A stretch of 64,000 bases of DNA from Limnohabitans sp. Rim8 (GTDB lineage Bacteria; Pseudomonadota; Gammaproteobacteria; Burkholderiales; Burkholderiaceae_C), in the NCBI GenBank assembly GCA_945897465.1, contig CAMDFK010000001.1:124001-188000 (forward strand), read 5' to 3'. Made by a program: the position numbers and the translations under genes. Shown piece after piece: positions 1-64,000 of the stretch; position 1 is the first letter of the stretch, and each line of letters begins with the position of its first letter. Under the pieces are notes generated by a model that worked only from the letters and a program-made list of their open reading frames with translations, was not told the DNA's origin and did no database searches.

Positions 1-807
1 GCGTGCGATTCGGCCCAAAGGAGGGTCAAACGCCACGTCTTCGGCAGCCTGCAGGGCCAGGCCCGTGTCCTTGGCCAACAAACTGACATGGGCACGGGGC
101 ACCAGGTCACCGGCCAATGCCCGGTGCATGCGGTCCGAGCCGATCCAGCTTTGCCCGCTGGAGGCCTCGATCACGGACAGCGTGGCCGCGGGCGCCAGGC
201 CCAAGCGTTCGGCCAGGGCCAAGGCCACGGCAGCGCCGGCCAAATTCACAGCCGCCAGCAGGTTGTTGACCAGTTTGGTGCGTGCGCCATCACCCACACG
301 GGTGCCCACGTGAAAGACCTGGTCGCTCAAAGCGTTCAGCAAACTCTGGTGGCGCGTCCAAACGGTATCCGAACAGGCCACCATCAGGCTCATGCGGCCC
401 TCTCGGGCCCGCAAGGGGCCACCAGACATGGGCGCATCCATGCAATCGACGCCCTGCAGCACCAATCGCTGGGCTTGCAACTCGACCGTAGCAGGCCCCA
501 GCGTCGGACACAGCATCACGCACTGGCCGGGCTGCAAGTGCGCACCTGCACCCCCCTTGCCCCAGAGCACCGAATCGGTTTGTGCCGCATCCACCACTGC
601 GACCAGCAACACCCCCTGGGGTGCCAAGGCCTTTGCAGCATGCTCGGCCGAGCTGCAATGCACTGCCCCCAGCGCCACGGCTTGGGCATTCGCCCGTGCA
701 TCGGTGTCATTCACGGCCACTGACCAACCCAAATCGCGCAAGCGTGCCAACATGGCGCCGCCCATATTGCCGGCACCCACCACCGCCACAGCGCTTGAAG
801 GCATCAT
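1..807 (-). CDS. NAD(P)-dependent 3-hydroxyisobutyrate-dehydrogenase-family reductase (3' end beyond window)
   Basis: Reading runs from ATG at 807 off the left edge, giving 269 visible codons of a family usually near 290-300 residues. The dinucleotide-binding motif GAGNMG is at residues 11-16, the substrate signature DAPMSGG at 124-130, and the catalytic lysine in TKLVNN at K178. These mark the beta-hydroxyacid dehydrogenase family (3-hydroxyisobutyrate, tartronate-semialdehyde or glyoxylate/succinic-semialdehyde reductases); the exact substrate cannot be told. The start overlaps the rodA stop as ATGA, so it is probably translationally coupled to rodA, although no functional link is obvious. 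A second ATG follows directly (804). Confidence 0.85.
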   Translation of the reverse strand, partial: MMPSSAVAVVGAGNMGGAMLARLRDLGWSVAVNDTDARANAQAVALGAVHCSSAEHAAKALAPQGVLLVAVVDAAQTDSVLWGKGGAGAHLQPGQCVMLCPTLGPATVELQAQRLVLQGVDCMDAPMSGGPLRAREGRMSLMVACSDTVWTRHQSLLNALSDQVFHVGTRVGDGARTKLVNNLLAAVNLAGAAVALALAERLGLAPAATLSVIEASSGQSWIGSDRMHRALAGDLVPRAHVSLLAKDTGLALQAAEDVAFDPPLGRIAR

Positions 808-1991
808 GTTTGCACCAGTTGTTTGGACTTGGCAATCGACATCAGAATGCCCAGCGCCAGCCCCAAAGTGACCATGGCCGTGCCGCCATAACTGATGAAA
901 GGCAAAGGCACGCCCACGACCGGCAAGATCCCACTGACCATGCCCATGTTCACAAAAGCATAGGTGAAGAAAATCATGGCCATGCTGCCCGCCAACAAAC
1001 GGCTGAACAAGGTGGGTGCCTGCATGGCAATGACCAGGGCCCGGTAAATCAGGAAGAAAAAGCAAGCCAGCAACACCACGCCACCCAACAAGCCGAACTC
1101 TTCACCCAAGGCCGCAAAAATGAAGTCGGTGGTGCGCTCGGGGATGAACTCCAGGTGGGTTTGAGTGCCCTGCATAAAGCCCTTGCCCCAAAAGCCCCCC
1201 GAGCCAATGGCGATCATGCCCTGAATGATGTGAAAGCCCTTGCCCAGCGGGTCTCGGCCAGGATCCAGCAAGGTGCACACCCTTTGGCGCTGGTACTCGC
1301 GCAGCACTCGCCAGTCCACATCAGGCTGGCACAGGCTGGGCTCCATGATCACCAGCACCACAATGCCCACCACAGCCAAACCCACGGGCGGCAAAATCCA
1401 GTGCCACTTGAGACCCGCAAAGAAAATCACGGCCAGGCCAGCAGCCAACACCAGCAATGAAGTCCCCAAATCAGGCTGCTTCAAGATCAAAAACACAGGG
1501 ACGCCCAAAATCAACAACGCCACCGCAAAGTCAAAGGGGCGCAATTGCCCCTCCCGTTTTTGGAACCAGGCGGCCAGCATCAAAGGCAATGCGATTTTCA
1601 GGATCTCGCTGGGCTGGATCACAACCCCCAGATTGATCCAACGCCTGGCCCCTTTTTTGGTGATGCCAAAAATGGCCACGGCCACCAACAAAATCACACC
1701 GACGGTGTAGATCGGAATTGCCCAGGCCATCAGCTTGGATGGTGGAATCTGCGCCACCACAAACATGATGAATCCCGCAATCAACATGTTGCGGCCATGG
1801 TCCACAAAGCGGGTGCCGTGGTCGTAACCCGAGGAATACATGACCAGCATGCCCAAGCAGGCGAGCAAAAAGACAGCAAAAGCCAAAGGCCCGTCAAAGC
1901 CCTCCAGCAATCGCCACAAGCGTTGCATCACGGTGGGCTTTTGAATCACAGAGGACGATCTCAGAGGGGCTTGGCGGGCGGTCTTGTTCAT
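804..1991 (-). CDS. rodA: RodA, SEDS-family peptidoglycan glycosyltransferase
   Basis: RodA polymerises glycan strands for side-wall synthesis in the inner membrane, normally with PBP2. The 395-residue protein has about ten membrane segments, the QPSEILKIALP segment near residue 126, and the PERTTDFIF loop holding the essential aspartate at D289. The C-terminal ISYGGTAMV segment is typical of the SEDS family. The segment before M22 may be an over-long N-terminus; M22 is an alternative start. It starts 6 bases after the gpsA stop. RodA is usually found beside mrdA/mreBCD; none of those is here, so this copy is detached from the elongasome cluster. Confidence 0.95.
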   Translation of the reverse strand: MNKTARQAPLRSSSVIQKPTVMQRLWRLLEGFDGPLAFAVFLLACLGMLVMYSSGYDHGTRFVDHGRNMLIAGFIMFVVAQIPPSKLMAWAIPIYTVGVILLVAVAIFGITKKGARRWINLGVVIQPSEILKIALPLMLAAWFQKREGQLRPFDFAVALLILGVPVFLILKQPDLGTSLLVLAAGLAVIFFAGLKWHWILPPVGLAVVGIVVLVIMEPSLCQPDVDWRVLREYQRQRVCTLLDPGRDPLGKGFHIIQGMIAIGSGGFWGKGFMQGTQTHLEFIPERTTDFIFAALGEEFGLLGGVVLLACFFFLIYRALVIAMQAPTLFSRLLAGSMAMIFFTYAFVNMGMVSGILPVVGVPLPFISYGGTAMVTLGLALGILMSIAKSKQLVQT

Positions 1992-1997
1992 GTCGGA

Positions 1998-2999
1998 TCA
2001 GGCAAATTCGCCTTTGGGGTCACGCCCCATCAGGGCTGCGACTGCCTCACGGGGACTCCAGCTGGCATCCAGCAAGGCCACCACCGCCTCGGTGATCGGC
2101 ATGTCGACACCCAGGGCACGGGCACGTTGCAGGACGGTGCGGGCGCTGTACACACCCTCGGCCACGTGCCCCAGCGATCGCACCGCCTGATCCAGCGACT
2201 GGCCTTGGGCCAGCAACAAACCAACTTTGCGGTTGCGGCTGAGCTCGCCCGTGGCCGTCAACACCAGGTCACCCAAGCCGGACAAACCCATGAACGTGTC
2301 GCTGTGCGCACCCAACGCCAGCCCCAAGCGAGTCATCTCGGCCAAGCCACGTGTGATGAGCGCAGCTCGGGCGTTGAGGCCGAGATGCAGGCCGTCGCAC
2401 AAGCCCGTGGCGATGGCCAACACATTCTTCACGGCCCCACCCACTTCCACGCCCACGATGTCGCTGTTGGCATACACGCGCAAAGCCGGACCATGGAAAG
2501 CCTGCACCAAGGCGTCACGCACAGGGGCATGTGCACTGGCAGCCACAAGGGCGGTCGGCTGTTGTCGCGCCACTTCCAAGGCGAAACTGGGGCCGCTCAA
2601 AGCGCCCGCTTTCAGGTGCGGAGCCACTTGGGCCTGCACCTCGTGCGGCATCAGCCCCGTGCCGGACTCCAGGCCCTTGCACAGCCAAGCGACAGGTGCT
2701 TTCACATCGGCCATGGCCGTGAGGGTGGCCCGCAAACCCGCCATGGGCGTGGCGATGACCCACAAGTCGCACTCTGGTGAGCTTGACAACAAAGACGTCA
2801 AAGGTGCCGATGAAATCTCAATCGCATCGGGCAAATCGACGCCAGGCAGGTAACGGGCATTTTGTTTGTCCGTTCGCAAGGCATCGGCCTGGGCAGCGTC
2901 ACGGGCATGCAAAGTGACGGTGTGCCCGCACGGGTGACAGGCCGCCGCCAATGCCATGGCCGTGCCCCAAGCGCCAGCACCAATGAGGGCGATGTGCAT
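1998..2999 (-). CDS. gpsA: Glycerol-3-phosphate dehydrogenase [NAD(P)+]
   Basis: Cytoplasmic enzyme that reduces dihydroxyacetone phosphate to sn-glycerol-3-phosphate for phospholipid synthesis. The 333-residue product begins [16 protein letters not shown] with the Rossmann motif, and contains [13 protein letters not shown] with the catalytic lysine and the C-terminal LMGRDPKGE ending. The reading frame is open further upstream, but that would run into secB, so ATG 2999 is chosen. Order rhodanese-grxC-secB-gpsA matches the yibN-grxC-secB-gpsA order known from E. coli, supporting the identification. Confidence 0.96.
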
Positions 3000-3024
3000 G
3001 GTCCGGCTGAACCTCGGGTTCTGC

Positions 3025-3504
3025 TTACTGCTTGATCGCAGCGGCCTGCTCGGCTTGCTGAACTTGTTGCTGCTCGTACATGGCTTGGAAGTTGATCTCG
3101 GCCAAGTGCACCGGCGGGAAGCCCGCACGGGTAATCAGGTCGGCCACATTGCCACGCAGGTAGGGGTAAACGATTTGCGGGCAAGCGATGCCCATCACAG
3201 GCCCCATCTGCTCGTCAGGCAGGTTGCGGATTTCGAAAATACCGCCTTGTTTGCACTCGACCAAGAAGACGGTTTTATCGGCAATTTTGGTCTGCACGGT
3301 CGCGGTCACGCAGACCTCAAAAACACCCTCGGCGACGGGTGTGGCTTCCACGCCCAGTTGGATGTCCACGCTGGGTTGCTGCTGGTCGAGCAAGATGGCG
3401 GGTGAATTGGGTTGCTCCAGCGAAGCCTCTTTCAGGTAAACACGCTGAATCTGGAAAACAGGGGCTTGGGCTTCTGGGCTTGGGGTGACGGCTGTATCGG
3501 ACAT
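3025..3504 (-). CDS. secB: Protein-export chaperone SecB
   Basis: Tetrameric cytosolic chaperone that keeps preproteins unfolded and hands them to SecA. The 159-residue sequence carries the family hallmarks: the [14 protein letters not shown] start of the fold, CKQGGIFEI, and [10 protein letters not shown] followed by [12 protein letters not shown]. The C-terminus is glutamine/alanine-rich, as usual. It lies 25 bases upstream of gpsA and downstream of grxC in one string. The C-terminal part of its partner SecA is encoded at the right end of this window. Confidence 0.97.
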
Positions 3505-3635
3505 GGGTAAATCTCTGAAAGGGTGGCGCCGAAATCAAACGGGCCTGAAAAAAGAAAGAGGAATCATTATCGGCGATCAAAGCAGAACCTCGGCGGCGTC
3601 TTGGCTTGAGTCAACCCTGACTGCCTGGCTCGGCT

Positions 3636-3896
3636 TCAATCCGCTTGGAGCAAGGGCAACAAAGCGCCTTTGGCGTCGAGCGCCATCAGGTCATCACATC
3701 CGCCCACATGGGTCTGGCCGATGAAAATTTGGGGGACTGTGCGGCGCCCGGTGATTTGCATCATGTGATCGCGCTGAGCAGAATCGGTGTCGATGCGAAT
3801 CTCTTCGATCTGATCCACCCCCTTGGACTTGAGGATTTGCTTGGCTCTCACGCAGTAGGGGCAAACAGCGGTGGTGTACATCTTGACGGCGGGCAT
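3636..3896 (-). CDS. grxC: Glutaredoxin 3
   Basis: Small 86-residue dithiol glutaredoxin, reducing protein disulfides with glutathione. The redox motif CPYC is at residues 12-15, and the glutathione-binding TVPQIFIG and GGCDDL segments follow. Length and motifs are standard for GrxC. It is followed by secB after 131 bases in which I see no further gene. Its neighbour upstream is a rhodanese, as in the conserved yibN-grxC-secB-gpsA arrangement. Confidence 0.95.
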   Translation of the reverse strand: MPAVKMYTTAVCPYCVRAKQILKSKGVDQIEEIRIDTDSAQRDHMMQITGRRTVPQIFIGQTHVGGCDDLMALDAKGALLPLLQAD

Positions 3897-3939
3897 GGGG
3901 TTCCTTATGGCGAAGCGGAGGGAAATGGGTCAAAACGGT

Positions 3940-4341
3940 TCAGAATTTTTCTGTGGGCATGCTGGCTGCGGTCCAAGCGCGTAAACCGCCCGAGAGGGAC
4001 TGCACGTTCTCGTAGCCGAGTTTGCGGGCCGTTGCTGCAGCCCGCGCCGAACGTGCGCCCACCTGACACACCATGATGACATGGGCAGACTTGTTTTTGA
4101 CCACCTGTTGCAGTTTGTCTTCCAGTTGTCCCAAGGGCAAATTTTTAGCGCCAATCACATGGCCACGGGCAAACTCATCGGGCTCACACACGTCAAGGAC
4201 CACCGCTTTGTCGCGGTTCATCAGTTGCACCATGGCTTGGGGATCCACGCCACTGCCCTTGTTCAACACTGGCAAAAGCAAAGCCAAACCCGAAGCCAGC
4301 GCCATGGCCAGCAACATCCAGTTATCAATGAGAAAGTTCAC
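3940..4341 (-). CDS. Membrane-anchored rhodanese-like protein (YibN type)
   Basis: 133 residues: one N-terminal membrane segment (about residues 8-26), then a single rhodanese domain. The active-site loop is CQVGARS with the sulfur-carrying cysteine at C92, so the domain should be catalytically competent. YibN-type proteins are inner-membrane rhodaneses whose physiological sulfur acceptor is unclear; the gene order with grxC, secB and gpsA is the reason to compare it with YibN. The first gene of the minus-strand string, it is divergent from gpmA, with 125 bases between that must hold both promoters. Confidence 0.88.
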   Translation of the reverse strand: MNFLIDNWMLLAMALASGLALLLPVLNKGSGVDPQAMVQLMNRDKAVVLDVCEPDEFARGHVIGAKNLPLGQLEDKLQQVVKNKSAHVIMVCQVGARSARAAATARKLGYENVQSLSGGLRAWTAASMPTEKF

Positions 4342-4466
4342 GAATCAAACCTTTTTAGGCAAAAAACAAAGGCCCGATCTAAGGCCCGACAACGTCGATT
4401 CTAAAATGATGCGCACAACCTTTGTTCCACCCACCCTCTGCGCCCCCTTTTCGGCCTGATTTACCC

Positions 4467-5204
4467 ATGCACAAACTTGTCCTCATTCGCCATGGCGAAT
4501 CCACCTGGAACTTGGAAAACCGCTTCACTGGATGGACCGACGTGGACCTGACCCCCACAGGTGTGAGCCAAGCCATGTCGGCGGGCCAACTGCTCAAAGC
4601 CGAAGGTTGGGACTTTGACCTGTGCTACACCTCGGTGCTCAAGCGGGCCATCCACACGCTTTGGTACACCCTGGACGAGATGGACCGGACCTGGCTGCCC
4701 GTGGTCAAGGACCACCGCCTCAACGAACGCCACTACGGCGCCCTGCAGGGGCTGAACAAAGCCGACATGGCCAAAAAGTTTGGCGACGAGCAGGTGCTGG
4801 TCTGGCGACGCAGCTACGACACCCCGCCCCCCGCACTGGAAGCGAACGACCCCCGCTGTGAGCGCAGTGACCGCCGCTACCCCGACCCGGCCGTGGTACC
4901 TCTGACCGAATGCCTGAAAGACACCGTGGCCCGCGTGCTGCCGGCTTGGAACGACAGCATTGCGCCCAGCATTCTGGCGGGCAAGCGTGTCTTGATCGCT
5001 GCACACGGCAACTCCATCCGCGCCCTGATCAAATATTTGGACGGTATTTCTGAGACCGACATCGTGCACCTGAACATCCCCAATGGCATTCCTTTGGTGT
5101 ACGAGTTGGACAAAGACCTCCGTCCCATTCGCCACTATTACCTGGGTGACGCCGAAGCGGCGGCCAAAGCCGCTGCCGCAGTGGCCAGCCAAGGCAAAGC
5201 CTGA
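4467..5204 (+). CDS. gpmA: 2,3-bisphosphoglycerate-dependent phosphoglycerate mutase
   Basis: Glycolytic/gluconeogenic enzyme interconverting 3- and 2-phosphoglycerate through a phosphohistidine. The 245-residue product starts [12 protein letters not shown] with the catalytic histidine at H9, followed by [25 protein letters not shown] and, near the C-terminus, [19 protein letters not shown] 4467 is chosen because it places the RHGES motif at the usual distance from the N-terminus; an upstream in-frame extension adds unrelated residues. The C-terminus has an extra alanine-rich tail. Confidence 0.96.
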
Positions 5205-5236
5205 CCCCGCGACGCCTTTTACAGGAAATTACAAGC

Positions 5237-5259
5237 CAAGCCCCACGGCACGGGGCTTG
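5237..5259 (+). terminator. GC-rich hairpin after gpmA, possible terminator without U-run
   Basis: CAAGCCCC and GGGGCTTG form a perfect 8-bp stem around a 7-base loop, 32 bases after the gpmA stop. No T-run follows; instead the AT-rich sequence leading to the S41 protease begins. It could slow or end gpmA transcripts, or be a structured leader of the next gene. Confidence 0.3.
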
Positions 5260-5303
5260 CGGGTGTATATTGATTTGAATTTCACTGCACATGCACACGC
5301 AAA

Positions 5304-6752
5304 ATGGGACATAAACTCAAGATCGTTGGATGGCTCAGCATTGGCGCTTTGGCCGGTGCCCTCACCACCATGTCGCTGCAAACCGTGGCTCGCGGCAACA
5401 TGGCCCCCCTGCCTCTGGAAGAGCTGCAGCAATTGGCGGCCGTGTTCGGCATGGTCAAAAGCGACTACGTCGAACCGGTGGACGAGAAAAAACTGATCAC
5501 CGAAGCCATCTCTGGCATGGTGGCCAGCCTGGATCCGCATTCACAGTATTTCGACAAGAAAAGTTTCAAAGAATTCTCAGAGGGCACGTCGGGCCGTTTT
5601 GTTGGTGTGGGCATCGAAATCAGCCAAGAAGATGGCCTGGTCAAAATCGTCACCCCCATCGAAGGCTCCCCGGCTGACCGGGCCGGCCTCAAAACCAATG
5701 ACCTGATCACCAAAGTCGACGACACACCCCTCAAAGGGCTGTCGCTCAGCGAAGCCGTCAAGCGCATGCGCGGCGAGCCCAAGACCAAAGTGGTACTCAC
5801 CGTTTTCCGCAAGGATGAGAACCGCACCTTCCCGGTCACCATCATTCGCGAAGAAATCAAGACCCAATCGGTCAAATCCAAACTGATCGAACCCGGCTAC
5901 GGCTGGATCCGCGTCTCTCAATTCCAAGAACGCACTGTTGAAGACTTTGCCCGCAAGATCGAAGACATGTACAAGCAAGACCCCCAGCTCAAGGGCTTGG
6001 TGCTGGACTTGCGCAACGACCCGGGCGGCTTGCTGGACGCGGCTGTGGCCCTGTCGGCGGCCTTCTTGCCCGAAAACGTCACGGTGGTCACCACCAACGG
6101 CCAATTGGCCGAGAGCAAATTCACTTACAAGGCCTCGCCCCAGTTCTGGCGGCGCAACAGCAGCAACGACCCCATCACCCGCATGACGAAAGCCACCGAC
6201 GGTGCTTTGAAAAAAGTGCCTTTGGTGGTACTGGTCAACGAAGGCTCGGCTTCTGCCAGTGAGATTGTGGCCGGTGCCTTGCAAGACTACAAACGCGCCA
6301 CCCTCATGGGCAGCCAGACCTTTGGCAAAGGCTCGGTGCAGACCGTGCGCCAGTTGGGCCCTGATACCGCCCTGAAAATCACCACCGCCCGTTACTACAC
6401 GCCAACAGGCCGCGCCATCCAGGCCAAAGGCATCGTGCCCGATGTGATGCTGGACGAGACCGAAAACGGCAACGTTTTTGCTGCGCTGCGCACCCGTGAA
6501 GCCGACCTGGGCAAACACCTGTCCAACGGCAAAGAAGCCGAAGAGAAAAAAGACCCGGCCCGCGAAAAAGCGCGTGAAGAGGCCATGAAAAAGCTGGAAG
6601 AAGACGCCAAAAAACCACTCTCCGAACGTCGTCTGCCTGAATTTGGCTCCGACAAGGACTTCCAGCTGGCCCAAGCCATCAAGCAGCTCAAAGGCCAACC
6701 CGTCAAAGCCAGCACCACTTTGGCCGAGCGCAAAGTCGACAAGAAAGACTGA
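5304..6752 (+). CDS. S41-family C-terminal processing protease (CtpA/Prc type)
   Basis: 482-residue protein exported by an N-terminal hydrophobic segment (about residues 7-28), acting in the periplasm. A PDZ domain spans roughly 95-175; the protease domain holds GSASASE with the likely nucleophile S317 and the general-base lysine K342 in TFGKGSVQ, the 25-residue spacing seen in Prc. The charged, lysine/glutamate-rich C-terminus (about 400-450) is probably helical. Such enzymes trim or degrade periplasmic proteins, including cell-wall hydrolases. It lies between gpmA and moeB on the same strand. Confidence 0.93.
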   Translation: MGHKLKIVGWLSIGALAGALTTMSLQTVARGNMAPLPLEELQQLAAVFGMVKSDYVEPVDEKKLITEAISGMVASLDPHSQYFDKKSFKEFSEGTSGRFVGVGIEISQEDGLVKIVTPIEGSPADRAGLKTNDLITKVDDTPLKGLSLSEAVKRMRGEPKTKVVLTVFRKDENRTFPVTIIREEIKTQSVKSKLIEPGYGWIRVSQFQERTVEDFARKIEDMYKQDPQLKGLVLDLRNDPGGLLDAAVALSAAFLPENVTVVTTNGQLAESKFTYKASPQFWRRNSSNDPITRMTKATDGALKKVPLVVLVNEGSASASEIVAGALQDYKRATLMGSQTFGKGSVQTVRQLGPDTALKITTARYYTPTGRAIQAKGIVPDVMLDETENGNVFAALRTREADLGKHLSNGKEAEEKKDPAREKAREEAMKKLEEDAKKPLSERRLPEFGSDKDFQLAQAIKQLKGQPVKASTTLAERKVDKKD

Positions 6753-6778
6753 GCGCAAACGGCTGACAAAGACTGCCC

Positions 6779-7534
6779 ATGGATGACACGCAGCTGCTGC
6801 GTTATTCGCGGCACATCCTGCTCAACGAGCTGGGCATCGACGGCCAGGAAAAACTCTTGGCCTCGCATGCCCTCGTCATCGGTGCAGGCGGTCTGGGCTC
6901 TCCGGTCAGCTTGTACCTGGGCAGCGCAGGCGTGGGCCACATCACCGTGGTCGACCATGACGAGGTGGACGCCACCAACTTGCAGCGCCAAATTGCCCAC
7001 ACCTTGGGCCGGGTGGGTCAGCCCAAAGCCGAGTCGGTGGGCACCGCCATCGCCCAGATCAACCCCGATGTGCGTGTCACGTCCATCACACAACGCGCGG
7101 ATGCGACCCTGCTGAACACCTTGGTGGCCCAAGCCAATGTGGTGATCGACTGCTGCGACAACTTTGAAACACGCCAAGCCGTGAACCTGGCCTGCGTGGT
7201 GCACCGCAAGCCCTTGGTCTCTGGCGCGGCCATCCGCATGGACGGCCAGGTTTCGGTGTTTGACAGCACGCAGGCCGATGCGCCTTGCTACGCCTGCATC
7301 TTCCCGCCTGAGCAGCTGCCCGAGGAAACCCGTTGCGCCACCATGGGCGTGTTCGCACCGCTGGTGGGCATCATCGGCACGGTGCAAGCGGCCGAAGCCC
7401 TCAAAATCCTGAGCGGCATGGGCAGCCAAATGGCTGGGCGTTTGCTCATGCTCGACGGGCGCGAGCTGTCTTGGACCGACATCCGCATGCTGCGCAACCC
7501 GGATTGCCCGGTTTGCGCGGCCCACCGGGACTGA
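6779..7534 (+). CDS. moeB: MoeB/ThiF-family adenylyltransferase
   Basis: E1-like enzyme that adenylates the C-terminus of a sulfur-carrier protein (MoaD or ThiS). In 251 residues it shows the nucleotide motif GAGGLGS near residue 36, the conserved arginine of the RYSRH start, the RCATMGVFAPLVG segment, and two zinc-binding pairs, CYAC and CPVC. MoeB and ThiF cannot be separated with certainty from sequence alone; no thi or moa genes are adjacent. It follows the S41 protease by 26 bases and is likely cotranscribed. Confidence 0.88.
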   Translation: MDDTQLLRYSRHILLNELGIDGQEKLLASHALVIGAGGLGSPVSLYLGSAGVGHITVVDHDEVDATNLQRQIAHTLGRVGQPKAESVGTAIAQINPDVRVTSITQRADATLLNTLVAQANVVIDCCDNFETRQAVNLACVVHRKPLVSGAAIRMDGQVSVFDSTQADAPCYACIFPPEQLPEETRCATMGVFAPLVGIIGTVQAAEALKILSGMGSQMAGRLLMLDGRELSWTDIRMLRNPDCPVCAAHRD

Positions 7535-7567
7535 ACTGCCGGAGCAGTCGCGCCAAAGCCAACATGA

Positions 7568-8089
7568 TCAGTTGGTGGAACAGCGCCCGTTGAATTTTCT
7601 GAACAAAGCCGGTGACATGGGGTCCTCGCGCCCAGCAAACAAGCCTCGCTTTTCTTTTTTCGCTTGGCGCTGCAAAGCGGCTTACGGTCCCCGGCCTGTT
7701 CGAAATTGGTAAGCCCAAGCCATGCCCGATCGCACCATTTCAGCGCCCAAATCCACCCCGTCCACCGACAGGCGGCCGATGTCCCGTCCATAACTGTCGT
7801 GCCCCAGCAACTGGACCTGCACAGGCTTGCGCAACACCAGCGCGATCATGGCGTCACGCGCTGCTGCACCACCAGGCTGGCATGCTTCAGGGGCATCCAC
7901 GGCATCGAGGCGCAACTTGACCGGTTCTTGCTGACCCGGGCGCACCACCAAAACCGTGTCGCCGTCCATCACCCAGCTGACCCATCCGGTCCAGACCTCG
8001 GACTTGGCTTGCTTGTTTAACTGGGCCTGTTGTGCACAAACACTCCCCAGCCCGAAGAACAAGACGCAGGCCAATCCCCACGCCCTCAT
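7568..8089 (-). pseudogene. Staphylococcal-nuclease-like (thermonuclease family) gene interrupted by in-frame TAA
   Basis: Starting at ATG 8089 (ATGA overlap with the marR stop), a signal peptide (residues 1-19) is followed by an SNase domain with candidate catalytic residues D44, R60, D65, E68 and R102. Translation ends at a TAA at 7684-7682 after GRGP, giving 135 residues. The same frame then continues for 37 codons (AALQRQAKKEKRGLFAG and onward) to a TGA at 7570-7568. That stretch looks like the C-terminal helix normal in this family, and a tyrosine codon at the TAA position would restore it. So this is either a nonsense-mutated gene, a sequencing error, or a functional truncated enzyme, since all active-site residues precede the stop. 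Confidence 0.8.
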
Positions 8090-8610
8090 GCCGGGCTCCG
8101 CGCCAGCAAGCCACGCCTGCGGTTGGCTTTTGGCCAATGGGGATCGAGCTCAACGACCAAACTTTGGGCACGCGCCTGCAAACGCGCGAGGGCATCGTCA
8201 AACAGGACCACCTCGTTGGCCTGCAAGGCACTCAAAATCTGGCCATTGATGGCCTGAATACTTGGCATCAGTTGGTCGTACAGTTGCCGCCCAACAGGTG
8301 TCAGTGCCACCCGGGCTCTGCGCCGATCAGCGGGCGTGACCGTGCGCGTGACGAGTTGTTTTTTGACCAAAGACGTCAAGGTGCGAGAGGTTCGAGCGCG
8401 GTCACGGTGCATGCGCTCGGCCAGTGCCGAAGGGGGTAATGCACCGTTTTCATACAACTGCGCCACCACCGCCCACTCCCGGCGCGTGATGCCGTATCCC
8501 CCTTCACACAGCCGCACCACCAGGGCTCCTGCCGTGGCCGACAAGCGGCCCAAACGGTAGAGCAGCAGGTCGTCAATGGAGGCCAAGCGCAGGGACGGTG
8601 ACAGCGGCAT
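8086..8610 (-). CDS. MarR-family transcriptional regulator
   Basis: 174-residue winged-helix regulator. After MPLSPSLRLASIDDLLLYRLGRL the helix-turn-helix region reads REWAVVAQLYENG and LAERMHRDRARTSRTL, followed by the wing with DRRRARVALTPVG, a classic MarR signature. ATG 8610 is preferred; the frame is open for 37 more codons upstream into the intergenic region, but that part resembles nothing. It is divergent from the Bug-type receptor gene, so it may control it and the sulfatase/SulP genes behind it. Its effector is unknown. Confidence 0.88.
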   Translation of the reverse strand: MPLSPSLRLASIDDLLLYRLGRLSATAGALVVRLCEGGYGITRREWAVVAQLYENGALPPSALAERMHRDRARTSRTLTSLVKKQLVTRTVTPADRRRARVALTPVGRQLYDQLMPSIQAINGQILSALQANEVVLFDDALARLQARAQSLVVELDPHWPKANRRRGLLARSPA

Positions 8611-8640
8611 CAGGGTTTTCAGGGGGGATGATGGATTAGA

Positions 8641-8648
8641 ACAATTGT
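8641..8648. promoter_or_regulatory. Candidate MarR operator palindrome
   Basis: ACAATTGT, a perfect 8-base palindrome, lies in the 113-base gap between the divergent marR-like gene and the receptor gene. MarR proteins bind short palindromes in such positions. The match is short and could be chance. Confidence 0.25.
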
Positions 8649-8723
8649 CACTGAAGACTTTACATTGTGGCCTTGTGGATCCGGAATATTGGTTATTTTG
8701 CGACCACTCACCAGGAGACATTC

Positions 8724-9698
8724 ATGCACAACATTCAACATTTGACCCGCAGGGCTCTGGGCTTGGCGGCTCTCTCACTGGCCGTGCTCACGCCCGGCTT
8801 GCAGGCCCAAGACAAACCCCCACTCAAAATCTTGGTGGGCTTTCCACCCGGTGGCTCGGCCGATGTGCTGGCCCGCATGGTGGCCGACGCACTGCGCGAC
8901 GACTTTGGCACCATCGTGGTGGACAACAAACCCGGTGCAGGCGGGCGCATCGCCTTGAACATGACCAAGTCGGCCAAACCCGATGGCCAAACCGTGATCA
9001 TTTTGCCCAGTGGCCCCATGGTGCTGTTCCCCCACGTTTACAAAAAACTCGACTACGACGCAGTGAAAGACTTCACACCGATTTCTCAAATCGCACGGTT
9101 TCAGTTTGGTGTGGTTTCTGGTCCTGCCAGCAACGTGAAAAGCGTCTCCGAGATGGCGACCAAAGCCAAATCCGACCCGGCGACGGCCAGCTACGGCACA
9201 CCCGGCGCAGGCACATTGCCGCATTTCATGGGGGTCTTGTTGGAACAATCGGCGGGCATCCCGCTCAACCACATTCCATTTCAAGGCGGTGCGCCCGCCA
9301 ACAACGCCTTGTTGGGTGGTCACATTGGCTACAAATTTGACGTGGTCTCAGAAACCGCCGAGCTGCATCGCTCGGGCAAGGTGCGCATCATCGCCGTCAC
9401 CGGCTCAAAACGCGATGCACAAGTGCCAGAAGTGCCCACCCTCCAAGAGTCGGGCATCAACATGGAAGCCACCGCTTGGTTTGCCATGTATGGCCCGGCG
9501 GGCCTGCCTGCCGAGGCGCTCAGCCGCTTGGAAAAAGCCATGATGAAGATGGCCCGCCAACCGGCCATGAAAGAAAAAATGGTCAAACTGGGCTATGAAC
9601 CCATTGGCTCGAGCTCATCTGAATTGGCTGTAGCGCAAAAAGCCGATCTGAACCGCTGGGAAAAACCCATCAAGGCCACCGGCGTGCAACTGGACTGA
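8724..9698 (+). CDS. Tripartite tricarboxylate transporter (Bug-family) substrate-binding protein
   Basis: 324-residue periplasmic receptor with an N-terminal signal peptide ending near LQAQ (about residue 27). The mature part begins PLKILVGFPPGGSADVLARM and continues with VVDNKPGAGGRI, the standard Bug-family pattern, and later LPHFMGVLLEQSAGIPLNHIPFQGG. These proteins bind carboxylates or other small acids for TctAB permeases. No tctA or tctB gene is nearby, so it is an orphan receptor, common in Burkholderiales. Start is set by AGGAGA at 8713-8718. Located between a divergent MarR gene and a sulfatase 20 bases downstream. Confidence 0.93.
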   Translation: MHNIQHLTRRALGLAALSLAVLTPGLQAQDKPPLKILVGFPPGGSADVLARMVADALRDDFGTIVVDNKPGAGGRIALNMTKSAKPDGQTVIILPSGPMVLFPHVYKKLDYDAVKDFTPISQIARFQFGVVSGPASNVKSVSEMATKAKSDPATASYGTPGAGTLPHFMGVLLEQSAGIPLNHIPFQGGAPANNALLGGHIGYKFDVVSETAELHRSGKVRIIAVTGSKRDAQVPEVPTLQESGINMEATAWFAMYGPAGLPAEALSRLEKAMMKMARQPAMKEKMVKLGYEPIGSSSSELAVAQKADLNRWEKPIKATGVQLD

Positions 9699-9717
9699 CA
9701 TCGACACACAGTACCCC

Positions 9718-11046
9718 ATGACGCAACGCCCCAACATCATCTTCATCGTGGCCGATGACCTCGGCTTTGCCGACCTCGGCTGCTATGGCGGCCGCGACGC
9801 GAAGTTCGGCAAGGTCTCGCCCGTGCTCGACCAGTTGGCTGCAGGTGGTCTCAAATTCACACAGGGTTATGCCAACTCGCCCGTGTGCTCGCCCACCCGC
9901 TTTGCACTCATGACTGGGCGCTACCAGTACCGCCTGCGGGGCGGTGCCGACGAGCCCATCAACAGCAAGAGCAAGGGCAGCGCTGTGCTGGGCCTGCCGC
10001 CCGAGCACCCCACGCTGCCCTCGCTGCTCAAGGCCAGCGGCTACCGCACGGCCTTGATTGGCAAGTGGCATCTGGGTTATCCGCCCCACTTCAGCCCGAT
10101 CAAATCAGGCTACGAAGAATTCTTTGGCCCCAAGTCAGGCGGGGTGGATTACTTCACCCACGCCAGCAACAACGGCACACACGACCTCTACACCAACGAA
10201 GAAGAAAAACACGAAGACGGCTACCTGACCGACTTGATCTCGCAGCGTGGGGTGGACTTTGTGAACCGCATGGCCCCGGGCGCTGCGCAAGGCACCCCCT
10301 TCTTTTTGAGCCTGCACTACACCGCGCCGCACTGGCCCTGGGAAACCCGCGAAGACCATGCGCTGGCGCAAGAAGTCAAGGACAACCTGTTCCACCTGCA
10401 CGGCGGCAACATCCACACCTACCACCGCATGATCCACCACATGGACGAAGGCATTGGGTGGATAGTCGATGCGCTCAAAAAGACGGGCCAGCTGGACAAC
10501 ACCCTGATCGTTTTCACCAGCGACAACGGCGGTGAACGTTTCAGCGACAACTGGCCCCTGGTGGGTGGCAAGATGGACCTGACCGAAGGCGGCATCCGTG
10601 TGCCGTGGATCGCGCACTGGCCCGCTGTGATTGCGCCCGGCGGCACATCTACCCAACATTGCATGACCATGGACTGGTCGGCCACCATGGTCGAGCTGGC
10701 AGGTGCCAAGGCCCGGGATGACATGCCCTTTGACGGCGTGTCCATGCTGCCTGTGCTGCGCGATGCGAAGCACCAGTTTGAGCGACCCTTGTACTGGCGC
10801 ATGAACCACCGGGGCCAACGCGCCCTGCGTTTGGGCGACTACAAATACCTGCGGGTGGACGGCCACGACTACCTGTTCAACATCCCCGCTGACGAACGCG
10901 AGCGGGCCAACTTGGCCCAGCGCGAACCTGCCCGCCTTAACGCCATGCGCCACGCTTGGGAGGCGTGGGACGCCACGGTGCCTGCCATCCCCGAAGACGC
11001 CACCATCAGCCTGGGCTATTCGGTCAAAGACATGCCCCAGCGCTGA
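9718..11046 (+). CDS. Sulfatase (arylsulfatase family), cytoplasmic
   Basis: 442-residue alkaline-phosphatase-superfamily sulfatase that would hydrolyse a sulfate ester. The metal-binding aspartates are in IVADDLG (D13, D14). The type-I sulfatase motif C-x-P-x-R appears as CSPTR with C57, the residue that must be converted to formylglycine, and LMTGRY follows. Further signatures are IGKWHLG, LHYTAPHWPW and FTSDNGG. No signal peptide is present, so the substrate must be taken up first. The maturation enzyme is not in this window. It lies between the Bug receptor and a SulP transporter, suggesting use of a sulfated organic compound; the substrate is unknown. Confidence 0.93.
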   Translation: MTQRPNIIFIVADDLGFADLGCYGGRDAKFGKVSPVLDQLAAGGLKFTQGYANSPVCSPTRFALMTGRYQYRLRGGADEPINSKSKGSAVLGLPPEHPTLPSLLKASGYRTALIGKWHLGYPPHFSPIKSGYEEFFGPKSGGVDYFTHASNNGTHDLYTNEEEKHEDGYLTDLISQRGVDFVNRMAPGAAQGTPFFLSLHYTAPHWPWETREDHALAQEVKDNLFHLHGGNIHTYHRMIHHMDEGIGWIVDALKKTGQLDNTLIVFTSDNGGERFSDNWPLVGGKMDLTEGGIRVPWIAHWPAVIAPGGTSTQHCMTMDWSATMVELAGAKARDDMPFDGVSMLPVLRDAKHQFERPLYWRMNHRGQRALRLGDYKYLRVDGHDYLFNIPADERERANLAQREPARLNAMRHAWEAWDATVPAIPEDATISLGYSVKDMPQR

Positions 11047-11069
11047 GGCTCAGGCGGCTAAGATCGGGC

Positions 11070-12755
11070 ATGCTCGATTTGCAACGCTTTTTGACTTTCC
11101 GCCAGTGGCCCCGCCTTACGGCACCTCTGGCCCGCACCGAGGTGCTGGCGGGCTTGACGGTGGCGCTGGTCATGATCCCGCAGGCCGTGGCCTATGCGGG
11201 TCTGGCTGGCATGCCCTTGGTCACCGGTCTGTACACCTGCCTGATCCCCGCTTTGCTGGCAGTGCTGTTTGGCAGCGCCAACCGCTTGTCGGTGGGTCCT
11301 GCGGCGCTCACTTGTGTGCTGATCAGTGCCTCGCTCACGGGCATGGCCGATCCGGGCTCACCCGAATGGGTGACGCTGGCGGTGTGGTTGTCGCTGTTGT
11401 CGGGCGCCATTCAGCTGCTCTTGGGTCTTGGACATTATGGCTGGCTCATCAACCTGGTCAGCGCCCCGGTGATGACGGGCTTCACCCAAGCCGCGTCTTT
11501 GCTCATCATGGCCTCGCAAGTGCCCGGTTTGTTGGGAATCAAGGCTTGGAGCTGGGACGTGTCAAGCTGGCCCACATGGCTGAGCAGTTGGCCCGCCTTG
11601 TTTGGCCTGGGCAGTTTGGCCGTGCTCTTGGTGCTGCGCCATTACAAACCGCGCTGGCCCGGCATCATGATTGTGATGGGACTCGCCTCGGCCATCGCCT
11701 ATGCCACCGACTACGAGAACCACGGCACCGTGGTCGGCCTGCTGCCCTCGGGTTTGCCTGATTTTTTCTGGCCCACATGGCCCGGCTTGGATGTGATCAA
11801 GCAGCTTTGGGTCCCTGCCACGGTGATCGCGCTGGTCAGCTTTTTGGAGACAGCTTCGAGCGCCCGCATCGAGTGCCGCCGAGAAGCCAAGCGCTGGGAC
11901 GACAGCACCGAACTTTTCAGCCAAGGCCTGGCCAAAATCGCCTCGGGGTTTTCAGGCAGCTTTGCCACCAGCACCTCGTTTTCACGCTCGGCCCTCATGC
12001 TGTATGCCGGGGCGCGATCGGGCTGGGCAGTGATCGCCTCGGTCGGTTTTGTGCTGTTGGCTTTGCTCATCCTCATGCCCGCACTGCAGTTTGTGCCCCG
12101 CTCGGTCATGTCAGCTGCGGTGATTGTGGCTGTCCTCAATTTGTTCCAGCCTCGCCAATTTCTGGCGTTGTGGCGCGTTGACCGCATCGAGGCCCTGACC
12201 GCAGGGATCACCTTTGTGGCCACTTTAATGACAGCGCCGCGTATTTATTGGGGCGTGATGACTGGGGTGCTGGTGGGCTTGAGCCATTTTTTGCACACCC
12301 GACTGCACCCCCGCATCATCGAAGTGGGGCTGCACCCCGATGGCAGTCTGCGCGACCGACATCTTTGGAAACTGCCGCCCATGGCCCCTCAGCTGTACGC
12401 CCTTCGCATGGACGCAGAGTTGGACTTCGCCACCGCCAGCGACTTTGACCGAGCCATCACCGACCACCTGGCGCAACATCCCGATGTGTTGCACGTTTGC
12501 CTGTTCGCCCAACCCATCAACCGCATCGACGTGACAGGCACAGAAACCTTTGGCCAACTGCACCGCCAAATGGCCAGCCGCGGCATCACGCTGCACATCA
12601 GCGGCATCAAACTGCCGGTGGAAACCACCTTGCGCCGCGCAGGGGAACTGGCCGAAGGCCCCTACCTCCAGCTCTACCGCACCGATGCCGATGCCCTGAA
12701 GGCCTTGGCGCGGCTGTCGCCTCAGCCCCAGATGGTTACGGCTTCCACCATCTGA
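11070..12755 (+). CDS. SulP-family anion transporter with STAS domain
   Basis: 561 residues: an integral-membrane part of roughly 10-14 segments (residues about 25-430) with VALVMIPQAVAYAGLAGMP and SANRLSVGPAALTC, followed by a cytoplasmic STAS domain (about 455-550). The segment TSTSFSRSALMLYAGARS is also family-typical. SulP proteins move sulfate, bicarbonate or other anions by symport or exchange. ATG 11070 is chosen, 23 bases after the sulfatase stop. Sulfate seems a reasonable cargo given the neighbour, but this is inference. Confidence 0.92.
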   Translation: MLDLQRFLTFRQWPRLTAPLARTEVLAGLTVALVMIPQAVAYAGLAGMPLVTGLYTCLIPALLAVLFGSANRLSVGPAALTCVLISASLTGMADPGSPEWVTLAVWLSLLSGAIQLLLGLGHYGWLINLVSAPVMTGFTQAASLLIMASQVPGLLGIKAWSWDVSSWPTWLSSWPALFGLGSLAVLLVLRHYKPRWPGIMIVMGLASAIAYATDYENHGTVVGLLPSGLPDFFWPTWPGLDVIKQLWVPATVIALVSFLETASSARIECRREAKRWDDSTELFSQGLAKIASGFSGSFATSTSFSRSALMLYAGARSGWAVIASVGFVLLALLILMPALQFVPRSVMSAAVIVAVLNLFQPRQFLALWRVDRIEALTAGITFVATLMTAPRIYWGVMTGVLVGLSHFLHTRLHPRIIEVGLHPDGSLRDRHLWKLPPMAPQLYALRMDAELDFATASDFDRAITDHLAQHPDVLHVCLFAQPINRIDVTGTETFGQLHRQMASRGITLHISGIKLPVETTLRRAGELAEGPYLQLYRTDADALKALARLSPQPQMVTASTI

Positions 12756-12780
12756 TCAGTTCCCTCCCAAACTCCTTGTT

Positions 12781-13737
12781 TCAGGTCAGCGCCTTTTCAA
12801 ATTCTGACAAACGCTTGTAGATGGAGCGCAGCTCGGTGATGTCGGTCCATCGGTCAATCAGGTATGAAAACGCATCATTGACTTTGCCAAAGGCGTTGCT
12901 CACCTGCTGGATCACCCCCAAGGTGATCAAACCCGTGAACAAAGAGGGCCCCATGAGCAAGAAGGGAAAAATCACCATCATCTGGCTGTAAAAATTGCTC
13001 CACAGGTGAAAGTAAGCATAGTGGTTGAACAGCCGAAAATTGTTCAGCCTTACCCCCATGAACAGCTCCAGCACCGTGGGCAAATCCATGCGGCTGCGCT
13101 CGTCTTCGGCGTACACCAAATCCTTGCGCAACGCGGCTTCGGTGCGCTGGTTGTTGTACTCCAGCCCGGGCAGACGAATGCCCACAAACCACGACAGCAC
13201 CGTCCCCCCCACCGCTGCGATCAAGGCCACCCAGAACAGCGAGCCCTCAAACTGAAGCCACGCAATCGCCATGCCTTTGGACAATAACCACAAAATCGGG
13301 ATGAAAGACACCAGCGTGAGCACAGCCCGAACCATGCCCAGCCCCAAATTTTCGGTCTGGCGGGCAAAACGCATGCAGTCTTCCTGAATGCGTTGCGAAG
13401 CGCCCTCCACCGTCGTATCGGTGCGCTGCCAGCGCGGCAAATACAGCTCCGTCATGGCCTGTCGCCAACGGAAGGCGTAGTGCGAGGCCAGATAGGTCTC
13501 GAGGCTGCGCAGCAACATGAAGGGAAAAGCGATCCACGCAAATTGCAGCATGAAGTCCCAGAACTTGTCCAAGCCGCCCGCCTGCTCGGGCTTTTGCAGC
13601 AGGTCATAAAACTCGCCATACCAAGCGTTGAGCTTCACCGTCTGCTGCACCGTGATGAACACCAAAGCCACCAAGACCAGCAAGCCGCCCCATGCCCACA
13701 GGGCCCAACGGCGCGAAAGAAAGAAACTGCGGAACAT
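12781..13737 (-). CDS. SbmA/BacA-like family membrane transporter
   Basis: 318-residue multi-pass inner-membrane protein. The pattern WRQAMTELYLPRW, GASQRIQEDCMRFA, a large loop with LPGLEYNNQRTEAALRKDLVYAEDE, and a C-terminal QVSNAFGKVNDAFSYLIDRW corresponds to the SbmA/BacA peptide importers and the related transmembrane half of ABC_membrane_2 proteins. It is shorter than E. coli SbmA (about 400 residues) and has no attached ATPase domain. Such proteins import peptides, some antibiotics and cobalamin-like compounds. It converges on the SulP gene and follows a cupin gene by 4 bases. Confidence 0.85.
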   Translation of the reverse strand: MFRSFFLSRRWALWAWGGLLVLVALVFITVQQTVKLNAWYGEFYDLLQKPEQAGGLDKFWDFMLQFAWIAFPFMLLRSLETYLASHYAFRWRQAMTELYLPRWQRTDTTVEGASQRIQEDCMRFARQTENLGLGMVRAVLTLVSFIPILWLLSKGMAIAWLQFEGSLFWVALIAAVGGTVLSWFVGIRLPGLEYNNQRTEAALRKDLVYAEDERSRMDLPTVLELFMGVRLNNFRLFNHYAYFHLWSNFYSQMMVIFPFLLMGPSLFTGLITLGVIQQVSNAFGKVNDAFSYLIDRWTDITELRSIYKRLSEFEKALT

Positions 13738-13741
13738 CGGC

Positions 13742-14140
13742 TCAAGCCTCTTTCGGGTTCACGTCGTCCACCGTCACAGTGTCAAAGTCGGCGGGCAGCA
13801 CCACTTCAAGCAGCTCCACATCGTGGCTGTGCCCCATCTCGCGGTGTCGAATTTCGGGCGGCTGGTGCACACACGAACCCGCCTCCAGCCGCACCACGCC
13901 CTGGCCTTCGTACTCAAATTCGATCCAACCCTTGAGCACATAAACCAGCTGAAACTGCGTCTTGTGAAAATGCGGCTGGCTCGAAAAAGCACCGCCCTCG
14001 GCGGCTCGGATCACACTGGCCGTGACCCGCCCGCCCGTTGCCACCTTCATGCCCAGGTCGCGGTATTCAAAAAAAGAGCGCAGGCCTTTTTCAAACTGCG
14101 CGTCCTTGGCGTGGGTCACCACGAAACCTTGTGTCGTCAT
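13742..14140 (-). CDS. Cupin-domain protein
   Basis: 132-residue single-cupin protein with the metal-binding pattern PHFHKTQFQLVYVLKG (two histidines and a glutamine where a glutamate is usual) and a second motif around PPEIRHREMGH. Function is not predictable; small cupins are enzymes or ligand-binding proteins. A GAGGAG ribosome site sits six bases before ATG 14140 and overlaps the ATG six bases earlier, so 14140 is taken as the start. It lies four bases before the SbmA-like gene and is likely cotranscribed. Confidence 0.8.
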   Translation of the reverse strand: MTTQGFVVTHAKDAQFEKGLRSFFEYRDLGMKVATGGRVTASVIRAAEGGAFSSQPHFHKTQFQLVYVLKGWIEFEYEGQGVVRLEAGSCVHQPPEIRHREMGHSHDVELLEVVLPADFDTVTVDDVNPKEA

Positions 14141-14203
14141 GTGCATCTCCTCGTAAACGTTGTCTGATTAACTGACAAAGTCAATTGCATCCTACAAGCA
14201 AGC

Positions 14204-15028
14204 TCAAGCCGTGACGATCCACCCCTCCAGCGGATCAAACGGCGGCAGGCCGTATTGCGGATGCCCAGACTCGTGCTGCTGCTGCGCCCAAGCCGCTTGC
14301 ATCAGGCACAGGGTGGCATCCAGCGCGTCTCCGCTGGCGTCGTCGGCCAAGCGGCCCAGCAGGGCATTGCTGGCCACCAGGCGCAAGCCCAGCCGGGTCT
14401 GGCCGCGCTCCAGCGCGCACAACAATTCGCGCCGGGCCAGCAGGCGCTCGGGTGTTTGTTTGGCTTTGTCGTCGCTTTTGTAGCTGGTGTTGCCCAGCAC
14501 TTCACGCGCCACCAAGCCGGGATAGGCTTCCAGCGCCACACGGCGCACGTTGCCCGCCTGCAAGCCGGGCAGGTGCACACCCGCTTGCCGCAACAGGGGC
14601 ACGCCTGCGTGCAGCATGCAGGCCACGGGTGGGTTGACCCATTTCATAGAGGGGCTGGAACCTGCGGGCCGGTCGGCGGCGCGGTGTGCGAACTTGCCAC
14701 CCACCGGTCGGGCGTTGCAAAACGCCGCAAACTGCTCGCGAATTTGGGGGCGCTCCAAAGCGCAGTAATGGTCCATGCAAGCAGCCCAGTCGGTGGGCCA
14801 GCCCAAGGTCTCAACCAATTCGCGCGGCAGGCCAAAAGGCAGGTCAAAGCCGCCCACCCAATCAGCAGGCTGCGCGAGCCAGTGGCCAAACGCAGACAGG
14901 GTGTCAAACGTCTGCAGGGCTTGCAGCTGCACCCGTCCCTGCCGGGCTTGGCCCAGCGCCAGCACGATGGGTTTGCGTTTGCTGGGGCTGCTGGAGAAAT
15001 CACAACCGAATAATGTCACTGAGTTCAT
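14204..15028 (-). CDS. DUF429 domain protein
   Basis: 274 residues matching the DUF429 family by pattern: the start LFGCDFSSSPSKRKPIVLA resembles an RNase-H-like strand with a conserved aspartate, and the later GFDLPFGLPRELV, LEAYPGLVAR and the C-terminal SGDALDATLCLMQAAWA complete the family pattern. The acidic residues suggest a nuclease-like fold, but no biochemical function is established for this family as far as I know. The gene begins one base before the stop codon of the EamA gene, suggesting coupling. Confidence 0.8.
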   Translation of the reverse strand: MNSVTLFGCDFSSSPSKRKPIVLALGQARQGRVQLQALQTFDTLSAFGHWLAQPADWVGGFDLPFGLPRELVETLGWPTDWAACMDHYCALERPQIREQFAAFCNARPVGGKFAHRAADRPAGSSPSMKWVNPPVACMLHAGVPLLRQAGVHLPGLQAGNVRRVALEAYPGLVAREVLGNTSYKSDDKAKQTPERLLARRELLCALERGQTRLGLRLVASNALLGRLADDASGDALDATLCLMQAAWAQQQHESGHPQYGLPPFDPLEGWIVTA

Positions 15029-15029
15029 C

Positions 15030-15914
15030 TCACCACCCCAAAGCCATCACGCCTGCGGCGATCAGCACGGCCCCGGCGATGCGCAGCCCACGGTCTTTTT
15101 CGCCCAACAGGTGGCCACCCAGCAAGGCGGCAAACAGCATGGACACTTCACGCGCCGGGGCCACATGCGACAGCGGTGCCACCTGCAAGGCGTACAGCAC
15201 CAACACATACGACACCGGGCTGAAAATGCCCACCACCAAGGCATAGCGCCGCTGCTGCAGCCAAAGCGCCCGCACAGCCGGGCGGTCACGCAGCAAGCTG
15301 GGCGTCAAAAATACCAGGCGCAGTAAGTTGCCAAAATAGTCCACCAAGATGGGCGACATCAGCGCCACCTTGACGGCATAACCATCGACCACGGTGTAGC
15401 TGGAGATGAACAGACCTGTGAGGCCACCATAAATAATGCCCGTACGCACACGCGCTTGCTGCTGCGGGTCTTGCGCAGCCCGCCAAAGGCCCGGGCCACC
15501 CGCGATCAAAAAGACACCGCCCACCACCCCCAAAACGCCCATGAAGCCCAGCGCCGAAATTTGCTCACCCAGTAAAAAAATCGCCATCATGGACGACAAC
15601 AGCGGCCCCGAGCCCCGAGCCAACGGATACACCACTGTCAGGTCAGCTTGTCGGTAACCGCGCAGCAAGACAATGAAGTAGCCCACATGCAAGAGCGCAC
15701 TGGCCAGCACCAGCAACCATTCCAAACCACCCCATAGCGGCACCTGCCGCCAGCCCACCCACAGACCCACAGGGGCCCAAAACAGCATCAAGACGACCGA
15801 AGTGAAAGCCACAAAGCGCACGTCGCCCCCGGCCTTCTTGGCCGCGATGTTCCAGCAGGCATGGATGAATCCGGCCAGAACAACCAGGGCAAGTGCACTA
15901 AGAGACATGGGCAT
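15030..15914 (-). CDS. EamA/DMT-family transporter
   Basis: 294-residue membrane protein with ten predicted segments in two EamA repeats (about residues 5-135 and 155-290). Signatures include GFIHACWNIAAKKAGGD, VVYPLARGSGPLLSS and LGEQISALGFMGVLGVVGGV. These carriers export metabolites such as amino acids; cargo cannot be told. ATG 15914 or 15908 may be the start; the second gives MSLSALALVVL. Both lie at the foot of the hairpin that ends the upstream folE-BLUF unit, so it may depend on its own promoter or on read-through. Confidence 0.87.
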   Translation of the reverse strand: MPMSLSALALVVLAGFIHACWNIAAKKAGGDVRFVAFTSVVLMLFWAPVGLWVGWRQVPLWGGLEWLLVLASALLHVGYFIVLLRGYRQADLTVVYPLARGSGPLLSSMMAIFLLGEQISALGFMGVLGVVGGVFLIAGGPGLWRAAQDPQQQARVRTGIIYGGLTGLFISSYTVVDGYAVKVALMSPILVDYFGNLLRLVFLTPSLLRDRPAVRALWLQQRRYALVVGIFSPVSYVLVLYALQVAPLSHVAPAREVSMLFAALLGGHLLGEKDRGLRIAGAVLIAAGVMALGW

Positions 15915-15915
15915 G

Positions 15916-15936
15916 AAAAAGCCCCTTGCGGGGCTT
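15916..15936 (-). terminator. Rho-independent terminator after the BLUF gene
   Basis: On the minus strand AAGCCCC-GCAA-GGGGCTT forms a perfect 7-bp stem with a four-base loop, followed by TTT. It lies 15 bases after the BLUF stop and directly before the EamA start. Confidence 0.75.
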
Positions 15937-15951
15937 GGGGTTGTGGGCCAT

Positions 15952-16374
15952 TTAGGCCCGGCCGATGATGGAGGCTGTGGCCATCAGCTCTTCGAGCAAG
16001 GCCAACGAGACTTTGCCCGACACGTTGTACGGGTCCAACTCGGCCCGCTCGGAGTACTTGAGCAAGATGTTGGTGTTGACGCGTGACGCATCGACCTGGC
16101 CCATGGTCCAACCGCCAAAGCGGCGCTCGGATATCTCTTCATAATGCAGCAGCACCACATCCTTGTGGCGAGCGTCTTTCTGAATGTGGCCGTACAACTC
16201 GCTCACCGCGATGCGACCGCCTTCGATGGCTTGCAGAAAGATGCCGCCGCCGTAGCAAAGAATCCCGGTGATGCCGCTGGTCGGGTTGTACTGGCGCGAC
16301 TGGGCCAGGATGGATTCGATCGTCTCGGGCCGCGGATCGACCGTGCGGCTGGCGTAAAGCAGGCGGACCAACAT
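15952..16374 (-). CDS. BLUF-domain blue-light photoreceptor
   Basis: 140 residues made of a single BLUF domain (sensor of blue light using FAD) plus a short helical C-terminal tail, with no attached output domain. The key flavin-site residues are all visible: Y7 in LLYAS, N30 in the NPTSGITGIL stretch, Q48 in FLQAIEG, and W89/M91 in GGWTMG. It should therefore bind FAD and show the usual light response. Stand-alone BLUF proteins signal through a partner protein. The start is three bases after the folE stop, with GGAAGGA as ribosome site inside folE, so it is translationally linked to GTP cyclohydrolase I. The partner and output are unknown. Confidence 0.95.
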   Translation of the reverse strand: MLVRLLYASRTVDPRPETIESILAQSRQYNPTSGITGILCYGGGIFLQAIEGGRIAVSELYGHIQKDARHKDVVLLHYEEISERRFGGWTMGQVDASRVNTNILLKYSERAELDPYNVSGKVSLALLEELMATASIIGRA

Positions 16375-16377
16375 GGC

Positions 16378-17106
16378 TCAGTTCCTTCCGGGAATCAGTG
16401 ACAAAAATTCACGGCGCAGGTTGACGTCTTTGAGAAATGCCCCGCGCATGACCGAATTGATCATCTTGCTGTCCATGTCCTTCACGCCACGCCAGCCCAT
16501 GCAGTAGTGGCTCGCTTCCATCACGATGGCCAGGCCATCGGGCTGGGTTTTGCGTTGGATCAGATCGGCCAGTTGCACCACGGCCTCTTCCTGGATCTGG
16601 GGACGCCCCATGATCCATTCGGCCAGTCGGGCGTACTTGGACAGGCCAATCACGTTGGTGTGTTCGTTGGGCAAGACACCGATCCAGATTTTGCCGATCA
16701 CCGGGCAAAAGTGGTGGCTGCAGGCGCTGCGCACGGTGATGGGGCCGACGATCATCAGCTCATTGAGGTGCTCGGCATTGGGGAACTCGGTGATCTCGGG
16801 GCCTTCCGCATAGCGGCCCTTGAACACCTCCTTGAGGTACATCTTGGCCACTCGGCGGGCGGTATCACCCGTGTTGTGGTCGTTGACGGTGTCGATGACC
16901 AGGCTGTCGAGCACGCCCGCCATCTTGTCGGTGACTTCGTCGAGCAGCTTTTCCAACTCGCCGGGCTGGATGAATTCGGCGATGTTGTCGTTGGCGTGGA
17001 AGCGTTTGCGGGCCGCCTGGATGCGCTCGCGGATCTTGACGGAAACGGGAACGCCTTCGTCTTCGGTTGGGGCAGCAGAAGCAATCATGGCGTCTGGGAA
17101 TTTCAT
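16378..17106 (-). CDS. folE: GTP cyclohydrolase I
   Basis: Converts GTP to 7,8-dihydroneopterin triphosphate, the first step of tetrahydrofolate synthesis. The 242-residue enzyme has the zinc site in SACSHHFCPVIG (Cys and His) and the second zinc cysteine in HYCMGWRGVKD; GLSKYARLAEWIMGRPQIQEE is the conserved catalytic segment. The start is uncertain: ATGs at 17112, 17106 and 17088 are in frame and none has a strong ribosome site; 17106 is used. Downstream is the BLUF gene; upstream on the same strand are clsB, an EEP nuclease and nudB, whose product acts on the FolE product. Confidence 0.95.
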   Translation of the reverse strand: MKFPDAMIASAAPTEDEGVPVSVKIRERIQAARKRFHANDNIAEFIQPGELEKLLDEVTDKMAGVLDSLVIDTVNDHNTGDTARRVAKMYLKEVFKGRYAEGPEITEFPNAEHLNELMIVGPITVRSACSHHFCPVIGKIWIGVLPNEHTNVIGLSKYARLAEWIMGRPQIQEEAVVQLADLIQRKTQPDGLAIVMEASHYCMGWRGVKDMDSKMINSVMRGAFLKDVNLRREFLSLIPGRN

Positions 17107-17197
17107 TAACATGGGAACGATCGTACCAGCGATTGATCGGCGCACACCGATCAGGGGTTTGGCCCTGCGGACACCTTTTACGCCCCCATGCAGCCCT

Positions 17198-18424
17198 TCA
17201 GTACCGGTGGCCCGTCAGGAAAAGCGCCAAGCGCATCAGGCCAAATGCCAACCGGTCGCGCCAACGCTGATGCCAATGCCTTTGGCTGAGCGTGGCGGAA
17301 ATTCGGGTACTTTGCGCATCGATCACCTGGTTCAAACGCTGGTGCAGTTGCTGCGCAAACAAGCGGTCGGCCACCACCACATTGGCCTCTCGGGCCAGCA
17401 ACAAACTCAGCGGATCCAGGTTGGACGAGCCCACTGTGGCCCAGGGGCGCTCATGGTCGGGGTCCACCACGGCCACTTTGGCGTGCAAAAAACTCGCGTT
17501 GTATTCGTAAATTTCCACCCCAGCGGCCATCAAGGTGCCATAGACCGGGCGAGCCGCATGGTATTGCATGAAGTATTCATAACGCCCTTGCAACAACAAG
17601 CGCACACGCACCCCCCGCCGTGCAGCATGCACCAAGGCCTGACGCAGCCTGCGACCTGGCAAAAAATAGGCGTTGGCAATCAACACTTGATGCCGGGCCA
17701 GTCCAATGGCCTTGAGGTAAGCGCGTTCGATTTGACTGCGGTGCAACACGTTGTCGCGCAGCAGCAAAGCGGCCCGACTCGGCGGTGCGGAGCCATTGGG
17801 CAAGGGCAGTGACTGCTTCCAAGCCACGGGCAGTCCCGCGGATTGGAAAGACCGCAGCGACTGCGCAAGTTTGCGTTCACGCGCGTGCTGTGCGCCCTGC
17901 AAGCGCCACCATAGCTGGGTCATGCTGTTTTGAATGTGGCCCACCAGCTCGCCTTGCGCAACAACGGCAAAGTCCAACCGGGGCTGGGCCAAGTGGCCGT
18001 GGTGCGGATCGTACCAGTCGTCCAAAATGTTGATGCCGCCACAAAAGGCGGTATGTCCATCCACCACACACAGTTTGCGGTGCAAGCGCCGCCAACGGCT
18101 GGGAATGAGCAAACCCAGAGTGCCCAATGGCGCATACACCCGCCAATCGACCCCCGCTTGGGCAAAGCGCATGCGCCAGACCTCCGGCAGCTGGGGGGTG
18201 CCTACGCCGTCAACCACCAACCACACACGCACCCCGCGCAAAGCCGCCCGCTCCAGCGCCGCGGCCACCGTGGCGGCAGCGCCATGCACATCAAAAATAT
18301 AGGTCTCAAGTAACACATGCGAGTGGGCCTGGTCCAGTGCCGCCACCAGTGTTTCAAAGTATTGCTGCCCCCCCTCAATGAGGCGGATTTGATGGCCGTC
18401 ACGCAGCGCCGGGTTGTGCCGCAT
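17198..18424 (-). CDS. clsB: Cardiolipin synthase B-type phospholipase D family protein
   Basis: 408-residue enzyme with two phospholipase-D HKD motifs: HRKLCVVDG (H115, K117, D122) and HAKVAVVD (H314, K316, D321), followed by GSSNLDPLS. This is the pattern of ClsB, which forms cardiolipin from phosphatidylglycerol and another phospholipid at the inner membrane; no N-terminal membrane anchors are seen, unlike ClsA. ATG 18424 is preferred to an upstream TTG because it lies just beyond the stop of the EEP gene. The C-terminus is arginine-rich with a hydrophobic patch. Confidence 0.9.
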   Translation of the reverse strand: MRHNPALRDGHQIRLIEGGQQYFETLVAALDQAHSHVLLETYIFDVHGAAATVAAALERAALRGVRVWLVVDGVGTPQLPEVWRMRFAQAGVDWRVYAPLGTLGLLIPSRWRRLHRKLCVVDGHTAFCGGINILDDWYDPHHGHLAQPRLDFAVVAQGELVGHIQNSMTQLWWRLQGAQHARERKLAQSLRSFQSAGLPVAWKQSLPLPNGSAPPSRAALLLRDNVLHRSQIERAYLKAIGLARHQVLIANAYFLPGRRLRQALVHAARRGVRVRLLLQGRYEYFMQYHAARPVYGTLMAAGVEIYEYNASFLHAKVAVVDPDHERPWATVGSSNLDPLSLLLAREANVVVADRLFAQQLHQRLNQVIDAQSTRISATLSQRHWHQRWRDRLAFGLMRLALFLTGHRY

Positions 18425-18426
18425 GC

Positions 18427-19182
18427 TCAGTCGTCCCAAGCAAATTCGGCCACCAGCGGCAAATGGTCAGACATGCGCTGCCAGATGCGGCCCGAGGGCA
18501 CCATGGCGTGCACGGGCGTGAGGCCTCGGGCGTACACATGGTCGAGCTGGTTCAAGGGCAAGCGCGAGGGGTAGGTGGGCGTGGGCTGCTCACGCCACTC
18601 CCGAAATCCAGCCTGCGCCATGCGCCTGCCCAAGCCTGTGCCCCAGTCATTGAAGTCACCCGCGACCAGCACCGGCTCTTGGGAGGGAATCTCTTGCGCA
18701 ATGTGGGCCAGCAGCAACGCAACTTGGCGCACGCGGCTGGCGGGCACCAGCCCCAGATGCACCACCAGCACATGCACCACACGGTCCACGACCTCAACAC
18801 GGGTGTGCAAAAAACCACGTTGCTCAAAGCGGTGGTCCGAGATGTCACGGTGCTGGTGCGAGAGCACCGGCCAGCGCGAGAGCATGGCGTTGCCGTGTTC
18901 ACCGTGGCGCGTGACAGCGTTGGTGCGGTAAATGGCCTCATAACCCTCAGGCGCCAAATACTCGGCTTGTGGCTGGCTCGGCCAGTGCCTGAAATAAGCC
19001 GCCTCCCGGCGGTGCTCACGCCGAACCTCTTGCAAGCAGACGATGTCGGCATCCAGCTGCTCCACCGCATGGCCCAGGTTGTGGATCTCTAGGCGCCGCG
19101 CCGGACCCAGCCCCTGCACACCTTTGTGGATGTTGTACGTGGCCACCCGAATGACCGGGTGTTCGTGGCGCTCGGGCTTCAT
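18427..19182 (-). CDS. Endonuclease/exonuclease/phosphatase-family protein
   Basis: 251-residue EEP-fold hydrolase. Catalytic signatures are ATYNIHKG near the N-terminus, CLQEV (the metal-binding glutamate), VAGDFNDW (Asp and Asn) and the final SDHLPLVAEF (Asp-His). Substrates of this family range from DNA to phospholipids and inositol phosphates. The ATG at 19182 overlaps the nudB stop as ATGA. Its place immediately before clsB suggests a membrane-lipid role, which is an inference; several Burkholderiales appear to share the pair, from memory. Confidence 0.88.
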   Translation of the reverse strand: MKPERHEHPVIRVATYNIHKGVQGLGPARRLEIHNLGHAVEQLDADIVCLQEVRREHRREAAYFRHWPSQPQAEYLAPEGYEAIYRTNAVTRHGEHGNAMLSRWPVLSHQHRDISDHRFEQRGFLHTRVEVVDRVVHVLVVHLGLVPASRVRQVALLLAHIAQEIPSQEPVLVAGDFNDWGTGLGRRMAQAGFREWREQPTPTYPSRLPLNQLDHVYARGLTPVHAMVPSGRIWQRMSDHLPLVAEFAWDD

Positions 19183-19664
19183 GGCGGGTTGGTCGTTACA
19201 AATCGCGGCAACATCAAAATGGCTTCCGCGTTGGACGGGGAAAAGCACTGGTCAGCGGCCGCTTGCCAGGGCAACCATTGCGCATCGGTGTGCTCGCGTG
19301 GGCTGAGCACCACGGGCATGCGTTGGGGCACACACAGTCCAAAAACACGCTCGGTGTTGCGGCTCACACCCGGCGCATAGCGCCAGCGCCAGGCGGGGTA
19401 AATGTCGTACACGTTTTCCAGTTGCCAGTCTTTCAAGCGGCAGCTCGGGTGCAGAGCGTCAATGCCGGTTTCTTCCTGTACTTCGCGGATGGCCGTCTCG
19501 AGCCAACTTTCTGCGGGGTGGTCTTTGCTGCCCGTGACCGATTGCCAAGTACCCCAGTCGGCACGGCGGATCAGCAAGACATCTTGCTCAGGTGTGTGAA
19601 TGACCACCAGCACCGACTCCGGAATTTTGAAAGTCGCAGGCAATGCGGTCAGCGGATGCGTCAT
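19179..19664 (-). CDS. nudB: Dihydroneopterin triphosphate diphosphatase
   Basis: 161-residue Nudix hydrolase. The Nudix box runs from the glycine in TGSKDHPAESWLETAIREVQ through EETGI, and the surrounding YDIYPAWRWRYAPGVSRNTE segment is typical of NudB, which removes pyrophosphate from dihydroneopterin triphosphate in folate synthesis. The ATG at 19664 is favoured over a TTG two codons upstream. First gene of the nudB-EEP-clsB string, with folE further downstream on the same strand. Confidence 0.9.
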   Translation of the reverse strand: MTHPLTALPATFKIPESVLVVIHTPEQDVLLIRRADWGTWQSVTGSKDHPAESWLETAIREVQEETGIDALHPSCRLKDWQLENVYDIYPAWRWRYAPGVSRNTERVFGLCVPQRMPVVLSPREHTDAQWLPWQAAADQCFSPSNAEAILMLPRFVTTNPP

Positions 19665-19833
19665 GAACAAGGAGGACTTTCAATTAAAAATCGGATTTAT
19701 TTCATTGTAGTCAGCACCCTGGCCAGAGCCTTGGGATGGATGAAGTCCTCCAGCGTCAGCCACAATGGGCCAGCCCGTCGGAACTCATGCGGGGGTTTTC
19801 GACTCGTTCGAGCCTGCTGATAGCATGCAGGCC

Positions 19834-20481
19834 ATGTTGAAACAGACCTTTGCCCCTCATCAAAAAACCACCCACGCGGTGCTGAACGTTAACGGTCTGA
19901 GCGGTGGTCCAGGCAATCTGCCGCTTTTCCGTGATCTTGCTTTTCAGTTGCCCGCAGGAGTTTCCGCCTTGCTGGGTGATGAGGGCGTTGGCAAGACCAG
20001 CTTGATGCGCTTGCTCAGCGGTGATTTGATCGCTACGGCTGGTCAACTGCGCTTGGCATTGGAAGCTTCGCCCTTGCGCTTGCCCCAGCCGTGGGCGGTT
20101 TTCTGGGTCGACCTGCGCTTACCGCTGCACGACAACGATACACCCTTGCAATGTTGGGCGCGGTTTCGCGCATCTTTACCTGCTTGGTCCGATGAAACGC
20201 AAAATGGGCTGATCAATGCTTTGCAGTTGACCCCGCATCTGGACAAAAGGTTGAGCATGCTGTCAACGGGGAGCCGACGCAAAGTCGGCTTGGTGGCAGC
20301 ACTGGCCAGCGGGGCCAAGGTCATTTTGCTGGACCAACCTTTTGTCTCGCTGGACCACGCTTGCGTTCGCAGCCTTCAGGCTTTTTTGGCGCAGCAGGGA
20401 CAAAATACCGTGTGTGCTTGGCTGATCGCCGACTATGAGAAGCCCGAGTATCTGCCGCTCGTCTCCATCCTCCAGCTATGA
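19834..20481 (+). CDS. Orphan, degenerate ABC-type ATPase
   Basis: 215 residues with an ABC ATPase core: Walker A GDEGVGKTS (48-56, K54), a signature-like LSTGSRRKVGL (143-153) in place of LSGGQ, and Walker B VILLDQP (163-169). The catalytic glutamate after D167 is replaced by Q168, there is no H-loop histidine (the segment reads AWLIADYE near 196-202), and no clear Q-loop. It should bind ATP, but hydrolysis looks impaired. No permease gene is adjacent. ATG 19825 is an alternative start. It resembles the shape of CcmA-like subunits, but no ccm gene is present. Function unknown. Confidence 0.7.
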   Translation: MLKQTFAPHQKTTHAVLNVNGLSGGPGNLPLFRDLAFQLPAGVSALLGDEGVGKTSLMRLLSGDLIATAGQLRLALEASPLRLPQPWAVFWVDLRLPLHDNDTPLQCWARFRASLPAWSDETQNGLINALQLTPHLDKRLSMLSTGSRRKVGLVAALASGAKVILLDQPFVSLDHACVRSLQAFLAQQGQNTVCAWLIADYEKPEYLPLVSILQL

Positions 20482-20702
20482 GGCCGGGTGACAACCCAGT
20501 GGACCCTGTTTGCATGGCGTTCAAGAAAACCTTCGTCGTACCGATGATTCATTTCGGCAAGGTCTGATTCTGCTGTCTGGCGACGCTTGGTGCTTGGCAA
20601 GTGGGGTTCGACTTGAGGGTGAGCAACAACCTGGCTGTCAGCCTGAACGCTTCTGCGGCCGCGATGAGCCGTCGTCCCAGCCGCCTCGAAACTCCTGTGA
20701 TC

Positions 20703-21200
20703 ATGAGCAACTTGCATTTTGACCGACAGCCCCTTGCAGCTCTTGGACTGTGCTTGCTGGTGTGGGCGCACACTGCAGCTCATGGTCAGCCTGCGGTGAC
20801 AGCCAAGCCCTCAACCAGCTTGGCTACAAACCCCTGCCTCATGCTGGCGGCGCAGCGCCATGGCGTGAACCCGCACATTCTGAGAGCCATTTTGCAAGTT
20901 GAGTCGGGCATGCGACCCCATGTGGTCAATCGAAACCGCAATGGCACCATCGATGTGGGCATGGCCCAAATCAATTCGATCCACTTTGTGGAACTGGCGC
21001 AATGGGGCATCACCCCCACCAAGCTGTTGGACCCCTGCGTGGCCACGCATGTGGCGGCATGGCACCTCAAGCGTGTCATGCTGCGCCATGGCAACACTTG
21101 GTTTGGCGTGGCAGCCTACCACTCGACCACCCCCGTCCACAACCAGCGCTATCAGGTTTTGCTGCGACAAGAGTTGGTGCGTGCAGGCGTTTGGCGCTGA
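20703..21200 (+). CDS. Small lytic transglycosylase (IpgF/VirB1-like)
   Basis: 165-residue periplasmic peptidoglycan lyase with a signal peptide (about residues 1-28). The SLT domain has the catalytic glutamate E67 in LQVESG, then NRNRNGTIDVGMAQINS, LLDPCVATHVAAWHLKR and FGVAAYHS. The paired cysteines and compact length match transglycosylases that accompany type III/IV secretion and conjugation machines, but no such machinery is in this window. ATG 20703 is chosen because it begins a good signal peptide; the open frame upstream is not. Confidence 0.87.
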   Translation: MSNLHFDRQPLAALGLCLLVWAHTAAHGQPAVTAKPSTSLATNPCLMLAAQRHGVNPHILRAILQVESGMRPHVVNRNRNGTIDVGMAQINSIHFVELAQWGITPTKLLDPCVATHVAAWHLKRVMLRHGNTWFGVAAYHSTTPVHNQRYQVLLRQELVRAGVWR

Positions 21201-21480
21201 AGCTGGGCTTTCGGGCTGTTTCACGCGTGACTGAGCTCTGTACTCTGGGCCTCGTGTTGGTAAATTGCACAATAGGGCTCTTAAAAACAAGGTCAATCTC
21301 TCAACATTGACGATATTTACTGCCGATTTGTTGCCATGCCCCATAATCTGTTGGCGGACGTGATTGAACGTCGCATTTGAGGTGATCGGTCAGTTTCGCG
21401 CGCTACGGCGGCACTTTTCAGGTTTGTTGTGCTTTCGGGACCCCATCGCTTTTGTTTTCATGTGTTTTTCAGGAGTCCCC
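21201..21480 (+). other. 280-base intergenic region / leader of the RNA-binding protein gene
   Basis: No convincing gene. It contains an inverted repeat GTCAAT (21292-21297) and ATTGAC (21306-21311) and an AT-rich stretch near 21310-21350 that could be the promoter. A long structured leader would suit a cold-shock-type RNA-binding gene, but this is not proven. Confidence 0.35.
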
Positions 21481-21915
21481 ATGGGCAATAAACTTTATGT
21501 CGGCAATTTGCCGTACACCGTTCGCGACGAAGACCTGCAACAGGCATTCGGCGAATTCGGCAACATCACCAGCGCCAAAGTCATGATGGAGCGCGACACA
21601 GGTCGTTCCAAAGGCTTCGGTTTTGTGGAAATGGGCAGCGATGCCGAAGCCCAAGCCGCGATCAACGGCATGAACGGCCAATCCTTGGGTGGTCGCAGCA
21701 TCACTGTGAACGAAGCCCGTCCGATGGAGGCACGTCCTCCCCGTACTGGCGGCTTCGGCGGTGGTGGTGGCTACGGCGGTGGCGGTGACCGCTCCGGCGG
21801 TGGCGGCTACGGCGGTGGCGGCGGTCGCTCCGGAGGCGGCGGCTACGGCGGTGGCGGCGATCGCTCCGGCGGTGGCGGCTACGGCGGTGGTGGCGGCGGC
21901 CGCGGCGGCTACTAA
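21481..21915 (+). CDS. Glycine-rich RRM RNA-binding protein
   Basis: 144-residue protein: one RNA-recognition motif (residues 3-80) with RNP2 KLYVGNL and RNP1 SKGFGFVEM, followed by a glycine-rich tail (90-144). The tail is a 12-residue repeat of the form GGGGYGGGG(D/G)RS present about four times. Bacterial and cyanobacterial proteins of this kind bind RNA and are often cold-induced; the target RNAs are unknown. AGGAG at 21471-21475 sets the start at 21481. An in-frame extension to 21364 is not supported. A UUCG-loop terminator follows. Confidence 0.93.
   Translation: MGNKLYVGNLPYTVRDEDLQQAFGEFGNITSAKVMMERDTGRSKGFGFVEMGSDAEAQAAINGMNGQSLGGRSITVNEARPMEARPPRTGGFGGGGGYGGGGDRSGGGGYGGGGGRSGGGGYGGGGDRSGGGGYGGGGGGRGGY
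21760..21900 (+). repeat. 36-base tandem repeat inside the RNA-binding protein gene
   Basis: Three full copies (21760-21795, 21796-21831, 21832-21867) and a fourth partial copy encode the 12-residue glycine-rich unit. Copies differ at only a few bases, mainly at the D/G codon and third positions, so copy number could change by slippage or recombination. Confidence 0.85.
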
Positions 21916-21988
21916 GCCCTGCAAACCCCACCAACGGCATTGACGCCGTTGCAAAATTTCTTGGCTCTCACGGCCGAGGCCAGACATC

Positions 21989-22023
21989 AAAGGCTTCAAG
22001 ACTTCGGTTTTGAGGCCTTTTTT
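21989..22023 (+). terminator. Terminator of the RNA-binding protein gene
   Basis: A 14-base arm beginning AAAGGC pairs with an arm ending GGCCTTT around a TTCG loop, with two G-U pairs, followed by TTTT. A weaker hairpin, CAACGGC/GCCGTTG, lies about 40 bases earlier. Confidence 0.75.
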
Positions 22024-22043
22024 GTGGGCGTCTCAACAACAGC

Positions 22044-22065
22044 AACGCCACCCGAAGGTGGCGTT
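22044..22065 (-). terminator. Stable UUCG hairpin downstream of aspS
   Basis: On the minus strand AACGCCACC-TTCG-GGTGGCGTT is a perfect 9-bp stem with a UUCG loop, 24 bases after the aspS stop. The T-run after it is poor (GCTGTTGTTG), so it may stabilise the 3' end rather than terminate strongly. Confidence 0.5.
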
Positions 22066-22088
22066 ATCAGGGAAGCGCTCAGTGAAAC

Positions 22089-23903
22089 TTAAGCCGATTT
22101 GACCGCATCCACATTGCGCAAGCGGATGTGCAGTTCGCGCAATTGCTTCTCGTCCACTGGGCTGGGGGCTTGCGTCAGCAAACACTGAGCACGTTGGGTC
22201 TTGGGGAAGGCGATCACGTCGCGGATGGATTCGGCGCCGGTCATCAAGGTGACGATGCGGTCCAAACCGAAGGCCAAGCCGCCGTGCGGAGGCGCACCGT
22301 ATTGCAAGGCGTCGAGCAAGAAGCCGAACTTGAGCTGGGCTTCTTCAGGCGTGATCTTGAGCGCGTCAAAGACTTTTTGCTGCACGTCGGCGCGGTGGAT
22401 ACGCACCGAGCCGCCGCCCATTTCCCAACCGTTCAGCACCATGTCATAGCCTTTGGAGATGCACTTCTCGGGAGCGGTGACCATCCAATCTTCGTGGCCA
22501 TCTTTGGGCGCGGTGAAGGGGTGGTGCACGGCGGTGTAGCGCTGGCTCTCGTCGTCGTATTCGAACATAGGGAAGTCGACCACCCACATCGGCGCCCAAC
22601 GGTCTTCGAACAAACCGTTCTTCTTGCCGAACTCACTGTGGCCAATCTTGATGCGCAAAGCACCGATGGCGTCGTTGACAATCTTGGCCTTGTCGGCACC
22701 GAAGAAAATCAGATCGCCGTTTTGGGCACCCGAGCGCTCCAGAACCGCATTCAATGCTACGTCGTGGATGTTCTTGACAATGGGCGACTGCAAACCGTCA
22801 CGGCCTTTGGACAGGTCGTTGACGCGGATGTAGGCCAGGCCCTTGGCGCCGTAGATCTTGACGAACTCGGTGTACGCGTCGATCTCGCCACGGCTGATGC
22901 CACCGCCTTCGACCGAGCCACCTGGCACGCGCAGGGCCACCACGCGACCGCCCTTCATGTTGGCCGCACCCGAGAACACTTTGAAGTCCACATCGCCCAT
23001 GACGTCGGTGACTTCGGTGAACTGCAGTTTCACACGCAGGTCGGGCTTGTCGGAGCCGTAGGTGTGCATGGCGTCCTGGTAGGTCATGACCGGGAACTCG
23101 CCAAGGTCTACACCGATGGTTTTGGTGAACACGCGCTTGATCATGCCCTGGAACATGTCGCGGATTTCTTCTTCGGTCAGGAAGGAGGTTTCGATATCGA
23201 TCTGGGTAAATTCGGGCTGACGGTCGGCCCGCAAGTCTTCGTCGCGGAAGCACTTGGTGATCTGGTAATAACGGTCGTAGCCTGCCACCATCAAGAGCTG
23301 TTTGAACAACTGGGGCGACTGGGGCAGCGCGAAGAACTGGCCGTCGTGCACGCGGCTGGGTACCAGGTAGTCGCGGGCGCCTTCGGGCGTGCTCTTGGTG
23401 AGCATGGGGGTCTCGATGTCCACAAATCCATTTTCATCGAGGTACTTGCGCACTTCCATGGCCACCTTATAGCGCAGCATCAGGTTGTTTTGCATGTACG
23501 GACGGCGCAAGTCCAGCACGCGGTGGGTCAGGCGCGTGGTCTCAGACAGGTTGTCTTCGTCGATCTGGAAGGGTGGCGTGACCGATTCGTTCAAAACGAT
23601 CAGCTCGTGGCACAGCACCTCGATCTTGCCGCTTTTGAGGCCTTCATTGCTGGTGCCATCAGGACGCGCACGCACGATGCCTTTGATCTGCACACAGTAT
23701 TCGTTGCGCACGTCTTCAGCCACTTTGAACATGTCGGGGCGGTCAGGGTCGCACACCACCTGCACATAGCCTTCGCGGTCGCGCAGGTCAATGAAGATCA
23801 CGCCGCCATGGTCACGGCGACGGTTCACCCAGCCACACAGGCTCACGGTCTGGCCGATCAGGGTTTCGGTCACCAGACCGCAATAGTGGGAACGCATGGA
23901 CAT
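22089..23903 (-). CDS. aspS: Aspartyl-tRNA synthetase
   Basis: 604-residue class II synthetase charging tRNA-Asp. The N-terminal OB-fold anticodon domain carries [20 protein letters not shown]; the catalytic core includes [16 protein letters not shown] (motif 2 region: [19 protein letters not shown]) and motif 3 in [11 protein letters not shown]; the bacterial GAD insertion lies between (about 290-420). The start is 23903 or, two codons later, 23897. It is last in the string fmdB-DUF502-aspS. Confidence 0.98.
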
Positions 23904-23949
23904 CTTGTGGGACTTTCTGGATTCGCAGGAACAGGATTCTGAAAAAGTG

Positions 23950-24615
23950 TCAGCTCAGCTGAGGCTGGACTGCCGAGGGCTTGGGGACAGGCGTACCAGG
24001 CACCATCACACCCATGGAGATGATGTATTTGAGCGCGTCATCCACGCTCATCTCAAGTTCCACCACATCGGCTTTGGGCATCATCAGAAAAAAGCCCGAG
24101 GTGGGGTTGGGGGTGGTGGGCACGTAAACACTGACCATGGGCTGGTCCAGATGCTTGGCCACCTCACCGCCTGGTGTGCCGGTCAAAAAAGCAACGGTCC
24201 AGGAACCTTGACGGGGGTATTGAACGAGCAATGCCTTCGAGAAAGCATGGCCACTGCCCGAAAACAGGGTGTCGGCCACTTGCTTGACGCTGGTGTAGAT
24301 GCTGCGCACCACGGGGATGCGGTTCATCAGGCCATGCCATTTGCGCAGCCACCATTGGCCAAACATATTGGCCACAAACACGCCCGTTCCAAAAATGAAC
24401 AAGGCGACAATGGCGACGCCCAAGCCAGGAACGCTTCGCAAATATTCGGCGCTGGCGTGAATGCCAGGAAGCAAGGTGTCGGCCGCATGCAAAACGGCCA
24501 AAAAGATGGCGTCCAGCATGCCCACCAGCCACAGGATCACCCACACCGTGACGCCCATGGGCAGCCACACCAGCAAGCCGGTGATGAAGTACTGTTTGAA
24601 GCTGCGTTTTTTCAT
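23950..24615 (-). CDS. DUF502 membrane protein
   Basis: 221-residue protein with two N-terminal membrane segments (about 10-35 and 60-85; [16 protein letters not shown] and [22 protein letters not shown]), then a soluble domain with [13 protein letters not shown] and [18 protein letters not shown]. This is the DUF502 pattern; function is unknown, with trafficking roles proposed only for distant plant relatives. ATG 24615 begins [10 protein letters not shown]. It lies between fmdB and aspS, a common beta-proteobacterial order. Confidence 0.88.
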
Positions 24616-24658
24616 AGGGTGGGGCAATCGGTGTGGGAGGGTCAAGGCTCAAAAAAGC

Positions 24659-24982
24659 TCAGTGGCAAGCACAAGATGCCGCGCAGGCCCCGGCACTCGC
24701 CGTGGCAGCAGGGGCTGAGGTAACACTGGCCGGGGCCGATGCGGGTGAGGCCACGGCATCGGCTGCGGTGCCCGCTGCGGCAGGCACTGCGGGTGCTCCG
24801 CCACCCTTGAAGTCGGTGGCATACCAACCTGTGCCCTTGAGTTGGAAACCCGGTGCAGTCAGCTGTTTGTTGAATTTGGGGGACCTGCAAGCAGGGCAAT
24901 CGGTCAGAGGCGCGTCGCTCATTTTTTGCAGAACATCCTTGGCATGGCCGCAGGCGTCGCATTTGTAGGCGTAAATGGGCAT
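24659..24982 (-). CDS. FmdB-family zinc-ribbon protein
   Basis: 107 residues. The N-terminal MPIYAYKCDACGHAKDVLQ plus CPACRSP forms the four-cysteine zinc ribbon of the FmdB family, and GTGWYATDFKGG is the conserved end of that domain. The rest is an alanine/proline-rich linker ending in a second cysteine cluster, CAASCACH, which is a possible extra metal site. Family function is unclear (named as a putative regulator). First gene of the fmdB-DUF502-aspS string; divergent from potF with 245 bases between. Confidence 0.88.
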   Translation of the reverse strand: MPIYAYKCDACGHAKDVLQKMSDAPLTDCPACRSPKFNKQLTAPGFQLKGTGWYATDFKGGGAPAVPAAAGTAADAVASPASAPASVTSAPAATASAGACAASCACH

Positions 24983-25227
24983 GAAAAGGTTCCTGAAGGA
25001 AAAAATACCAACCTGTGATTCTAATTCGAACGCCCCGCCTCCCTATGCCTTCGATTTAAACACTTCCCCCCCGCCACGGGCCCTGGGTAAATCCTGGACA
25101 AAACCTGGCCAAACCCGCCTATGAAACCCAATAGAACCAGCACCGATTGCTTCTTATACAATCGCGCGAAGGTGACCTTTGCGTTGCCCTCTTCAAGCCA
25201 CCCCCAGCCATTATTGGAGCCCTCACG

Positions 25228-26370
25228 ATGATGAACAAACGTTTCTTACTGACCGCTTTGTGCGCCCTGACCTTGACCGCCTGCGGTAAAAAAGAAGAGG
25301 CCCCCCAGGCTCCTCAAGTCGCAGCAGCTCCTGCGAATACCGAGGAAAAGGTCCTGAACATCTACAACTGGCCAGACTACATCACGGAAGACATGGTGGC
25401 CAACTTTGAAAAAGAAAGTGGCATCAAAGTTAACTACCAGACTTTTGAAAACAACGAAGCTTTACAAGCCAAATTGATCGCTGGCAACTCCGGCTATGAC
25501 CTCGTTGTGCCGGGTGCCGTCTTTGCCAAATCCCAAATCGAAGCCGGATTGTTACGCCCATTGGACAAGGCCCAAATTCCCAATTTGGCCAATTTGGACG
25601 GCGCCATCATGGCCAAGCTCGAAAAAGTTGATCCTGGAAACACCCATTTGGTGCCTTGGGCCTGGAGCTTCACCACGGTTGGTATCAACAAGGGCAAAGT
25701 GACCAAGGCATTGGGCAGCACACCGATGCCTGAGAACGCTTGGGACTTGGTTTTTAATCCCACCTACACCAGCAAACTCAAATCTTGCGGTATCGCCTAC
25801 TTGGACTCCCCTACCGAGGTCATGCCCCCTGCATTGCACTATTTGGGCAAAGACGCTTATTCGGCAGATACAGCTGATCACAAAGCCGCAGGCGAGATGC
25901 TGGCCAAAGTTCGCAAGGACATCCGACTCTTTTCAAGCACCATGATCGATGACTTGGCCGGCGGTAAAGCTTGTGTCGCATTGGGCTGGGCAGGCGATAT
26001 CAACATTGCCCGCGGCCGCGCCATCGAAAACAAGAGTGGTCAAGAGATCGAGGCCTTGTTGCCCAAAACAGGCGGCCTGTTGTTTTTCGATAACTTGGCC
26101 ATCCCCAAAGATGCCAAGCACCCCAACAATGCCATGGCGTTCATCAACTACTTCCTGAAGCCCGAAGTGTCTGCCTCTTTGACCAATGAACTGAGCTACC
26201 CCACCGCCAACAAAGCCAGCGTGGCCCAGGTGACGCCAGAAGTGGGTCAAAACAAGAGCGTGTTTCTGGATGAGGACAACTTGAAACTCGCGGTATCGCC
26301 CTCTAGTCTGTCCAATGCGACCCGCGAATCGTTGACATCGGTCTACACAGCCTTCAAACAAGGCAAGTGA
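25228..26370 (+). CDS. potF: Polyamine ABC transporter, periplasmic binding protein
   Basis: 380-residue lipoprotein-like receptor: the signal sequence ends in the lipobox LTAC, so the cysteine is probably lipidated. The mature part has LNIYNWPDYITEDMV, the PotD/PotF hallmark, then GYDLVVPGAVF and VPWAWSFTTVGINKGKV. It would bind putrescine or spermidine and pass it to PotHI. GGAG at 25215 precedes ATG 25228. It opens the potFGHI operon but is separated from potG by a hairpin. Confidence 0.94.
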   Translation: MMNKRFLLTALCALTLTACGKKEEAPQAPQVAAAPANTEEKVLNIYNWPDYITEDMVANFEKESGIKVNYQTFENNEALQAKLIAGNSGYDLVVPGAVFAKSQIEAGLLRPLDKAQIPNLANLDGAIMAKLEKVDPGNTHLVPWAWSFTTVGINKGKVTKALGSTPMPENAWDLVFNPTYTSKLKSCGIAYLDSPTEVMPPALHYLGKDAYSADTADHKAAGEMLAKVRKDIRLFSSTMIDDLAGGKACVALGWAGDINIARGRAIENKSGQEIEALLPKTGGLLFFDNLAIPKDAKHPNNAMAFINYFLKPEVSASLTNELSYPTANKASVAQVTPEVGQNKSVFLDEDNLKLAVSPSSLSNATRESLTSVYTAFKQGK

Positions 26371-26397
26371 CGCCTGCCCGTTTGGGTGGCACCTGAC

Positions 26398-26430
26398 AAA
26401 AGGCTGTGACGCGTGCGTACACAGCCTTTT
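26398..26430 (+). terminator. Intercistronic hairpin between potF and potG
   Basis: AAAAGGCTGTG and CACAGCCTTTT form a perfect 11-bp stem around an 11-base loop; GTTTTG follows. It may terminate part of the transcripts or protect the potF mRNA end, giving more receptor than membrane components. Confidence 0.65.
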
Positions 26431-26453
26431 GTTTTGACCAGAGAGACACTTTC

Positions 26454-27569
26454 ATGACCATCTCCCCAACCGATCCGACTGGTTTTCTTCGCATTCAAAA
26501 TCTGAGTAAGCGTTTTGACAGCGTCCTGGCCGTGGATGATGTCTCGCTGGACATTGGTAAGGGCGAAATTTTTGCCTTGCTGGGTAGCTCAGGCTGTGGC
26601 AAGTCCACATTGCTTAGGATGTTGGCGGGTTTTGAGTCCCCATCATCAGGCCAGATCTTTTTGGGTGATCAGGACATCAGTTTGCTGCCTGCCTACGAGC
26701 GGCCCATCAACATGATGTTTCAGTCTTATGCCTTGTTTCCTCATTTATCAGTTTGGGAAAACATCGCTTTTGGACTGCGTCGCATGGGCATGGACAAAGA
26801 TGCGATGGCCGAACGGGTTGATGCCATGCTGGATTTGGTACAGCTGCAAAAGTTCGCATCCCGCAAACCCCACCAATTGTCGGGCGGCCAACAACAACGC
26901 GTGGCCTTGGCCCGCAGCTTGGCACGCAAACCCCAGCTGCTTCTGCTGGACGAGCCCTTGGGTGCGCTGGACAAAAAGCTCCGTGAACAAACACAATTTG
27001 AATTGGTCAACATCATCGAGTCCATCGGTGTGACCTGTGTCATGGTCACACACGACCAAGAAGAGGCCATGACCATGGCCTCACGCATTGCCGTCATGAG
27101 CCAAGGTCGTATTTTGCAGTTGGGCAGCCCGACCGAGATTTACGAAGCACCCAATTGCCGCTTCGTCGCTGATTTCATCGGCAACATCAACCTGTTCGAC
27201 GGTCAACTGACACTGGCCAACGCCAGCCAATCCGAAGTCCAAACACCGCAAGGCCATTTCACCTTGGGTCATGGTTCATCACACCCACCGGGTATGGCCA
27301 TGGCTTTGGCGGTACGCCCTGAAAAAATTCGGATCGATAAACGTCCACCCGATACGGGTTCAGCAGGCTCTGCCAACATGGTCTCAGGCGTGGTGAGCGA
27401 AATCGCCTACATGGGCAGTTACAGCACGTACATCGTCAAGCTGCCCGATGACAGCGTGATCAAAGTGACCCAAACCAACCGCAGTCGCAACCACGAGGAT
27501 GACATTGTCTGGGGTGATACGGTCTATTGCTTTTGGGACACCCAAGCGGGTGTTCTCTTGACCACATGA
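26454..27569 (+). CDS. potG: Polyamine ABC transporter ATPase
   Basis: 371-residue ABC ATPase with Walker A GSSGCGKST, Q-loop in NMMFQSYALFPHLSVWEN, signature LSGGQQQRVALARS, Walker B LLLLDEPLGALD, H-loop VTHDQEEAM, and a C-terminal TOBE domain (about 290-370). It energises polyamine uptake by PotHI. ATG 26454 follows a GAGAGA site. The last bases overlap the potH start as ATGA. Confidence 0.96.
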   Translation: MTISPTDPTGFLRIQNLSKRFDSVLAVDDVSLDIGKGEIFALLGSSGCGKSTLLRMLAGFESPSSGQIFLGDQDISLLPAYERPINMMFQSYALFPHLSVWENIAFGLRRMGMDKDAMAERVDAMLDLVQLQKFASRKPHQLSGGQQQRVALARSLARKPQLLLLDEPLGALDKKLREQTQFELVNIIESIGVTCVMVTHDQEEAMTMASRIAVMSQGRILQLGSPTEIYEAPNCRFVADFIGNINLFDGQLTLANASQSEVQTPQGHFTLGHGSSHPPGMAMALAVRPEKIRIDKRPPDTGSAGSANMVSGVVSEIAYMGSYSTYIVKLPDDSVIKVTQTNRSRNHEDDIVWGDTVYCFWDTQAGVLLTT

Positions 27570-28507
27570 TCCAGCTTTTGTCTCGCTTGGTGGAGCGTTT
27601 ACGACTGGGACGACGTACCGTCATCGGCATCCCCACGATTTGGTTGTGGCTTTTTTTTGCTGCACCCTTTTTGATCTTGCTACGCCTGAGCGTCACCGAT
27701 ATGGGCGAGCAACTCAACCCATTTGCACCGTTGCTCAGCCACACGGAATCAGGTGGCTGGAAGCTGAACCTCAAACTCAGTCATTACGTCAGTCTTTTTG
27801 TAGACAGCGACGGCCTGTGGGGTGACACCCTCTACATCAACGCTTACCTGCTGTCTCTTAAGTACGCCTTCTGGACCACTGTTTTTTGTCTCTTTTTCGG
27901 TTACCCGTTCGCTTATTTTTTGGCCCGAGCATCCGCCCATATTCGTCCGATCTTATTGATGATGGTGATGCTCCCCTTCTGGACATCTTTTTTGCTGCGT
28001 GTTTATGCCTGGAAAGGGATCTTGGCAGACCAAGGCATCGTGAACAATGTCTTGCTGGCACTGGGCCTGATCCGTGAGCCTGTCCAGATGCTCTACACCG
28101 ACATATCGATGCTGGTGGGCATGACCTATGTGTACCTGCCCTTCATGGTTTTGCCTTTGTATGCCACCTTGGTCAAACTGGACCCACGCCTGCTCGAAGC
28201 CGCGCATGACTTGGGCGCCAGTCCTTGGAAAGCTTTCTGGTTGGTGACGGTGCCCCTGAGTCGCTCGGGCATCGTTGCCGGCTCCATGCTGGTGTTCATC
28301 CCTTGCTTGGGCGAGTTTGTGATCCCATCGTTGTTGGGCGGTGCTGAAAACGTGATGATCGGCCGGGTGGTGTGGGACGAAATGTTCAGCAGCAACAACT
28401 GGCCTCGCGCCTCCGCGTTGGCTGTGATCATGATTTTGGGGGTGGTGATACCTTTGGCCTGGTACAACGCCAAAGTGGCCCGTCAAACTGAAAAGGAGCA
28501 TTCATGA
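27566..28507 (+). CDS. potH: Polyamine ABC transporter permease PotH
   Basis: 313-residue inner-membrane permease with six membrane segments. The cytoplasmic EAA loop reads LLEAAHDLGASPWKAFWLVTVPLS, which docks to the ATPase. FWTSFLLRVYAWKGIL and LVFIPCLGEFVIPSLLGG are typical of PotB/PotH. It overlaps potG (ATGA) and potI (ATGA), indicating coupled translation. Confidence 0.95.
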   Translation: MIQLLSRLVERLRLGRRTVIGIPTIWLWLFFAAPFLILLRLSVTDMGEQLNPFAPLLSHTESGGWKLNLKLSHYVSLFVDSDGLWGDTLYINAYLLSLKYAFWTTVFCLFFGYPFAYFLARASAHIRPILLMMVMLPFWTSFLLRVYAWKGILADQGIVNNVLLALGLIREPVQMLYTDISMLVGMTYVYLPFMVLPLYATLVKLDPRLLEAAHDLGASPWKAFWLVTVPLSRSGIVAGSMLVFIPCLGEFVIPSLLGGAENVMIGRVVWDEMFSSNNWPRASALAVIMILGVVIPLAWYNAKVARQTEKEHS

Positions 28508-29316
28508 CCCGCTGGATGCATGCTCACATCGGTAAACTTTGGATGGGCTTGGTCTATGGATTCCTGTTTGCTCCACTGGTCTTCTTGGTGGTTTTCTCCT
28601 TCAACAGCACCCGTCAAGACAGCCGGTTCACAGGTTTTTCGTTGCGTTGGTACGAAGCACTGGCCAATGACTCACGGCTACTGGAAGGTTTCCTTGTTTC
28701 GCTGAAGGTCGCTTTCATCAGTGCCACTCTGTCTGTTGTGCTCGCCACACTGGCCGCCTATACCCTGGTGCGGTACACCCGATTTCGGGGGCGCAACGTG
28801 TTCACGGCCATGCTCAACGCACCATTGATCATGCCTGAGGTCATCATCGGTTTGTCGCTTCTTTTGCTGTCGGTCAGTGCCCAGCGGAGTCTAGGATGGC
28901 CAGACCGCGGGATGACCACCATTGTGCTCGGCCATGTGCTGCTGGGTATGGCCTACGCCACTGTGGTGATCCAATCTCGGCTCAAGGACATGGACCGTTC
29001 ATTGGAAGAGGCTGCCATGGACCTGGGTTGTTGGCCCAGCCAAGTTTTCTTTTTAGTGACTTTACCCAACATTTCACAAGCCTTGCTGGCAGGTTGGCTG
29101 CTGACATTCACACTTTCTTTTGACGATGTGGTGGTGTCCGAGTTCTTGTCTGGTCCCGGTGTGACCACTTTGCCGCAGGTCATTTTCAGCTACGCCAGGC
29201 GTGGCGTGAACCCCTCCATTTACGCTGCGGCCACCTTGCTGATGCTGGTCGTGACATTGGCTGTGGTGGCTTTTGGAATTTACACCGCTCGGCAAGCCCG
29301 CAAAGCACGCAACTGA
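28504..29316 (+). CDS. potI: Polyamine ABC transporter permease PotI
   Basis: 270-residue permease with six membrane segments; SFNSTRQDSRFTGFSLRWYEAL is the periplasmic start shared with PotC/PotI, and the EAA loop is LEEAAMDLGCWPSQVFFLVTLPN. It completes the potFGHI importer as PotH's partner. The 81 bases after it, up to the convergent ubiB stop, show no clear terminator. Confidence 0.95.
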   Translation: MTRWMHAHIGKLWMGLVYGFLFAPLVFLVVFSFNSTRQDSRFTGFSLRWYEALANDSRLLEGFLVSLKVAFISATLSVVLATLAAYTLVRYTRFRGRNVFTAMLNAPLIMPEVIIGLSLLLLSVSAQRSLGWPDRGMTTIVLGHVLLGMAYATVVIQSRLKDMDRSLEEAAMDLGCWPSQVFFLVTLPNISQALLAGWLLTFTLSFDDVVVSEFLSGPGVTTLPQVIFSYARRGVNPSIYAAATLLMLVVTLAVVAFGIYTARQARKARN

Positions 29317-29397
29317 CTTACACCCTCACAGCAAGCGACAAGGCGGGTGGTCTGACGCCTCTTCAGCATTTGCCCGTTGGCAACAGCTTTGAGTGGC

Positions 29398-30975
29398 CTA
29401 AATCCGCCAAGACAAATGGGTCCACAACTGCAGCAACACCAAGGTGACCACAAAGCCCAATCCGGCGTAAATCAGGGTTTGCAGCAATCTGTTGGTTCTG
29501 CGCTGCTCTTTCAACAACTCGGCCAGCTCGCGTTCATCACTTTGGCGCGGCTGTTTCAAATACCCATGCAGCAAGCGAGGCAACTGGGGCAGCAGTTTGG
29601 CGTAATGCGGGGCCTGGGCTTTGAGCTCTTCCAACAACTTTTTGGGGCCGATTTGCTCCAACATCCACTTTTCCAGAAAAGGCTTGGCCGTGCTCCACAG
29701 GTCCAGCTCGGGGTCCAGGTCACGGCCCAGGCCTTCGATGTTGAGCAGCGTTTTTTGCAACAGCACCAGTTGCGGCTGAATCTCTACTTGAAAACGGCGT
29801 GAGGTCTGGAACAGGCGCATGAGCACCAAACCCAATGAAATTTCCTTGAGAGGACGGTCAAAGTAGGGCTCACAAACCGCGCGAATGGCCGACTCCAGTT
29901 CATCGACCCGCGTCCCGGGGGGCACCCAACCGGACTCGATGTGGAGTTCTGCCACGCGCTTGTAATCACGGCGAAAAAAAGCCGTGAAGTTTTGCGCCAA
30001 ATACTCTTTGTCGTACTCGGTCAGCGTGCCCACAATGCCGAAGTCCAGCGAGATGTAGCGGCCAAAGGTCTCTGGGGCGAGGCTCACCTGGATGTTGCCG
30101 GGGTGCATGTCGGCATGGAAAAAGCCGTCGCGGAACACTTGCGTAAAAAACAGGGTCACGCCATCACGGGCGAGCTTGGGAATGTCTACACCGGCTTCAC
30201 GCAAACGGTCGACCTGGCTGATGGGCACACCGTGCATGCGCTCCATCACGATGACCTCGGGGTGGCAAAAGTCCCAGATCATTTCCGGGATCAACACCAG
30301 ATCAAGACCTTGCATGTTGCGGCGCAGCTGTGCGGCGTTGGCCGCTTCGCGCACCAAGTCCAGCTCGTCGTGCAGGTATTTGTCAAACTCGGCCACCACC
30401 TCGCGGGGTTTCAAGCGTTTGCCATCGGCGCTCAGGCTCTCCACCCAACTGGCCATCATGCGCATCAGGCTCAGGTCTTTGTCGATAACGGGCAGCATGC
30501 CCGGGCGCAAGACCTTGACGGCCACTTCGCGCACATGGCCAGATTTACCGCGCAAGGTGGCGAAGTGCACCTGCGCAATCGAGGCACTGGCCACGGGCTC
30601 GCGCTCAAACGTTTCAAAGATGTCGTCGACTTTGCGGTTGAAAGCCCGCTCGATCGATGCCACCGCAATGGCCGAACTGAACGGAGGCACCCGGTCTTGC
30701 AGCTTGGCCAGTTCTTCGGCGACATCGGGTGCCAACAAGTCGCGCCGGGTAGACAACACCTGGCCAAACTTCACAAAGATTGGACCCAATCGCTCCAGCG
30801 CCTCACGCAGGCGCACCGCCCGCGGTGAGCGCAAGTCCCGGCCCACCGAAAGCACGCGAGCCAACAACCGAATCCAGGGCTTCTGAAAGCTGGAGAGCAC
30901 CAACTCGTCCAGGCCGTAACGCAGGACAATGAAGACGATGAAGGCACCGCGCCCGAAACGGCCCCAGCGCATCAT
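29398..30975 (-). CDS. ubiB: UbiB, ubiquinone biosynthesis kinase-like protein
   Basis: 525-residue atypical kinase/ATPase required for ubiquinone synthesis, held in the inner membrane by C-terminal hydrophobic segments (about 490-520). The family's KxGQ motif is KFGQ at 69-72; catalytic pieces are HADMHPGN and SLDFGIVG. Start codons are ATGATG at 30975, overlapping the ubiJ stop. It ends the DUF971-ubiE-Tim44-ubiJ-ubiB string, a set devoted mainly to aerobic quinone synthesis. Confidence 0.96.
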
Positions 30976-31532
30976 GCTGCGCTGCCCGTGCGCAACCCGG
31001 TACCGGGTCGCTGGGCGACAAAACTGCGCAATACCGTCATGGCCTGACGGGCAACTTGTGCCAGAGTGTGCGCGGGGGCGTCGCCGATCAGGCGGGCCAA
31101 GTCTTCTTCGGCATCCCAGCGCACATGGTCAATCAGCCAGTTGACCTCGGCGGCCAGCTGCACATCGCCTTCGATGCGCACCTTGGGTTTGTCGCCTCGC
31201 GCCAGCGTCGAGGCCAGCGAAACGGGCGATTCTTCAGTCACCGTGAGGCGCAAATCAAAGCCTTCAAAATGGCCGCGCTCAAGCAAGCCTGCGGGGGTAG
31301 GACTCAGTTGAAGTTGCAGGCGCTCCCAGACCAGCTCGATGCGCTGGCCTTTTTGACGGGCCAAACGGGCCATGGCCTCGGGCTCGCTCATCAGCACATG
31401 GTTGAGGAACAAAACAAGGCGGTTAACACCCTCGTCCACCACCCAAGCCGGAGGCTGGAAGTTGGCCGCAATCTGGTTGACCATGTCGGGAAACGCCTGA
31501 GCGGCCCATGAAAAAGGGGACTGTGTTGCCAT
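30972..31532 (-). CDS. ubiJ: UbiJ, SCP2-domain ubiquinone accessory factor
   Basis: 186-residue protein with an SCP2-like lipid-binding domain (about 25-120) and a C-terminal helical part with [22 protein letters not shown], typical of UbiJ. With UbiK it is thought to assemble or feed the Ubi enzyme complex in the cytosol. ATG 31532 is preferred over an upstream TTG. It overlaps ubiB by ATGA and follows the Tim44-like gene by 48 bases. Confidence 0.9.
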
Positions 31533-31580
31533 AGTCCCCAATTATTCCCGAAAGTTTGGGCCCCACCCGGAGCCCGGGCT

Positions 31581-32582
31581 TTATTGCAGTGCTTGCACGC
31601 CCGCCACCAACCAACCGCCACCTTGCTTGGACTTGGTCATGTTCCAGACTTCACGGAACGGGCTGGGGCCAGATGCCGCATCTTCGCGGATCATGCCGTT
31701 GAACTCCACACTGGCCAAGTAAGCATCGGCTTGCTCTTCAATGCCCAAGAGCTGGGCGTCGAGCATGACGACTTCGGTCTTGTTGGGTTGACCAGGGAAC
31801 TGCGCTTCGCGCTCAGCCAACTGGTTGCGGATTTCCACCACCATGGCGTCGGTCATCATGGAGCGCAATGCGCTGATGTCCGAGCGGTCCCAAGCGTCTT
31901 GCAAGGTGACAAAATTGCGCTTGGCCGCGGTGACAAAGTTATCCACATCAAAACCGGCAGGGATACCCCAAGATTGCGAACCTGTCAGACCTGAACCAAT
32001 GCCCGAACCAATCATCGAGCCGGTCGAGGCCGATGAAGACGAGCTGTCAAAGCGCGTGTTTTGACCTTCCCAAGGGCGGGCCGAGGCGTCGTTACCCACG
32101 TTGTTCGGGCTGTACTGTTTGAACGTCTCGGGGTTTTCGGTAGAAGCGCCTGCACCTTGATAAGCCAAGCCACCCGTTTGACCGGCATTGCCACGACGTG
32201 CCCGCATGATCATGCCAATCACCGCCAGCACAGCAACACCGATCAACAAAGCCATCAGGATGTTGCCAAAGGCCTCACCCAAACCCAGGGAGCTGGCCAA
32301 CCAAGCCAAGCCCAGACCAGCGGCCAAGCCGCCTAACATCGCACCCCAAGGCTTCTTGGGCGCAGCGGCAGCAGCAGGCGCTGCAGCGGGCTTGGCCGCG
32401 TTGGTAGGCGCAGCGTTTTGAGCCGGTGCGGCAGGGGTTTGTGGCGCAGCATCACGCTTAGTGACCTGGTTCGACTGTTGGCCAAACGACTTGCCACCAC
32501 CCATGCGGCGAGCGGCCTCGGCATTCAAGCTGCCCAAGGCCATCACGCCTGCGAGCATCAGTGTCATCAATTTGCTGTTCAT
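31581..32582 (-). CDS. Tim44-like domain protein
   Basis: 333 residues: signal peptide (1-22), a low-complexity linker rich in Ala, Pro and Gln (about 40-78), two membrane segments (82-100 and 108-126), a Ser/Gly-rich stretch (about 175-205), and a C-terminal Tim44-like domain (about 215-333) with NFVTLQDAWDRSDISALRSMM. Its bacterial role is not established. Position between ubiE and ubiJ is common in Burkholderiales, suggesting a link to membrane or quinone biology, which is inference. GGAG precedes the ATG. Confidence 0.88.
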   Translation of the reverse strand: MNSKLMTLMLAGVMALGSLNAEAARRMGGGKSFGQQSNQVTKRDAAPQTPAAPAQNAAPTNAAKPAAAPAAAAAPKKPWGAMLGGLAAGLGLAWLASSLGLGEAFGNILMALLIGVAVLAVIGMIMRARRGNAGQTGGLAYQGAGASTENPETFKQYSPNNVGNDASARPWEGQNTRFDSSSSSASTGSMIGSGIGSGLTGSQSWGIPAGFDVDNFVTAAKRNFVTLQDAWDRSDISALRSMMTDAMVVEIRNQLAEREAQFPGQPNKTEVVMLDAQLLGIEEQADAYLASVEFNGMIREDAASGPSPFREVWNMTKSKQGGGWLVAGVQALQ

Positions 32583-32617
32583 GGTATCTCCAACTCAGGA
32601 AATGCAGTTTTCAGGCC

Positions 32618-33349
32618 TCAAGATTTGACGCCCATGTGCAAGGCTACCACTCCAGCGGATAAATTGTGAAAGTCCACATGGCCAAATCCGGCATTTTTCA
32701 TAAGGGTTTTCAGCTCTTCTTGTCCGGGGTGCATGCGGATGGATTCAGCAAGATAACGGTAGCTGTCGGCATCGCCCGCCACCAGTTTGCCCAGCTGCGG
32801 CAGGATTTTGAAGCTGTACCAGTCGTAGGCTTTTTCGAGGGGTTTGGCCACTTTGGAAAACTCCAAAACCAGCAACTTCCCACCCGGTTTGAGTACCCGG
32901 CACATCTCCTTCAAAGCCACATCCTTGTGTGTCATGTTCCGCAGGCCAAAGGCGACGCTGACCACGTTGAAATGGTTATCGGGAAACGGCAGCTTCTCGG
33001 CATCACACACCAAAGTGGGCAAGGCCAAGCCGTGGTCGACCAAGCGGTCACGCCCGGTGGACAACATGGCTTCGTTGATATCGGTGTGCACCACACGGCC
33101 CGTGGCCCCCACTTTTTTGGCAAAGGCCATGGACAAGTCGCCCGTGCCCCCTGCGATGTCCAGCACCTGATCGCCCTCCTTCAGGTTGGCCACCTGCACG
33201 GTGTAGGCCTTCCAAACCCGGTGCAGACCCATGGACATCAGGTCGTTCATCACGTCGTATTTGGACGCAACCGAGTCGAAGACGCCACGCACATGCTTGG
33301 CTTTTTCTGTTTCGTCGACGGTTTTGAAACCGAAGTGGGTGCTGCTCAT
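32618..33349 (-). CDS. ubiE: UbiE, demethylubiquinone/menaquinone C-methyltransferase
   Basis: 243-residue SAM-dependent methyltransferase acting on the quinone ring at C2. SAM motif I is [11 protein letters not shown], and the UbiE/COQ5 signatures are [17 protein letters not shown] near the N-terminus and a C-terminal half with [19 protein letters not shown] 33349 starts [13 protein letters not shown], the usual family N-terminus; a longer open frame upstream is not used. It follows DUF971 by ten bases. Confidence 0.96.
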
Positions 33350-33359
33350 GCCCGTAACC

Positions 33360-33779
33360 TCAATGCTTGTGACCGCAGCTGCCACCCGCTGAAGCTTCAA
33401 TCATGGGCGCGTCACGGCTCATGCCAGCCGCTTGCAGGCGATCCTCGTACTGCTTCCACAAAGCGTCTTGCTGATCACCCAGAAAGTACAGGTATTCCCA
33501 GGTGAACAAACCGGACTCGTGTCCATCGGTGAAGGTGGGTTTCACGGCGTAATTGCCCACGGGCTCGATCTCGGCGATGCCAACCTCGCGCTTGCCGGTT
33601 TGCAACACTTCTTGGCCGGGGCCGTGGCCTTGCACCTCGGCCGAGGGGGAGTACACGCGCATCAGCTCAAACGGGATGCGAAATTGCGCACCGTCAGAAA
33701 ACCCGATCTCCAGCACCCGGGTCTGGCCGTGCAGGGTCAGCGACTCGGGGTGGGGCATGTCTTTTTTCAATCCGGCCAT
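33360..33779 (-). CDS. DUF971 (gamma-butyrobetaine-hydroxylase-like N-terminal) protein
   Basis: 139 residues with the DUF971 pattern: [25 protein letters not shown] is followed by [14 protein letters not shown], then [22 protein letters not shown]. The C-terminus ends GGSCGHKH, a possible metal-binding tail. Such proteins have been linked to Fe-S cluster handling in other bacteria, but a role here is inference. The frame stays open far upstream inside the large oxidoreductase gene, so ATG 33779 was chosen at the natural domain start. Confidence 0.88.
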
Positions 33780-33820
33780 CTTTTGCTTTCCAAATCTTGC
33801 TGTCGGGTTGCGCGTTGGGC

Positions 33821-36800
33821 TCACACCAGCACGCGCTCGATGCCGCCTGCGTTGGCCGCATTCACGTACTCGGGCATCCATTCTTCGCCCAAGATGTGCT
33901 TGGCCATTTCGACCACGATGTAGTCGGCTTCGAGCAGGCCGTTTTTCATGTCGTCGCCAAAGCGCGACAAGCCCTGCAAGCAGCTGGGGCAGCTGGTCAG
34001 GATTTTCACGTTGGCTTGCGGGGCCAGCGCACCGCTGCTGCGCAAGGCGGCTTCGCCTTTGAGCAGCTCTTCTTCCTTGCGAAAGCGCACCTGGGTCGAG
34101 ATGTCCGGACGCGTCACACCCAACGTGCCCGACTCGCCGCAGCAGCGTTTGCTTTCCAGTACGTTGTCGCCCATCAAGGCCTTCACGGTCTTCATCGGCT
34201 CTTGCTGCTTCATGGGGCTGTGGCAAGGGTCGTGGTAAAGATAGGCCCCGCCTGCGTCGAGCTTCATGCCTTTTTCGAGCAGAAACTCGTGGATGTCGAT
34301 GATGCGGCAGCCGGGGAAAATCTTGTCGAACTGGTAGCCCTGCAGCTGGTCATAACAGGTGCCGCAGCTCACCACCACGGTCTTGATGTCCAGGTAGTTG
34401 AGCGTGTTGGCCACGCGGTGGAACAGCACGCGGTTGTCGGTGATGATCTTCTCGGCCTTGTCAAACTGGCCCGATCCCTTTTGCGGGTAACCGCAGCACA
34501 AGTAGCCCGGTGGCAACACGGTCTGCACGCCCACATGCCAGAGCATGGCCTGCGTCGCCAGACCCACTTGGCTGAACAGTCGCTCCGAGCCACAACCGGG
34601 GAAGTAAAACACCGCTTCTGATTCAGACGTGGTGGCCTTCGGGTCGCGGATGATGGGCACGTAGTCGTTGTCTTCGATGTCCAGCAAAGCCCGCGCGGTT
34701 TTCTTGGGCAGGTTGCCCGGCATCTTTTTGTTGATGAAGTGGATCACCTGCTCTTTGATGGGCGCATGGCCCACCGAGGCGGGCGGTGCACTGGTTTGTT
34801 TGCGGGCCACGCCTTTGAACAAACCAGCCACAAAGCGCTGCGCACGCATGCCCACGCCCACCATGGCGGCACGCGCCAACTTGATCGTCTCGGGGTTGGT
34901 GGCGTTGAGCATGAACATGGCGGCTGCGTTGCCGGGACGGAAGCTTTTTTGCCCCATCTTGCGCAGCAAGTTGCGCATGTTCATGGACACTTCACCAAAG
35001 TCGATGTTGACCGGGCAAGGCGACAGGCACTTGTGGCAGACGGTGCAGTGGTCGGCCACATCTTCAAATTCCTGCCAATGCTTGATCGAGATGCCCCTGC
35101 GCGTCTGCTCCTCATAAAGGAAAGCCTCAGCCAACAAGGAGGTCGCCAAAATCTTGTTGCGCGGGCTGTAGAGCAAATTGGCACGCGGCACATGCGTGGC
35201 GCACACGGGTTTGCACTTGCCGCAGCGCAGGCAGTCTTTCACGCTGGCCGCAATCTCGCCAATGTCCGACTGCTTCATGATCAGCGACTCGTGGCCCATC
35301 AGGCCAAAGCTGGGGGTGTAGGCGTGCGTCAAATCGGCCGCATGCACATCGTCGCCCAGTCCCGTCAGGGCCGCGCCCCGCAGCAGCTTGCCTTTGTTGA
35401 AGCGGCCTTCGGGGTCCACTTTGGCTTTGTAGGCTGTGAAGTTGGCCAGCTCGGCGTCGGTCAAAAACTCCAGCTTGGTGATGCCAATACCGTGTTCGCC
35501 CGAGATCACGCCGTCTAAGCTGCGGGCCAGCACCATGATGCGGGCCACCGCCTCGTGCGCGGTTTGCAGCATCTCGTAATTGTCGGAGTTGACCGGGATG
35601 TTGGTGTGCACATTGCCGTCACCCGCGTGCATGTGCAGCGCCACCCACACGCGGCCCTTGAGCACGCGTTGGTGAATGGCGTTGACCTCGGTCAGGATCG
35701 GCAGAAACGCCGAGCCTGAGAAGATGTTCTGGAAAGCCGGGCGGATTTGTGTCTTCCAGCTGGCCCTCAGGCTGTGCTCTTGCAGCTGAGGGAACAGCGC
35801 ATCGACATCACTCAGCCAGCCTTGCCATTGCGCCCGCACCTCGCGCACCACGGCCAAGGCTTGGGCCACGCGGTCTTCCAGCAACTCGGCCGATGGGATG
35901 TCACTGGCGTCTTCTTGTTTGCCCAGCGGCAAGTTGCCACGCTGCAAAAAGCTTTCGATTTCAGCGCACAGCTTGAGTTTGTTGCGCAGGCTCAGCTCGA
36001 TGTTGATGCGCTCGATGCCGTCGGTGTATTCGGCCATGCGCGGCAGCGGGATCACCACGTCTTCGTTGACCTTGAAGGCGTTGGTGTGGCGCGAAATGGC
36101 CGCCGTCTTTTTGCGGTCGTGCCAAAACTTTTTGCGCGCCTCGGGGCTGATGGCGATGAAGCCCTCGCCGCTGCGCGAATTGGCAATGCGCACGATCTCG
36201 CTGGTCGCCTTGGCCACATCGTCGGCGTTGTCGCCGGCGATGTCACCAATCAAGACCATCTTGGGAAAGCCACCGCGCTTGCTCTTGGTAGAATAACCCA
36301 CGGCCCGCAAATAGCGGTCGTCCAAGTGCTCCAGACCGGCCATCACGGTGCCGGTGCGCTTTTGCTCGGCAAACATGAAGTCTTTGATCTCGACGATGCT
36401 GGGCACCGCCTCGCGGGCGTGGCCAAAAAACTCCATGCAAACGGTGCGCACATGCGTGGGCATGCGGTGCAACACCCAGCGGGCGCTGGTGATCAGGCCG
36501 TCGCAGCCTTCTTTTTGCACGCCCGGCAAGCCCGAGAGGAACTTGTCGGTCACGTCCTTGCCCAAGCCCTCTTTGCGGAAGCTTTTGCCCGGTATCACCA
36601 GGGTTTCGGTGCGGAGCGGGGTTTTGCCGTCGGCCTTGAAGTAGCGCAGCTCAAACGTGGCCTTGTCGGCATCGTGGATCTTGCCCATGTTGTGGTCCAT
36701 GCGCACCACGTCCAGCCATTCCGCGTCGGGCGTGACCATGCGCCAGCTGGCCAGGTTGTCGAGCGCCGTGCCCCACAACACCGCTTTTTTGCCGCCCGCG

Positions 36801-37699
36801 TTCACCGCGATGTTGCCGCCAATGCAGCTGGCTTCGGCAGAGGTCGGGTCGACCGCGAACACAAAACCACCGCGCTCGGCCGCATCGGCCACGCGCTGGG
36901 TCACCACACCGGCTTCAGAGTAAATGGTGGGAATCGGGTGCGCCATGCCGGGCAAGCTGACCATTTCTACCTCGGTCATGGCTTCGAGCTTTTCGGTGTT
37001 GATGACCGCGCTCTTCCAGGTCAGCGGGATGGCGCCACCCGTGTAACCGGTGCCGCCGCCGCGCGGCACAATCGTCAGGCCCAAGTCAATACAGCCCTTG
37101 ACCAACCCAGCCATCTCGGCTTCGGTGTCCGGGGTCAACACCACAAAGGGGTATTCCACGCGCCAGTCGGTGGCATCGGTCACATGGCTGACGCGCGAGA
37201 GGCCATCGAACTTGATGTTGTCCTTGGCGGTCAGACGCCCCAAGGTTTTTTGCACCTGGCTGCGCAGCTTGGCCATGCGGGTGAAGCGCTCGCTGAACTG
37301 GGTCACGGCTTGGCTGGCCATGGCGAGCAGTTGCCCCACCAAGACATCGCGGGCGGCGTCGACACCCGGGGTGCGACGCTTTTGCACCTCGCCCAGGCGA
37401 TGCTGTAAGGCCTCAACCAACAGTTTGCGGCGTGGGGAATTGTCCAGCAGGTCGTCTTGCAAATACGGATTGCGCTCGACCACCCAAATATCGCCCAAGA
37501 CTTCGTAAAGCATGCGGGCAGAGCGGCCCGTGCGGCGCTCGCCGCGCAAATCGTTAAGCAATTCCCATGCCGATTCGCCCAGCAGCCTCAACACGATTTC
37601 ACGATCTGAAAAGCTGGTGTAGTTGTAAGGAATCTCACGCAAGCGCGGCGCATCGGCATCGGCTTGCATCAAAAGTTGGAGTGTGGTGGGTGCATTCAT
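33821..37699 (-). CDS. Very large FAD-linked/Fe-S oxidoreductase (DUF3683 - D-lactate-dehydrogenase-like - CCG domains)
   Basis: 1292-residue fusion. In order: a DUF3683-type N-terminal region (about 1-180); an FAD-binding PCMH domain with [17 protein letters not shown] (near 212-228); an FAD-oxidase C domain with [12 protein letters not shown] and [10 protein letters not shown]; two 4Fe-4S motifs [11 protein letters not shown] (near 820) and [11 protein letters not shown] (near 885); and two CCG domains with [19 protein letters not shown], then HDPCHS, CCGESG and SCPSC. The layout joins GlcD-like flavin and GlcF-like iron-sulfur subunits, so it likely oxidises a 2-hydroxyacid such as D-lactate and feeds quinone. 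Substrate is inferred. It neighbours ubiquinone genes. Confidence 0.92.
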
Positions 37700-37971
37700 A
37701 AAGGGTTGCGCGGTCAAATGCGAGGCAAAACGCGTTCAGCCAAACTTGCACGCAGGCGTCTAACCGGCTTTGTGGAGATGTTACCGCAGTGCAACAAACA
37801 CGCGCTTGGGGTGGGGACACCCAAAAGCCATCCATCGGGTAACCAAGCGAGGTTTTGAAACATTCAAATCTTCTTCAGGTGTTCACACATTTGTCAAATT
37901 AAAGCATTGGAATAAGCCCTGAAATCAATTCATCCCGAATTGTTCACAACAGCACTTTTTTTGGAGCTCCC

Positions 37972-39276
37972 ATGAAACTGAGACTTGCCTTCACATCCAT
38001 GGCTTTGGCCTTGTCCGCCTTGAGCGCACAAGCACAAACAGAAATCCAAATGTGGCACTCCATGAGTGGCGCATTGGGTGAGTGGGTCAATGGCCTGGCC
38101 AACGGCTACAACCAATCCCAAAAAGAATTCAAAGTTATCCCTGTTTTCAAAGGCAATTACGACGAATCCATGACAGCCGCGATGGCGGCATTTCGTGGCG
38201 GCAATGCACCCCATGTTTTGCAAGTGTTTGAAGTCGGCACCGCCACCATGATGTACAGCAAAGGCGCCATCGTGCCCGTGGCCAAGGTCATGAAGGACGC
38301 GGGTTACAAGTTTGACCCCTCGGTCTACATTCCTGCTGTGGCCGGTTACTACACAGCGCCCAATGGCGATATCCAAAGTTTGCCTTTCAACAGCTCCACC
38401 CCCGTTTTTTGGTACAACAAAGACGCTTTCAAAGCCGCCGGGCTTGATCCTGAGTCGCCACCCAAAACTTGGGCCGAATTGACTTTGGCCGCCAGCAAAC
38501 TCAAAGCCAGTGGTCACAAGTGCCCCTTCACAACAGCATGGCAAACATGGGTCCACTTGGAGACATTTTCTGCTTGGCATGACGTTGAGTTTGCGACCCA
38601 GCGCAACGGATTCAAGGGCCTCAATGCCCGCCTGAATGTCACATCGCCACTGCATGTGCGCCACATTGAAAACCTGGCCAGCATGTCGGCCAATGGTTTG
38701 TTTGTTTACAAAGGCCGTGCAGGTGCAGCGGGTGCCACCTTCGAATCGGGCGAGTGCGCCATGTACACCAACTCTTCGGCAGCCTATGCGGGCATCAAGC
38801 GCAATGCCAAGTTTGCATTCGGTGTCGGCACATTGCCCTATTACCCAGATGTCAAAGGTGCCCCCCAAAACACCATCATCGGTGGTGCCAGCCTGTGGGT
38901 GATGGCTGGCAAGAAATCCAATGAGTACAAAGGTGTTGCAGGATTTTTTGACTACCTGTCTAAGACCGATGTACAAGCTCAGGCCCACCAGCAAACTGGC
39001 TACCTGCCCATCACCACAGCGGCATTCCAAGCCACTGAAAAATCAGGTTTTTACAAACAAAACCCCGGCACCGATATTTCAGTGACCCAGATGGTTCGCA
39101 AAACCACGGACCGCTCACAGGGCATCCGTTTGGGTAACTTCGTTCAAATTCGCACCATCATGGACGAGGAATTGGAACAAGTTTGGGCAGGCAAAAAGAG
39201 CGCCAAAGATGGTCTTGAAGCCATCAAAAAGCGCGGTGACGAATTGTTGGTCCGTTTCGAAAACGCCAACCGTTAA
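37972..39276 (+). CDS. ugpB: sn-Glycerol-3-phosphate ABC transporter binding protein
   Basis: 434-residue periplasmic receptor with a 23-residue signal peptide ending AQA. TEIQMWHSMSGALGEWVNGLANGYNQ, ALYKKP-like central strands and GFFDYLSK are standard for UgpB, which binds glycerol-3-phosphate and glycerophosphodiesters. GGAG at 37962 sets the start. It begins the ugpBAECQ operon; a strong hairpin separates it from ugpA. The 272 bases upstream carry no gene and presumably the promoter; I could not identify a convincing Pho box. Confidence 0.94.
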   Translation: MKLRLAFTSMALALSALSAQAQTEIQMWHSMSGALGEWVNGLANGYNQSQKEFKVIPVFKGNYDESMTAAMAAFRGGNAPHVLQVFEVGTATMMYSKGAIVPVAKVMKDAGYKFDPSVYIPAVAGYYTAPNGDIQSLPFNSSTPVFWYNKDAFKAAGLDPESPPKTWAELTLAASKLKASGHKCPFTTAWQTWVHLETFSAWHDVEFATQRNGFKGLNARLNVTSPLHVRHIENLASMSANGLFVYKGRAGAAGATFESGECAMYTNSSAAYAGIKRNAKFAFGVGTLPYYPDVKGAPQNTIIGGASLWVMAGKKSNEYKGVAGFFDYLSKTDVQAQAHQQTGYLPITTAAFQATEKSGFYKQNPGTDISVTQMVRKTTDRSQGIRLGNFVQIRTIMDEELEQVWAGKKSAKDGLEAIKKRGDELLVRFENANR

Positions 39277-39300
39277 CGTCTAAGCCGATTTTCGGCACGA

Positions 39301-39340
39301 ACTCGACTTGCGACCACGCGCAAGTCGAGTCTTTTCTTTT
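39301..39340 (+). terminator. Strong intercistronic terminator-like hairpin between ugpB and ugpA
   Basis: ACTCGACTTGCG and CGCAAGTCGAGT form a perfect 12-bp stem with the loop ACCACG, followed by CTTTTCTTTT. It has the full shape of a rho-independent terminator inside an operon, likely cutting down transcription of the downstream genes. Confidence 0.8.
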
Positions 39341-39360
39341 CGGATTTTCAGCTCAGCGCC

Positions 39361-40248
39361 ATGACATTTGAAAAAAGAGTCCGGTTCCGATCGTCTTGGC
39401 TCCCTTGGGCTTTGGTCGCACCCCAATTGGTGGTGGTGGTGCTGTTCTTTTTCTGGCCCGCAGGGCAAGCATTGCTGGAAAGCGTGTTTGAGTCTGACGC
39501 ATTTGGCATGAGCTCCACGTTCATCGGACTGGACAACTTTGAACGCCTTTTTGCCGACGAAACCTACCTTCAGTCCTTTTCAACCACCGCTATTTTTTCT
39601 ATATGGGTAGCGGGTAGTGGTCTTACGATTTCACTGCTTTTGGCGGTCATGGCCGACCGTATTGTTCAAGGCGGCCTGTTTTACAAAACATCCTTGATCG
39701 TTCCCTATGCCATCGCGCCTGCGGTGGTGGGCGTTTTATGGGTTTTCATGTTCACGCCCTCGATGGGGGTGATCAGCCACGCACTCATGCTGGCGGGTCT
39801 GGATTGGAATCACCTGCTCAACAGCACACACGCCATGGCCTTGATTGTGACTGCAGCGGTCTGGAAGCAGATTTCCTACAACTTCCTGTTCTTTTTGGCT
39901 GCTTTGCAATCGGTGCCCAAAAGTCTGCTGGAAGCTGCCGCCATCGATGGTGCTGGCCCCTGGACCCGCTTTTGGACCATCCAGTTGCCACTCATCACGC
40001 CCACGGCTTTTTTCTTGTTGGTGGTCAATATCGTTTATGCGTTTTTTGACACCTTCGCCATCATCGACGCCACCACCAGCGGCGGGCCTGGCAAGGACAC
40101 GGCCATTTTGGTTTACAAGGTGTACCAAGACGGCTTCAAGGCCATGGATTTGGGCGGATCGGCAGCCCAATCAGTGGTCCTGATGGCCATTGTGATTGCC
40201 CTCACGATTTTGCAGTTTCGCTACATCGAAAAACGCGTGAACTACTGA
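39361..40248 (+). CDS. ugpA: sn-Glycerol-3-phosphate ABC transporter permease UgpA
   Basis: 295-residue permease with six membrane segments. The EAA loop reads [23 protein letters not shown], and [30 protein letters not shown] is characteristic of UgpA. It pairs with UgpE to form the membrane channel. It starts 20 bases after the hairpin following ugpB. Confidence 0.94.
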
Positions 40249-40267
40249 CATCTCTTGGTACACATCC

Positions 40268-41125
40268 ATGATCGAACGTCGTCCTCTGGCCACTTTTTTA
40301 TCCCATCTGATCGTGATGGTGGGTGTCTTGATCGTGGCCTTTCCCGTGGTTCTGGCACTGGTTGCGACCACCCAAACCAGCGAGCAAATCGTCCAAAATT
40401 TCCCCATGTCCATGGTGCCTGGGGACAATATTTGGTCAAGCTTTCATCAGGCCTTGTTTGGCGGTCAAACGGCCAAAGGCAATACATTGCCTGCTGTGGC
40501 CCCCATGTTGTGGGTGAGTTTGGTCAGTGCCATCGTCATATCCGTTGGGAAAATTGTCATCTCACTGCTGTCAGCCTTTGCGATTGTTTATTTCCGATTC
40601 CCCTTCCGGAATCTGATTTTCTGGATGATTTTCATCACATTGATGCTGCCCGTTGAGGTGCGCATCTTGCCGACTTATGCCGTGGTGTCGTCGCTGGGCA
40701 TGCTGGATACGTATGCGGGCTTGACCTTGCCCTTGATCGCCTCTGCCACCGCCACATTTTTGTTTCGTCAGTTTTTTCTGACCGTACCAGACGAGTTGGT
40801 GGAGGCCGCACGCATGGATGGCGCGGGACCCATGCGGTTTTTTCTGGATATTTTGTTGCCGCTGTCTCGCACGTCGATCGCGGCTTTGTTTGTGATCCAG
40901 TTCATCTACGGGTGGAACCAGTACCTCTGGCCGCTGTTGGTGACCACCCGTGAAGACATGTACCCCATCGTCATGGGAATCCGGCGCTTGATGGCGGGAG
41001 GCGATGCCTCTACCGAATGGAACGTGGTCATGGCCACCGCGATCTTGGCCATGCTGCCCCCAGCGCTCGTCGTAATCCTGATGCAAAAATGGTTCGTCAA
41101 AGGACTGGTTGATACGGAAAAATAA
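40268..41125 (+). CDS. ugpE: sn-Glycerol-3-phosphate ABC transporter permease UgpE
   Basis: 285-residue permease with six membrane segments, EAA loop [24 protein letters not shown], and [24 protein letters not shown], typical of UgpE. It follows ugpA by 19 bases and completes the transmembrane dimer. Confidence 0.95.
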
Positions 41126-41132
41126 ATACGCC

Positions 41133-41167
41133 GGGGACAGACCAATGCGAAGCGTTGCTCTGTCCTC
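41133..41167 (+). other. Long imperfect hairpin between ugpE and ugpC
   Basis: GGGGACAGA pairs with TCTGTCCTC and the inner CAATGC/GCGTTG extend the stem to about 15 pairs with one mismatch and G-U pairs around a GAA loop. There is no T-run, so it is more likely an mRNA-processing or stabilising element than a terminator. Confidence 0.55.
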
Positions 41168-41187
41168 GTCAAATTAACAAAAAACAT

Positions 41188-42201
41188 ATGGCTGCCATCA
41201 CCCTTTCTCACCTCCTCAAAACCTATGGCACAGGTGCCAAGGCCAACACCGTCATTCACGACCTGAGCGCAGAGATCACTCACGGTGAATTCGTGGTCAT
41301 CGTGGGCCCTTCAGGCTGCGGCAAATCCACTTTGCTGCGCATGGTGGCGGGCTTGGAAGACATCTCGGGCGGCACGATTTCGATCGGTGAACGTATCGTC
41401 AACGACCTGGAACCGGCCGAGCGCGACATCGCGATGGTGTTTCAGAACTACGCGCTTTACCCGCACATGAGCGTGTTCGACAACATGGCCTATGGCTTGA
41501 AAATCGCCAAGGTTCCTGTGGACGAGATCAAGGCTCGCGTGGACAAGGCTGCAGGCATTCTGGAACTCTCTCACCTGCTGCAGCGCAAGCCGCGCGAGCT
41601 TTCAGGCGGTCAGCGCCAACGCGTGGCCATGGGCCGAGCCATCGTGCGCCAGCCGCAGGTGTTCTTGTTTGACGAGCCGCTGTCGAATCTGGACGCCAAA
41701 CTGCGTGCCCAGACGCGGCTGGAGATTCAAAAGCTGCACCGCGAACTCGGCATCACCAGCCTGTTTGTGACGCACGACCAAGTCGAAGCCATGACCCTGG
41801 CCCAGCGCATGATCGTCATGAACGGCGGCCACATGGAACAGTTCGGCACGCCCGAAGAGGTCTACAACCGCCCAGCCAGCACCTTTGTAGCCGGCTTCAT
41901 TGGCTCGCCCCCGATGAACTTGCTCCAACAAGCCCCGCAGACCCCGGCAGGCCGTATCTTGGGCATTCGCCCCGAGCATGTGGACGTCACCCCAACGGGT
42001 TGGCCTTTGCAGGTGGAAACCGTGGAGCTGCTCGGAGCCGAGCGGCTGGTACACGCCCGCATGGGCGCGGAAAGTCTGACGCTGCGCCTGGACGCCTCTT
42101 TGCCCGCCCCGTCAGCTGGGGAGTCCTTTTGCATCACCCCTCGTGCGGATAAACTGCACTGGTTTGATGCCCAAACGGGCCAACGCATCACCACGGCATG
42201 A
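41188..42201 (+). CDS. ugpC: sn-Glycerol-3-phosphate ABC transporter ATPase UgpC
   Basis: 337-residue ABC ATPase: Walker [10 protein letters not shown], signature [14 protein letters not shown], Walker [13 protein letters not shown]-loop VTHDQVEAM, and a C-terminal MOBE/TOBE regulatory domain with [10 protein letters not shown]. It energises uptake through UgpAE. ATG 41188 gives the family's usual N-terminus. It overlaps ugpQ by ATGA. Confidence 0.95.
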
Positions 42202-42953
42202 AACCCGACATCTCCACCCTCCCCGACTGGCCCTACCCGCTTTGGATCGCGCACCGGGGCGCGGGTAAGCTCGCCCCCGAAAACACCCTGACCGCCTTTC
42301 GCTTGGGTGCCGCGCACGGCTACCGCATGTTCGAGTGCGACGCCAAACTCAGCGCCGACGGCGTGGTGTTCTTGATGCACGACACCACACTGGAGCGCAC
42401 CACCAACGGTCAAGGAATTGGCGGTGACCTGCCCTGGCATGCGCTGTCACAACTGGATGCGGGCAGCTGGCATTCGCGCACTTTTGCGGGGGAGGCCCTG
42501 CCCACACTTGAAGCACTGGGCCGGTTTTGCCTCTCCAACGACCACTTGCTCAACATCGAAATCAAACCCACGCCGGGCACCGAAGCCGCCACGGGCGAGG
42601 CCGTGGCCCGCTTGGCCGCCCGCCTGTGGGCGGGTGCTGCCGTTTCGCCCCTGTTGACTTCATTCAAACCCGATGCATTAGCGGCGGCAAAAGCTGCGGC
42701 ACCCGAGCTGCCTCGCGGCCTGCTGGTCGACACGCTGTGGTCCGGATGGTTTGAAAAAGCCCAGGAGCTCGAATGCGTGGCCGTGGTGGCCAACTACGCG
42801 CTGTGGGAGGCGGCCAGCGTGGATCAAGTCCACGGCGCAGGCATGCGGTGCCTGAGCTACACCGTCAACGACGACTGGGCCGCCCAGCACCTGCTGGCCC
42901 TGGGCACCGACGGCATCATCACCGACCGGGTGGATCTGTTCAGCCCGGGTTAA
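42198..42953 (+). CDS. ugpQ: Glycerophosphodiester phosphodiesterase UgpQ
   Basis: 251-residue cytosolic enzyme that splits glycerophosphodiesters into glycerol-3-phosphate and an alcohol. The GDPD fold is marked by [19 protein letters not shown] (catalytic His and Glu), [17 protein letters not shown] with the second histidine, and [10 protein letters not shown]. No signal peptide. Coupled to ugpC by overlap, so phosphodiesters imported by UgpBAEC are hydrolysed inside. Confidence 0.95.
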
Positions 42954-43025
42954 AACCAGGGACAATCAGAAGCCAAGGGGCATGGGCCCAAACAAGACGA
43001 TCTTGAGGGTGGTCTCAGGAAATTC

Positions 43026-43301
43026 TTATTGGGTGGCCCAGCCCCGCTGCATCAGCCACTCGGTCGTCGCGGCCACCAGCACCAGGGCAATGTATGTGCT
43101 CATCTTGCCGTCCTGCCCGTGCAACCACAGCCCACCCGCCAGCACCACCAGCCCGCTCAGGGCCTGCACTGCCATGCGGCGGCGCAGGCCCGTGCGGCCT
43201 GGTCCCATGACCCAACGCCCGGCCAAAGGCATGAACAAGGCCATCGCCAAAGCAGGCAATGCAAAATTGAAGAGGTGCACAGCCAGTTGCCAAAACGTCA
43301 T
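43026..43301 (-). CDS. Small hypothetical membrane protein
   Basis: 91 residues with about three hydrophobic segments (5-30, 45-60, 68-85), beginning MTFWQLAVHLFNFALPALAM. I do not recognise the family. GGAG nine bases before ATG 43301 and the regular hydrophobic pattern support a real gene. It lies alone on the minus strand between ugpQ and hemA. Confidence 0.6.
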   Translation of the reverse strand: MTFWQLAVHLFNFALPALAMALFMPLAGRWVMGPGRTGLRRRMAVQALSGLVVLAGGLWLHGQDGKMSTYIALVLVAATTEWLMQRGWATQ

Positions 43302-43405
43302 GAAGCATCACTCCGAAGGTTCCGGACGCGCCCAAGAGCTCCGGACCTGAAATTGTGCATGCAAAACCTCGTCTACTTTTTTGGCGCCCATTGTGTCAAG
43401 CAAAG

Positions 43406-43426
43406 TTGACAGGTCGTGCCTATAAT
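43406..43426 (+). promoter_or_regulatory. Candidate hemA promoter elements
   Basis: A consensus TTGACA (43406-43411) and a consensus TATAAT (43421-43426) lie in front of hemA, but only 9 bases apart instead of about 17, so they cannot be one ordinary sigma-70 promoter. With TATAAT as the -10 box, transcription would begin at about 43433, next to the hemA ATG. Confidence 0.4.
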
Positions 43427-43433
43427 GCCCCTC

Positions 43434-44705
43434 ATGCCTGTATGGACCCTGGGTTTGAACCACACCACTGCACCGCTGGATCTGCGCGGTCGGTTTGCGT
43501 TCGCCGTGGACAAACTGGTCCCCACCCTGCAGGGCCTGCGCCGTGACTTGTCCCAGCGCATTTCGCAAGAGCCCGAAGCGGCTATTTTGTCGACCTGCAA
43601 CCGCACCGAAATTTATTGTGCCGCCGAGCAGGCGGCCACCAATGACACCTTGCGTTGGTTGGCCCAAACCGGTGGCGTGAGCGCGTCGGAGCTGCACGCC
43701 CACACCTACTTGCTCGAAGGCAACGAAGCCGCCCGCCATGCGTTCCGTGTGGCCAGTGGCCTCGACTCCATGGTGCTGGGCGAGGCCCAAATTCTGGGCC
43801 AACTCAAAGATGCCGTGCGTGCCGCCGAGCAGGCTGGTGCATTGGGCAGCACCCTGAACCAACTGTTCCAGCGCAGCTTTGCCGTGGCGAAGGAAGTGCG
43901 CAGCTCCACCGAAATCGGGGCCCACTCCATCAGCATGGCCGCCGCCTCGGTGCGCCTGGCCAGCCAGCTGTTCGAAAACCTGCAAAACATCCGCATTCTG
44001 TTTGTCGGCGCGGGTGAAATGAACGAGTTGGTGGCCACACACTTTGCAGCCAAGCAGCCCAAAGGCATGGTGATCGCCAACCGCAGCCTGGACCGCGCCG
44101 AATTGCTGGCCCACCGCTTTGGGGCCGATGTCATGCCCCTGGCCGACTTGCCCGAGCGCCTGCACGAATTCGACGCCGTCATCAGCTGCACCGCCAGCAC
44201 CTTGCCGCTGATTGGCCTAGGCGCGGTCGAGCGGGCCTTAAAAAAACGCAAGTACCGCCCCATGTTCATGGTCGATTTGGCGGTGCCGCGTGACATCGAA
44301 CCCGAAGTCAAATCGCTCGCAGACGTCTACCTCTACACCGTGGACGACCTGGCCAGCGTGGTGCAAACCGGCCAGGCCCACCGACAAGCGGCCGTGGCCG
44401 AAGCCGAGGTCATCATCGATGCCGGTGTGCAAAGCTTCATGCACTGGATGGGCCAGCGCGGCGCCGTGCCCCTGATCCAGCAGTTGCAAAACCAGGCCGA
44501 CGCTTGGCGCGAAGCCGAACTGGCCCGCGCCCGTAAGTTGCTGGCCCGGGGCGACGACCCCATTGCCGTGATGGAGGCTTTGTCCAAGGGCCTGACCCAG
44601 AAGATGCTGCACGGCGCTCTGGCCGAGCTGCGCGGGGCAGACCCTGAACAACGCGAGCAGACCATGCAAACGGTGCAGCGCGTTTTCTTGCGCAAAGAGC
44701 GTTAG
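43434..44705 (+). CDS. hemA: Glutamyl-tRNA reductase
   Basis: 423-residue enzyme that reduces glutamyl-tRNA to glutamate-1-semialdehyde, the first step of haem synthesis. The N-terminus [16 protein letters not shown], the active-site cysteine in [26 protein letters not shown] and the NADPH domain with [12 protein letters not shown] are all present. Upstream in-frame GTG/ATG codons exist at 43416 and 43425; ATG 43434 gives the family start. Followed by prfA and prmC, the order hemA-prfA-prmC being conserved in many proteobacteria. Confidence 0.96.
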
Positions 44706-44824
44706 CGGCTGACTGAGCAGGTCGGGGCTTGCGCACCGACAACCTCTCTGTCCCGGCTGCCTGCAGCGTCTGCCCCGCCTCAGGGCCAGCGCCGCGATCC
44801 AAGCCCCCAACTGTTCCCGCCCGC

Positions 44825-45913
44825 ATGAAACCCTTCCTCATCCAACAACTCGAACGCTACGCCCTGCGCTTGACCGAGCTGGACTTTTTGCTGTCCCGCG
44901 AAGACATCATGGCCGACATGACGCAGTTCCTGAAGCTCTCACGCGAACATGCCGAGGTCAGCGCTGTGGCCTCGCGTTTTGCCCGCTTTCAGCAGCGCAA
45001 CGCGGACCTGGCCGCCGCACAAGCAATGCTCGATGAGGAAGACATGCGCGAGATGGCCGAAGAAGAAGCGGTCAGCGCCAGCGCCGAGCTGCAAAGCTTG
45101 GAAGCAGAGTTGCAGCGCATGCTGTTGCCCAAAGACCCGGACGATGCCCGCCCGGCGTTTGTCGAAATCCGGGCCGGCACCGGGGGCGACGAGTCGGCCC
45201 TTTTTGCCGCCGATTTGCTGCGGATGTACACGCGCTACGCTGAAAGCCAGGGCTGGCGGTGCGAGATCGTCTCCGAATCGATGAGCGAGCTGGGTGGCTA
45301 CAAAGAAGTCGTGGTGCGCATCGAGGGTGACCAGGTGTATGGCGCACTCAAGTTCGAATCCGGCGGCCACCGGGTGCAGCGCGTGCCCGCAACCGAGACC
45401 CAAGGCCGCATCCACACCAGCGCCTGCACCGTGGCCGTGCTGGCCGAGCCGGACGAAGCCGAGGCCATCAAAATCAACCCATCGGACCTGCGCATCGACA
45501 CCTACCGCGCCAGCGGTGCGGGTGGGCAGCACATCAACAAAACCGACTCGGCCGTGCGCATCACCCACCTGCCCACCGGCATCGTGGCCGAATGCCAGGA
45601 CGGCCGCAGCCAGCACAGCAACAAGGCCCAAGCCCTGAAGGTGCTGACCGCCCGCATCCAGGAAAAAGACCGGTCCGAACGCGCCGCCAAAGACGCGGCC
45701 GAGCGCAAAAGCCTGATCGGCAGCGGCGACCGCTCGGACCGTATCCGCACCTACAACTTCCCGCAAGGGCGCCTGACCGACCACCGCATCAACCTGACTT
45801 TGTACAAGCTGCTGAGCATCATGGAGGGCGATTTGCAGGACGTGGTGCATGCGCTGCAAAGCTACGAAGCGGCCGAACAGCTGGCCGCGCTGGAAATCGG
45901 GGCCACCGCCTGA
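44825..45913 (+). CDS. prfA: Peptide chain release factor 1
   Basis: 362-residue class I release factor, ending translation at UAA and UAG. The GGQ motif sits in [13 protein letters not shown] (about residue 230), and [10 protein letters not shown] and the C-terminal [11 protein letters not shown] are typical of RF1. ATG 44825 is chosen; the upstream open stretch is not conserved-looking. Its last base is shared with the prmC start (TGATG), so its own modifying enzyme is coupled to it. Confidence 0.97.
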
Positions 45914-46764
45914 TGCAAACCACCCTGGCCGAATGTCTGCGCCAAGCCCAAGCCCGTGGCTTGGCCCGGGTGGACGCGCAGATCTTGCTGCTGCACAGCC
46001 TGCAACGCCCGCTGCATGACCGCGCCTGGCTGCTGGCCCACGACTGCGACACCCTGACGCCTGAGCAAGCAGCCGCGTGGCAAGACGCGCTCAAGCGTCG
46101 CTTGCAGGGTGAGCCCGTGGCCTACATCACGGGGTGCAAGGATTTTTTTGGCCTGACGCTGGCCGTGGATGCGCGTGTGCTGGACCCGCGCCCCGATACC
46201 GAAACGTTGGTGGAGTGGGCTCTGGCGTGCCTGCCTGAATCCGAACCTGAAACACGCTCGCCCCGCATTCTGGACCTGGGCACGGGCAGCGGCGCAGTGG
46301 CTTTGGCGCTGCAACACGCCCGGCCCGATACCGCCGTGTGGGCCGTGGACGCGAGCGAAGACGCCCTGGCCGTGGCCCGCACCAACGCCGCCCGCTTGCA
46401 GCTGGGCGTGCAATTCATCACCAGCAATTGGCTGAACGCGGTGGATGTCCAGCACACAGGCCGCTTTGACCTCATCGTCTCCAACCCACCCTACGTGGCC
46501 GAGGGTGACCCGCACCTGGCCGCCCTGAAGCACGAGCCCCTGCAGGCCCTGAGCAGCGGCCCCGACGGCTTGGATGACATCCGCCAAATCATCGCCCAAG
46601 CCCCTGCCTGCCTGGCCCCGGGCGGATGGTTGCTGCTTGAACACGGCTGGGACCAGGCTGACGCGGTGCAAGCCCTGCTGCGCGAGGCCGGGTTGGTTCA
46701 GGTGCAGTCGCGCCGTGATCTGGGCGGCATCGAGCGCTGCACAGCCGCTTCCATGCCGAAGTGA
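45913..46764 (+). CDS. prmC: Release-factor glutamine methyltransferase
   Basis: 283-residue SAM-dependent enzyme that methylates the glutamine of the GGQ motif in RF1/RF2. An N-terminal helical domain binds the factor; the catalytic part holds the SAM motif LDLGTGSGAVALAL and the NPPY motif in IVSNPPYVAEGD. GEPVAYITGCKDFFGL and the DPRPDTETLVE segment are also typical. It begins on the prfA stop codon. Confidence 0.95.
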   Translation: MQTTLAECLRQAQARGLARVDAQILLLHSLQRPLHDRAWLLAHDCDTLTPEQAAAWQDALKRRLQGEPVAYITGCKDFFGLTLAVDARVLDPRPDTETLVEWALACLPESEPETRSPRILDLGTGSGAVALALQHARPDTAVWAVDASEDALAVARTNAARLQLGVQFITSNWLNAVDVQHTGRFDLIVSNPPYVAEGDPHLAALKHEPLQALSSGPDGLDDIRQIIAQAPACLAPGGWLLLEHGWDQADAVQALLREAGLVQVQSRRDLGGIERCTAASMPK

Positions 46765-46849
46765 CAGCAACACCCCTGTGAAAATGGCAGACTTTCAATC
46801 AGAGACATAATTCACCCCACTCGATACCGACCCTTTTTGGAGCAACACC

Positions 46850-47173
46850 ATGAGCGACACCCAACAACGCATCGACGAACTGGTTAAAAACAACGAGATC
46901 ACCCTGTTCATGAAGGGCAACGCCAGCTTCCCCATGTGCGGTTTTTCCGGCCGTGCCATCCAGATCCTCAAAGCCGTGGGCGTGGACCCCAAGACGGTCA
47001 AAACCGTGAACGTGCTGGACGATGCCGAAATCCGCCAGGGCATCAAGGAATACAGCAATTGGCCCACCATTCCCCAGCTCTACGTCAAGGGCGAATTCAT
47101 CGGCGGCTCGGACATCATGATGGAAATGTACGAGTCGGGCGAATTGCAGCAAGTGATCAACGGCCAGGCCTGA
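46850..47173 (+). CDS. grxD: Monothiol glutaredoxin (Grx4 type)
   Basis: 107-residue monothiol glutaredoxin with the CGFS motif in FPMCGFSGRA, WPTIPQLYVKGEFIGGSDI, and C-terminal GELQQ. These proteins bind a 2Fe-2S cluster with glutathione and act in Fe-S delivery. GGAG-like site and 85-base gap separate it from prmC. A strong terminator follows. Confidence 0.95.
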   Translation: MSDTQQRIDELVKNNEITLFMKGNASFPMCGFSGRAIQILKAVGVDPKTVKTVNVLDDAEIRQGIKEYSNWPTIPQLYVKGEFIGGSDIMMEMYESGELQQVINGQA

Positions 47174-47195
47174 TCAACTTTCTCACCGTGCAGAC

Positions 47196-47218
47196 AGCCA
47201 CCTTCGGGTGGCTTTTTT
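47196..47218 (+). terminator. Rho-independent terminator after grxD
   Basis: AGCCACC-TTCG-GGTGGCT is a perfect 7-bp stem with a UUCG loop, followed by TTTTT. It lies 23 bases after the grxD stop. Confidence 0.9.
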
Positions 47219-47224
47219 GTGGTC

Positions 47225-47917
47225 TCAATCCGCCGCATGCACCCACTGCTGCTGCGCCGCCATCACCGCCTGCGGGTAGGCGGCCTGCCCCCGGCTGCCG
47301 TTGTAGCGGCCCAAGCCCAGAAACAGGTCACCCCGTTCGCGGTCAAGGTAGTGGCGCAGAATGACACAGCCAAAGCGCAGGTTGGTCTGCATGTGGAACA
47401 GGCGGCCCTCGACACCGTCCCCGATCAGGCGGGCCCAAAACGGCATGACCTGCATATAGCCACGCGCCCCGGCACTGGAGATGGCGTATTTGCGAAAACC
47501 GCTCTCGACCTGCACAACGCCCAGCACCAACGACAGCGGCAAACCGGCCCGGCGGGCCTCGTACCAGAGGGTTTGCAGGAATTCTTGCCGTTCAGCGGCG
47601 TGTTTTTTGTAGCGCGCCAGGCGCGGACTGGCATGGTGGAGCCAATCGTCGTAGGTCTTTTGCGCTTGGGCGTCGGGCAGCAGCGGCTCAGGCGGGGCTG
47701 CAGCGGCCACGGCTGCGCTCAGCGCGGTGCGCACGGCATGCGACAGAGGTTCTTCGATCTGCGGGCCCGCCCAAACGCCCAATCCCCAGAGACTGGCGCC
47801 ACACCCTGCAGCCCATCGCAGCAGCACTTGACGACGGTCGACCAGGTCAAGACCTGAGGGCATAACAGGCAGGTCAGACAACCCGCCCAGCTTGGAGGTG
47901 GCAGACTTTTCGGCCAT
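47225..47917 (-). CDS. Lytic transglycosylase (SLT domain)
   Basis: 230-residue exported peptidoglycan lyase. After DRRQVLLRWAAGCGASLWGLG, a twin-arginine-like or Sec signal (about 28-50), comes an alanine/proline-rich linker and the SLT domain (about 115-225) with catalytic E138 in VVQVESGF, SSAGARGYMQVMPFW and LGRYNGSRG. The RR pair suggests Tat export, but the motif is not perfect. It lies just downstream of proS on the same strand and converges on grxD. Confidence 0.9.
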   Translation of the reverse strand: MAEKSATSKLGGLSDLPVMPSGLDLVDRRQVLLRWAAGCGASLWGLGVWAGPQIEEPLSHAVRTALSAAVAAAAPPEPLLPDAQAQKTYDDWLHHASPRLARYKKHAAERQEFLQTLWYEARRAGLPLSLVLGVVQVESGFRKYAISSAGARGYMQVMPFWARLIGDGVEGRLFHMQTNLRFGCVILRHYLDRERGDLFLGLGRYNGSRGQAAYPQAVMAAQQQWVHAAD

Positions 47918-47931
47918 CAGGCCCCCATGGT

Positions 47932-49677
<1,746 letters not shown>

Positions 49678-49776
49678 CGCAGCAGACTAAATAGACAAGG
49701 GCATCAGGGAAACATCCAAGAGCGAGCGCTGGTGCGGCGTGCATAATGGACACAATTTAAAAATTTGAGGTTGATT

Positions 49777-50400
49777 ATGCTTGACCGTGAAGGCTTTAGG
49801 CCGAACGTCGGCATCATTCTGCTCAACCAGAAAAACCAGGTTTTCTGGGGCAAGCGCATCCGCACCCACAGCTGGCAGTTTCCGCAGGGTGGCATTGACC
49901 GGGGCGAAAGTCCTGAACAGGCCATGTTCCGCGAACTGCACGAAGAAGTGGGGCTCCAACCGGAGCATGTGCGCATCGTGGCCCGAACCCGTGACTGGTT
50001 GCGCTATGAGGTGCCAGACCGCTTCATCCGACGGGATGCACGCGGCTTTTACAAGGGCCAGAAACAAATCTGGTTCCTGCTGCAGATGGTCACGCACGAC
50101 CACCACTTGAACCTGCGCGCCACCGACCACCCCGAATTCGACGCTTGGCGTTGGAACGATTACTGGGTACCGCTGGATGTGGTGGTGGAGTTCAAGCGCG
50201 GCGTTTATGAAATGGCACTGACTGAATTGGCGCGTTATTTGCCGCGTCAGGACCGCCAAAACCGTTTTTTGCGCGGGGGCAGCCGCGGCCCGCGAGATCA
50301 AGGCATGGGCCACGATCACGGCCACAGTGAAATGCAGCCCCCTGTGCACATGGAATTGCCCCCCGGGGCCAGCTTCGACCCCAACCCGCAAGGCCGATAA
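49777..50400 (+). CDS. rppH: RNA pyrophosphohydrolase
   Basis: 207-residue Nudix enzyme that removes pyrophosphate from mRNA 5' ends and triggers RNase E decay. [15 protein letters not shown] starts the domain, and the Nudix box is in [20 protein letters not shown] with [14 protein letters not shown] follows. The C-terminus is extended, with Gly/Arg-rich and His-rich parts (about 165-205), as in other Burkholderiales. TGAGG six bases before ATG 49777 sets the start. Confidence 0.95.
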
Positions 50401-50446
50401 GACGCGCAGAGGTCATCTGTTTGGCCCGACTTGGCCCCACCTGACT

Positions 50447-51583
50447 TCAGTGGCTCAGGATCAAGTTGTCCCGGTGCACCATTTCGGGCTCTGCGGCGTA
50501 GCCCAGCAAGGCCTGGTACTCGTGCGAGGGCTTGCGGCACAACAAACGGGCCTCTGCGCTGGCGTAGTTGGCCAGGCCCCGGGCAATTTCTGCGCCTTGC
50601 TCATCCCGAATGGCGATCACATCGCCGCGTGAAAAATCACCGGCCACGCCCGTCATGCCAATGGGCAGCAGGCTTTTGCCCTCGGTCTGTACTTTATGGG
50701 CCGCCCCCGCATCCACCGTCACCGAACCCCGCAGTTGCAGGTGGTCGGCCATCCATTGTTTGCGGGCTTGTTGTTTGGCGGTTTGCGCCACCAACAAAGT
50801 GCCCATGTTGTCGCCTTGGGTCAAGCGCAGCAGCGCATCAGGCTCGCGCCCCCAAGCGATCACGGTGGAGGCGCCCGAGCCCGCCGCCCGTTTGGCCGCC
50901 AGAATTTTGGTGATCATGCCGCCCCGGCCAATGCTGGAGCCCGCACCACCGGCCATGGCTTCCAAGGCTGGATCACCGGCATGGGCCTCGTGGACAAAGG
51001 TAGCCGACGGGTCTTTGCGCGGGTCAGCGGTGAACAGGCCTTTTTGATCGGTCAGGATGACCAGCAAATCGGCTTCGATCAGGTTGGCCACCAAAGCGCC
51101 CAAGGTGTCGTTGTCGCCGAACTTGATCTCGTCGTTGACCACCGTGTCGTTTTCGTTGATCACGGGCAACACACGGTGCTGGAGCAAGGTGAGCAAGGTG
51201 GAGCGGGCATTGAGGTAACGCTCGCGGTCGGCCAAGTCGGCGTGGGTGAGCAGCACCTGGGCGCTGCCCATGCCGTTCTCACGCAGCTTGGTTTCGTACA
51301 TCTGAGCCAGGCCCATCTGACCCACCGCAGCGGCCGCCTGCAGGGCGGGCACTTCGCTCGGGCGGGTGGTCCAACCCAGGCGCTTCATGCCTTCGGCAAT
51401 GGCGCCGCTGGAGACCATGACCACCTCTTTGCCCTGGCCACTGAGCAGCGCCATTTGACGGCACCACTCGCCTATCGCCGCCTCGTCCAAGCCTCGGCCT
51501 TCGTTCGTCACCAAACTGGAGCCCACTTTGACAACGATGCGACGTGCATCGCGCAAGAGTTTGGAAACAGCGGCAGTGGTCAT
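50447..51583 (-). CDS. proB: Glutamate 5-kinase
   Basis: 378-residue enzyme making gamma-glutamyl phosphate, the first step of proline synthesis. An amino-acid-kinase domain (about 10-260) with [36 protein letters not shown] and [15 protein letters not shown] is followed by a PUA domain (about 285-370). It is feedback-regulated by proline in the family. It lies downstream of obgE, the usual rplU-rpmA-obgE-proB order. Confidence 0.96.
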
Positions 51584-51639
51584 GCTGGGGTGTGGGCTTG
51601 GCGTTGAAACAGCGCTTCAAACGAGTCAAAAAGGACCAC

Positions 51640-52794
<1,155 letters not shown>

Positions 52795-52820
52795 TCAAGA
52801 GACACACGGGCCAGAATGCG

Positions 52821-52842
52821 AAAAGCCCCGGCTTGCGGGGCT
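52821..52842 (-). terminator. Hairpin between rpmA and obgE
   Basis: On the minus strand AGCCCCG-CAAGC-CGGGGCT forms a perfect 7-bp stem followed by TTT. It may end most ribosomal-protein transcripts while some read through into obgE-proB. Confidence 0.65.
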
Positions 52843-52868
52843 CCTCTTCGCCATGGACGTGAGCAGGC

Positions 52869-53129
52869 TTAAACAGCCGGGGTCACGTTCACCATGTGCT
52901 TGCTGAGTTCACCTTTGGTCGAAAACGACACGTGGCCGTCAACCAAGGCAAACAAAGTGTGGTCTTTGCCGATGCCGACATTGTTGCCCGCATGGAACTT
53001 GGTGCCACGTTGACGAACGATGATCGAGCCCGCGCTGATCAGTTCACCACCGAAAGCCTTGACGCCGAGCATTTTTGGCTTGGAATCACGACCGTTGCGC
53101 GTAGAGCCGCCGCCTTTTTTCTGTGCCAT
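52869..53129 (-). CDS. rpmA: 50S ribosomal protein L27
   Basis: 86 residues, exactly the expected length. The N-terminus [16 protein letters not shown] reaches the peptidyl-transferase centre in the ribosome; no N-terminal cleavable extension is seen. [20 protein letters not shown] is conserved. It follows rplU by 12 bases. Confidence 0.98.
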
Positions 53130-53141
53130 GACCTATTCTCC

Positions 53142-53453
53142 TCAGGCAGCAATTGCACCGATTTGCAGTTCGGTGAACTGCTGGCGGTGACCCTGACGTT
53201 TCTGATAGTGCTTGCGACGGCGCATCTTGAAGATATGCACTTTGTCGTGCTTGCCATGAGCCACCACGGTGGCTTTGACTGTGGCGCCGGACACCAGGGG
53301 CGTGCCGATCTGCAGGTCTGCGCCGTTGCCGACTGCGAGAACTTGATCAATCACGATTTCCTGGCCAACGTCCGCAGCAATCTGTTCTACTTTAATTTTT
53401 TCGCCAGCGACAACACGATACTGTTTGCCACCGGTTTTTATGACCGCGTACAT
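53142..53453 (-). CDS. rplU: 50S ribosomal protein L21
   Basis: 103 residues starting [20 protein letters not shown], with [16 protein letters not shown] near the end, the L21 signature. The open frame extends upstream to 53618, but that part is non-coding leader. The 215-base gap to ispB holds the divergent promoters; L21 expression is often controlled from a leader, but I see no clear structure. Confidence 0.98.
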
Positions 53454-53668
53454 AAATGACCTCTTTGAATGGAAGTTTCCAAGGGCTGATCCCCAAGGAA
53501 CCTGCGATTCTAACATGGCAGTCCAGCAAGCTGCAAATCTGACGCACGCTCTGGACACCCACCGGGAGGGCTCAGAAAAGGGCAGGTCCCTATAATTGAC
53601 AAATAGCTTTGCACACACATTGTTTCAATGAGCTCGGCTCGACCGAGCTCCTCAGCTGGATCCTCCAT

Positions 53669-54652
53669 TTGTCTGCCTCAGAAAACAGCTCCGCCGCCGT
53701 TCTTGAACTGGTGGCCCCGGACATGGCCCAGGTCGACCATGTGATTGCCCAGCGTCTCGATTCCGGCGTTCCCTTGGTGGCAGAGGTGGCCCGCTACATC
53801 ATCTCGGCTGGCGGCAAGAGGCTGCGTCCAGTTTTGCTGTTGCTCACTTGCGGCGCCCTAGGGTACACGGGCAGCCAGCGATACAACTTGGCGGCCGTTG
53901 TCGAATTCATCCACACCGCCACCCTCTTGCACGACGATGTGGTCGACGAGTCCACCTTGAGGCGCGGCCGTCCTACGGCCAATGAGCGCTTTGGCAACCC
54001 AGCAAGCGTGCTGGTGGGTGACTTTTTGTATTCCCGGGCATTCCAGATGATGTTGAGCGCAGACAGCATGCGGGTGATGCAAATCCTCGCCGACGCCACC
54101 AACGTGATTGCCGAGGGCGAAGTGCTGCAATTGATGAACATGCACGATGCCTCGTTGAACGAAGACGGCTATTTGCGCGTGATTCGCTCCAAAACCGCCA
54201 AGCTGTTTGAAGCCAGTGCCCGCCTCGGACCGATTTTGGCGGGCAGCGCCCCAGAGATCGAGACCGCTTGCGCCCATTACGGCCAAGCCTTGGGCACCGC
54301 GTTCCAGGTGATCGACGACGTGCTGGACTATGACGGCAACAGCATCGAGATGGGTAAAAACCTGGGTGATGACCTGCGCGAGGGCAAGGCCACTTTGCCC
54401 TTGATTTTGGCCATGCAGCGTGGCACCCCTGAACAAAGCCGCACTGTGCGCGAAGCCATTGAAACCGGCAATGTGGACCGCCTGAGCGACATCGTGGCCA
54501 TCGTGCGTGACACGGGGGCCTTGGCTGCCACCCGCAGCGCTGCAGCGGCCGAAGCGCAACGCGCCATTGACGCCACCATGCAACTGCCCGACAACGCTTA
54601 CCGAACGGCCATGGTGGCGCTAGCTTCACAACTGCTGGACAGGCGCACCTGA
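53669..54652 (+). CDS. ispB: Octaprenyl diphosphate synthase
   Basis: 327-residue all-trans polyprenyl diphosphate synthase that makes the ubiquinone side chain. The first aspartate-rich motif is in LLHDDVVDES and the second in VIDDVLDYDG; GGKRLRPVLLLL is the N-terminal signature. No ATG fits: the only in-frame ATG near the start (53723) would remove about 18 residues normally present, so TTG 53669 (MSASENSSAAVLE) is proposed. A TATAAT at 53591 may belong to its promoter, without a clear -35. It supplies the pathway of ubiE, ubiJ and ubiB. Confidence 0.93.
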   Translation: MSASENSSAAVLELVAPDMAQVDHVIAQRLDSGVPLVAEVARYIISAGGKRLRPVLLLLTCGALGYTGSQRYNLAAVVEFIHTATLLHDDVVDESTLRRGRPTANERFGNPASVLVGDFLYSRAFQMMLSADSMRVMQILADATNVIAEGEVLQLMNMHDASLNEDGYLRVIRSKTAKLFEASARLGPILAGSAPEIETACAHYGQALGTAFQVIDDVLDYDGNSIEMGKNLGDDLREGKATLPLILAMQRGTPEQSRTVREAIETGNVDRLSDIVAIVRDTGALAATRSAAAAEAQRAIDATMQLPDNAYRTAMVALASQLLDRRT

Positions 54653-54830
54653 GTCGGTCCAAGTTGGCTCCCTTGCGGCTGCCCTTGCTTGCAAGTGCCA
54701 TCAGCCGCCTGATTCGCAGGGTCAATTTCAGACCTGCCCTCCTACCTGCTACTTTGCAGCGGGCATGATTTACAAATCCTGGCCGAAACGTCATGATGTG
54801 AACACCTAATAGCTCAAAATAGGGGTTGGC

Positions 54831-56044
<1,214 letters not shown>

Positions 56045-56048
<4 letters not shown>

Positions 56049-57256
56049 GCGCCCAGCCTGACCGAGCCACTGCCCAGTTTCGCTGGCACGGCCTTGACCA
56101 GCAAGGCCATCGCCAAACCGGGCAAATTCAGGCCCTGAACGCCGATCTGGCACGGGTGCAACTGCGCAGACAGGGGCTGCAACAGGTGCAGGTTCAGCGC
56201 CTGTGGTGGTCGCCGCCAGACACCGTCAAAGCCAAGGACCTGGCTGTCATGACGCGTCAGTGGTCGGCCATGCTTCGCGCAGGCGTACCGGTCGTACAGG
56301 CCTTGGGCATGCTGTGCCGCAGCATGAGCGCCAAAGGCCTGGTGGCCGTGATGCAACAGGTGCGCAGCGATGTGGAATCCGGTGTGGCCTTGCACGTCGC
56401 CTTGGCCAAACACCCCAAACTTTTCAGCGGCCTGTATGTGCACATGGTGCAAGCGGGCGAGGCCGCAGGCATTCTCGACACGATGATGGAACGCCTGTCC
56501 TTGACGCTGGAAAAGAACGAGGCCATGCGCTCCAAAATTCGTTCGGCCTTGATGTACCCCATCGCCGTGATGGTGGTGGCCTTGGGCATTTTGGTGCTGA
56601 TCCTGGTGCTGGTGGTGCCGGTTTTTCAAGACGTATTCCAGTCATTTGGGGCCGAATTGCCTTTGGCCACTCAAATGGTGGTGGGCCTGAGCGACGCGCT
56701 GGTACGTGCTTGGCCTGCGGCCCTGCCCTTGGGCTTTTTGCTGATGTGGGCCAAGCATCCCAACCACCCGGCAGCCAACCGTCTGCGGCAATGGCTGGCC
56801 CGGTGGTGGCTGCGCTGGCCGGTGCTCGGACCGCTTTTGACCACGGCGGTGGTCGCACGTTGGGCCCAAACCCTGTCGGCCTTGCTGGCCGCTGGCGTGC
56901 CCTTGCCAGAGGCCTTGGGGCCCACCGCCCAAGCGTGCGATCATCCTGTCTTTGAACGCACCACCTTGCAATTGAAAAGGCAGGTGGAGCAAGGCCACAG
57001 TTTGAGTGACTGCCTGACCCAAAGCGGGCGTTTCCCTGCGATGATGGTGCAATTGTGCGCCACAGGCGAGGAAACCGGGGCGCTGGACAGCCTGCTCGGC
57101 CGTGCAGGCAGCTTGATGGAAAGCGCACTGGACGACCAGGTCAATGGCCTGAGCAGTTTGCTGGAGCCGCTGATCATCGTGGTGCTCGGCGGCTTCATTG
57201 GGGCCATTTTGGTGGCCATGTATTTACCGATTTTCAGTTTGGGGCAAGTTTTCTGA
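56045..57256 (+). CDS. pilC: Type IV pilus inner-membrane platform protein PilC
   Basis: 403-residue protein with two T2SSF repeats (about 65-190 and 265-390) and three membrane segments, e.g. IAVMVVALGILVLILVLVVP and the C-terminal PLIIVVLGGFIGAILVAMYLPIF. VMTRQWSAMLRAGVPVVQAL and QAGEAAGILD are family signatures. Length is standard. It anchors the pilus motor; PilB, encoded just upstream, docks on it. The open frame beyond the start lies inside pilB and is not used. Confidence 0.95.
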
Positions 57257-57257
57257 C

Positions 57258-58091
57258 ATGAACGACAGCGTGATGGCACTCGCCCTAGCGGCTTTGCTGG
57301 GCCTGATGATCGGCAGTTTTCTGAACGTGGTGATCCACCGCCTGCCGCTCATGTTGCAAGCGCAGTGGGACGCCACGCTGGATGATGCACCGCTGGGCGA
57401 TGCACTGCCCAGTGTGCCGCCCTTCAATCTGGCGGTGCCCCGCTCGCACTGCCCCCACTGCCAACACGTCTTGGCTTGGCACGAAAACATTCCGCTGCTG
57501 AGCTTTCTTCGACTGCGTGGACGATGCGCCCATTGCCAAGCCCCGATTGGCTGGCGCTATCCGGCCATTGAGCTCGCCACAGCGGGGCTGTTCATGTGGG
57601 CGGCAGCCCAATACGGTTTGGGTTTTCAGGCCCTCGCTTGGGCCGGTTTTGCATCGGCCTTGGTCGCGCTGGCCGCCATCGATGCCGACACGCGCTTGCT
57701 GCCCGATGCCATCACCCAACCCTTGGTGTGGGCAGGTTTGCTGGCCGCCAGTCTGGGGTTGACGGGCATCGACCTCAACAACGCGCTTTGGGGTGCCGCT
57801 GCAGGCTATCTGTTTTTATGGGCGGTTTACTGGTTGTTCAAAGCCTTGACCGGCAAAGAAGGCATGGGTCAGGGCGACTTCAAACTGCTGGCCGCTTTGG
57901 CGGCCTGGCTGGGCTGGCCTGCCCTGCTGTCCCTGGTGCTGATCTCCACCTTTTCCGGCGCGATCGGTGGGATCTGGCTCAAACTGCGGGGTCAATTGCC
58001 CGACAATGGTGAGATGGCCTTCGGGCCCTTTTTGGTGTTGGCCGGTTTGTGGGTCATGGCCTTTGGCCCCTTGCCCTGGTTTTTGATCTGA
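57258..58091 (+). CDS. pilD: Prepilin peptidase / N-methyltransferase
   Basis: 277-residue membrane aspartyl protease that cuts and methylates type IV prepilins. The cysteine pairs CPHC (65-68) and CAHC (90-93) form the zinc site; the catalytic aspartates are D142 in IDADTRLLPD and D207 in GQGDFKL. GSFLNVVIHRLP starts the protein. About seven membrane segments. It begins one base after the pilC stop. Confidence 0.96.
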   Translation: MNDSVMALALAALLGLMIGSFLNVVIHRLPLMLQAQWDATLDDAPLGDALPSVPPFNLAVPRSHCPHCQHVLAWHENIPLLSFLRLRGRCAHCQAPIGWRYPAIELATAGLFMWAAAQYGLGFQALAWAGFASALVALAAIDADTRLLPDAITQPLVWAGLLAASLGLTGIDLNNALWGAAAGYLFLWAVYWLFKALTGKEGMGQGDFKLLAALAAWLGWPALLSLVLISTFSGAIGGIWLKLRGQLPDNGEMAFGPFLVLAGLWVMAFGPLPWFLI

Positions 58092-58097
58092 GTGCCC

Positions 58098-58712
58098 ATG
58101 ACACAACGCACCTGGCGCATTGGCCTGACCGGCGGCATCGGCAGCGGCAAAAGCACCGTAGCGGGGTTTTTGGCGCAGCGCGGAGCCGCCATCATCGACG
58201 CCGATGCCATTTCGCGCAGCCTCACCGCCCCGGGCGGGCGGGCCATGGAGTCCATTGCCCGCACCTTTGGTGCCGCGATGATCGGCCCGGACGGCGCCAT
58301 GAACCGCCAAGCCATGCGAGAGCGTATTTTCCGTGACCCGCAAGCCAAACGCCAACTCGAACACATCGTCCACCCCTTGGTCAGTCAAATCACGGCAGAA
58401 CAGGCGCAAGCGGCCGTGCAAGCGGGCCGCAGAGTGCTGGTGTTCGATGTGCCCTTGCTGGTGGAGTCGGGGCAGCGGTGGCGCCAACAAGTCGACCGGG
58501 TGATCGTGGTCGACTGCGATATTCCGACCCAACAACAAAGGGTCATGTCCCGCAGTGGCCTGGCCACCGACGAAATTGAACGCATCATCCAGCTGCAAGC
58601 TTCCCGTGCCCAGCGCTTGGCTTGTGCAGATGTTGTTCTTGTCAATCAGGGTGTCAGTTTTGATGAATTAGAGGCGCAAGTGCTTCAAGTGGCCTCTGAC
58701 TTCGGGCTATGA
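58098..58712 (+). CDS. coaE: Dephospho-CoA kinase
   Basis: 204-residue enzyme for the last step of coenzyme A synthesis. The P-loop GGIGSGKST is at 12-20, followed by IIDADAISRSLTAPGG and HPLVSQI, then VPLLVESG. ATG 58098 is preferred to GTG 58092. It sits in the conserved order pilB-pilC-pilD-coaE-zapD-yacG. Confidence 0.96.
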   Translation: MTQRTWRIGLTGGIGSGKSTVAGFLAQRGAAIIDADAISRSLTAPGGRAMESIARTFGAAMIGPDGAMNRQAMRERIFRDPQAKRQLEHIVHPLVSQITAEQAQAAVQAGRRVLVFDVPLLVESGQRWRQQVDRVIVVDCDIPTQQQRVMSRSGLATDEIERIIQLQASRAQRLACADVVLVNQGVSFDELEAQVLQVASDFGL

Positions 58713-58733
58713 TCGGGGCACTGGAAAAGCCGC

Positions 58734-59489
58734 GTGATACTGTACGAATACCCATTTAACGAACGCATTCGCACCTATTTGCGGCTGCAACAACTGTTTT
58801 CTCGCCTGGGTCAACTGATCGGGCGCGAGCAGGCCTTGGACCACCATTTCGCCCTGACCACCCTCTTTGAAATCATGGAGGTGGGGGCTCGCTCCGAACT
58901 CAAGTCTGAAGTGCTCAAGGACTTGGAGCGCCAAAAGCAAATCTACAGTGCTTACCGTGGCAACCCGGCCATTTCGGAAAAAGCGCTGGATGGCCTCATT
59001 GCGCAACTCGACCATCATTTTGAAGCCCTCAATCAGGTGCCTGGAAAAATGGGCCAAAGCCTTTCGGAGAACGACTTCCTGACAGCACTCAAGAGCCGCG
59101 TGGTCATTCCTGGTGGCACCTGTGAATTTGACTTGCCCGCCTACCACGCTTGGCAACACCATGATTCAGCCGTTCGAGCCCGTGATTTGGCCCAATGGTC
59201 ACAGCCCTTGGCACCTTGGGCACAAGCCATTGGGCAGTTGCTGCAAATACTGCGCGAATCAGGCTCCAGCCAGAAGGTCATGGCCGCAGCAGGTCAGCTT
59301 CAGCAAAACTTGCCCCAAGGGCGCACTTTTCAGTTGCTTCGCCTCAAAATCGACCCGGCTTTGGGCATCACCCCCGAGATCAGCTGCAATCGTTTGCTGG
59401 TGGTGGTCCGCATGATGCGCCAGCACAGCGACGGCAAATTGGTGGCCACCACCGAAGATGTGCCGTTTGAGATGACTTTGTGCGCATGA
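58734..59489 (+). CDS. zapD: Cell division protein ZapD
   Basis: 251 residues starting with GTG and the family's ILYEYPFNERIRTYLRLQ. ZapD (DUF1342) binds FtsZ and bundles its filaments at the division ring. FDLPAYHAWQH and CNRLLVVVRMM are typical. The GTG start is supported because the conserved segment begins at once. It overlaps yacG by ATGA. Confidence 0.95.
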   Translation: MILYEYPFNERIRTYLRLQQLFSRLGQLIGREQALDHHFALTTLFEIMEVGARSELKSEVLKDLERQKQIYSAYRGNPAISEKALDGLIAQLDHHFEALNQVPGKMGQSLSENDFLTALKSRVVIPGGTCEFDLPAYHAWQHHDSAVRARDLAQWSQPLAPWAQAIGQLLQILRESGSSQKVMAAAGQLQQNLPQGRTFQLLRLKIDPALGITPEISCNRLLVVVRMMRQHSDGKLVATTEDVPFEMTLCA

Positions 59490-59704
59490 GCGACTCGAAC
59501 CAGCCCCAACCTGGTTTTGCGCCCCGCCAAGTGCGTTGCCCGGCCTGCGCGGGCACCAGCCTTTATAGCCCTAAAAATCCCTACCGACCGTTTTGCAGCG
59601 CCCGCTGCAAGGGTGTGGACTTGGGGGCCTGGGCCAGCGAAGAGTTCAAACTGCCCGACGACACCCCACCCGACGAGCCTTTTGGCGATCCACGCTTGCA
59701 GTGA
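59486..59704 (+). CDS. yacG: DNA gyrase inhibitor YacG
   Basis: 72-residue zinc-finger protein. CPAC (near residues 19-22) and FCSARC give the four zinc ligands; the family's segment continues as KGVDLGAWASEEFKLP. It binds GyrB and blocks gyrase in E. coli. Last gene of the coaE-zapD-yacG string. Confidence 0.95.
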   Translation: MSDSNQPQPGFAPRQVRCPACAGTSLYSPKNPYRPFCSARCKGVDLGAWASEEFKLPDDTPPDEPFGDPRLQ

Positions 59705-59726
59705 GAAGCCCTGAACCCTTGGGGTT

Positions 59727-60206
59727 TCAAGCGTGTGTGGCGTCCGTGAACTGACGCTCTTGGGCCAGCCAAGCCAGCACGGGAATGGTGCCGGGCAGCA
59801 CCGGCGTCACGGCCACTGGCAGTGACTGCCAAGCGTGTGATTGCGCCTCGCGCATTTGCAACTCGCCCTGCCAGTCCCACACTTTGCAGAAATGCAGCCG
59901 CACCAAGGCATGCGGGTAATCGACCATCTGGGTTTTCCAGAGCTGTACAGCACCGAGGGTGATGCCCAGCTCTTCTTGCAATTCGCGGCGCAGCGCTTGC
60001 TCAACCGACTCACCTGCCTCGAGTTTGCCGCCCGGGAATTCCCAGTAGCCTGCATAGACCTTGCCTTCGGGGCGCGAGGTCAGCAAAAACTCTTCACCTT
60101 GCAGCAACACGCCCACCGCCACATCGACCACGGCACGCTCGGCCTGGCCTGCGCTCAGGTCTTCGCGCTCGCGTTCGCCGTCGGCGACCAACAGGCCTGC
60201 GCTCAT
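59727..60206 (-). CDS. mutT: 8-oxo-dGTP diphosphatase (MutT-family Nudix hydrolase)
   Basis: 159-residue Nudix enzyme. YWEFPGGKLEAGESVEQALR with RELQEELGI forms the Nudix box, and VAVGVLLQGEEFLLTSRPEGKVY precedes it, matching MutT, which removes oxidised dGTP from the nucleotide pool. ATG 60206 overlaps the stop of the DUF815 gene (ATGA). A longer open frame upstream lies in that gene. Confidence 0.9.
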   Translation of the reverse strand: MSAGLLVADGEREREDLSAGQAERAVVDVAVGVLLQGEEFLLTSRPEGKVYAGYWEFPGGKLEAGESVEQALRRELQEELGITLGAVQLWKTQMVDYPHALVRLHFCKVWDWQGELQMREAQSHAWQSLPVAVTPVLPGTIPVLAWLAQERQFTDATHA

Positions 60207-61093
60207 GCGGGATCGGCTTGGCGGCCCACCATGTCCCGTGCAAACTGGTAGGCCACACGGCCGCTGCGCGAGCCGCGCTCCAAGGCCCAGAGCAACGCGT
60301 CGGGGCGGGCAGCGTCGATTTGGGCGGGCGTGGCGCCCAAAGCGCTGAGCCACTGGCCGGCAATGGTCAGGTACTCGTCTTGCGAGAAGGGGTAAAAACT
60401 GATCCACAGACCAAAGCGCTCGGACAGGGAAATTTTCTCTTCCACGCCTTCACCCGGGTGCACCTCGCCGTCGTCGGTGTGTTTGTAAGTGAGGTTCTCG
60501 CTCATGTACTCGGGCAGCAGATGGCGGCGGTTGCTGGTGGCGTAAACCAGCACATTGGGGGTCGAAGCCGCCACCGTGCCATCCAGAATCGATTTGAGCG
60601 CTTTGTAGCCCGGCTCGCCGTCTTCAAAGCTCAGGTCGTCGCAATAGACCACAAACTTTTCAGCGCGTCCCGCCACCACTTCGATGATGTCGGGCAAGTC
60701 GGTCAGGTCTTGTTTGTCAACTTCAATCAAGCGCAGGCCTTGGGGCGCATAGGTGTTCAGGCAGGCCTTGATGAGTGAGGACTTGCCGGTGCCGCGTGCG
60801 CCTGTGAGCAGCACGTTGTTGGCCGGACGGCCGTGCACAAACTGCTCGGTGTTGCGCTGCAACTTTTCCTTTTGGTCGTCGATTTCCTTAAGGTCATCGA
60901 GCGTCATGGCCGCCACATGGCGCACCGGCTCGAGCACGCCATGGCCGGACGAGCGCTTGCGGTAGCGCCAGGCAATGGCCTGCGTCCAGTCGGGCGCAGA
61001 CAGGGGCTGGGGCAAGACCGACTCGATGCGGTCCACCAGCTGGCTGACTTTGGCCAGCAGTTCGTCCAAGGCAGAAGATGCGGGGAGGTTCAT
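60203..61093 (-). CDS. DUF815-family AAA-like ATPase
   Basis: 296-residue P-loop ATPase with Walker [10 protein letters not shown] and Walker B-like [13 protein letters not shown], then [14 protein letters not shown] and [12 protein letters not shown], the DUF815 signatures. The biological role is unknown to me. It is linked by ATGA overlaps both to argJ upstream and to mutT downstream, so the three are translated together. An N-terminal helical region (about 1-60) precedes the ATPase core. Confidence 0.9.
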
Positions 61094-62319
61094 GAACGGT
61101 AATCCGCGTTGATGGTGACGTAATCGTGGCTCAGGTCGCAGGTCCACACGGTGTCGCTGGCGGTGCCCCGGCCCAGACCCACGCGCACGGTGATTTCGCT
61201 GCCCTTCATGACACGCTGACCGTCTTCCTCGCGGTATTCGGCGCGACGACCGCCTTGTGAGACCACATGCACATCGTCCAGGTGCAACTCGATCAGGCCC
61301 TGGTCCAGGTCGTCGATCCCGGCGTAACCCACGGCCGCCAAAATGCGGCCCAGGTTCGGGTCACTGGCAAAAAAAGCGGTTTTGACCAAGGGCGAGTGCG
61401 CGATCGCATAAGCCACCTGGCGGCACTCTTCGCCTGTGCGACCGCCTTCGACCTGCACCGTGATGAACTTGGTGGCTCCCTCGCCGTCGCGCACGATGGC
61501 GTGCGCCAACTGGCGGGCCACTTGCATCAAGCCCTTGAACAGGTCCTGGCCCTCGGCACTGTCCAGCGAAGTGATGGGCGCATGACCGGCCTTGTTCGTG
61601 GCGATCAGCATGAAAGAATCGTTGGTCGAAGTGTCGCCATCGATGGTAATGCGGTTGAACGAACCTTCGGCCAGTTGTTTGGCCAGTGCAGGCAACAAGG
61701 CTGGATCGATGCACGCGTCGGTGGCCACAAAGCCGAGCATGGTGGCCATATTGGGGCGGATCATGCCCGCGCCCTTGCTGATGCCGGTGATGCTCACGGC
61801 ACGGCCACCCACTTGCACCTGCACGCTGGCCGCTTTGGGCACGGTGTCGGTGGTCATGATGCCTTCGGCAGCCGTGGCCCAATGGGCAGCTTGCGCGTTG
61901 GCCAAAGCAGCTGGCAGGCCCGCCACGATGCGATCCACAGGCAGCGGCTCCATGATCACGCCGGTCGAAAACGGCAGCACTTGCGCCGGCGTGCAATGCA
62001 GTAAACCGGCCAAGGCCTCGCACGTCTGACGGGCATGGGCCAAGCCCGGTGCCCCCGTGCCCGCGTTGGCGTTGCCCGTGTTGATGACCAAAGCCCGCAC
62101 AGAACTGCCCGCGGCCAGGTGCTCACGGCAGACCTGCACAGGGGCGGCGCAAAAGCGGTTGCGGGTGAACACACCGGCCACGCTGGCACCCTCGTCCAAC
62201 AAAAACACCGTGAGGTCTTTGCGGTTGGCTTTGCGCACACCCGCTTCGGCAATGCCGATGCGAACACCCGCAATGGGCTGAAGTTGGGCGGCGTCCAGTG
62301 GGGGCAGATTCACAGGCAT
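61090..62319 (-). CDS. argJ: Bifunctional glutamate N-acetyltransferase / ornithine acetyltransferase
   Basis: 409-residue arginine-pathway enzyme that recycles acetyl groups between acetylornithine and glutamate. It is made as a precursor that cuts itself before T193 in the NMATMLGF motif, giving alpha and beta chains. GAAGG sits six bases before ATG 62319 and touches the ATG at 62325, so 62319 ([10 protein letters not shown]) is the start. Preceded by a strong terminator after secA. Confidence 0.96.
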
Positions 62320-62361
62320 AAACATCCTTCAGAGAAATCAATCGATATTCAAACGGCACAA

Positions 62362-62391
62362 GGACAAAACGGGCCGAAGCCCGTTTTGTCC
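62362..62391 (-). terminator. Hairpin terminator between secA and argJ
   Basis: GGACAAAACGGGC-TTCG-GCCCGTTTTGTCC on the minus strand is a perfect 13-bp stem with a UUCG loop, 12 bases after the secA stop. The T-run is partly inside the stem; TTGTG follows. Confidence 0.75.
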
Positions 62392-62402
62392 ATTCGTCGC
62401 AC

Positions 62403-64000
<1,598 letters not shown>

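Follow-up and report, generated by a model that had tools for sequence, protein, structure and literature searches.

A conserved folE-BLUF gene pair in Limnohabitans and its relatives, and a candidate light-dependent regulator of GTP cyclohydrolase I

The gene folE, which encodes a GTP cyclohydrolase I belonging to a divergent subfamily, and that for a short BLUF photoreceptor form a conserved two-gene unit in Limnohabitans and its relatives. From the sequences, we give an even chance to the reading that BLUF serves specifically to regulate FolE in response to light. By analogy with characterised systems it would probably act on FolE by direct contact, which we likewise judge to be about evenly balanced. 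No report of a folE-BLUF pairing was found in the literature searched, outside which most subscription journals lie.

Organisation of the locus

The window, that is the whole stretch of 64,000 nucleotides analysed, belongs to a genome of 3.02 Mb whose closest named relatives, judged by FolE, are Limnohabitans. All five ORFs of the locus are present on the minus strand in the order nudB, EEP-family gene, clsB, folE and BLUF (Table 1). An earlier sequence-only reading of this DNA had described five minus-strand genes in a row with overlaps or short gaps, and the ORF coordinates agree: EEP overlaps nudB by ATGA, clsB begins 2 bp past EEP, folE begins 85-91 bp past clsB depending on the start chosen, and BLUF begins 3 bp past folE at the junction TGA-GCC-ATG. 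The same reading had placed the ribosome-binding site of BLUF inside folE, where a GGAAGGA motif is indeed located. From this spacing we infer that folE and BLUF would be transcribed jointly. A promoter scan of the locus found none.

Profile searches identified the families PLD, Exo_endo_phos, NUDIX, PF01227 and PF04940 along the string. NudB and ClsB both scored above their NCBIfam equivalog cut-offs, and for NudB the match to NF006961 upholds the earlier assignment of nudB to the step that follows FolE.

Table 1. Coordinates of the genes and putative signals of the folE-BLUF locus within the window
Feature	Position	Strand	Basis
nudB, dihydroneopterin triphosphate diphosphatase (folate step after FolE)	19179-19664	-	NF006961, 200.6 bits against a cut-off of 103
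EEP, endonuclease/exonuclease/phosphatase-family protein	18427-19182	-	PF03372
clsB, cardiolipin synthase	17198-18424	-	NF008427, 318.8 bits against a cut-off of 281
folE, GTP cyclohydrolase I, divergent subfamily	16378-17112 (alternative start ATG 17106)	-	PF01227, 4.1e-42
BLUF, stand-alone PixD-like protein, 140 aa	15952-16374	-	PF04940, 1.1e-28
Putative BLUF ribosome-binding site GGAAGGA, within the 3' end of folE	16383-16389	-	Sequence
GC-rich hairpin and T tail 3' of BLUF, possible terminator	15919-15936	-	Sequence, folding

A terminator had also been proposed directly after BLUF. A hairpin with a 7-bp stem followed by T's is present at this position, in keeping with that proposal, but it was not flagged by a scan for the terminator consensus and 39 of 200 shuffled sequences folded equally well (MFE -14.6 kcal/mol, z -1.04); it is a possible terminator. 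Among relatives, a perfect hairpin with a T-rich tail was found no more than 80 nt after BLUF in 34 of 219 sequences as against 3 of 219 after shuffling (one mononucleotide shuffle per sequence), so that in some cases BLUF visibly closes its unit.

The description of the sensor as fused into the gene string does not hold in the protein sense. A FolE stop codon precedes BLUF in all 252 pair loci (spacing of -1 bp or more), and no natural FolE-BLUF fusion was found among them. Of 222 distinct pairs, which comprise 221 distinct BLUF sequences, 153 have a distance from the folE stop to the BLUF start of -1 to +13 bp; the full range is -1 to 175 bp. A read-through or fused product was considered and rejected, as the two genes are in frame in 58 of the 222 pairs, under one third (P = 0.02), and the stop codons are mixed. 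FolE is the one constant neighbour of BLUF, and a tightly spaced one.

Conservation of the pair and turnover of its neighbours

A link between blue light and GTP cyclohydrolase I had been suggested from the window, with a comparison of folE neighbourhoods as the means of checking it. This comparison was run, and BLUF beside folE proved to be the rule in the family sample and to occur in 12 families of the order. BLUF follows folE in all 110 loci most similar by FolE, a set of 30 family loci and 80 named loci, in each case those ranked highest by FolE similarity, the window genome included. In a less biased sample of 130 family genomes representing 129 genera, 124 yielded a FolE match at 1e-20; BLUF lies directly after folE in 107 of these, three are at a contig edge and 14 are without it. 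A PF04940 match is absent altogether from 12 of the 14. Among the exceptions, G016 and G079 have other BLUF matches only, and the FolE of G032 is itself distant (42% identity).

Of 200 genomes sampled from the order, 41 carry this type of FolE (E up to 1e-40). Thirty BLUF orthologs were recovered at 114 bits or above, one per genome, the next matches scoring 108 bits or less. They occur in 30 of the 41 genomes with this FolE and in none of the 159 others (P = 7.7e-27, Fisher; the genomes are related and the presence tables ignore phylogeny, and the figure is descriptive). All adjoin folE except that of G270, where both genes are near the ends of two contigs (29/30). In the class sample the pair was present in four of five genomes with this FolE, and two of these (L176 and L177) belong to another order according to their kinship labels. 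The phylum sample gave 14 of 22, one of which (L357) is labelled as another class. The family, order, class and phylum samples overlap.

FolE without an adjacent BLUF was encountered in the 14 family genomes, in 11 of the 41 order genomes and in 8 of the 22 phylum genomes, which shows that FolE can do without BLUF. Genomes with this type of FolE and no BLUF beside it include G1063, G1007, G346, G280, G324, G978 and G1058. When mapped on the FolE tree, the presence of BLUF required 12 changes, against a mean of 26.9 and a minimum of 23 in 100 label shuffles.

The genes further upstream and downstream follow a different course. In those of the 80 named loci with enough flanking sequence, DUF429 accompanies the pair in 71/75, clsB in 65/76, EEP in 61/72, nudB in 48/70 and EamA in 29/75. 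In distant family loci, defined by a FolE score under 380 bits, the corresponding counts are 0/41 for DUF429, 0/47 for clsB, 0/36 for EEP and 0/41 for EamA, whereas BLUF is still in place in 37 of 44 (nudB was counted in the named loci only). The EEP gene and clsB are neighbours in closer relatives only. A conserved unit of five genes, the "pterin/phospholipid string" of the sequence-only reading, was rejected because clsB, EEP, EamA and DUF429 are all lost at this distance. Ten proteins encoded beside the pair at six distant loci were also inspected. They comprise CorA, DUF456, DUF480, a nucleoid-associated protein, two flavocytochrome c sulfide dehydrogenases and four that match no family; with that limit, no shared partner was found among them.

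These neighbourhoods bear on the possibility that BLUF is produced together with FolE yet targets a different protein, the pairing serving joint expression only. This would ask no more of folE and BLUF than a common promoter, and it has precedent in the short BLUFs with known partners, which act on regulators that are not enzymes: PixD on the response-regulator-like PixE in phototaxis (PMC5899715), and BluF of E. coli on the BluR repressor (PMC9758184). Against this, none of the window neighbours that were counted is kept beside the pair in the distant family loci and the ten proteins above include no common partner. In the order sample, moreover, the BLUF ortholog is confined to genomes with this FolE, which joint expression alone would not require. 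We consider a different target rather unlikely, and regulation of FolE by BLUF remains our preferred reading.

Features of the BLUF and FolE proteins

BLUF matched PF04940 with 99.6 bits (cut-off 25). This was its sole Pfam match, and the protein has no recognised output or DNA-binding domain. Lacking an output domain, BLUF is expected to work through another protein. The residues Y7, N30, Q48, W89 and M91 are present in the window BLUF; we take these (Tyr, Asn and Gln with the Trp and Met of strand 5) to be the flavin-site residues of the domain. That the site is intact, as claimed from the window, was confirmed there and across the distinct pairs, the first four residues being kept in 222/222 and M91 in 221/222. 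The length of BLUF is 138-147 aa in 221 of the 222 pairs. Its closest solved structures are the PixD proteins Tll0078 and Slr1694, and the alignment (4.7e-21) extends over residues 3-131 of 140, the C-terminal part included. By sequence, BLUF is thus of the PixD-like short type, a single domain with a C-terminal extension, and shares with both cyanobacterial references a short BLUF architecture carrying a C-terminal part.

Linked BLUFs formed a cluster with modest support (0.78) in a tree built from 70 of them and 24 other BLUFs. Two members of this cluster are labelled unlinked, L306, which is at a contig break, and L345, which has a long branch; L010, a linked folE-BLUF pair, also lies within it. 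A BLUF domain is carried by 222 of 250 sampled genomes of the family of Limnohabitans. To our knowledge, stand-alone BLUF proteins are common and few have known targets. The window genome encodes another short BLUF, which starts 10 bp after a crtB-like gene. This was considered as a parallel case and set aside, since the crtB-like gene was not within approximately 1.5 kb of the second BLUF in 4/4 relatives examined.

It may be asked whether folE and BLUF are chance neighbours, retained by common descent and without a functional link. A single origin of all pairs is possible and gene order can last for a while, but the other neighbours were replaced over an equal distance over which BLUF stayed, the flavin-site residues were kept throughout the 222 distinct pairs, and the crtB-like gene next to the second BLUF shows how such an adjacency may be missing in relatives. 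A chance neighbourhood is accordingly held to be very improbable.

FolE matched PF01227 with 144.1 bits (cut-off 27) and fell under the equivalog cut-off of TIGR00063 (146.9 against 181.6 bits). It is the sole PF01227 match in the genome, and a search of the genome for FolE2 gave no match; this FolE should therefore carry folate synthesis. The window protein has PF01227 and the active-site residues in common with E. coli FolE. The zinc-ligand and active-site residues, presumably C110, H112, H113, S135, R139, Q151, E152, H179, C181 and R185 in E. coli numbering, are invariant in 222/222 BLUF-linked FolEs. It differs from E. coli FolE in its position below the TIGR00063 cut-off and in having CSHH in place of CEHH, a substitution found in 256/256 FolEs of this type. 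As the serine also occurs in FolEs without BLUF, it does not mark the presence of BLUF. FolE matches of less than 200 bits or cut short were left out before the pairs and their residues were counted.

Four FolE positions (N155, D198, N225 and I127) are invariant in 223 BLUF-linked proteins and vary only where BLUF is absent, and D235 is replaced by Asn in 13 of 28 BLUF-less proteins against 10 of 223 linked ones (L156 and L272-L275, at contig ends or truncated, were omitted from this comparison). These positions are no more than a lead: they were picked post hoc, and the variation falls mostly in deep lineages and is confounded by phylogeny. Coevolution analysis of the 222 pairs, with an effective depth of 35 at 80% identity, gave top FolE-BLUF scores of 7.4, 6.8, 6.8, 6.8 and 6.8 sd. 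Ten partner swaps, in which shared ancestry is also broken, gave best scores of 5.3-8.5 sd and fifth scores of 4.8-5.8 sd.

Possible modes of light control

The stability of the pairing suggests that light controls the amount of folate precursor made. An association of light with folE is known from Pseudomonas, where folE is induced by light alongside phrB and cryB through LOV/LitR, with the gene of a blue-light flavin receptor in the same region (PMC9758184). This indicates that light and folate belong together elsewhere too. The Pseudomonas arrangement as described there differs in being transcriptional, in using a LOV rather than a BLUF receptor and a LitR/MerR-type regulator, and in its folM-folE-folX unit.

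BLUF could act on the folE transcript or promoter, an autoregulation that would pass through a transcription factor. The light control of folE transcription in Pseudomonas, although by another photoreceptor, provides a precedent (PMC9758184). No transcription-factor family was found among the ten neighbours at the six distant loci (four of the ten match no family), however, and BLUF has no recognised DNA-binding domain of its own. We regard this route as improbable, and to a slightly greater degree than the supply of photolyase antennae considered next.

It had been suggested from the window that light may raise folate for methenyl-THF antennae, and the pair could exist for a light-linked folate supply to photolyases and cryptochromes. 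Three genes of the photolyase/cryptochrome family are present in the genome, one of them over the DASH cut-off, and the joint induction of folE with phrB and cryB in Pseudomonas likewise speaks for this idea (PMC9758184). A PF03441 match is nevertheless absent from 11 of 107 genomes with the pair, 9 of these 11 being listed as at least 95% complete (the count covers PF03441, not the PF04244 type), and the association between the pair and PF03441 gave P = 0.21. A photolyase antenna is hence hardly the general reason for the pairing; the suggestion is weakened and appears improbable. Light-linked folate synthesis might also serve to replace photo-damaged folates or to limit photosensitising pterins in the light.

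For the preferred reading, direct action of BLUF on FolE, two structures offer a model. Crystals of PixD contain a decamer of two pentameric rings stacked on each other, and the protein releases its partner in the light (PMC5899715); human GCH1 is a D5 decamer with two pentameric GFRPs flanking the five-fold axis (PMC7750480). The five-fold symmetry shared by the PixD and GCH1 rings hints at a possible BLUF ring on FolE. The PixD-type BLUF would bind to a putative decamer of FolE and might sit as a ring on the five-fold face, in the manner of GFRP. Blue light would alter the C-terminal part of BLUF or its oligomeric state and so change the contact with FolE; the changed contact would move GTP cyclohydrolase I activity up or down, and dihydroneopterin triphosphate and folate would shift with it.

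The likeness to GFRP, that of a small non-catalytic protein proposed to sit on the FolE decamer, is by analogy only; GFRP was not one of the 22 PDB sequences that BLUF matched, and no sequence relation between the two was seen in that search. The inputs would also differ, being BH4 and phenylalanine for GFRP and light for BLUF. PixD in turn has PixE as its partner (PMC5899715), whereas the gene partner of the window BLUF encodes an enzyme of folate synthesis. The complete proposal is of a light-gated GTP cyclohydrolase I, in which a PixD-type BLUF ring on the five-fold face of FolE would be a light-sensing functional counterpart of animal GFRP and would place the first folate/pterin step under direct optical control in most sampled genera of one Burkholderiales family, that of Limnohabitans and Hydrogenophaga, as well as in some representatives of 11 or more other families. 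We put this forward tentatively, as a possibility of about one chance in three by analogy, and the ring version ranks below direct action of BLUF on FolE in general.

For the linked BLUF group there is one candidate target, constant and adjacent: the enzyme at the entry to folate synthesis. Were the proposed regulation true, it would represent a photoreceptor acting directly on an enzyme of primary metabolism and would offer a new optogenetic handle on folate and pterin flux. It would also partly explain why BLUF domains are found in so many of the sampled genomes of the family to which Limnohabitans belongs.

Photolyase/cryptochrome-family genes of the source genome

Three photolyase/cryptochrome-family genes (L145, L146 and L147) are carried by the source genome of the window on contigs C4 and C13, two of the three lying near each other on C13. 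The 439-aa protein scored above the cut-off for DASH cryptochromes, and the scores of the other two fell below all listed NCBIfam cut-offs.

A second short BLUF protein

The same genome encodes a second short BLUF protein, of 147 aa, at locus L001. A gap of 10 bp separates the start of its gene from a preceding gene of the squalene/phytoene synthase family (PF00494), which is crtB-like yet scored below the CrtB cut-offs, and upstream of this synthase-family gene lies the end of an amino-oxidase-family gene (PF01593). No PF00494 gene was found within approximately 1.5 kb of the relatives of this BLUF gene in any of the four examined.

Location of the features discussed
Feature	Location	Coordinates	Strand	Basis
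Second short BLUF and squalene/phytoene synthase-family gene	L001, contig C13	1357-2905	minus	family matches
folE	window	16378-17112	minus	

The CSHH-type FolE

At position 235, in the C-terminal FLKD segment of FolE, Asn replaced Asp in 13 of 28 proteins encoded without an adjoining BLUF gene versus 10 of 223 with one, a contrast that was picked post hoc and is confounded by phylogeny. In an alignment with human GCH1, this position presumably lies close to that enzyme's allosteric arginines. CSHH replaced CEHH in the FolE of the window and its relatives (256 of 256 examined), and the window protein scored below the NCBIfam FolE cut-off. GTP cyclohydrolase I of the CSHH type may constitute a distinct subfamily of its own.
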